DNA of 33,537 bases from Luteolibacter sp. (GTDB lineage: Bacteria; Verrucomicrobiota; Verrucomicrobiia; Verrucomicrobiales; Akkermansiaceae): assembly GCA_021298895.1 (NCBI GenBank), contig JAJTHK010000053.1, forward strand, positions 1 through 33,537, read 5' to 3'. The notes under the pieces were generated by a model. That model ran no database searches and was not told the DNA's origin. It worked only from the letters and a program-made list of their open reading frames with translations. Position numbers and translations under genes: made by a program. Positions 1-33,537 of this stretch are shown piece after piece (within the stretch, counting starts at the first letter, position 1; every line of letters begins with the position of its first letter).

Positions 1-105
1 AGAACCAAGAACCAAGAACCAAGAACCAAGAACCAAGAACCAAGAACCAAGAACCAAGAACCAAGAACCAAGAACCAAGAACTAAGAACTAAGAACTAAG
101 AACCC
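1..105. repeat. Heptamer tandem repeat array (AGAACCA)n
   Basis: Eleven consecutive perfect AGAACCA units (1-77) are followed by three AGAACTA units (78-98) and a final AGAACCC. The window starts inside the array, so its full length is unknown. The stop codon of the neighbouring minus-strand gene (TAG, 96-98) lies in the array. There are no spacers, so it is not CRISPR. A short degenerate inverted copy lies at 1021-1055, on the other side of the same gene. Confidence 0.97.
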
Positions 106-971
106 AGTATCACCCCCGCACAACGATCCGCCTCCGCCAAAGCCTGCATGTTCTTTTCAGCTCCACCGATCAAATATCCATCTTCCTTCAGTTTTTCCAA
201 TCCGCGTATCACCCGTGCTTCTGGCTTTAGCCGTGGCATATCCAAGACCCCCACTTTCGCTCCTCCAGTGAGCGCTTCATAAACCATCGATACCGAGTCC
301 TCGGTCACCCAAACCTCTGACGCAGTGGAAAGTTTTCCTGCCAACCAACCAGGCTTTGTGTCTTGGTGTGGGAAAATGGTTAGATTCGGAATTTTATTTT
401 CCAAGCGTTTGAGAAAATCACCCGGTGTCCGTCTTGAATCTGCAACCTGCCATGTTCCGTCCCTCGTAATCTCACAAATCTGCTCAATCAATTTTTTTTC
501 ATCAAACCCATGAATCTTCGATGGACCACCGATCAAAAATATTTTCTCCGATCTATCCCCCTCCACTGGAATCACCCGATTCAATGCGCCTTTGCTGATT
601 ATCAAATTCTCGAAGTCGGGGGTCGATTTAAAATCATGCTCAGGTGCGACACACCAATCAAACAACGCCATCGGCAAAAAAGGTTTCATCAAAACGATAC
701 TCCGCGCATCGAATTTACGCGCCAACCACCACAACACGATATGTGTGCTGCTTCCTGCAGAAATCACAAAGTCAGGCTTTGGAAATTTGCGACTCAACTC
801 CAGCGCCTCACTGACCCTACACCAAATATTTTTTTTCACATCAACGCGCACCAGATGGATCTCCGCATGCACACGACGCGCCATGGCCTCAGCCAGTCCG
901 AGCGATTGGTTCTCGTGACCCGCTTTACCATCGCTGACAACTAATATGTGAAGTGACGCTCTCAATCTCAA
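96..971 (-). CDS. ELM1-like family protein (putative glycosyltransferase fold)
   Basis: A 291-residue protein resembling the mitochondrial fission ELM1 / bacterial ELM1-GtrOC1-like family (Pfam Mito_fiss_Elm1). The N-terminus has the family's VVSDGKAGHENQ segment. The middle has FVISAGSSTH, and the C-terminal half has VTEDSVSMVYEAL, which resembles the donor-binding region of GT-B-like enzymes. Bacterial members are thought to act in envelope polysaccharide or lipopolysaccharide assembly; that role is family knowledge, not shown here. The start is a TTG at 971-969: an in-frame TGA lies immediately upstream and no ATG precedes the conserved N-terminus. A second TTG at 965 is an alternative. 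The last codons and the stop are made of the AGAACCA-type repeat, so the C-terminus may have been reshaped by repeat expansion. It has no operon partner in view. Confidence 0.8.
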   Translation of the reverse strand: MRLRASLHILVVSDGKAGHENQSLGLAEAMARRVHAEIHLVRVDVKKNIWCRVSEALELSRKFPKPDFVISAGSSTHIVLWWLARKFDARSIVLMKPFLPMALFDWCVAPEHDFKSTPDFENLIISKGALNRVIPVEGDRSEKIFLIGGPSKIHGFDEKKLIEQICEITRDGTWQVADSRRTPGDFLKRLENKIPNLTIFPHQDTKPGWLAGKLSTASEVWVTEDSVSMVYEALTGGAKVGVLDMPRLKPEARVIRGLEKLKEDGYLIGGAEKNMQALAEADRCAGVILGS

Positions 972-1020
972 TCAAGGGTGAATGTTTCTGAGCTAATTTG
1001 CAAAAACGAAATAAACACCC

Positions 1021-1055
1021 TAGTTCTTGGTTCTTGGTTCCTAGTCCTTAGTTAG
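1021..1055. repeat. Short degenerate inverted copy of the heptamer repeat
   Basis: Two TTCTTGG units followed by degenerate ones (TTCCTAG, TCCTTAG). These are the reverse complement of the CCAAGAA/AGAACTA units at 1-105. The two arrays flank the ELM1-like gene in opposite orientation. Confidence 0.8.
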
Positions 1056-1148
1056 CGCTCCGCTCTCTTCATCTTCTTAACCGCAATAGAGTGAGCAGTA
1101 GTACCGGAGAGCCGTGCCTCTGGCCGGCTTGGGAAGTCGCATGAAGAG

Positions 1149-1283
1149 GTCAAAAGTCGAAAGTCTTAAAGCCCTGGTTTCAATCGCTGGTGCGATTATT
1201 CTATAAAACTGGAACATCAACTTCTCGTCCTTCGTAGCCTTGGGGCGAAGTAGGATCGACCTTAAGACTTTTAGACCTTTGAC
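1149..1283. repeat. Imperfect palindromic intergenic element (about 135 bp)
   Basis: The arms at 1149-1171 and 1261-1283 are near-complementary. The left arm is made of period-7 units (GTCAAAA, GTCGAAA, GTCTTAA) and the right arm is its approximate reverse complement. Between the arms is a smaller hairpin-forming piece near 1231-1254 (CTTCGTAGCC and GGCGAAG segments). Such CTTCG/CGAAG spacers recur in Verrucomicrobiota genomes as far as I recall, but copy number could not be tested. A 70-codon minus-strand reading frame at 1077-1289 spans the element and is probably not a gene. Confidence 0.6.
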
Positions 1284-1306
1284 TCCCATCTACGTTCACT
1301 CTGCTT

Positions 1307-1429
1307 TCAGGCCTCCTCTATCGCCCAATCTTCCACGACTAGATTAGGCACGCGGTTGAATTCTCGGGTGTTATGAGTGACTAGGATGAGACCGGCCGCG
1401 CGACTATGTGCTGCGATGAGTAAATCCAT
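1307..1429 (-). pseudogene. VapC PIN-domain toxin, C-terminal remnant
   Basis: Forty codons reading MDLLIAAHSRAAG then LVTHNTREFNRVPNL and VVEDWAIEEA, ending in TGA. This is the characteristic last third of a VapC-type PIN ribonuclease: the D-LLIAAH helix with the third acidic residue, then the TxNTREFxRVPxLxxEDW tail. The first roughly 90 residues, including the N-terminal Asp and the central Glu of the active site, are absent. The remnant overlaps the end of the vapB-like frame in another frame, so a deletion appears to have joined antitoxin and toxin tail. It should be inactive. Confidence 0.8.
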
Positions 1430-1589
1430 AGAGAGCACCAAACATCACAGCCCAATCGTGATTTTTAGGCAATAACACCACCGCAGCACCGAGCCGCGTG
1501 ACCATCACCTCGTCGCCCTCAAAGCGGAACTCTTTAGGCAAGCGAACGGCTTGGCTGCGCCCGCTTTTGAATAACTTTGCCGTGTCCAT
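1404..1589 (-). pseudogene. VapB-type (AbrB/SpoVT fold) antitoxin, C-terminally altered
   Basis: A frame of 61 codons starting MDTAKLFKSGRSQAVRLPKEF, followed by EGDEVMVTRLGAAVVLLPK. This is the swapped-hairpin DNA-binding domain of VapB/MazE-type antitoxins. It looks intact to about residue 47. The last residues (MFGALYGFTHRST) come from reading out of frame into the vapC remnant, so the toxin-binding tail is probably lost. The ATG at 1589-1587 is chosen because the conserved antitoxin N-terminus begins there, although the frame stays open further upstream. No clear promoter or operator palindrome was seen. The DNA-binding half may still be expressed; with no intact toxin the locus looks like a dead vapBC. 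Confidence 0.75.
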
Positions 1590-1904
1590 GTGTAAAGATA
1601 TGTACCAATGGTAGATACCATCAAGTGGTTTCATCTGTCCCAGGACTTTTGTAAACATCCGCAACTGAGGAGTAACGACAATGGAGCGGAGCGACATGGA
1701 CGGTCGCGTAGCGATCGCCCGAAGGGGCCAGCCGGATGGCTGGATCAAAATCACTGCTTACAGGCCGGAACTCCATATCCATTTTCCGCAAGGCGGCATT
1801 TTTCCAAACCTCATAATCTTCCCGTTTCGGCAAAGATTTTTGGCAACCAGTCTAAACCGGGCTACAGTAAAACTGAACTACCGCGCGGCGTAGCCGCAAC
1901 CGAC
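1590..1904. other. Gene-poor spacer
   Basis: No convincing gene. A 70-codon minus-strand frame (1621-1833) has no recognisable motif. The sequence includes GC-rich snippets such as GGTCGCGTAGCGATCGCC near 1703 and CGCGCGGCGTAGCCGC near 1881, which resemble decayed spacer repeats. It lies upstream of the dead vapB and downstream of the msbA-like gene. Confidence 0.5.
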
Positions 1905-3683
1905 TCACCTCAACTCCGCCATCACCATGGCTTGGTAAATGGGATCGGTTTTTTCGAGTTCCTCGTGAGTCCCGTCACTGACAATTCGGCCGTTTTTGAA
2001 AACCAAGATACGGTCCGCAATACGGATCGTGCTGAAACGGTGGGCTATGATGAGGGTGGTCCTGCCTTTCACTAAATCGGCGAGTGCCTGCTGCACCATG
2101 CCTTCGCTTTCCGTATCTAGAGCACTGGTGGCTTCGTCTAAAATCAAGATCGGCGCATCCTTTAAAAATGCACGGGCTATCGCAATGCGTTGACGCTGAC
2201 CTCCGGAAAGCAGATCCCCGCGCTCGCCGACCGCGGTCTTGTAGCCGTCTGGAAACTCCATGATGAAATCGTGAGCAAAAGCCTTTTTTGCCGCCGTTTC
2301 AATCTCCTCTTGAGTGGCATCGAAATTACCTACACGAATATTATCTTCAAGAGTCCCCATGAAAAGCGCTGGCATTTGTGGCACGATCGCAATCCGTTCA
2401 CGAAGATCATGTTTCAAAAAATCCCTAACAGGCACCCCATTTAAACACACCTCCCCATGTTGTGGATCGTAAAATCTGGGAACCAAATGCGCAAATGTGG
2501 TTTTCCCAGCACCACTTGGACCAACCAAAGCAACAACCTGTCCAGCTGGAATGGTTAAATTCAGATCATGCAAAACAGGTTCATCATGATAAGCAAATGT
2601 CACATGATTGAATGAAATTTCGACAGCTGACTCAGGACAAGGCTTGGGTGATTCGGGATTCGAAATCGTATCATCGGAATTTAAAATATAATTCAATCGA
2701 TTCACCGAGGCTTTGCCTTGTTGAAAAAGTGAATGCATGTTGCCGAGTTTTTTTATCGGTTCATATGACATGTAAAGCGCCATGCCGAGAGCCAAGAATC
2801 CATCTCGGGTCATTCCGGCCCGCACTCCGAGAAACAGCGCCGCTGCAAAACCCATAGCCGCAACCACTTCGATCGAAGGGGAAATGATTTGGCGATACTT
2901 CACCACTTTCATTGCCAACTTCAAAATTTCCGCGATCCGCATTTTGAATCGATCGATTTGCGATTGCTGGAGATTGTATCCACGAATCTCAAGTGCGGAT
3001 TGCAGGTTTTCTGACAATGAGGCCGAAAGATCACCCCCGCGGGATTGAAGGGCGGCGGCTCTTTTTGTGAGTTTTTTACCAGCAAACCGAATCGCAAAAA
3101 TACAAAGCGGCACAGAAACCAGAGCAATGAGAGCAATGAACAAACTCTTATCCCGGTATGACATCCATCCCACCATTGCCAAAGCGAACAGCATGGTGGC
3201 AGGTTGTTTGATTAGATCACTCGATGCCTGTGCTATGACCTGTTGGAGTAACTGTGCGTCATTCATGACGCGCGCCAGCAAATCACCTGATGTGTTTTTT
3301 CTAAAGAAAGCGAGTGGCAGACTTTGCAGCTTGATGAAAAGATCCGTTCGAACCGACTCCACCACCCGCATTCCGGTGTATTGGATGAAATACGCATTCG
3401 TATAGCCGGCAACGGCCCTAATCAAAAAAACGCCCGGAATCCACAAGCAGGTGTATATCAGAAGATCATTTCTAGAGATTTCACCCAGTTTTGATACAAG
3501 CCAGATGACATAAGGATTAGTTTGATCCACATTCTCACTGAACAAGATCGGAAAAACGATTTTTATCATCAAAGGCATGCCTGCTCCCGATGCGGCAGCG
3601 TAAACCAGACCCGCGGCAACCCCGATAAAAAAGCTCCACTTCACCTTCAAAAGGTGACGGTAATATGGAAGGAACTTTTTCAA
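1905..3683 (-). CDS. msbA: MsbA-like ABC exporter (fused permease-ATPase)
   Basis: A 592-residue half-transporter of type I exporter architecture. About six membrane segments lie in residues 15-310, followed by a nucleotide-binding domain with Walker A GPSGAGKTT (about 388-396), signature LSGGQ (492-496), Walker B ILILDEATSALD (about 512-523) and the switch His in IIAHRFS (about 548). The length matches MsbA-type lipid A/phospholipid flippases (about 580-600 residues), which act as homodimers in the inner membrane; related multidrug exporters cannot be excluded. The start must be TTG (3683-3681): an in-frame TGA lies four codons upstream and MKKFLPYYRHL has the expected cytoplasmic N-terminus. 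It begins 31 nt after sucB on the same strand, so it may be read through from the suc operon, though the functions are unrelated. Confidence 0.88.
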   Translation of the reverse strand: MKKFLPYYRHLLKVKWSFFIGVAAGLVYAAASGAGMPLMIKIVFPILFSENVDQTNPYVIWLVSKLGEISRNDLLIYTCLWIPGVFLIRAVAGYTNAYFIQYTGMRVVESVRTDLFIKLQSLPLAFFRKNTSGDLLARVMNDAQLLQQVIAQASSDLIKQPATMLFALAMVGWMSYRDKSLFIALIALVSVPLCIFAIRFAGKKLTKRAAALQSRGGDLSASLSENLQSALEIRGYNLQQSQIDRFKMRIAEILKLAMKVVKYRQIISPSIEVVAAMGFAAALFLGVRAGMTRDGFLALGMALYMSYEPIKKLGNMHSLFQQGKASVNRLNYILNSDDTISNPESPKPCPESAVEISFNHVTFAYHDEPVLHDLNLTIPAGQVVALVGPSGAGKTTFAHLVPRFYDPQHGEVCLNGVPVRDFLKHDLRERIAIVPQMPALFMGTLEDNIRVGNFDATQEEIETAAKKAFAHDFIMEFPDGYKTAVGERGDLLSGGQRQRIAIARAFLKDAPILILDEATSALDTESEGMVQQALADLVKGRTTLIIAHRFSTIRIADRILVFKNGRIVSDGTHEELEKTDPIYQAMVMAELR

Positions 3684-3714
3684 ATCTGTAGATCAGGTGA
3701 TTAAAGCCAAAGCA

Positions 3715-5085
3715 TCACACTTCAAGCATTAAACGATGCGGAGACTCTAGACATTCCTTGATTCGGATCAAGAAAGTGACGGCTTCCTTGCCATCGACAA
3801 GGCGGTGATCGTAACTCAGGGCGAGATACATCATCGGACGAATGACAACTTGACCATTGAGGGCGACCGGGCGTTGCTGAATGGTGTGCATTCCAAGGAT
3901 GCCACTTTGTGGAGGATTCAGAATAGGCGTGCTGAGCAGCGACCCATAGGTTCCGCCGTTAGAAATCGTGAACACGCCGCCTTGCAGGTCTTCGATCTCG
4001 ATTTTTCCGGCTTTACCTTTCGCTGCGTAATCCAGAATATCCTGTTCGATTTGCGCGAAGGATTTTTTATCGCAATCGCGAAGCACAGGAACGATCAGAC
4101 CTTTCTCTGTACCGATCGCAACACCAATATCGTAGAAATGATTTTCAATGATATCGGTTCCATCGATACGACCATTGATTGCTGGCACATCTTTGAGTGC
4201 TTGAGCCACGGCTTTGACGAAGAAGGACATGAAACCGAGTTTGACTCCATGCTTTTTCAAGAAATCTTCCTGAACGCCTTTGCGCAATTCCATCACGGCG
4301 GTCATGTCGACCTCGTTGAATGTGGTAAGGATCGCAGCGGTTTGTTGAGCATTAACCAAGTGCGTGGCGATCTTACGACGCAGCATCGACATTTTGCGTC
4401 GTGTGGTGCGACCGTCCTCATTTATAGCAGCAGGAGCAGCAGCGGCTTTTGGTGCGGAGAGCACTGAGAGATCAGGTTTGGGACGCGATTCACTGACAGC
4501 TGCAAGTGGTGCTGGTTTTGGAGTCGGAGCAACGGCTGCGCCTTTGCCAGGTGCGATCATCCCGATGACTTTTCCAATCGAAACTTCTCCTTCGTGCACA
4601 AGGATTTGCAACTTTCCAGAAACTGGAGCTTCAAGTTCGTTAGAAACCTTATCGGTTTCCAAGGTCACGAGGATTTCGCCTTTTTCACAGAAGTCGCCAT
4701 CTTTTTTGCGCCATGCCGCAACGTTGGCCGAGGTGATGGATTCCCCAGCGGCTGGCACCACGATTTCTACGGCAGCGCCAGTGGCAACAGGAGGTGCGGG
4801 TGCGGGTGCTGCGGCAGGTTGTGCTACTGCGGCAGGAGCTGAACTTCCTGTAGATGGGGCAAGCTGACCAATCACAGTTCCGATGGAAACTTCCTCGCCT
4901 TCACCGACAGTGATGGTAAGAACCCCATCTGCCTCGGCTTCGAGTTCATTGGAAACTTTATCGGTTTCCAAACTCACGAGAGCCTCGCCCTTTTTGACGA
5001 AGTCGCCGTTACTTTTATACCATTTCGCGATGTTCGCGGAAGTGATGGATTCGCCGGCTGCCGGCACTTTGATATCGATGGCCAT
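3715..5085 (-). CDS. sucB: 2-oxoglutarate dehydrogenase E2 (dihydrolipoyl succinyltransferase), two lipoyl domains
   Basis: A 456-residue E2 that transfers the succinyl group from lipoyl to CoA in the TCA cycle. Two lipoyl domains are visible, residues 1-77 and 106-178, each with [11 protein letters not shown] (lipoyl Lys43 and Lys146). Ala/Pro-rich linkers follow each (78-105 and 180-225). The catalytic domain runs from about 226 to 456 and ends with SYDHRLVDG (His427, Asp431). Odd feature: the linker before the catalytic domain contains no recognisable peripheral-subunit (E3)-binding domain, and the usual GTGxxGRI segment is missing. SucB normally has one lipoyl domain plus that binding domain. 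Choice of succinyl rather than acetyl substrate is inferred from sucA 25 nt upstream. No Shine-Dalgarno sequence precedes the ATG. Confidence 0.93.
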
Positions 5086-5110
5086 GATAGAGGTAGTTTA
5101 TATAAAAATG

Positions 5111-7882
5111 TTAGATTTCGAAGGCTTGAGTGAGAAGTGCTTTTTGTTCGCGATAGTGCATGGCTTTGGATCCTGCAGCAGGACTCGAACCGGGTTTACG
5201 CCCCGCATAGACAGGCCAGACACCGAGAGTAGCTTCAATTTGTGGAGCGATGTAAGACCATGCGCCCATATTTTTCGGCTCCTCTTGACACCAGACCAAG
5301 CGCTCAACATTTGGTAGGGCTTGCAATTGAGCTTTTAGCATTTCTCCGTGGAAAGGATAGAGTTGCTCAACGCGCAAAATCGCGACGTCATTGATGTTGT
5401 GATCTTTCCGGTAGGCGGCGAGATCGTAGTAGACTTTACCGGAGCAGAGCACGACGCGTTTCACCTGATCCGGATTTTCAAAGACCATGGTGTCGGGTAG
5501 GATTTCTTGGAAGCAGGTGCCTTCAAGAAACTCTTCTTCGCTTGAAATCGCTTCCGGTCTGCTGAGCAAACTTTTCGGAGTCATTAAGACCAGAGGTTTG
5601 CGGAACTTGCGATGCTTCTGACGGCGTAGTGCGTGGAAGTATTGGGCGGGTGTGGTGAAGTTTCCGACAATGAGATTGTCTTCCGCACAAAGCTGAAGGA
5701 AACGCTCAAGACGCGCGCTGGAGTGCTCGGGTCCCATACCTTCGTAGCCGTGTGGGAGGAGCATTACCAAGTCGCTTGGTGTCTGCCATTTCGATTCAGC
5801 AGAAGAAATAAACTGATCGATGATGACCTGAGCACCGTTCGAGAAATCCCCGAACTGGGCTTCCCACATCAGCAACATGCTCGGATAGGAAAGCGAATAA
5901 CCGTAATCAAATCCTAGCACTGCGAATTCGGAGAGCAAGGAATTGTATACACAGAACTTCGCTTGATCCGGAGAAAGATTTTGAAGCGGGATGTAGCGCT
6001 CGCGTGTTTCATAATCATAAAAGACCGCATGGCGATGGGAGAACGTGCCGCGGCGGCAATCTTGTCCGGAAAGACGGATTGGAGTATTTTCTAACAAAAG
6101 CGAACCGAATGCGAGCGATTCCGCGAAAGCCCAATCGAACGGGCCAGCATTCTCAAGTGCTTCGATACGACGCGGGACGAAGCGTTTTTCCAAAGTTGGA
6201 TTCAGACTGAAATTATCTGGAACGGTTGTTAGAGCCTTTCCAACGTTTTGCAAAACATCACGGCTAATTCCTGTGGCGACCGGTGCGTGAGAGTAGTTAG
6301 GCTGGATAATCGCTGTTGATCCACTGAAAACCGTGCGGTCACCAGCTTCGGATAGTTCAACCATGGTTTTGTGACCATCTTCCAACTTGTCCCAAATCGC
6401 TTGTTCCAAATCATCGGCCTCTTTTTGAGTTAGCACGCCTGTGGAAACGAGTTGGCGTTTGTAAACTTGGCCGAATGTTTCGCGTGCAGCGATGTGCTTG
6501 GCGATGAGCGGTTGAGTGAACGCAGCTTGGTCGGCCTCGTTGTGACCTTGGCGGCGGTAGCAATACATATCGATGACGATATCGCGGCCAAATTTCTGGC
6601 GGAATTCCAAAGCGAATTGTGCGGCCCAGTAAAGCTCCATCGGCTCCTCTCCGTTGACGTGGAGAATTGGCGCTTCGATCATTTTTGCCACATCCGTCGC
6701 GTAGGCGGACGAACGCGCATCGGCAGGCATCGTGGTGAAACCGATTTGGTTGTTGATGATCAGATGGATCGTTCCACCTGTGCGATAACCTGGAAGCTGG
6801 GAAAGGTTCAACACTTCCGCAACTGAGCCCTGACCTGCGAAGGCAGCATCGCCGTGAATCAAAATCGGCAACACGCGTTTGCGATCCGTCGAGACTCCAT
6901 CGTCTCCTATCACGCGCTGACGTGCACGTGCCTTGCCTTCGACAACCGCATTCACTGCCTCAAGGTGACTGGGGTTTGCAGCAAGGCTGACACGCACATT
7001 TCCATCCGGAAACTCGCGGATGCTTTCATAACCCAAGTGATATTTCACATCACCATCACCAGCAACCAAGCCTGGCTCGTAATCTGGGGTAAATTCGTAA
7101 AGCAAAGTCGTTAGGGATTTTTTCACAAAATTCGCAAGCACGTTCAATCGGCCGCGGTGAGCCATTCCCATTTCGATTTCGAGCACACCTTGTCTCGGGC
7201 AGTTTTCCAAAAGCGCATTGAGCACAACCATCGCGCCTTCACCGCCTTCGAGAGAGAAGCGCTTTTCGCCCAAGAATTTTTTCGCGAGAAAATTTTCAAA
7301 CGACTCAGCTTCTAACAACCAGCGTAGGGATTTAGTTTGAAGTTCATTGGTCTTCTCCGGACCGTGTTGACCGTGGCGTTCGATCCTTTCACGCACCCAA
7401 TGACGCACGGTCGTGTTGTGGATGTGCATGAACTCAAAACCAATCTTACCCGAGTATGTCTGCTTCAAAGCTTCGACCATTTGGGTGAGCGGCATTTTTG
7501 CGCCATTAAGAAAAAACGGATTCGAGGCCTCGCGTGCCAATTCTGCATCGGTGAATTTGTATTCGCTAATCGAAAGCCGTGGGTTTAATTCCGGTGAATC
7601 ATCCAATGGGTTGATCTGCGCTTGGGTATGTCCAAGGGTACGGTAATTATAAACCAAGCTGACAACTTTTCCGTTAAACTCGATGTCGGATGCGGATAGC
7701 GAACTCGTACCAGATACGAAGGCCTCCCCCGCTTCTTTTTTCTTAAGTTGGGCTACCCCTAATTCAAATCCCTCGAAAAATGCAGACCATGTCTGTTCCA
7801 CAGATTGTGGGTTTTCACACCATTGTGCGTATTTTTCGTCTAATAAGTCCGCATTAAGTCGCGCCGAAACCGTTGAGTTCAT
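5111..7882 (-). CDS. sucA: 2-oxoglutarate dehydrogenase E1 component
   Basis: A 923-residue thiamine-diphosphate decarboxylase subunit that decarboxylates 2-oxoglutarate and succinylates the E2 lipoyl group. It shows the N-terminal segment typical of full-length E1o (LLDEKYAQWCENPQSVEQTW, implicated in E2 binding), HNTTVRHWVRERIE, GMAHRGRLNVLANF, and the TPP-binding GDAAFAGQG with IINNQIGFTT. The C-terminal transketolase-like domain contains LPHGYEGMGPEHSSARLERF. The length is normal for the family (about 900-950). It forms an operon with sucB (25 nt gap). No E3 (lpd) gene is in the window. The ATG at 7882 has no Shine-Dalgarno sequence but fits the family N-terminus. Confidence 0.96.
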   Translation of the reverse strand: MNSTVSARLNADLLDEKYAQWCENPQSVEQTWSAFFEGFELGVAQLKKKEAGEAFVSGTSSLSASDIEFNGKVVSLVYNYRTLGHTQAQINPLDDSPELNPRLSISEYKFTDAELAREASNPFFLNGAKMPLTQMVEALKQTYSGKIGFEFMHIHNTTVRHWVRERIERHGQHGPEKTNELQTKSLRWLLEAESFENFLAKKFLGEKRFSLEGGEGAMVVLNALLENCPRQGVLEIEMGMAHRGRLNVLANFVKKSLTTLLYEFTPDYEPGLVAGDGDVKYHLGYESIREFPDGNVRVSLAANPSHLEAVNAVVEGKARARQRVIGDDGVSTDRKRVLPILIHGDAAFAGQGSVAEVLNLSQLPGYRTGGTIHLIINNQIGFTTMPADARSSAYATDVAKMIEAPILHVNGEEPMELYWAAQFALEFRQKFGRDIVIDMYCYRRQGHNEADQAAFTQPLIAKHIAARETFGQVYKRQLVSTGVLTQKEADDLEQAIWDKLEDGHKTMVELSEAGDRTVFSGSTAIIQPNYSHAPVATGISRDVLQNVGKALTTVPDNFSLNPTLEKRFVPRRIEALENAGPFDWAFAESLAFGSLLLENTPIRLSGQDCRRGTFSHRHAVFYDYETRERYIPLQNLSPDQAKFCVYNSLLSEFAVLGFDYGYSLSYPSMLLMWEAQFGDFSNGAQVIIDQFISSAESKWQTPSDLVMLLPHGYEGMGPEHSSARLERFLQLCAEDNLIVGNFTTPAQYFHALRRQKHRKFRKPLVLMTPKSLLSRPEAISSEEEFLEGTCFQEILPDTMVFENPDQVKRVVLCSGKVYYDLAAYRKDHNINDVAILRVEQLYPFHGEMLKAQLQALPNVERLVWCQEEPKNMGAWSYIAPQIEATLGVWPVYAGRKPGSSPAAGSKAMHYREQKALLTQAFEI

Positions 7883-7942
7883 GAGTTTAATAATAAATGC
7901 GTGCGGGGTTTCTGAGATTCAGCTTGCCCTCGGCGCGCAGGC

Positions 7943-7973
7943 ATTAGTTAAAGGTCTCGCAGGCTTGCGTCAA
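7943..7973 (-). promoter_or_regulatory. Candidate sigma-70-like promoter of sucA
   Basis: On the minus strand a TTGACG -35 element (7973-7968) is followed after 19 nt by ACTAAT (7948-7943, four of six matches to TATAAT). This is about 60 nt before the sucA ATG, in the 129-bp divergent gap shared with the ABC ATPase gene. The spacing is longer than ideal, so this is only a candidate. Confidence 0.35.
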
Positions 7974-8011
7974 TCATTGCAGAATGAAATTATCCCGCTG
8001 CCCTCAACCGA

Positions 8012-8944
8012 ATGATCGAAGTCACTAACCTCTCAAAACGCTACGGACGCCACCTCGCCGTCCGCGATGTCTCTTTTTCCGTATCAAAAGGCGAAATTGT
8101 CGGCTTTCTAGGTCCCAATGGCGCAGGAAAAACCACCACTTTAAGGATGCTGACTGGCTTCCTCCCTCCAACCAGCGGCAGCGCCACGATCGCGGGTTTC
8201 GATATCTTCCGGGACTCCATAGAAGCCCGCAAACGCATAGGCTATATGCCAGAAAACGTTCCCCTTTACGACGATATGCGGGTTCGTGAATACCTCACTT
8301 TCCGCGCCCAGCTTAAGGGTTTAAAAGGCACCGAGGCTCGCCGTCAGGTCGCCCACGTGATTGATACCTGCGGGCTCGATAGTGTGCGCCGGAAAATGAT
8401 CAAAACCCTCTCCAAAGGCTACCGCCAACGAGTCGGATTGGCAGATGCTCTCGTCCATCAACCCGAACTTCTCATCCTCGATGAGCCCACCAACGGCCTT
8501 GATCCCGTCCAAATTCGCCAAATCCGGGAGTTGATCAAGCGTCTCGCCCTGAACCATACGGTTCTTATTTCCACCCATATCCTATCCGAAGTGGAAATGA
8601 TCGCAGATCGGGTCATCATCATCGATAACGGCCAGATCAAAGCCGCCGACACCCCGCAAAACCTCATCAACGAGATGCGTACCGCTGGCCGCGTCCACAC
8701 AGAAATCCAAGCACCAATCGAAGCCGCTAGCGCTGACCTTGCAGCGATTAATAGCGTGAAAAAAGTCACCTCGGATATTCTCGAGGATGGCTGGATTCAT
8801 TTCACCCTCTGGTCGGATTCCGGATCCGATACCCGTCTCTGCATCCACAAACTCTGCGCAGCAAAAAATTGGCCGCTACGTTCCCTCTCCCGCCACGATG
8901 CGAAACTTGAGGACGTTTTTGTGGAGCTCACGCGCAAGGACTGA
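8012..8944 (+). CDS. GldA-like ABC transporter ATP-binding protein (ABC-2 type), orphan
   Basis: A 310-residue ATPase with Walker A GPNGAGKTTTLRML (about residues 34-47), signature LSKGYRQRVGLA, Walker B LLILDEPTNGLDP and switch His in LISTHIL. The roughly 80-residue C-terminal extension ending LEDVFVELT is typical of the CcmA/GldA group, which energises ABC-2 permeases. In Bacteroidota GldA works with GldF/GldG; similar ATPases in Verrucomicrobiota usually sit before a permease and a GldG-like protein. Here none follows: 290 bp of repeat-bearing spacer and then an unrelated hydrolase. The membrane partner must be elsewhere or lost. The gene is divergent from sucA and has no Shine-Dalgarno sequence. 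Confidence 0.88.
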   Translation: MIEVTNLSKRYGRHLAVRDVSFSVSKGEIVGFLGPNGAGKTTTLRMLTGFLPPTSGSATIAGFDIFRDSIEARKRIGYMPENVPLYDDMRVREYLTFRAQLKGLKGTEARRQVAHVIDTCGLDSVRRKMIKTLSKGYRQRVGLADALVHQPELLILDEPTNGLDPVQIRQIRELIKRLALNHTVLISTHILSEVEMIADRVIIIDNGQIKAADTPQNLINEMRTAGRVHTEIQAPIEAASADLAAINSVKKVTSDILEDGWIHFTLWSDSGSDTRLCIHKLCAAKNWPLRSLSRHDAKLEDVFVELTRKD

Positions 8945-9003
8945 TGTAGAGAAATTGAACCGCAATCGCAGCGTAGCGAAGATGGCCGGACTACCTATTA
9001 TCA

Positions 9004-9127
9004 GAATTCATCCGGCAAATGGACGCAGATAGGTGAATTCAATCTGAAAACTCTCCTTATTTACTCATTTTAACCAATATCATTTATTATTAAATCTGCG
9101 TTCATCTGTGTCCATCTGCGGTTAAAA
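9004..9127. repeat. Spacer repeat: period-10 ATCTGCGTTC units with an inverted partner
   Basis: Three tandem 10-mers at 9094-9123 (ATCTGCGTTC, ATCTGTGTCC, ATCTGCGGTT) are followed by AAAA. An inverted fragment, ATGGACGCAGATAGG, lies at 9019-9033, and it is bracketed by GAATTCA (9004-9010) and TGAATTC (9034-9040). I recall the TCTGCGTTCATCTG-type motif as a frequent spacer repeat in Verrucomicrobiota and Lentisphaerota genomes. No gene was found in 8945-9236. Confidence 0.6.
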
Positions 9128-9236
9128 ACTCCTAGTTTCAGTGTGTAATTCTCTCCTCGGCTTGATCTTCATGGTTAGCCTCACGGATTCTTTTCTGGTG
9201 CTCCTAGCGCCCGAGGTCTATGGATGACTCACCATT

Positions 9237-9962
9237 ATGAAAATCCGTAACCTCATCCTTGCCACCCTCTGTGTCATTTCCGCCGCCGCTCATGCAGAGA
9301 CTGCTGCCTCACCCTTGAAAAAAGACGACCGTATCGTATTCCTCGGCGACTCCATCACCGCAGGTGGTGTGAAACCAGGAGGTTACGTCACCCTGATCAA
9401 AGACGCGATCGCCGCCACTCATCCCGATCTTGGAATAGAAGTCATCGGTGCCGGAGTCAGCGGCAACAAAGTGCCTAACCTTCAAGCCCGTCTCGAAAAA
9501 GATGTACTCTCTAAAAAACCGACTATCGTCTTCATCTACATCGGCATCAATGATGTCTGGCATTGGAAGAAAAACAAAGAAGGTGAAATGACTGGAGGCA
9601 CAACCACCGAGCTTTTCGAATCCGGCCTCAAAGACATCATCGCTAAAATTAACGCCGGTGGTGGACGAGTCATTCTCTGCACCGCAACCGTCATCGGTGA
9701 AAAAAACGATGGCACGAACGAGCGCGATGCAATGTTAGAAGAATATTGCGCCATCAGCCGCAAAGTCGCCACAGACACCAAAAGCCAAATGGTTGATCTC
9801 CGCAAAGCCTTCATCGATCACCTCAAAGCCAATAACAAAGATAACCTTCCAAAAGGAATTCTAACAGGCGATGCCGTCCATCTCAACGCAGCCGGTAATC
9901 TACTTGTTGCCGCTGAAATGGGTAAGGCACTCGGTTTGAAAATTGAAGCTGCGGCAAAATAA
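9237..9962 (+). CDS. Secreted SGNH/GDSL-family hydrolase
   Basis: A 241-residue protein with a signal peptide (residues 1-20; hydrophobic LILATLCVISAAAHA, cleavage near AHA-ET). SGNH blocks are in order: block I FLGDSITAGG (nucleophile Ser39), block II near GAGVSGNKVPNL, block III YIGIND (Gly103, Asn105), and block V GDAVHLNAAG (Asp212, His215). The full set of catalytic residues suggests an active ester or carbohydrate-ester hydrolase in the periplasm or outside the cell. The substrate is unknown; family members include lysophospholipases and polysaccharide deacetylases. It precedes the PVC-type heme protein, a neighbourhood common in the phylum, but the large inverted repeat between them argues against a simple operon. 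No Shine-Dalgarno sequence. Confidence 0.9.
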   Translation: MKIRNLILATLCVISAAAHAETAASPLKKDDRIVFLGDSITAGGVKPGGYVTLIKDAIAATHPDLGIEVIGAGVSGNKVPNLQARLEKDVLSKKPTIVFIYIGINDVWHWKKNKEGEMTGGTTTELFESGLKDIIAKINAGGGRVILCTATVIGEKNDGTNERDAMLEEYCAISRKVATDTKSQMVDLRKAFIDHLKANNKDNLPKGILTGDAVHLNAAGNLLVAAEMGKALGLKIEAAAK

Positions 9963-9974
9963 AAGTGCGTAATT

Positions 9975-10086
9975 GGTAGGGCGCCATCGCCGAGGGCGCC
10001 GCGCGTAGCGAGATACATCTGATACTCCATCAGAACATCCATTTCTTCCTCATTTCATGCGGTGCCCTCGGCGATGGCACCCTACC
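9975..10086. repeat. Long inverted repeat, 26-bp arms
   Basis: Left arm 9975-10000 and right arm 10061-10086 match as reverse complements at 24 of 26 positions. The arm core is GCCATCGCCGAGGGC, with GGTAGGG at the outer end. A 60-bp loop lies between. It sits between the SGNH hydrolase stop and the start of the PVC heme protein. The arms could form a strong stem in RNA and act as a 3'-end or processing signal. There is no U-tract, so this is not a canonical terminator. Confidence 0.85.
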
Positions 10087-10118
10087 ATTTAATTCCATAT
10101 CATCTATCACATCTGCCC

Positions 10119-13100
10119 ATGCGCACATCCGCGATTCTAATTTCAGCTTTTCAGCTTTTTAGTTTTTCAGCTTTTACCCAGGCCGAGTCCTTCCCTGCCG
10201 CCAATGGCCTTGAACGAACTCTTGTGGCGAAAGAGCCCATGCTGAAAAATGCGGTTTCGGTTTCCGTCGATGTGGACGGAACCATCTACGTCACCGAATC
10301 CGCTCGCCGCAAAGTGGGCGACTTGGATATTCGCGAATTCACCAGTTATGGATGGGTGCAGCACGATGTGTCTTTCACCTCCATCGATGACAAGCTCGCA
10401 TTTTTCCGCAAACAACTCGATGGCAAAAACCAATTTCCAAAATCCTCACTGAAGGATTTTAACAAAGACGGAAAAATCGACAGCAAAGACCTCACGGTCG
10501 CCACGGAAAAAATCATCCGTCTAACAGATACCAACGGCGATGGCGTTGCAGATCAATCCACCCTTTTCGCGGAAAATTTTAATACCGAAGTCACTGGTAT
10601 CGCGGCTGGCGTGCTTGCATGGCGTGGGGATGTTTACGCCACGGTCGCTCCTGATCTCTGGAAACTTCGTGACACCAATGGCGATGGCGTTGCCGACAAA
10701 AGAGAGTCGCTCGCACACGGCTTCGGCCTGCACATCGCCTATGCCGGTCATGATATGCACGGTCTTACCTTAGGTCCCGACGGTCGGGTTTATTGGTCGA
10801 TCGGTGACAAAGGAACCAACGTCACGTCCAAAGAAGGGAAAAAATTCTTCGCTCCCCACGAAGGCGCAGTGCTGCGCTGTTATCCGGATGGCTCGGGATT
10901 TGAAATTTTCGCACGTGGATTGAGAAACCCACAGGAAATCGCCTTCGACAAATACGGAAATTGGTTCTCCGTCGATAACGATTCGGATCAAAAAGGCGAA
11001 CGCGAGCGCTTCCTCCACATCACCGAAGGTTCCGATACCGGTTGGAGAAATTATTATCAGTACCGAGGTTCCGCTTATAACCCGTGGATGGAAGAAAATA
11101 TCTCCGTGCCAAGCGGAACCTATCAACCCGCCTACATCACTCCAACGAACGCAAACTATTCCGACGGCCCAGCAGGTTTTGCATACAACCCCGGAACTGC
11201 ACTCAATCCCAAATACGAAGATGCCTTTTTCATGAGTGAATTCCCCAAAGGAAACGTCCGCTCATTCAAAGTGAAACCCAAAGGCGCCACCTTCGAAATG
11301 ACTGACGAACACATCGTCTATTCTGGTCCGATGAGCGTTGGGATCAACTTCGGACCCGATGGCGCACTCTATGCTGCCGACTGGGCAGGCGGCTACCCTA
11401 TGAACGACAAAGGCGCTGTCTGGAAACTCGATGATCCAACCATCGCCAAATCCGCTATCCGCCAGGAAGTTGCAAAATTTCTCAAAGAAGGCGCGGACAA
11501 AATTTCTTCTGCAGATCTCATCAAGCGTCTTTCCCACAAAGACATGCGCATCCGCTTGGACGCGCAGTGGGAATTAGCAAAGCGCGAAGCGGCCATCGCA
11601 GAACTTCATCAGGTCATCGCATCCTCCACATCCGATCAACTCGCGAAAATCCATGCGATGTGGGCACTCAGCCAGCATCGACGCTTTTTTGAAAAAGCCT
11701 TTCATGATCTCGCCATATCGAAAGATCCCATCCTCCGCGCCCAAGCGGCCAAACATGCAGGTGAGACATTGAAAGGAACTGACCCACTCCTCACCAAACT
11801 CCTCGCCGATCCTGATCCTCAAGTCCGTTTCCATGCCGCCACCGCGATCTGGAAAACCGGCGACGCCACTGCCATCGATAAAGTCATCACTCTGTTAGAA
11901 GAAAACAATAATCAAGACGCCTACCTCCGCCACGCAGGTGTGCTCGCTCTCACCGCAGCGCCAGCAGAGCAGATCGCCGCAAAAACACTCAAACACAAAT
12001 CTCCCGCCGTTCGCCTCGCCGCGGCAATTGCTTTCCGTCGATTGAATTCCCCTCTCGCCGCAAAACTGATTTCCGATGAAGACCCACAAGTCGTCGCCGA
12101 AGCCGCGCACGCCATCCATGACGACCCGGCGATCGAAGCCGCTTATCCCGCGCTCGCCTTATTGCTGAATGAAAAACCCAACGCAACCCCTCCTGCGATT
12201 CGTCGCTCCATCGCCGCCAACCGACGCATCGGAGATGGCAAATCCGCCAAGAATCTAACCAATTTCGCCATGCGAGAAGAAATCGCAGCCGATCTCCGAA
12301 TCGCCGCCCTCGAAGCACTTGCTTCATGGAATACCGTTTTCAACACCGATCCCGTCGACGGCCGCCACAACCCCTACCCTGCTGCGGATAACACCGTCGC
12401 AAGCAACGCGTTTGCAACCGCAGCCATCGGCCTCAAAAATCATTCTAACAAAACCATTTCGGCTGCTGCCTTAACCACAGCCAAACAACTCGGCATCGTC
12501 GCCAATTCTGCGGATCTTGAAAAGGAATTGCTCAACCCAAATGCCGACCCAGCTAAGCGCATTGCCGCACTCGATGCCCTGAAATCATCCAATCCACAGG
12601 CATTTGATGAAATCCTGCCAAGTCTTATCGAAGACAGATCTTCCTACAAAATCCGCATCCAAGCCGCGACTCTGCTTGCTGAAAAAGATCCGCAAAAAGT
12701 CATCGATTACGCAGCCGGAGCTATCATGAAATCCGAGCAAATATTAGAGCAACAACAAGCAGTTTTACTGTTAGGAAAAATCAACGCCCCTACCGCAAAA
12801 GAACTGCTAAAAAATTACGCGGAAAGATTTAGCAAAGAACCCAGCAAACGCCCTTATCTCTATCTCGAGTTTAGCCAAGTGCTTTCTGGTTTTGGAAAAG
12901 ATCTCCCACCTTACTCGGTTTCTCTGATGGGCGGCGATCCCATTACAGGTGAAAAAGTTTTCAACGAACATCTCGCCGCCCAATGCATCGCCTGCCACCG
13001 CATCGGTGAAAAAGGCAGCGATGTCGGCCCACCACTGACTCAAGTTGGTAATAAAGGCCGGGATTACATTTTGGAGTCCCTCGTCACACCTCAAGCAAAG

Positions 13101-13343
13101 GTCGCTGCTGGCTATGGACTGATGACCATCACCACCCAATCCGGCTCATCCATTTCGGGCGCTCTAAAAGAAGAAACCAAAACCTCCGTCACTCTCATCC
13201 TCCCCGACAAAACCGAAACCACAGTCAAAGTTTCCGACATCGCATCCCGCACCCAACCCATCTCCACCATGCCTCCCATGGGAAGCATCCTCTCCCCTAA
13301 CGAACTCAGAGACCTTGTGGAGTATTTGGTGGGATTGAAATAA
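10119..13343 (+). CDS. PVC-type secreted dehydrogenase/cytochrome c with HEAT repeats
   Basis: A 1074-residue exported protein. Parts in order: a signal peptide (about 1-24, ending FTQA); an N-terminal beta-propeller of the membrane-bound dehydrogenase type, with a GLRNPQEIAFDKYGNWFSVDND blade and an ALYAADWAGGYPM blade; within the propeller, three DxNxDGxxD-type calcium-binding loops (DFNKDGKID, DTNGDGVADQ, DTNGDGVADK); HEAT-like helical repeats (about 470-900); and a C-terminal mono-heme cytochrome c domain with CIACH (Cys956, Cys959, His960). A Met in TISTMPPMGS is a likely axial ligand. Such proteins are hallmarks of Verrucomicrobiota and Planctomycetota and are thought to oxidise sugars outside the cytoplasm. 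The ATG at 10119 is chosen because it starts the signal peptide; an upstream in-frame ATG at 10062 lies inside the inverted repeat. Confidence 0.9.
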   Translation: MRTSAILISAFQLFSFSAFTQAESFPAANGLERTLVAKEPMLKNAVSVSVDVDGTIYVTESARRKVGDLDIREFTSYGWVQHDVSFTSIDDKLAFFRKQLDGKNQFPKSSLKDFNKDGKIDSKDLTVATEKIIRLTDTNGDGVADQSTLFAENFNTEVTGIAAGVLAWRGDVYATVAPDLWKLRDTNGDGVADKRESLAHGFGLHIAYAGHDMHGLTLGPDGRVYWSIGDKGTNVTSKEGKKFFAPHEGAVLRCYPDGSGFEIFARGLRNPQEIAFDKYGNWFSVDNDSDQKGERERFLHITEGSDTGWRNYYQYRGSAYNPWMEENISVPSGTYQPAYITPTNANYSDGPAGFAYNPGTALNPKYEDAFFMSEFPKGNVRSFKVKPKGATFEMTDEHIVYSGPMSVGINFGPDGALYAADWAGGYPMNDKGAVWKLDDPTIAKSAIRQEVAKFLKEGADKISSADLIKRLSHKDMRIRLDAQWELAKREAAIAELHQVIASSTSDQLAKIHAMWALSQHRRFFEKAFHDLAISKDPILRAQAAKHAGETLKGTDPLLTKLLADPDPQVRFHAATAIWKTGDATAIDKVITLLEENNNQDAYLRHAGVLALTAAPAEQIAAKTLKHKSPAVRLAAAIAFRRLNSPLAAKLISDEDPQVVAEAAHAIHDDPAIEAAYPALALLLNEKPNATPPAIRRSIAANRRIGDGKSAKNLTNFAMREEIAADLRIAALEALASWNTVFNTDPVDGRHNPYPAADNTVASNAFATAAIGLKNHSNKTISAAALTTAKQLGIVANSADLEKELLNPNADPAKRIAALDALKSSNPQAFDEILPSLIEDRSSYKIRIQAATLLAEKDPQKVIDYAAGAIMKSEQILEQQQAVLLLGKINAPTAKELLKNYAERFSKEPSKRPYLYLEFSQVLSGFGKDLPPYSVSLMGGDPITGEKVFNEHLAAQCIACHRIGEKGSDVGPPLTQVGNKGRDYILESLVTPQAKVAAGYGLMTITTQSGSSISGALKEETKTSVTLILPDKTETTVKVSDIASRTQPISTMPPMGSILSPNELRDLVEYLVGLK

Positions 13344-13398
13344 GGTGACTGTTAGAATAAGCAAAGATCCCGATAGAGATCACAGAAATTAGCGCGGT

Positions 13399-13438
13399 GG
13401 TCGGAGACCCCGGGAAGTCAGCCCACCTCGCTGAGGTG
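13399..13438. other. Two small hairpins in the intergenic spacer
   Basis: GGTC-GGA-GACC (13399-13409) and CACCTC-GCT-GAGGTG (13424-13438) are perfect short stems with 3-nt loops between the PVC heme protein and the DUF2330 gene. No T-run follows either one. They may be a weak transcript end or a spacer repeat. The tandem octamer TGATAACC x2 lies just before the next start. Confidence 0.45.
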
Positions 13439-13494
13439 AGAATTCCCCACCTTTCAACTCGCCCTCCAATTGATAACCTGATAACCACAAAAAC

Positions 13495-14541
13495 ATGAGA
13501 TCACTCTTACTTTGTCTGCTACTGCTCTGGGATACAACAACTCCCTGCTTCAGTTGCGCTGCGGTAACCATTGCCCGTGGCAATGTCGTCAATGCGGATC
13601 AGGAAGTGATCATGATTTGGGACAAGGAAACAAAAACCCAACACTTCATTCGTCAGGCAAACTTCAAAACCGATGCGAAAGATGTCGGTTTCATTGTCCC
13701 CTCACCTTCACGCCCGCAGTTGGAGGAATCGGATAACGATGCGTTTGATACACTCAAACAAATCACTGCGCCTTATGTGATGAGCGGACCTTCATTTTCC
13801 ATCGGCTGTTCTGCAGGTTTTCCGACGGCAGAACGAAGCAGCGTTCGTGTGATCGAAGAAAAACGCGTTGCGGGATACGATGCCACGGTGCTGACCGCGC
13901 GTTCAGGCAAGGATCTGGTCGATTGGTTAGAGCAAAATGGTTATCCTTATTCTCCCGCTCTAGCAGAATGGGCCGCGCCCTACCTCGGAGGTGACTGGCA
14001 TTTTACCGTGCTGAAACTTACAAAAAAAGGTTCTGCGAACAAAGACATCAAGGCATCCGCGTTGCGCATCACCTTCCGCACGGAGCGTCCACTATTCCCC
14101 TATCGCGAACCCGAATCCACAACGGCAAAATCCAATCTCGATGTCTCATCCAGATTGCTTCGTATCTATTTCATCGCAGAGACACGCTATCTCGCACAAA
14201 TCGATGGCGGAAAAAAATGGAGCGGCAACGCCGTTTGGGCAGATGACATCACCCGTCACAAATCCAGCCTACTGAAATCCTTGAAACTCCCAGAATCAAC
14301 CGGTCCAAAAACCTGGTGGCTCACCGAGTTTGAAGACAACTGGCGCTATGAAAAAGCAGCTGGCGATGTCTATTTCAAACCAAATCCCGACCCAACCCCT
14401 TTGGACACGCGCAGCACTGTCCATCCGCGATCCCGGAACGCCGCGTTCCCACCCTCCTATGATGCCGCTTTTCTCGGAGTGTTCCTGTTTTTAGGTATGA
14501 GGGTCATCATCCGCCGAAGGACTGCGGCAACATTTATTTGA
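13495..14541 (+). CDS. DUF2330 domain-containing exported protein
   Basis: A 348-residue protein with a signal sequence (MRSLLLCLLLLWDTTTPCFSC). The next segment, typical of DUF2330, contains SCAAVTIARGNVVNADQEVIMIWD, then KTQHFIRQANFKTDAKDVGFIVPSPSRPQL. A hydrophobic segment near the C-terminus (about 322-336, AFLGVFLFLGMRVII) followed by RRR is a likely membrane anchor with a cytoplasmic tail, so most of the protein should face the periplasm. A cysteine at the end of the signal region (FSC/SCAA) could make it a lipoprotein, but the lipobox is not ideal. Function unknown. It may be co-transcribed with the heme protein upstream (151 nt gap), although hairpins intervene. Confidence 0.82.
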   Translation: MRSLLLCLLLLWDTTTPCFSCAAVTIARGNVVNADQEVIMIWDKETKTQHFIRQANFKTDAKDVGFIVPSPSRPQLEESDNDAFDTLKQITAPYVMSGPSFSIGCSAGFPTAERSSVRVIEEKRVAGYDATVLTARSGKDLVDWLEQNGYPYSPALAEWAAPYLGGDWHFTVLKLTKKGSANKDIKASALRITFRTERPLFPYREPESTTAKSNLDVSSRLLRIYFIAETRYLAQIDGGKKWSGNAVWADDITRHKSSLLKSLKLPESTGPKTWWLTEFEDNWRYEKAAGDVYFKPNPDPTPLDTRSTVHPRSRNAAFPPSYDAAFLGVFLFLGMRVIIRRRTAATFI

Positions 14542-14605
14542 TACAAAGGCCCAATCATCTCTCCGCGGGCTTGCATCTCGGCGCCACAGGGCTTTACCTA
14601 TCTAC

Positions 14606-14857
14606 ATGGAGTCACACGAGTGGAATGAGAAGACAGAGGAGGGAAAACGGTACTACCGCGGAAATTTCCACGGCAATGAATGGAGAATTTTGACCACTCT
14701 GAGAACTGATCCCGATTGGGAGATTCTTGAACAACCTTCCGAAGAAGTCTGGAGAGCCCTACGCGACATCGTCTGGAAAAAATACCAACGCAAACGCTGC
14801 CCATGGGAGCGCGTCGCTTCCTTGGATAAGATTCTGGGAGATGATCTGCCGCAGTAA
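14606..14857 (+). CDS. Small hypothetical protein (83 aa)
   Basis: An 83-residue frame rich in Trp, Glu and Arg, with MESHEWNEKTEEGKRYYRG then EWRILTTLRTDPDWEILEQPS and a basic helix WRALRDIVWKKYQRKRCPWERV. The composition is protein-like and coherent. It has no signal peptide or membrane segment. I believe similar short soluble proteins with a LRDILWRKYQRRR-type helix occur in other Verrucomicrobiota, but this was not verified. It lies 64 nt after the DUF2330 gene and converges on the metallophosphoesterase, with 21 nt between the two ends. An overlapping minus-strand frame is also open, so coding status should be tested by conservation. Confidence 0.6.
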   Translation: MESHEWNEKTEEGKRYYRGNFHGNEWRILTTLRTDPDWEILEQPSEEVWRALRDIVWKKYQRKRCPWERVASLDKILGDDLPQ

Positions 14858-14878
14858 ACAGATGCCGCAGAATCTGGC

Positions 14879-15787
14879 TCATGGATTGGCCGGAGTATTG
14901 AGTTCATGGCGGCTCGTCTCGCCGTTGTCCTCGGCATTGATCTGATATGTCACCGCTTTGTGATCATCATAAACTTCCACAATACGGTATCCTCGCTTTG
15001 CCCCCCAACTTCCTCCGGCATGGCTATCGAAAAAATAGCGGCGTTCGCCTGAAACATAAACACCGGTTTCGTTGTGGTTGTGCCCGTGGAAAACGGCACG
15101 CAAATTCGGAGTGGATTCTAACAACTTCATCACCGCTTCCGCCTTGGGTACTTCCTCATCGGCGCTGACTCCGTGTTGCGGCCAGCCATCGACCTTGTGC
15201 TTGCGCTGCTGAATATGGATCAGCACGAAAATCGATACCGCCTCGCGATGAGCTTCAAACTGGCTTTGCAACCACCCAGCATCGGCCGCTAGGTAAATGT
15301 TCGATTTCGCCGGCGCCGAGCTATCCGCCATCACAAAAACGAAATCCCCGATTTTCACGGTATGATTGGAGGGATAGCCCCAAACTTTTTCCCATGACTC
15401 CGAAGGTGAACCGGGTGTTTGGTCGACATAGTCATGATTCCCTTTAATGCAGTAGTATGGCATCTTGAGTTTCGAAAAAAATTGTTCCCGCAAGATCACC
15501 AAACCCGGAGCCGTGTCATTGACTAGGTCTCCATTTACAAAAAGGGCATCGAGACCCTTGTCCTGTTTTTCCTTATTGATCCATTCCACCAACTCACCTG
15601 CCATTTTGTCGAACGGAGTATTGGCTTGTCCGTAGTGAAGATCCGAGACCACCGCAAAACGAAGCTTGGGCTTGCTGCTCGGTGATACATCTTCCGCCCG
15701 CACCCAACGCAAGGGCAAGCTCGTCGCAGCGACTGCCGCACCTGATGCCTTGAGAAAATTTCTACGGGAGGATGTTGCGAGGTCCAT
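14879..15787 (-). CDS. Tat-exported metallophosphoesterase
   Basis: A 302-residue calcineurin-like phosphoesterase with a twin-arginine signal (SSRRNFLKASGAAVAATSLPL, residues 6-26), so it is exported folded with its metals. The metal-binding motifs are complete: SDLHYG (DxH), VNGDLVND (GD), KGNHDYVD (GNHD), LIHIQQ, and FHGHNHNE (GHxH). It should cleave phosphomono- or diesters in the periplasm; the substrate is not deducible. The length is normal for single-domain family members. It lies 29 nt downstream of pilT on the same strand and could be read through from it, with no obvious functional link. Confidence 0.9.
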   Translation of the reverse strand: MDLATSSRRNFLKASGAAVAATSLPLRWVRAEDVSPSSKPKLRFAVVSDLHYGQANTPFDKMAGELVEWINKEKQDKGLDALFVNGDLVNDTAPGLVILREQFFSKLKMPYYCIKGNHDYVDQTPGSPSESWEKVWGYPSNHTVKIGDFVFVMADSSAPAKSNIYLAADAGWLQSQFEAHREAVSIFVLIHIQQRKHKVDGWPQHGVSADEEVPKAEAVMKLLESTPNLRAVFHGHNHNETGVYVSGERRYFFDSHAGGSWGAKRGYRIVEVYDDHKAVTYQINAEDNGETSRHELNTPANP

Positions 15788-15816
15788 GATGAATCGGTGA
15801 CGGCAATGCCTAGTTC

Positions 15817-16926
15817 CTAATGCGACAACGGGTTCTCACCCGATGCATCACCGAGGTGGGATTTGTCGCTAGGCAGGAATTTCTTAAAGCGGGTTTTATC
15901 GATCGCTTTCATATATGCCTCTTCGGGCGAGATCATACCATCGCGAAGCTTGGACCAGATCGATTCATCCATGAACTGCATACCCTCGCCTTTACCACCA
16001 GTAATGACGTCGTAAAGTTTTTGGGTCGCGCCCTCACGAATGATGGCGGAGACCGCGGGAGTTGCAAACATGATCTCATGAACTGCCACTCGGCCGGGCT
16101 TATCCACCCGCCTGCATAGAAGCTGCGCAACCACGCCTCTCAAAGAAGCAGCAAGCATCGTGCGAACTTGCGCCTGTTGGTTAGCAGGAAACACGTCGAT
16201 AATACGGTCGACCGTCTTACGGGCATTATTGGTATGCAGCGTTCCGAAAACGAGGAGTCCTGTTTCTGCAGCGGTGAGCGCGAGCGAAATCGTTTCCAAA
16301 TCCCGCATCTCTCCCACCAGAACAATATCAGAATCTTCACGCAAAGCAGCACGCAAACCATCCGCGAAGGAAGGTGTCTGGATTGGGACTTCGCGCTGAG
16401 TCAGAATCGATTTCTTATTTCGGTGCACAAATTCGATCGGCTCTTCGACCGTGATGATGTGGCGGGAAAAATTCGAGTTGATATAATCTAACAATGCGGC
16501 AAGCGTAGTCGACTTTCCAGAGCCAGTAGGTCCTGTAACCAAAACTAAACCCGAACGCATGTGTCCGAATTCTTTTACAATTTCAGGAACTCCTAATGAT
16601 TCCAGAGACATGATTTCTGTAGGAATCAAGCGGAACACCGCACCAAGGCCATTTTGTTGTTGAAGATAGTTACAGCGGAACCTCGAATCCTCATCCATCT
16701 CATAAGCAAAGTCCAGATCTCCAATTTTCAGATAGCGCTCAAATGCTTTGGGGTCACAAATTTCCGCCAAAAGCTGTTTGAATGTCTCACCTTCCAAAAT
16801 CTCCTCGCCCTCAATCGGCGTCACTGCACCGTGAACACGAATCTTAGGAGGCTGCCCCTCAGCAAGGTGCAAATCCGAGCCTTTACTCGCAATGAGGTGT
16901 TGGAATAAGCGATCGATTTTAGCCAT
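15817..16926 (-). CDS. pilT: PilT-type pilus retraction ATPase (copy 1)
   Basis: A 369-residue GspE/PilT-superfamily hexameric ATPase. It has an N-terminal PAS-like domain (SDLHLAEGQPPKIRVHG), Walker A GPTGSGKST (132-140), the Asp box ITVEEPIEFVH, Walker B LVGEMRDLET and His box GTLHTNNA. The C-terminal segment AVSAIIREGATQKLYDVI corresponds to the AIRNLIRE retraction motif, diverged in its first residues. It lacks the N1 domain and Cys4 zinc motif of PilB, so retraction rather than assembly is the likely role. It lies 43 nt after a second PilT-like gene, forming a pair. No pilus structural genes are in the window. Confidence 0.92.
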   Translation of the reverse strand: MAKIDRLFQHLIASKGSDLHLAEGQPPKIRVHGAVTPIEGEEILEGETFKQLLAEICDPKAFERYLKIGDLDFAYEMDEDSRFRCNYLQQQNGLGAVFRLIPTEIMSLESLGVPEIVKEFGHMRSGLVLVTGPTGSGKSTTLAALLDYINSNFSRHIITVEEPIEFVHRNKKSILTQREVPIQTPSFADGLRAALREDSDIVLVGEMRDLETISLALTAAETGLLVFGTLHTNNARKTVDRIIDVFPANQQAQVRTMLAASLRGVVAQLLCRRVDKPGRVAVHEIMFATPAVSAIIREGATQKLYDVITGGKGEGMQFMDESIWSKLRDGMISPEEAYMKAIDKTRFKKFLPSDKSHLGDASGENPLSH

Positions 16927-16969
16927 GACGAGATTCAGGTTTTGGAAAATTGTAAGGGTTTGAAAAATA

Positions 16970-18049
16970 TCATGACTGGAGGAAAATCTTCATCTGATTT
17001 TTATCTTCACAGCGGTATAAAAGATCCTGAGCAGTGATAATCCCTTTGATATAGAGCTGTTTGAGGGATTCATCCATAGTAATCATACCCACGTGCTTGC
17101 CAGTTTGCATGATCCCAGGAAGCATATAAGTTTTTCCTTCACGAATACAGTTTGCAACAGCTGGCGTGTTCACTAGCAACTCAAGTGCGAGCGCGCGTGA
17201 ACCTTCAATGGTCGGGACGAGTTGTTGAGAAAGAATTCCCCGAAGTGATTCGGAAACCATGATACGGATCTGATCTCGCTGATCGATAGGAAACACATCA
17301 AGCACCCGATCCAATGTCCGGGGAGCATTTCCTGTATGCAGGGTTGCCAGAACCAAATGACCCGTTTCGGCAGCTGTAAGCGCGAGCTGAATCGTTTCCA
17401 AATCCCGCATCTCACCCACCATGATCACATCCGGATCTTCCCGCAACGCACCGCGTAAAGCCCTCGCAAAGGATTCGGTGTGCTTGTGGACTTCGCGCTG
17501 ATTGACGTGGCACTTTATCGAGTTGAAAACATACTCAATGGGATCTTCCAGAGTTAGGATATGATCTTCGCGATCTTTATTAATGAAGTCGATGATCGAA
17601 GCGAGCGTGGTCGATTTGCCTGAACCCACAGAACCGGTAATGAGAATCAGACCGTTCTGATAACGTGTCAAAGGGACGATGTGGTCAATGGGCAAACCGA
17701 TTTCTTCCATGGTGCGCGTCTGGGTATTAATGACCCGAAAAACCATGTCATAACCCAAGCGTTGTTTGACAACCGATGCGCGATATCTGCCGTCCGTTCC
17801 TTCATACGCAAAATCGATGTCGCCGCGCTCTTCCAAACGGTCCCATTCTTCTTTTCCTAAAAAGGAACGCACTAAGCTTTCCGTCTCTTCTGGTTTCAAG
17901 ATTGGATGATCTTCCCAAATGGGCATCAAAGAACCCGCACGACGCCATGCAGGTGGATATGCCGTTGCTAGATGAACATCCGAACAATTGTATTCTCGCC
18001 CGAGTTTCAAATACTCATCGACATGATTCAGGACTTTGTATTCCGACAT
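16970..18049 (-). CDS. PilT/PilU-like pilus retraction ATPase (copy 2)
   Basis: A 359-residue paralogue of the downstream PilT. It has SDVHLATAYPPAWRRAGS at the N-terminus, Walker A GSVGSGKST (139-147), Asp box LTLEDPIEYVF, Walker B MVGEMRDLET and His box ATLHTGNA. The C-terminal AVANCIREGKTYMLPGIMQTG differs from the AIRNLIRE consensus at the first residues but keeps IREGK. The two copies are clearly divergent, as with PilT/PilU pairs where the second ATPase assists force generation; assigning PilU orthology would need a tree. It starts an apparent two-gene unit with pilT. Confidence 0.88.
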   Translation of the reverse strand: MSEYKVLNHVDEYLKLGREYNCSDVHLATAYPPAWRRAGSLMPIWEDHPILKPEETESLVRSFLGKEEWDRLEERGDIDFAYEGTDGRYRASVVKQRLGYDMVFRVINTQTRTMEEIGLPIDHIVPLTRYQNGLILITGSVGSGKSTTLASIIDFINKDREDHILTLEDPIEYVFNSIKCHVNQREVHKHTESFARALRGALREDPDVIMVGEMRDLETIQLALTAAETGHLVLATLHTGNAPRTLDRVLDVFPIDQRDQIRIMVSESLRGILSQQLVPTIEGSRALALELLVNTPAVANCIREGKTYMLPGIMQTGKHVGMITMDESLKQLYIKGIITAQDLLYRCEDKNQMKIFLQS

Positions 18050-18123
18050 TGAATGAACGATTGGGGTTTTAAAATTGAGTTTCTAAGGAGTTGGATATGC
18101 TAAACCAGAAATGAAATATGCTG

Positions 18124-18528
18124 TCAATGTGGGTCACGATGATCATTCCGCGTAGAACCACTTAAACGACCGCTCAACTGATTTTGCAAGTAGTCTGTGA
18201 GTAGCTTGGTTGCATAGACTTTAAGGGATGGTTTGACCAAGGTGAAAATCATCAGAAGTGATCCAATAAACCAGCCACGATGTTTTTTGTCAGGTGAATG
18301 TTTAGATTCACTGCGCCTAGATCTGAATAATAAACTGCTTACAAAACCAATGCCCAAGGAACCGCCAATCCATTTCAATGGACTAGATTTGAGCGAGTCC
18401 CTGATACGTAACGGAACTTCCAATTTTCGCCGGAGTTCGAGATGCGCTTGCCTAATCTGAATTCGAGCAGCATCGCTGCGCCGGACTAGCTCTGCGAGTT
18501 CGAGCGATTTTTGAGTTGGTTTAGCCAT
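18124..18528 (-). CDS. YqjK-like small membrane protein
   Basis: A 134-residue protein. A basic N-terminal helix rich in Arg, Leu and Glu (about 8-40) is followed by two hydrophobic segments (SSPLKWIGGSLGIGFVSSLLF and WFIGSLLMIFTLVKPSLKVY). The pattern resembles E. coli YqjK, whose gene follows yqjD and yqjE. Similarity is judged from topology and gene order rather than strong motifs. It overlaps the 3' end of the YqjE-like gene by 43 bp in another frame, suggesting translational coupling. Function unknown. Confidence 0.65.
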   Translation of the reverse strand: MAKPTQKSLELAELVRRSDAARIQIRQAHLELRRKLEVPLRIRDSLKSSPLKWIGGSLGIGFVSSLLFRSRRSESKHSPDKKHRGWFIGSLLMIFTLVKPSLKVYATKLLTDYLQNQLSGRLSGSTRNDHRDPH

Positions 18529-18929
18529 TCGCGGTCTTTTTCAAATTCTTGACGGGTGATCGGAAAAGATTCGGTTTTCTTTGATCGCCTGATAATCAAT
18601 AACATCATTAGGGAAATGAGCAGATAAACACCACCCAATGAAAAGGCAGCAAAATACCATGGGCAATTAAAACGGGCGGAAATCACGCCGATCAAACCAG
18701 CCGTGATCAAACTCCATGTCGCGAACAGGCCGAACAACAATACGCTTAAAGTGATCAATTTTCTAACAGTCACTTCCCATGCGTCCTGCGCCTCGATCCG
18801 AAATATTCCGATACGAGAAAAGATTAAATCTGGGATTGCCTCTTTCCAATTTCCAGAAACACGATTTTCTCCTAGAGCTGGAGATTCTCCCGCACCGGAT
18901 CTAGGCAGGTTAGAAAAATCGTGACTCAT
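18486..18929 (-). CDS. YqjE-like / phage-holin-superfamily membrane protein
   Basis: A 147-residue protein with a polar N-terminus, an amphipathic helix (FSRIGIFRIEAQDAWEVTVRK), two membrane helices (LITLSVLLFGLFATWSLITAGLI and FAAFSLGGVYLLISLMMLLII) and a charged C-terminal helix (EFEKDREWLNQLKN). This is the layout of the YqjE/Phage_holin_3_6 family. It is middle gene of a yqjD-yqjE-yqjK-like module, with a 74-nt gap to the DUF883 gene upstream and a 43-bp overlap with the gene downstream. The role is unknown; in enterobacteria the module is stress- and stationary-phase-linked. Confidence 0.72.
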   Translation of the reverse strand: MSHDFSNLPRSGAGESPALGENRVSGNWKEAIPDLIFSRIGIFRIEAQDAWEVTVRKLITLSVLLFGLFATWSLITAGLIGVISARFNCPWYFAAFSLGGVYLLISLMMLLIIRRSKKTESFPITRQEFEKDREWLNQLKNRSNSQS

Positions 18930-19003
18930 AAATAAAGAGAAAAGAAAATAGATGAACGTAAGCAGCCTAATTTTCTGACTAAGTTGCTTGAGTTTCGATC
19001 AAA

Positions 19004-19372
19004 TTAACGACGGACAATGAGGCCGATCAAAAAACCAACTCCAAGCGCACCGAGTACTGCTTTGGTAGGATTTTGGCGGATATAGTCCTCGGCAGTAACG
19101 TGGATTTCTTTTGCTTTGAGGCGAGTCTCATCCCATTGCTGCTGAGCGACTTCTTTTACATGTGAGGCTTTTTCAGTAGCAACGATTTTCAACTGGCTAG
19201 CTTTCTGTGTAGCGGTTGTTCTGATCGCATGAGCGGCATCAAGAGCTCGGTCTTTTACGATAGCTGCTTGCTCGGTAGTGGTTTTGGCAAAATCGTTCGC
19301 AGCAGCGCGAAGGTCGTTTGCGGCTGTGGCGACTGCAATGTTTCCTTCATCTGAAAATGTATTTTCGTTCAT
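19004..19372 (-). CDS. DUF883 (YqjD/ElaB) family membrane-anchored protein
   Basis: A 122-residue protein. A long Ala/Thr/Lys-rich helical region with coiled-coil character (residues 10-90) is followed by the family's C-terminal signature EDYIRQNPTKAVLGALGVGFLIGLIVRR, a glycine-zipper-like membrane helix with an RR end. E. coli YqjD and ElaB are inner-membrane proteins that bind ribosomes in stationary phase; that role is family knowledge, not shown here. It is first gene of a three-gene unit, 97 nt downstream of dnaA. A small hairpin (GTTGCT/AGCAAC stem) lies in its leader on the minus strand. Confidence 0.85.
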   Translation of the reverse strand: MNENTFSDEGNIAVATAANDLRAAANDFAKTTTEQAAIVKDRALDAAHAIRTTATQKASQLKIVATEKASHVKEVAQQQWDETRLKAKEIHVTAEDYIRQNPTKAVLGALGVGFLIGLIVRR

Positions 19373-19469
19373 GGTGTCTAGGGGTTTGTTGCTCTGTTAA
19401 TTCAAAGCAACTTTTATTCCTAAAGGCTATAGATTCAGCCAACGATAGCAAGAACACATTGCGATCAAA

Positions 19470-20921
19470 CTATCGCTTAAGTTGGCTTTCGATCCGCTCA
19501 ATCCGCTCTTTCAAGCCTGGCTGCTTATTGAGCTCACTCGAGACTTTTTTGCAGGCATGGATCACGGTTCCGTGGTCGCGCCCGCCAAAGGACTCCCCAA
19601 TCTCCATCAAAGAGCTATGGGTCAGAGATCGGCTGAGATACATTGCCACTTGGCGAGGAAACGCAATGCTCGCCGGTCTGCGACGGGAAATCATGTCCGC
19701 CATGCGCACATCGAAAACTTCCGCAACCGCACGCTGAATGCCATCGATGCTAACTTGGCGGCTCGCTTCTTCCTGGATGAAATCACGGAGCAAATACTCC
19801 ACTTTTTCCACGGAGACACTCTCACCAGCCAGCGAAGCAAAGGTCGCGACTCGGACCAAAGCACCCTCCAAACGACGCACGTTTGAGCGAATTTTTTCAG
19901 CGAGAAAATTAAGCACGTTCTCATCCACGGAAACTTTCCATTCCAAAGATTTCTTTTTCAAGATCGCCATTCGAGTCTCGAGCTGAGGTGGTTGGAGCTC
20001 AACAGCAAGTCCACATTCGAAACGGGAAATCAAACGTGGCTCGATGCTCTTGATTTCACAGGCAGGGCGATCGCTGGTGAGAACCACCTGATTGCGACCA
20101 TCGAGCAGGGTGTTGAAGGTGTGGAAAAACTCTTCCTGAGAGCGCTCTTTGCCGGCGAGGAACTGCACATCGTCGATGAGCAACACATCCGAGCTCCGGT
20201 AACGGCGGCGGAATTTCTCGATATCGCCCTTACGGATCGCCTCTATGAACTCGTTGGTGAAACGCTCACAGGTAAGATAAATGACCCGGGCATCTGGGCG
20301 ACGACGCAGGATTTCCTGACCGATCGCGTGCATCAAGTGGGTTTTGCCCAAACCAGATCCACCGTGGATGAAAAGCGGGTTATAGCCCACGCAGGTTTTG
20401 GTCGCGACGGCCTCGCAAGCCGCGTGAGCAAACTGGCTGTTGCTGCCGACCACAAATTTATTGAAAGTGTAATCTGGATTTAAACCCGCCGCTTTCGCGC
20501 GCTTCTCGAGCATGTCGCTCGGCAGCTCGATTCTGATTTCCGGTGGCGCGTTGTCTGATAAAATATTTTCATCTGAAAAATCCGAGGCTCTTTCCGCAAC
20601 CATAATCTTCACATGATGCATTCCCTCGCACTCTTCGCTGGCTGCCATCATCAACTCGGGTAAATAATTTGTCTCGATCCACACCTGATGAATTTCACCC
20701 GGCACGGTGACTATCCCTTCACCGTTCGATGCGCTATGCCATGTCGCCACTCCAAACCAACGCTGAAACGCATCACTACCAATCGACTTCCTCAATGAGT
20801 TCGAAATTCTCTGCCACTCTCCCGCGCCATCATCACTGAAACACGTTTCTTTATGATCGGCTCTCTCCACTAAAGGCTTCGGCATTTCGGTCTCTTGGTT
20901 TTTTCTATTCATGGCTATCAT
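19470..20921 (-). CDS. dnaA: Chromosomal replication initiator DnaA
   Basis: A 483-residue AAA+ initiator that opens oriC and loads helicase. Domain I is at about 35-110 (WQRISNSLRKSIGSDAFQRWF), followed by a short linker. Domain III carries Walker A GGSGLGKT (187-194), Walker B VLLIDDVQF and SRFECGLAVELQPP near sensor regions. Domain IV carries the DNA-binding helix-turn-helix ending GGRDHGTVIHACKKV; most bacteria have DHTTV or DHSTV here, so Gly replaces the third residue of the signature. Starts at 20921 and 20912 are both possible ATGs. There is no dnaN, recF or gyrB nearby, so this is not the classical dnaA-dnaN locus. The 3' neighbour is the DUF883 module and the 5' neighbour a symporter. 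Confidence 0.95.
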   Translation of the reverse strand: MIAMNRKNQETEMPKPLVERADHKETCFSDDGAGEWQRISNSLRKSIGSDAFQRWFGVATWHSASNGEGIVTVPGEIHQVWIETNYLPELMMAASEECEGMHHVKIMVAERASDFSDENILSDNAPPEIRIELPSDMLEKRAKAAGLNPDYTFNKFVVGSNSQFAHAACEAVATKTCVGYNPLFIHGGSGLGKTHLMHAIGQEILRRRPDARVIYLTCERFTNEFIEAIRKGDIEKFRRRYRSSDVLLIDDVQFLAGKERSQEEFFHTFNTLLDGRNQVVLTSDRPACEIKSIEPRLISRFECGLAVELQPPQLETRMAILKKKSLEWKVSVDENVLNFLAEKIRSNVRRLEGALVRVATFASLAGESVSVEKVEYLLRDFIQEEASRQVSIDGIQRAVAEVFDVRMADMISRRRPASIAFPRQVAMYLSRSLTHSSLMEIGESFGGRDHGTVIHACKKVSSELNKQPGLKERIERIESQLKR

Positions 20922-21204
20922 ACGCTACGCTTCTCAGCGCCCCCTATGGGCTGCTCCAACGCAACGGTCGAGACGCACAATGAACAGGTATTTCTCTGGA
21001 GAAAAAATTTTAAGAATACCATCTAACAGAACAAACTAAATCTCTTTATTCCACAAGCGTTCCACGATATAAAATTTTAAAAACTTGACTCGATTTTTGT
21101 TTAGCTTTTGTGAAATAAACCTTCCATCTATCAGCTGAAATCCCCGCAAATCCTTAGTTCATAAAGGAAAATAGATGGCAAAGATGTCACAAAATTTTAT
21201 TCTC
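20922..21204. promoter_or_regulatory. Upstream region of dnaA, AT-rich
   Basis: A spacer of 283 bp without a gene. Positions 20995-21130 are strongly AT-rich (for example ATATAAAATTTTAAAAAC at 21067). No exact TTATNCACA DnaA box was found. Two near-matches carry a single-base insertion: TTATTCCACA near 21046 and TGTGAAATAA at 21109. On the minus strand TTGTTC and TAAAAT with a 16-nt spacer (near 21009-21036) form a possible dnaA promoter that spans one TGTTAGA motif. An origin function is possible but not supported by boxes. Confidence 0.35.
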
Positions 21205-22839
21205 TTATCGCTCATTTGATTGGGTAGAAATTTTGACTTTCGTGCGGAAACATAATGCGACAGCGACCGTTGCAAAAGTTCCGGCCATGATGCGCCATGG
21301 GAACTCGATGATGGGTAACCAATCAGGATTTTTATAGAGCATTCCGCCGCCGAACATCTTCCACATGTCATTTGGAAGATTGCTTAGAAAGGCGACAAAA
21401 ACGATACCTGCGATCATGGCGATGATGTTACCTGTCTCGCTACCGCGATTTTTGGTAAATAACGCGACCATGAAAATACCCAATAACGAACCATAGGTGT
21501 AGCCAAAACTTCCGAGGATAATTCCGATGATGCTAAGCGATGGATTGTGCGCCTTCACAAAAGCAGTCGCCAATCCCACAAAAATTAAAATCAGCGCGAA
21601 CCCAACCGTGCTACGCTTGATGATACGAACGCGCGCATGTTCGTCATCGGGAGTTTTGAACCAGCGAAAATGAAAGTCTCTTGAGTAACTCGTTGCTAAA
21701 GAATTCATCGCCGTTCCAAGCGATCCCATGGTCGTCGCAAGTACTCCTGCAACCACTAAGCCGCGTAATCCGCCTGGCATAACATCGATGACGAAGTATG
21801 GAAAAATTCGGGTATTGTCGGGCTTGCCGCCCGCCATGGGAAGCGCTGGATCATTTACTACATGACCATAGTAGACAGATAGTAGAATCCCGATGGTAAG
21901 CACTGCATAAGTCACAGGAATATCCGCTAGTCCGGAAAGAATCGTTGCAACTGCGCTTTGGCGTTTGTTTTTCGCCGTCAACATCCGCTGAACCATGTCT
22001 TGATCAGTTCCGTGGGTTGCAAGTGTGACGAACAACGAACCCAACAATGCGGCCCAAACGGTGAACTCGCTTTCCAAAACGCTCTTGATCGCACCCCATG
22101 TCGTGATCGAAGGAACATCACCTTTCCATTCCCAAAGTTTTAGGTCATTTGGTCCCGTGAGAAAACTTTTCACTCCATCCCATCCATTCGGAATATGCCC
22201 CAACAAATACCAAACCGAAAATCCAAGTGCTCCGAATAGGACTGCAATTTGCAAAACGTCCGTCCAGATCACCGCTTTGATTCCACCGATGGCCGTGTAT
22301 GCGGCTGTCAGAAGTGAAATCACCACCAATGCAGCACCGGTAAACCAAAACTGCTCCCAGTTTGAAAGCGGATCGCTCGGATTGAGTTGGTTCCAGATGA
22401 CAATCAGTAAAAGTGTCGGAACCCATAATCTCGATCCACTTGCGAGAGACCTTGTGACCAAAAAGATCGCACTTGCGATACGCCGGGTTTTAGGTCCGAA
22501 GCGCATCTCTAAAAATTCGTAAATACTGACCACATTGTGTTTGTAAAAGGCGGGGATAAATACGCCGCTCACCACGAGTCGCGCCAAGAGATAGCCGACC
22601 ATCAACTGCGCATACGTATAATTTTGGAGGCGAAACCCTTCTCCAGGAGCACCGAAAAAAGTGCCGGCACTGATTTCCGCAGCAAGGATAGATGCGAGCA
22701 CTGCCCACCAAGGAATGGAACGACCTCCGAGGGCGTATTCCGATACATCTTTATTTCTACGGCTGAAGTGCACGCCGATCGCAATGATGATCGCGAAATA
22801 GAGCACAATGATGACGATATCCATTAACAGCGGAGACAT
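21205..22839 (-). CDS. Sodium:solute symporter (SSS family)
   Basis: A protein of about 544 residues with 12-14 predicted membrane helices. The N-terminal region contains FSRRNKDVSEYALGGRSIPWWAVLASILAAEISAGTFFGAPG, the SSS-family substrate/sodium site region. Later come AYTAIGGIKAVIWTDVLQ, GTDQDMVQRMLTAKN and LGTAMNSLATSYSRDF, all family landmarks. The substrate is likely a sugar, sialic acid or another organic solute and cannot be decided. The ATG at 22839 (MSPLLMDIV) is preferred to a TTG two codons upstream; another ATG at 22824 is possible. It is divergent from glgB across a gap of about 115 bp, which might indicate shared control of carbon uptake and storage (inference). Confidence 0.9.
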   Translation of the reverse strand: MSPLLMDIVIIVLYFAIIIAIGVHFSRRNKDVSEYALGGRSIPWWAVLASILAAEISAGTFFGAPGEGFRLQNYTYAQLMVGYLLARLVVSGVFIPAFYKHNVVSIYEFLEMRFGPKTRRIASAIFLVTRSLASGSRLWVPTLLLIVIWNQLNPSDPLSNWEQFWFTGAALVVISLLTAAYTAIGGIKAVIWTDVLQIAVLFGALGFSVWYLLGHIPNGWDGVKSFLTGPNDLKLWEWKGDVPSITTWGAIKSVLESEFTVWAALLGSLFVTLATHGTDQDMVQRMLTAKNKRQSAVATILSGLADIPVTYAVLTIGILLSVYYGHVVNDPALPMAGGKPDNTRIFPYFVIDVMPGGLRGLVVAGVLATTMGSLGTAMNSLATSYSRDFHFRWFKTPDDEHARVRIIKRSTVGFALILIFVGLATAFVKAHNPSLSIIGIILGSFGYTYGSLLGIFMVALFTKNRGSETGNIIAMIAGIVFVAFLSNLPNDMWKMFGGGMLYKNPDWLPIIEFPWRIMAGTFATVAVALCFRTKVKISTQSNER

Positions 22840-22954
22840 ACACAAAAGCTAAAGGTCAGCACAAACGAACCAAGCTTAAAGTTTCCAATGGGCTGCATGA
22901 GCGCCCCATACATTTCGCTTTCAGATACATATCTAAAGTGACAACTTCACCGCG

Positions 22955-24937
22955 ATGTCGGATATCCCAAAACTTGTACAAGATGATCCGTGGCTGGAGC
23001 CTCAGGCTGCTGCGATCGTGCGCCGGACCGCTGGCTTCGAAAATGCGCTCAAAGTAATCCAGCAAGACCATGGCTCGCTCGCTGCCTACAGCATGGCGCA
23101 TCAATGTTTCGGAATTCGTTTCGATCCGGAGAAAAATCATTGGATCGTTCGCGAATGGTTACCGGCGGCGAAAGCGGTCTCTTTGATCGGCGAGTTCAAC
23201 GAGTGGAACCGAGAAGCGCATCGCTTGGAGAAATCTGCCAACGGGATTTGGGAGTTGAAGATTTCTGCGGAGACGTTGAAACATGGCGATGAAATCAAGC
23301 TCCACATTCATGGTGCCGATGACTCTCAGCTCGATCGCCTACCTGCCACGATCACGCGAGCGGTCCAGAATCCAGAGACGCACGATTTTACCGCGCAGAT
23401 CTGGTTGCCACCACAGCCCTATGTTTGGAAACACAGCTTCGACCCCAAACAAATCACCTCTCCGTTCATTTATGAAACCCACGTTGGCATGTCTGGAGAG
23501 GAGCCGCGGGTGCATACCTACCGTGAATTTGCTGAACAGGTATTACCGCGAGTTCAAAAGGCTGGATACAACACGATCCAGCTCATGGCGGTGCAGGAAC
23601 ATCCGTATTACGGCTCGTTTGGCTATCATGTCTCGTCTTTCTTCGCGCCTTGTTCGCGATTTGGAACTCCTGAGGATTTGAAGCTTCTCATCGATACCGC
23701 ACACGGCATAGGCATCGCAGTTCTGTTAGATATTGTTCACTCGCATGCCGTGAAAAATATCGCCGAAGGTTTGAATAACCTCGATGGCTCGGGAAATCAG
23801 TATTTCCATGCTGGTGGAAAAGGCGAACATCCGCAATGGGACTCGAAATGTTTCGATTACGGAAAACCCGAAGTCCGCCAGTTTCTACTCTCCAATGTCC
23901 GCTATTGGCTGGAAGAGTTCCGTTTCGATGGCTTCCGCTTCGACGGCATCACTTCCATGCTCTACCATTCCCACGGTAACCGCGTCTTCGGATCTTACGA
24001 TGACTATTTTGGCGACGATGCCAATGAAGAGGCTATCCTTTACCTGAAACTCGCCAACCAACTCATCTCAGAAATCAAACCCGGTGCCATCGTCGTGGCT
24101 GAGGATATGTCGGGAATGCCTGGCCTGTGCCGACCCAACTCTGAGGGCGGAATCGGTTTCTCCCATCGCCTTGCCATGGGTATCCCCGATCATTGGATCA
24201 AACTTCTCAAAGACCAACGCGACGAAGATTGGAACATGGATGAACTCTGGGGTGTCCTCAACAATCGCCGCCACGGCGAGGCCACCATCGCCTACGCGGA
24301 ATCCCACGACCAAGCACTTGTCGGCGACAAGACCATCGCGTTTCGCCTGATGGATCAGGATATGTATTGGCACATGACCCAAGAAGACAACCATCCCGTG
24401 GTCGAACGCGGGATTGCGCTCCATAAAATCATCCGACTCATGACCCTCGCCTTCGGCGGCGAAGGTTGGCTCAATTTCATGGGCAATGAATTCGGTCATC
24501 CCGAGTGGTTGGATTTCCCACGCGAAGGCAATGATTGGTCATTTCATTACTGCCGCCGCCAATGGTCGCTGCTGGATAATCCGAAACTGAAATACACTTG
24601 GCTTGCCGAATGGGACAGGGATCTCGTGGCTTTGGCAAAAAAACACAACCTCCTCCAAGCCCCACCCGCCAAACTTCTGCACATCGATCCTTCTAACAAA
24701 ATCATCATCGCCGAACGCGCGAACCTGATTTTCATTATCAACCTTTCCGCTCAAAATTCCATCTTCGGTTACGGCACCAACCCACATAATCAACATACTC
24801 ATCAACTTCTTCTGGATTCCGATGCCAAATGCTACGGCGGCCATGACCGTGTCGATCGTAGCGTCAACTACCCCATCCACCCCGATGGACAAATCAAATT
24901 CTACACCACCTCGCGCAGTGCGATGGTTTTAGGCTAA
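22955..24937 (+). CDS. glgB: 1,4-alpha-glucan branching enzyme, eukaryote-like (GH13_8 type)
   Basis: A 660-residue enzyme forming alpha-1,6 branches in glycogen. CBM48 is at about 55-150 (WIVREWLPAAKAVSLIGEFNEWN) and the GH13 barrel at about 170-560, with nucleophile Asp330 in FRFDGITSMLY, acid/base Glu383 in VVAEDMSGMP and the HD pair in AYAESHDQALVGDK. Many stretches closely resemble animal and fungal branching enzymes rather than classical bacterial GlgB: IQLMAVQEHPYYGSFGYHV, NFMGNEFGHPEWLDFPREGN and YAESHDQALVGDKTIAF. This points to subfamily GH13_8. The length (about 660-700) also fits that group. BASS transporter gene follows 5 nt later. No other glycogen gene is in the window. Confidence 0.94.
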   Translation: MSDIPKLVQDDPWLEPQAAAIVRRTAGFENALKVIQQDHGSLAAYSMAHQCFGIRFDPEKNHWIVREWLPAAKAVSLIGEFNEWNREAHRLEKSANGIWELKISAETLKHGDEIKLHIHGADDSQLDRLPATITRAVQNPETHDFTAQIWLPPQPYVWKHSFDPKQITSPFIYETHVGMSGEEPRVHTYREFAEQVLPRVQKAGYNTIQLMAVQEHPYYGSFGYHVSSFFAPCSRFGTPEDLKLLIDTAHGIGIAVLLDIVHSHAVKNIAEGLNNLDGSGNQYFHAGGKGEHPQWDSKCFDYGKPEVRQFLLSNVRYWLEEFRFDGFRFDGITSMLYHSHGNRVFGSYDDYFGDDANEEAILYLKLANQLISEIKPGAIVVAEDMSGMPGLCRPNSEGGIGFSHRLAMGIPDHWIKLLKDQRDEDWNMDELWGVLNNRRHGEATIAYAESHDQALVGDKTIAFRLMDQDMYWHMTQEDNHPVVERGIALHKIIRLMTLAFGGEGWLNFMGNEFGHPEWLDFPREGNDWSFHYCRRQWSLLDNPKLKYTWLAEWDRDLVALAKKHNLLQAPPAKLLHIDPSNKIIIAERANLIFIINLSAQNSIFGYGTNPHNQHTHQLLLDSDAKCYGGHDRVDRSVNYPIHPDGQIKFYTTSRSAMVLG

Positions 24938-24942
24938 ACAAC

Positions 24943-25881
24943 ATGATAAATCGCATCGTAAATCTATTCTGGCTTTGGACGATTTTAGGTGTCGCTTGGG
25001 CATGGATTTTCCCTAGCCATTTCACTTGGTTTCTTGGTAAAATTCCAGGCACTGAAATTGGACTCATTTCCGCAGGACTCGGCATCATCATGTTAGGCAT
25101 GGGTATTACTCTGAGTTTCGAGGATTTTCGCGACTGCTTCAAAATGCCACGCTGGATTACTCTAGGAGTCGCTGGGCAATTTGTTATCATGCCTTTTCTC
25201 GGTTGGACCATTGCCACGATATCAGGTTTACCCAATGAATTCAAACTCGGCATCATCCTCGTAAGTTGCTGTCCTGGCGGAACCGCTTCCAACGTTGTGA
25301 CGTTTCTCGCTAAAGGAAACGTCGCTTTGAGTGTGATCATGACGGCTTGTTCAACTCTCCTCGCCGTCTGGCTCACTCCGCTTCTAACAAAAGCTTATGC
25401 ATCAGCTTTGCTTGAGATCGATGCATCCGCGATGATGCTTTCCATGCTCGGCATCGTCTTGTTACCTATCATCGGCGGCCTCCTACTCAATCGCTATCTC
25501 GGCTCCGCGCTGCGCCCCGTGAAAGAATTCTCACCAGTCATCTCTGTTTTCGTGATCGTGCTTATTGTCGCAGCCACCGTCGGCGCAACCAAACCTTCCA
25601 TCATCACCTACTGGAAAACCCTCATCCCTGCGGTCTTCGCCGTGCATGCCCTTGGCTTCGGGCTGGGTTATTTCTGGGCGAAGTTTTTCCGCATGCCAGA
25701 AAAGGAAAGCCGCACGGTTTCGATCGAGGTCGGCATGCAAAACTCAGGTCTCGGTTCCAGTTTAGCGAAAACTCATTTCACCATGCTTGCAGCTGCTCCC
25801 TGTGCGATCTCTGCATTTTTCCACTGCATTATCGGCAGTCTTCTAGCCAGCTACTGGGGCAGGAAAAAATCTAAATTTTAA
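24943..25881 (+). CDS. Bile acid:sodium symporter (BASS) family transporter
   Basis: A 312-residue protein with about nine membrane helices. Family landmarks are GLGIIMLGMGITLSFEDF, SCCPGGTASNVVTFLAKGNVALSVIMTACST (sodium-site crossover region) and VEVGMQNSGLGSSLA-like near residue 265 (IEVGMQNSGLGSSLAKTHF). The length is typical. Bacterial members carry organic anions such as bile acids, pyruvate, pantothenate or 2-keto acids; the substrate here is unknown. It starts 5 nt after glgB and is almost certainly co-transcribed with it. It converges on the small zinc-ribbon gene, with only 27 nt between the stop codons. Confidence 0.9.
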   Translation: MINRIVNLFWLWTILGVAWAWIFPSHFTWFLGKIPGTEIGLISAGLGIIMLGMGITLSFEDFRDCFKMPRWITLGVAGQFVIMPFLGWTIATISGLPNEFKLGIILVSCCPGGTASNVVTFLAKGNVALSVIMTACSTLLAVWLTPLLTKAYASALLEIDASAMMLSMLGIVLLPIIGGLLLNRYLGSALRPVKEFSPVISVFVIVLIVAATVGATKPSIITYWKTLIPAVFAVHALGFGLGYFWAKFFRMPEKESRTVSIEVGMQNSGLGSSLAKTHFTMLAAAPCAISAFFHCIIGSLLASYWGRKKSKF

Positions 25882-25908
25882 AATCTAAACTTCAAAGAAG
25901 AAACAAGC

Positions 25909-26037
25909 TCAAACCCCGCAACACGCGGATACTTCATGGACGCAGTTTTCGCAGAGATATTCTTCACCTATCAGTCCAAGGGCATCTCCACCACATCGAT
26001 CACAGGGTGCTGGTTCTATTGTGGATTCTTCTGTCAC
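25909..26037 (-). CDS. Micro zinc-ribbon-like protein (42 aa), overlapping rseP
   Basis: A 42-residue frame beginning with GTG (26037-26035), which overlaps the rseP stop as GTGA. The protein has an acidic N-terminus (TEESTIEPAP), then CDRCGG, GEEYLCENCVHEVSACC. The two CxxC pairs (Cys12/15 and Cys29/32) plus a terminal CC suggest one bound zinc. The tight 4-bp overlap, compact cysteine pattern and short convergent spacing to the BASS gene support a real gene rather than chance. I recall small Verrucomicrobiota proteins with similar C-x2-C...C-x2-C...CC endings, unverified. Function unknown; being coupled to rseP, it may be made with the membrane protease. Confidence 0.65.
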   Translation of the reverse strand: MTEESTIEPAPCDRCGGDALGLIGEEYLCENCVHEVSACCGV

Positions 26038-27452
26038 TCCGCGAACTTTATTTCATCCGCTGATTCGCCCCCACCTCTGCCAAATTTATCTCCAATATCT
26101 TTACTAGTCACATAGAGCATTAGGGAAATTAGCGCCAACGCACATGCAGTCTGAATCACTTCCATGGTCTTCATCTCCATCGGCTTACCAAAAATTTTCT
26201 CAAGAATTGCCATGGTGATATGTCCACCATCCAACACCGGAAATGGTAGCATGTTTAGCACCGCGAGATTCACATTGAACAACACCAAGAAACTTAAAAT
26301 CCGTCTCCATCCATTCTCTGTTTGTAATAAGGTAAATAGAACTTCTCCAATACCCACAGGCCCACTGAGATCATCCAAACCAATACTGGATTTGCGGTCA
26401 GCCACTTTCGTAACCGTAACCCACATCATTTTCAAACTGTCAGCCACTTGAGTAAATGGATCCGGGTTAACGAGTCTCACATCGACTTCTGATTTAGTAT
26501 TCCACCTGACACCAAGCATTGGATCAAGCTTGGATGGAGGTAATGGCTTCGCTGGTGTCACTTCAATTTTTACCAATTCACCGTTCTTTTTCTTAACGTC
26601 CAAGACAACTGATTTAAAATCCTTTTTCTTCAAGTATTGCGCAAGCTGACCTGCACTGAAGAGATCGTTACCATTAACTTTAAGTATCTGATCGCCCTTT
26701 TTCAGCCCAGCTTTAGCAGCAGGACTATTTTTTATTACCGTCTCAACGATTGCTGAGCCTTGATGATCGATACCAACTTGGCGCAAACCTCCTCGTTGAT
26801 ACCATTCCGAATCTTCAATTTTAAATTTACACGGCAGCTCGAGAAGCTCTTCGACACCTGGTCTCTGGACTTTAAATGTAATACTATCACCACTACTCAA
26901 AATAATCCGTTCCATCACACTATCTAACGATCCCATAAAACCATTTACAGGCTCACCATTGATCTCAAGGATTTTGTCCCCTGGAAGAATCCCAGCTACC
27001 TCGGCTGGGAAACCTTCTTCCACATATCCCACCACCGTACTCGGAACAAAATCCTTCGGTTTTCCTACTTTCCAAACAATCACCCCCGCCAACAGCGCGA
27101 GCAAAATGGAAAACAGCGGCCCAGCGAACGCGACGATGATTTTATCGAGAGGCGTGATCGGCGGTAGCCGCTTGCGGTTTTTGTCACCACCTTCAATCGC
27201 CTCCATCGGAGCCATCTGCGGCAAGGCCACAAATCCACCCGCCGGAATCCAACCCAGACCGTATTGTACACCCTTGTATTCCTTTTTCCAAATTGGCTTT
27301 CCAAACCAAATCTGGAACCGATCAATCTGTAACCCACGCCATTTGCCAGCTAAGAAATGCCCCAACTCGTGAACAAAAATGATAATATTGAAAAGCATCA
27401 CCACCACGAAAATGAGAAGGGCGACATTGAGAACGGTTTGGAGAGTGGACAT
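26034..27452 (-). CDS. rseP: RseP-like site-2 zinc metalloprotease
   Basis: A 472-residue intramembrane protease of the RseP/YaeL group, which cleaves anti-sigma factors or signal-peptide remnants. Zinc motif HELGH lies in the first membrane helix (28-32). Two PDZ domains occupy about 140-310 (the second contains SPAAKAGLKKGDQILKVNG). The third zinc ligand is in FPVLDGGH (Asp408). Membrane helices are near 8-30, 105-130, 375-400 and 430-448. The length is slightly above the E. coli protein (450). It is divergent from recG, and its stop overlaps the micro zinc-ribbon gene. The ATG at 27452 has no Shine-Dalgarno sequence. Confidence 0.93.
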   Translation of the reverse strand: MSTLQTVLNVALLIFVVVMLFNIIIFVHELGHFLAGKWRGLQIDRFQIWFGKPIWKKEYKGVQYGLGWIPAGGFVALPQMAPMEAIEGGDKNRKRLPPITPLDKIIVAFAGPLFSILLALLAGVIVWKVGKPKDFVPSTVVGYVEEGFPAEVAGILPGDKILEINGEPVNGFMGSLDSVMERIILSSGDSITFKVQRPGVEELLELPCKFKIEDSEWYQRGGLRQVGIDHQGSAIVETVIKNSPAAKAGLKKGDQILKVNGNDLFSAGQLAQYLKKKDFKSVVLDVKKKNGELVKIEVTPAKPLPPSKLDPMLGVRWNTKSEVDVRLVNPDPFTQVADSLKMMWVTVTKVADRKSSIGLDDLSGPVGIGEVLFTLLQTENGWRRILSFLVLFNVNLAVLNMLPFPVLDGGHITMAILEKIFGKPMEMKTMEVIQTACALALISLMLYVTSKDIGDKFGRGGGESADEIKFAE

Positions 27453-27551
27453 AGATTCAGTAAATACACCTAAAACCTACCCGCCTTCCCAAATCCCGCA
27501 AGTCTTTAGGTTTTTCACAACAGAGAAACCCACAAATTCCAGCATTTCTTT

Positions 27552-27644
27552 ACAGGGAGGGAGGAGGAAATGGAGAAGATGGAGTTAATTCATATCAAAA
27601 AAATCAAATATTCTCCTCACCTCCACTTCCTCCTCCCTCCTGTA
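27552..27644. repeat. Purine-rich inverted repeat between rseP and recG
   Basis: Arms 27552-27575 and 27621-27644 are near-perfect reverse complements. The left arm is G/A-rich (GGGAGGGAGGAGGAAATGGAG) and the right arm is its C/T-rich partner; the loop is 45 bp. It lies in the 217-bp divergent promoter region, close to the recG start. It could form a stem in the recG leader or be a spacer repeat. There is no gene in 27453-27672. Confidence 0.8.
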
Positions 27645-27672
27645 GATACGAGCTGCGAAAAAGTCTTCCTTG

Positions 27673-29736
27673 ATGTTTCCATCGCGAAATTTGAATTTAT
27701 CTTCCGTGATCACTGGGCAAACCGAACTCTCCTCCCTGCCCGCCCTCTCGGCGAAAGAAATCCAGGCGCTCGCCGCCGCCGGCATCACCACTATCGCCAA
27801 TCTGTTAGAATATTTTCCAAAGCGCTACGAGGATCGACGTCAATTCGATCGCTTTCCCAATCAGGCCACAGCCAAATCTGTCTGCCTCACTGGAGGAGTG
27901 ATTGATGCCGGCAACAAGGGATTTGGGAAAATGCGTTTTTACGAAGCCATCATCATGGATGGTTCCGGCAGCGTTTTTGGATCCGGAAAAGTGACCTGCC
28001 GTTGGTTCAATATGCCGTTCATGTCAAAAGTGATCGCTGCCGGCCAGCAGGTGATCGCTTACGGAAAAGTCAAAGAACAAGGCGGACGCCTCATCATCGA
28101 TCACCCAGAAATCGAAGTCATCGATGACGATGGAGAAACCGAGACCATCCATCTCAACCGCATCGTTCCGATTTACAAAAATATCTCCGGGATCAACCAA
28201 CGCCGACTAAGGGAGGCTATCTACGTGGCTGCGGATTGCATCCGCCATGCCAATTATTTTCCCTACCTAGTTAGCGAGTCGGATCGAAAAGCCGATTTAA
28301 GAGAAACCCATTTCCCCTCCTCCGCCGAATCTGCCAAAGCCGCCCGCCGACGCTTTGCGCTCGAAGCTTTTTTCAATCTCCAACTCAACGTCGTCTGGCA
28401 GCGCAACCGCTACCGTTCCCACCAAGGTCGCGTGCTTGGGAAAAAAACCACCTTACTCAAAGCGTTTTACTCCAGCCTGCCCTTCGATCTAACAAACGCA
28501 CAAAAACGCTCGATCAAGGAAATCATCGCCGACATGCGCGAGTCTCGCCCGATGAATCGACTTCTCCAAGGCGATGTCGGTGCTGGAAAAACCTTCGTAG
28601 CGATGGCAGCGATGCTCCTTGCGATCGATTCCGGCGCCGATGCCGCGCTGATGGCTCCTACTCAAATTCTCGCCGAACAACATTTTCTCACCTTCAAAAA
28701 ATGGCTTGAGCCGCTGGGGGTGAAACTCGTTCTCCGCACAGCGAATAAACACGAGTCCACCATCGCCGAGTCCCACGCTCCAACCATTTTCATCGGCACC
28801 CACGCCCTGCTTTACGATCCCGAACTTTTCACCGACCTCGGCCTGGTCGTCATCGATGAACAACACAAATTCGGTGTCGTCCAACGCGCGGCGCTCATTC
28901 GCCACGGCACGCTGCCCGATGTCCTCGTCATGACCGCAACGCCCATTCCGCGCACTCTGACCATGACGATCTACGGTGACCTCGATGTCTCTCTGCTCGA
29001 TGAAAAACCTGCGGGTCGGGGAAAAATCATCACCGCCCTCCGCACCAAACCGAAACAAAAAGACATCACGGATTTCGTCAAAGCCCAGCTCGCCGAAGGT
29101 CGCCAAGCTTATCTGGTTTATCCCTTGGTCGAGGAAAGCGATTCCATCAAAGCCGAATCTGCCACCGAAGCTTTCACCGCATGGCAGAAACGCCTGGGAG
29201 CTGAAAACGTCGGGCTCATCCACGGCAAACTCCGCCCCGAAGAAAAAGACGCTGTAATGGAAGATTTCCGCAGCGGGAAAACCCAAGCTCTCGTTGCAAC
29301 ATCCGTGATCGAGGTCGGGGTCGATGTCCCAAATGCCAACCTGATGATCCTCCACCACGCCGAACGTTTCGGTCTCGCGCAACTCCACCAGTTGCGCGGA
29401 CGGATCGGCCGAGGCGAACACAAATCTTACTGCATTCTTCTAACTGATTCTAAATTGCCCGAAGCTCTCGAAAAACTTGCGGTGTTAGAAAAAACCAATG
29501 ATGGCTTCGAAATCGCCGAAGCCGATCTCGAACTGCGTGGTCCTGGCGATGTTTTGGGCACCGCACAATCTGGACTCACCGACCTCCGCTTCGCCGATTT
29601 CATCACCGATACCCAACTCATCCGCGAAGCCCGCGCCCTCGCCGATCAGGTTTTCCATGAAGACCCAGATCTTTCCAAAAAACACCAGAATCTCCGTGAA
29701 TTAATCGCAGAAGCCGAGGCGCCACATAATGCCTAG
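27673..29736 (+). CDS. recG: ATP-dependent DNA helicase RecG
   Basis: A protein of about 687 residues. The N-terminal wedge domain (OB-fold, about 60-180) begins with the helix-hairpin segment LAAAGITTIANLLEYFPKRYEDR. Superfamily-2 helicase motifs follow: GDVGAGKT (I), DEQHKFGV (II), TATPIPRT (III), then LVEESD, GLIHGKLRPEEKD and VATSVIEVGVDVPNA, with QLRGRIGRGEHKS (VI). The C-terminal RecG segment has DLELRGPGDVLGTAQSG. It reverses stalled forks and processes Holliday junctions. The length matches E. coli RecG (693). The ATG at 27673 is directly preceded by an in-frame TTG; a GTG 15 codons in (27715) is another option. Confidence 0.95.
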   Translation: MFPSRNLNLSSVITGQTELSSLPALSAKEIQALAAAGITTIANLLEYFPKRYEDRRQFDRFPNQATAKSVCLTGGVIDAGNKGFGKMRFYEAIIMDGSGSVFGSGKVTCRWFNMPFMSKVIAAGQQVIAYGKVKEQGGRLIIDHPEIEVIDDDGETETIHLNRIVPIYKNISGINQRRLREAIYVAADCIRHANYFPYLVSESDRKADLRETHFPSSAESAKAARRRFALEAFFNLQLNVVWQRNRYRSHQGRVLGKKTTLLKAFYSSLPFDLTNAQKRSIKEIIADMRESRPMNRLLQGDVGAGKTFVAMAAMLLAIDSGADAALMAPTQILAEQHFLTFKKWLEPLGVKLVLRTANKHESTIAESHAPTIFIGTHALLYDPELFTDLGLVVIDEQHKFGVVQRAALIRHGTLPDVLVMTATPIPRTLTMTIYGDLDVSLLDEKPAGRGKIITALRTKPKQKDITDFVKAQLAEGRQAYLVYPLVEESDSIKAESATEAFTAWQKRLGAENVGLIHGKLRPEEKDAVMEDFRSGKTQALVATSVIEVGVDVPNANLMILHHAERFGLAQLHQLRGRIGRGEHKSYCILLTDSKLPEALEKLAVLEKTNDGFEIAEADLELRGPGDVLGTAQSGLTDLRFADFITDTQLIREARALADQVFHEDPDLSKKHQNLRELIAEAEAPHNA

Positions 29737-29784
29737 CTTCGAGATTGAGATTTCCTTAAGCAAATTTACAAAAAACTTATCCCT

Positions 29785-29805
29785 TGCACACGAGTTTCGT
29801 GTGCA
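29785..29805. promoter_or_regulatory. Palindromic operator of the toxin-antitoxin operon
   Basis: A perfect inverted repeat, TGCACACGA and TCGTGTGCA with a GTT spacer, 13 nt before the antitoxin ATG. It sits between a weak -35 (TTGCAC, 29784-29789) and -10 (TAAATT, 29807-29812) with a 17-nt spacer. This is the expected place for autorepression by an RHH antitoxin/toxin complex. The palindrome is seen directly; the function is inferred. Confidence 0.75.
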
Positions 29806-29818
29806 CTAAATTCGTGCA

Positions 29819-30037
29819 ATGAAAAACATCACTTTCAGCGCAGATGAACGTCTGATTGAGGAAGCACGGGAAGAAGCCCGTCGTCGTAAAACCACTCTAA
29901 ATGTGCTCTTTCGTGACTGGCTCGCCGAACTCGCTGCTCGCGATGAGCGCAAACGTAAGATCGATAAATTGATGGATGAAATGAATCAATACAACGCTGG
30001 CGGACCTTACACTCGTGATGAGATGAACCGATACTGA
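29819..30037 (+). CDS. Ribbon-helix-helix antitoxin (VapB-like)
   Basis: A 72-residue protein. The N-terminal ITFSADERLIEEAREEARRRKTTLNVLFRDWL is a typical ribbon-helix-helix DNA-binding domain: beta strand, helix, turn, helix. The acidic/aromatic tail, EMNQYNAGGPYTRDEMNRY, is the probable toxin-neutralising segment. It lies 7 nt before the PIN-domain toxin and just after a perfect palindrome, so the pair should be autoregulated. The family differs from the AbrB-type antitoxin in the decayed locus near 1.5 kb, so the two loci are not copies of one another. Confidence 0.85.
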   Translation: MKNITFSADERLIEEAREEARRRKTTLNVLFRDWLAELAARDERKRKIDKLMDEMNQYNAGGPYTRDEMNRY

Positions 30038-30044
30038 AAAATTC

Positions 30045-30464
30045 ATGCCACCATCTAGCTCTTACTTCCTCGATACCAATATTATCGTTTATGCATTCGA
30101 ACGGGATGCCACCGATAAAAAACAACGAGCTCGAGAACTCATTTCGGATAGCCAACCTTGGCACATCAGTTGGCAGGTGGTGCAGGAATTCTGCAACGTT
30201 TCTCTACATCGATTCAAAGAACCCCTGAGCCACGAGTATCTCAACGATCTGATCGAACTTTTACTCAAACCTCACTGCAGCGTTTATCCAGATTTCAGCA
30301 TCTGGCAAACTGCCCTCCAGATCAAATCCTCAACCCAATATCGATTCTACGATTCCCTCATCATCGCCGCCGCACTTCGTTCTGGTGCCAAAGTTCTCTA
30401 TTCAGAGGATCTCCAGCACAACTGCCGGATTGAGCATTTGCAGATCATCAATCCTTTCCTTTGA
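30045..30464 (+). CDS. PIN-domain ribonuclease toxin (VapC-like)
   Basis: A 139-residue PIN domain with all four acidic residues visible: Asp10 in FLDTNIIVY, Glu48 in VQEFCNV, Asp103 in YDSLIIAAAL and Asp122 in YSEDLQHN. VapC toxins cleave tRNA or rRNA in the cytoplasm; the target is unknown. It is complete and paired with the RHH antitoxin. Its last 17 bases overlap the 3' end of the convergent sugar-dehydrogenase-like gene, which could allow antisense interference between the transcripts. Confidence 0.88.
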   Translation: MPPSSSYFLDTNIIVYAFERDATDKKQRARELISDSQPWHISWQVVQEFCNVSLHRFKEPLSHEYLNDLIELLLKPHCSVYPDFSIWQTALQIKSSTQYRFYDSLIIAAALRSGAKVLYSEDLQHNCRIEHLQIINPFL

Positions 30465-31614
30465 CAATCCGGTACACCGCACCAGAGAGATCAACCAAAT
30501 ACAATTCGCCACTCGCATCTTCCGCAAAGGCCGGAATGAGAGCAATACGTCCACTTTTAGGTTGGAGCTCGCTCGTGTGATCTTTGAAATCTTCCGCTTT
30601 GCCACCTTTCATGATGAAAGACCAGATCCGAGGATTTTGATAATCCGCAAAGAGGTAACGCCCCTCAAATCCGAGAATTTTCGATCCGCGGTAAACGTAG
30701 CCGCCAGTAACTGACAGCCCTTCTGTTGGTCCACTGCCATGCTTGTAAACATAGACAGGCTCCACGTGATTGGACGGAGAGTCACCACCGACCGATTTGG
30801 CAGGAGTCTCAATATCACCCTCACGCAATCTCCAACCAAAATTCTTTTTCGAGAGTTCTTTTAGATTGATGACGTTGATTTCTTCCCAATGATTTTGACC
30901 AACATCAGCAATCCAAAAATCACCGGTCTTGCGATCAAATGAGCAACGCCATGGATTACGAAGGCCACTGGCAACAATCAAAGGATGAACATCCTTATCG
31001 TTTACATAAGGATTTGTGGTAGGAACTTTGTATCCTTTCTCACCAGAAACATCCAAGCGTAGGACTTTGCCGAGCGGCGAACTCATATCCTGTGCAAAGT
31101 TTTTCGGATCGTTTCCAGAACCACCATCTCCTGTAGCAATGTAAAGGAACCCATCGGGACCAAATTCTAACCATCCACCATTGTGGTTAGAAAACGGTTG
31201 ATCATATTCCAAAATTACCTCGGCTGATTCAACATTTGTCGTCAGTCCATCTTTGGAAACGAATCGTACAATCAACGTATCCCCATTCTCTTTGTTATAA
31301 TTGACATAATACCGTCCCGTTTTGTCGAAATCAGGAGCAAACGCCAAACCCAACAAACCTTGTTCGTTACCTTTTCGGGTGACTACCTCATTGATTTTTA
31401 AAAATGGCTTTTCTGAACGCTGCCCTGTCTTAAGATCCAAGATCCAAACGGTCCCTGCCTGCTCCATGACCCAGAGCTTATCTTTCACAGAACGTGGCGC
31501 ACCTGCCCAAACGGGGCGCTCGAAACCTTTTGCCAGTAACTCTGTCGCAAGCTGGCCGTGTGCGAGAGAACAGAATAAAAGTGAACATACGATCAAAGTC
31601 CTTGATAAACTCAT
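30448..31614 (-). CDS. Secreted PQQ-dependent sugar dehydrogenase-like protein (GSDH/Yli family)
   Basis: A 388-residue protein with a signal peptide (MSLSRTLIVCSLLFCSLAHG, cleavage near AHG-Q). A six-bladed beta-propeller of the soluble glucose/aldose sugar dehydrogenase family follows: ERPVWAG, NEQGLLGLAFAPDF, PFSNHNGGWLEFGPDGFLYIATGDGG (catalytic His), SGLRNPWRCSFDRKTGDFWIADVGQ and GLSVTGGYVYRG. Members oxidise sugars using PQQ in the periplasm; some bind no PQQ and serve other roles. It complements the larger PVC-type dehydrogenase at 10.1 kb as a second secreted propeller. It is divergent from the transglutaminase gene and overlaps vapC at the 3' end. Confidence 0.88.
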   Translation of the reverse strand: MSLSRTLIVCSLLFCSLAHGQLATELLAKGFERPVWAGAPRSVKDKLWVMEQAGTVWILDLKTGQRSEKPFLKINEVVTRKGNEQGLLGLAFAPDFDKTGRYYVNYNKENGDTLIVRFVSKDGLTTNVESAEVILEYDQPFSNHNGGWLEFGPDGFLYIATGDGGSGNDPKNFAQDMSSPLGKVLRLDVSGEKGYKVPTTNPYVNDKDVHPLIVASGLRNPWRCSFDRKTGDFWIADVGQNHWEEINVINLKELSKKNFGWRLREGDIETPAKSVGGDSPSNHVEPVYVYKHGSGPTEGLSVTGGYVYRGSKILGFEGRYLFADYQNPRIWSFIMKGGKAEDFKDHTSELQPKSGRIALIPAFAEDASGELYLVDLSGAVYRIVKGKD

Positions 31615-31776
31615 AATGACAAAACCTAGCTAGAAATCCCGCTGTTGCAAGTGGGCGATTTTAATTATTTTCAATTCTAAAAATTTAACCAATCCAAGCC
31701 GGTTTCTGCGTTGAATCCATATCTCTTTACGCCTATTCCAACCACAGACTTTCGTATAATCAAAGTCCATCAACTG

Positions 31777-33468
31777 ATGAAAACCATCCTATTTTTCCTG
31801 TTTTCTGCTGCATGTGCCATCGCAACTCCCACCGATGATTTCATTGCCAAAGCTACCGAGTCCCATGGAGTATTTGGAGAAAAAGCCGCTCGCTTTCTGT
31901 GCGAGCACATGTCGGAGACAGATAAAAAATCCCTCACTGCCGAGCTCCTAACCGAGAACCTCAATCTCGCGCTCAAAGCACGTGCCACATTTCCATGGGC
32001 GAAGGATGTTCCTGAAGAAATATTCCTGAATGATGTTTTACCATACGCCGTGTTCGATGAGCCTCGGGATCCATGGCGTGCTGATTTTTTAGAAAAAGCG
32101 ACTCCACTCGTGAAAGACGCCAGAACCGCCTCCGAGGCCGTACAAATTTTGAATCGAGATTTTTTCAAACTCATCAACACCCACTACAACACCCAACGCG
32201 AGCGAACCAATCAGTCGCCCAAAGAATCAATCGCCCAAGGCAAAGCCACTTGCACGGGACTTTCGATCATCTTGGTCGATGTCTGCCGTGCCGTTGGAAT
32301 TCCTGCCCGTGCTGCTGGGACGCCGATGTGGTGGGACAAAAGTGGCAATCACACTTGGGTGGAAGTTTGGGACAATGGCTGGCATTTCACGGGAGCCGAT
32401 GAATTCGACCCAAAAGGTCTCAATCATGGCTGGTTCATCGTAAACGCTTCAAAAGCCGATGAAAATCATCCCGCACATTCCATCTACGCAAGCTCTTGGA
32501 AAAAAGACCAAGGTATTTTTCCGATGATGTGGTCGCAGCGCAACCCCAACGTAGGAGGAGTGAATGTCACTTCGCGTTACAAAACAAAAGTAACGTCCAT
32601 TCCCACGACCATCGGCATTCGATTTTTCGATGGCGATGAGAGGATCGCTATCAAAGGGAAGCTTACCACCGATTCGGGTTTCCCTATCGGTGATTTCGAA
32701 ACCAAATCTGGCACGGCGGATCTGAACGATGTGGCACGCAAGGTTGTCACTCCCGGCCAATCCTACCGCCTGTATTTTGAGATCAAGGGCAAACGACTCG
32801 AAACCGCTCCCTTCATCGCAAAGGAGGCGGATCGCAATCTCCAAGACATCCGCATCAAAGATCTCCAGCCAGCACCTGATTTTAGCGATGATGCCAAATC
32901 CCTTTCCAAAGAACTCGCTCCGCGTGCGATCCGTTATGTTTACGATTCGATTGTCTTTTCTGAAAAAGATGAACGCACCGCCGAGTTGGAAGAAAAAACC
33001 ATTTTTCAAGGTGATAAGACCATGCGTTGGCTAGAGAAAACATTTGGTGAAGCCCCAACGACAGGTCGCTCATTATGGATTTCCATGCACGGCGGCGGCG
33101 AAGCGCCCGCACACATCAATCATCAGCAATGGCAAAACCAAATCCAACTCTACGAACCCGAAGAAGGCATCTACATCGCACCGCGCGCACCCACCGATAA
33201 ATGGAACATGTGGCATCAGGAACACATCGATCCGATGTTCGCCCGCCTGATCGAAAACATGGTCGCTTTGCGTGGGGTCGATCCTAACAAAATCTACCTC
33301 ATGGGCTACTCGGCTGGTGGCGATGGAGTTTGGCAGGTCGCGCCGCGCATGGCGGATCATTTTGCCGCAGCATCGATGATGGCGGGGCACCCGAACGAGG
33401 CATCGCTTCTCGGCATCCGCAATCTCCCTTTCGGTATTGTCCCGGTTCAGCGTGAATGTCTCAATTGA
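31777..33468 (+). CDS. Secreted transglutaminase-like / alpha-beta-hydrolase fusion, 3'-truncated
   Basis: A 563-residue protein. The signal peptide is about residues 1-17 (MKTILFFLFSAACAIAT). A transglutaminase-like domain (about 130-225) has the full triad: Cys159 in GKATCTGLS, His192 in GNHTWVEVW and Asp208 in FTGADEFD. A beta-sandwich-like linker (about 260-370) precedes an esterase domain with HGGGE (oxyanion) and nucleophile Ser512 in GYSAGGDG. The protein stops only 51 residues after that Ser, so the acid and His of the esterase triad are missing. The last residues (VPVQRECLN) do not look like the family, suggesting disruption near 33438. The ATG at 31777 is chosen for the signal peptide; a TTG frame start at 31711 adds an unlikely leader. 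An exact TATAAT lies at 31755-31760. Confidence 0.75.
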   Translation: MKTILFFLFSAACAIATPTDDFIAKATESHGVFGEKAARFLCEHMSETDKKSLTAELLTENLNLALKARATFPWAKDVPEEIFLNDVLPYAVFDEPRDPWRADFLEKATPLVKDARTASEAVQILNRDFFKLINTHYNTQRERTNQSPKESIAQGKATCTGLSIILVDVCRAVGIPARAAGTPMWWDKSGNHTWVEVWDNGWHFTGADEFDPKGLNHGWFIVNASKADENHPAHSIYASSWKKDQGIFPMMWSQRNPNVGGVNVTSRYKTKVTSIPTTIGIRFFDGDERIAIKGKLTTDSGFPIGDFETKSGTADLNDVARKVVTPGQSYRLYFEIKGKRLETAPFIAKEADRNLQDIRIKDLQPAPDFSDDAKSLSKELAPRAIRYVYDSIVFSEKDERTAELEEKTIFQGDKTMRWLEKTFGEAPTTGRSLWISMHGGGEAPAHINHQQWQNQIQLYEPEEGIYIAPRAPTDKWNMWHQEHIDPMFARLIENMVALRGVDPNKIYLMGYSAGGDGVWQVAPRMADHFAAASMMAGHPNEASLLGIRNLPFGIVPVQRECLN

Positions 33469-33537
33469 TTCTCTGAATTAAGCTACAGCAGGTGTTAATG
33501 GGTTATGGTTTGTTTGTGTGTTTAGGGAGATGTTCTG
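33438..33537. mobile_element. Possible left end of an inserted element (window edge)
   Basis: The hydrolase reading frame loses family-like sequence after NLPFGI, ending in a short unrelated tail. The remaining bases, with GTCCCGGTTCAGCG at about 33438 and a T/G-rich stretch at 33490-33526, belong to no recognised gene. An insertion sequence junction is one explanation; a frameshift or local rearrangement is another. No terminal inverted repeat or target duplication can be checked because the window ends. Confidence 0.3.

Follow-up and report, generated by a model that had tools for sequence, protein, structure and literature searches.

The window (the whole stretch of 33,537 nucleotides analysed here) carries a short, cysteine-rich gene on the minus strand, directly behind and overlapping rseP. 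The relevant features are as follows.

24943..25881, plus strand: SBF-type transporter gene, convergent with the small gene at a distance of 27 nt; outside the unit
25909..26037, minus strand: small gene of 42 aa, GTG start at 26037, stop at 25911-25909, pattern CxxCG-x12-CxxC-x6-CC
25918..26004, minus strand: six-cysteine core (87 nt), which defines the family pattern
26034..26037, minus strand: GTGA overlap of the small-gene GTG start with the rseP TGA stop
26034..27452, minus strand: rseP, encoding a PDZ-containing site-2 protease; first gene of the two-gene unit
27670..29736, plus strand: helicase-like gene (recG, named by eye from the ORF), divergent, upstream of rseP at the other end of the unit

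Translated with GTG as start, the small gene reads MTEESTIEPAPCDRCGGDALGLIGEEYLCENCVHEVSACCGV, in which C12, C15, C29 and C32 form two CxxC knuckles; the plus-strand translation of 25909-26037 is unrelated to this peptide. The initial annotation, which named no strand, had described a 42-residue CxxC...CxxC...CC frame with a four-base overlap between its GTG start and the rseP TGA; both the frame and the overlap (GTGA at 26034..26037, minus strand) were borne out. The cysteine-spacing pattern has a single match in the window and none in 100 dinucleotide shuffles, more than chance would give. The identity of RseP was established with TIGR00054 (226.2 bits, above the cut-off of 147.55); Peptidase_M50 (PF02163) and PDZ domains were also matched. 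For the transporter gene, SBF scored above its cut-off and TIGR00841 below (255.2 bits, cut-off 326.3). In 6 other coupled loci, rseP is likewise preceded by an ORF similar to the recG-like one; the cluster of these ORFs also takes in an unrelated helicase (L137). No second copy of the small gene was found in the genome of the window (G000; 2.76 Mb in 190 contigs, 89% complete), and a promoter and terminator scan around the two-gene unit gave matches only at the level expected by chance.

Conservation of the small gene and history of its pairing with rseP

When 59 genomes (G000 plus relatives) were searched at the protein level, six genomes of the same genus gave homologues, with E-values from 7e-14 to 7e-6. 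In five of these (G016, G021, G032, G005 and G004) rseP lies directly upstream; in G022 it does not. Further coupled genomes were obtained by scanning rseP loci (G078 and G075) and by profile search (G092). Overall, a homologue was found directly downstream of 9 of the 57 rseP genes of the genus that were examined; of these 57, L060 is cut off at the stop codon and L317 extends only 183 nt past it. The homologous frame behind rseP in relatives, on which the initial annotation had staked its proposal, is present in these nine genomes. Stop and start codons overlap in 8 of the 9 (GTGA in 2, ATGA in 2 and TGATG in 4), and G092 has a 4-nt gap. Purifying selection, also raised in that annotation, was assessed on the 30-codon core of eight genomes, placed by its cysteine pattern. 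The dN/dS (NG86) was 0.07-0.18 in the 10 of 28 pairs with unsaturated dS, and pN/pS was 0.17-0.35 in the other 18 pairs, where dS was saturated; codon positions 1, 2 and 3 were variable in 13, 11 and 30 of the 30 codons, respectively. The low dN/dS indicates that selection acts on the amino acids of the small gene.

The frame is very short and starts with GTG, as a chance ORF or a mere translation-coupling element might. That it encodes no protein is nevertheless extremely improbable, given the selection on its amino acids, the absence of the cysteine pattern from all 100 shuffles and the residues kept in homologues far from rseP. On this sequence evidence, the small gene is near certain to be a genuine protein gene, and it is probably translated by stop-start coupling to rseP.

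To trace the history of the pairing, a quick maximum-likelihood tree was built from 57 RseP proteins. Eight coupled genomes grouped with G008 and G082 (SH-aLRT 100), and the ninth, G075, fell outside this group; 34 of the 57 genomes in the tree are without any family member. The raw count is 4 changes of the small gene, at least 3 of them forced by well-supported branches, and one of the 4 arises because the rseP of G075 (L055) is a mosaic. Its first ~180 residues match the local clade; the remainder, comprising the PDZ and C-terminal parts, is a better match to a divergent lineage such as G022. Both flanks of the locus stay local (85-93% DNA identity to G005, G008 and G082). The small gene was thus kept in G075 despite replacement of most of RseP, and its persistence while the PDZ and C-terminal parts were swapped argues against a finely matched RseP partner.

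Inside the coupled clade, G008 and G082 have rseP and lack the small gene, and a profile search of these drafts (79% and 87% complete, respectively) found no member elsewhere. In both, a short stretch containing GCGGATT-ATCCGCC-type palindromes comes after the rseP stop; it gives way, at a similar position, to the sequence found downstream of the small gene in G005 and G075. Once G075 is explained by its mosaic rseP, a single gain behind rseP followed by two apparent losses, in G008 and G082, would fit; this is our own reading of the sequences.

The GCGGATT-ATCCGCC repeat gave 39 to 93 matches per genome in G000, G005, G008, G075 and G082 with at most one mismatch, and the control gave 0 or 1; both strands were counted, so that palindromes often count twice. 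The copy in the window lies at 28231-28246, inside the recG-like frame.

In the genomes compared, the link to rseP is lineage-specific, belonging to one clade of one genus. The coupling to a site-2 protease, taken in the initial annotation as suggestive of a linked role, therefore stood in part: the small gene does overlap rseP and run in the same direction, but a general link did not hold, with the pairing in 9 of 27 genus genomes, two apparent losses, the swap in G075 and unrelated neighbours elsewhere.

Distribution and neighbourhoods of the wider family

Profile A1, built from rows chosen with a looser cysteine filter, matched 28 of the 73 genus genomes at E≤0.001, and 27 of these hold true members; the match in G003, ComF-like by eye, was rejected. 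The gene lies behind rseP in 9 of the 27, and 18 are without rseP in the fetched flanks. Across a phylum sample the profile matched 48 of 387 genomes, a rough figure (up to 18 candidates were scored per genome, and the weakest rows lie in long frames and are doubtful). Class-wide, 41 of 286 genomes matched at E≤1e-5, and 21 of 146 did so in another order of the same class (up to 23 and 46 candidates scored, respectively). An exact-pattern scan of a genome collection (84,980 species) yielded at least 118 stretches. Among the 118 listed, 56 hold a member of at least 40 bits, the next best scoring 21.7; these 56 comprise 52 from Verrucomicrobiota, one each from Lentisphaerota and Kiritimatiellota, and 2 without an assigned phylum, and the other 62 stretches come from many phyla. 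The same scan of viral contigs gave 67 stretches, in which the best frame with the protein pattern reached 22.5 bits and was not counted as a member. Judged among the matches listed, the family is likely absent outside Verrucomicrobiota and close kin.

Alignment A3 had been picked by cysteine pattern, and cysteine conservation was therefore judged on the profile matches. Among the 54 best-scoring profile A1 loci, L088 proved not to be a member; the six cysteines noted in the initial annotation were kept in 52 of the other 53, one member being without the last cysteine, and two members were without the glycine. The net charge was negative in all 57 aligned members (median -6). Matches of these 57 to Pfam were weak (18 families at E≤0.1, best E 8.5e-5); the commonest family, DUF7685, was matched by 17 of the 57 (best E 0.00038), with an example score of 18.6 against a cut-off of 27. 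NCBIfam likewise gave weak matches (best E 1.2e-4). For some members bit scores were compared with the curated cut-offs, and all were below; the remaining members were judged by E-value alone. Literature searches found no paper on this cysteine-rich family. The family is thus likely uncatalogued and novel, in that these searches point to no convincing Pfam or NCBIfam model.

Neighbouring genes were examined for 117 distinct members with flanks, 110 of which had at least 700 nt upstream. No neighbour is common to the whole family; the largest clusters comprise 9 of the 117 loci, and rseP is one of them. Different clades have different upstream genes, and in representative loci those on the same strand include recJ, pnp, an era-like gene, lipoamide dehydrogenase and cytochrome c oxidase subunit I. 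Most member loci are without a recognised stress gene alongside. Searches of all-frame ORFs and with tblastn placed an NsrR-like regulator at most 133 nt from the motif in 5 of the 117 loci, pointing the same way as the member in four (L145, L155, L119 and L375) and opposite in one (L208, an Opitutaceae genome); two more such genes lie at 1.0 and 4.9 kb from members. The regulator is of the Rrf2 type, with NsrR as its best NCBIfam model, and scored above the Rrf2 superfamily cut-off and below that of NsrR. With the L155 gene as query, the copies of L155 itself, L375, L145 and L119 were 68-100% identical to it; the likeness of the copies in four of the five loci suggests that they may represent one ancestral arrangement.

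An HxlR regulator is directly upstream, within 39 nt, in 2 of the 117 loci (best NCBIfam models RrpB and RrpA, both below their cut-offs). L145 has two RIC/ScdA-like genes, 0.7 and 1.4 kb from its member; in L155 the distances are 2.6 and 3.4 kb. A ferredoxin/flavorubredoxin-reductase-like gene adjoins the member in L145, with a similar, divergent one in L094, and lipoamide dehydrogenase is directly upstream in L332, with a similar one in L159. Two genomes of one family encode the finger as an N-terminal fusion to a macro domain (L092, 1498-2148, plus strand; L093, 985-1626, minus strand; L157 looks like the same stretch as L093). The macro domain of L092 is O-acetyl-ADP-ribose deacetylase-like (226.9 bits, cut-off 200); among the loci examined, no standalone macro-domain gene was found beside other members, the fused cases being the only ones. 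As a separate observation, ECF-sigma-like genes (identified by eye) that resemble each other stand close to the finger gene in both L181 and L208, on the other strand.

Predicted fold and candidate function

AlphaFold2 was run with the 57 sequences. The model of the window peptide (pLDDT 77.4) has a hairpin at 21-23/26-28 and, starting from the second CxxC, a helix at 30-40; that of a longer relative, L172 (pLDDT 72.5), has the same elements. Both models show a knuckle CxxC, a beta hairpin and a CxxC in the first helix turn, and this combination of a CxxCG knuckle, a hairpin and a helix at the second CxxC is the layout of a treble clef, not of a ribbon. The fold is accordingly predicted to be a treble clef. 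In zinc ribbons, both knuckles sit in beta hairpins and there is no helix at the metal site. The term 'zinc-ribbon-like' of the initial annotation was therefore dropped, since the helix in the models (pLDDT 77.4 and 72.5) is predicted to start at the second CxxC.

A Foldseek search with the model gave no match at E≤0.001; its non-significant rows were to uS14, nuclear-receptor C4 fingers, B-box and LIM domains and, lower, CsfB (E 2.6 and 0.47). In a second structure comparison two B-box entries came first (Z 3.8 and 3.6), and many nuclear-receptor C4 fingers superposed at 1.6-2.0 Å over 34-36 residues (Z about 3), a similarity that is not significant as homology. The rows for L172 were mostly uS14 (best Z 3.6, at large rmsd), and uS14 was also first when the sequence profile was compared with the PDB (E 0.0013). 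As modelled, these fold and profile matches point to a fold class, not to family membership.

The reading that we favour, which as a whole has about an even chance of being right, is that the small protein is a free-standing acidic metal-finger adaptor, perhaps stress-linked, encoded at operon ends and not an obligate partner of RseP. Members of the family would on this account be acidic and mostly free-standing metal fingers of Verrucomicrobiota, ~40-70 residues long, with a predicted metal site. The two CxxC pairs would bind one zinc (or iron) ion, and the vicinal Cys-Cys further along the helix, which we assume to be free, would be available for oxidation, metal capture or dimer formation; it could instead join the metal site in the real fold. 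Being acidic and short, the protein would bind other proteins, as adaptor or sensor, rather than nucleic acid. The NsrR-like and RrpB-like neighbours in some other lineages suggest that its use may be tied to redox or other stress, and their adjacency lends some support to a metal- or redox-sensing role, which is possible. In the clade of the window, the position behind rseP should couple expression of the small gene to that of the protease. The small protein may also act on RseP directly, though the data can be explained without this.

A bolder version, which we regard as improbable, would make these private Verrucomicrobiota treble-clef micro-proteins interchangeable, thiol- or metal-switched adaptors. 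The CxxC/CxxC site would hold the fold, the Cys-Cys pair would sense NO, oxidants or metal, and the switched protein would hand a client to a protease or regulator; lineages would then wire the sensor to different outputs through its place at operon ends, to rseP, to NsrR-like or RrpB-like regulators, to pnp, recJ or respiratory genes, or, by fusion in one family, to an ADP-ribose macro domain.

Three other roles were weighed against the metal-finger adaptor. A dedicated RseP partner would bind RseP or its substrate and tune intramembrane proteolysis according to metal or redox state. The gene does stand directly behind rseP in 9 genomes, overlapping it in eight, and it held its place in G075 although most of RseP changed. 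However, the G075 PDZ and C-terminal parts come from another lineage, G008 and G082 retain rseP while the gene is missing, the family is missing from 34 of the 57 genomes in the rseP tree, rseP does not occur in the flanks fetched around the member in 18 of the 27 genus genomes that have one, and many other neighbours occur across the phylum; we hold this role to be improbable. A small protein of the CsfB or ClpX-finger type, serving as anti-sigma factor or adaptor in proteolysis, would act on the pathway opened by RseP, in sigma release or fragment hand-over. Profile comparison with the ClpX fingers of relatives gave a score of 21.3 (probability 60%), which none of 200 cysteine-preserving shuffles reached (best 20.0), but a single DksA-type sequence in the same comparison had a probability of 30%, and 1 of 200 shuffles did as well. 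ClpX-ClpP and ClpG entries appear among the weak fold matches (Z 3.0 and 3.1), and CsfB, which shares the cysteine layout as far as described in the part of PMC5890618 consulted, appears among the non-significant ones. Neither a Gin nor a ClpX family is among the 18 Pfam families listed for the 57 members at E≤0.1, the hairpin is five residues shorter than in ClpX, and most members lie away from rseP and from sigma genes, which makes this an unlikely assignment.

The third role is that of a mononuclear iron protein of the rubredoxin or desulforedoxin type, an electron carrier with its iron on CxxC plus CxxC or CC and fed by a flavoprotein. The flavorubredoxin-reductase-like flavoprotein beside the member in L145 (and the similar one in L094), the lipoamide dehydrogenase directly upstream in L332 (similar in L159), and the NsrR-like regulator and RIC/ScdA-like genes near the member in L145 would all be consistent with it. 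Yet few loci have such neighbours, no such flavoprotein stands beside the gene in the window, a helix predicted to start at the second CxxC fits a treble clef better than two rubredoxin knuckles, and no rubredoxin-type model is among the Pfam and NCBIfam families listed for the 57 members. We consider this role quite unlikely.

If the metal-finger adaptor is the right description, a phylum of environmental, gut and soil bacteria owns an uncatalogued family of metal-finger micro-proteins, short enough to fall below common annotation cut-offs. Testable entry points are offered by the stress regulators, the site-2 protease, the RNA and DNA processing genes and the macro-domain fusion in two genomes. 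The coupled rseP clade provides a natural comparison, with relatives that have the gene, relatives that have apparently lost it and one with a partly swapped RseP.

Comparison with known systems

Several known systems resemble the family in part. The uS14 protein of type Z tops the PDB profile matches (E 0.0013) and is the NCBIfam model with most members (4 of 57, best E 0.00012). uS14 proteins are basic and without CC, whereas the family members are acidic; membership was rejected, with the window peptide at 15.8 bits against a cut-off of 54 and the 4 matches weak. Desulforedoxin, some 40 residues long, holds one iron on a CxxC and a vicinal CC and has no other cysteines. The family shares the small size, the CxxC and the vicinal CC, but has a second CxxC in between, and its predicted fold differs; with two further conserved cysteines between CxxC and CC, it falls outside the definition of desulforedoxin.

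The N-terminal zinc finger of ClpX (PF06689) serves AAA+ proteases. It resembles the family in its CxxCG, hairpin and [IL]CxxC with helix; the family differs in a hairpin 5 residues shorter, the lack of an AAA+ fusion and the extra CC. PF06689 was not among the 18 Pfam families listed for the 57 members at E≤0.1, and membership was rejected for want of a match to it. Proteins of similar size and fold serve AAA+ proteases, and others control sigma factors, so that the role of the family could be regulatory. The example for sigma factors is the Bacillus anti-sigma factor CsfB (PMC5890618, from a partial text). It has a knuckle cysteine pair and a second cysteine pair in the first helix turn and, like the modelled family, is a small free-standing treble clef with the same layout of cysteine pairs (CsfB/Gin, PDB 5N7Y; same partial text), to which the family adds the vicinal CC on the helix. 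The Gin family was not among the 18 Pfam families listed for the 57 members at E≤0.1, and membership was rejected, no Gin sequence match having been obtained.

The redox-regulated chaperone Ruc (Rv0991c) is likewise small, holds one zinc on cysteines and is encoded near proteostasis genes in many bacteria, according to the portion of PMC7448276 consulted. Ruc is described as having a zinc-ribbon domain, a disordered C-terminal half and a distribution across many phyla (PMC7448276, same portion); in contrast, the present family is a predicted treble clef with an extra CC that, among the matches listed, belongs to Verrucomicrobiota and close kin.
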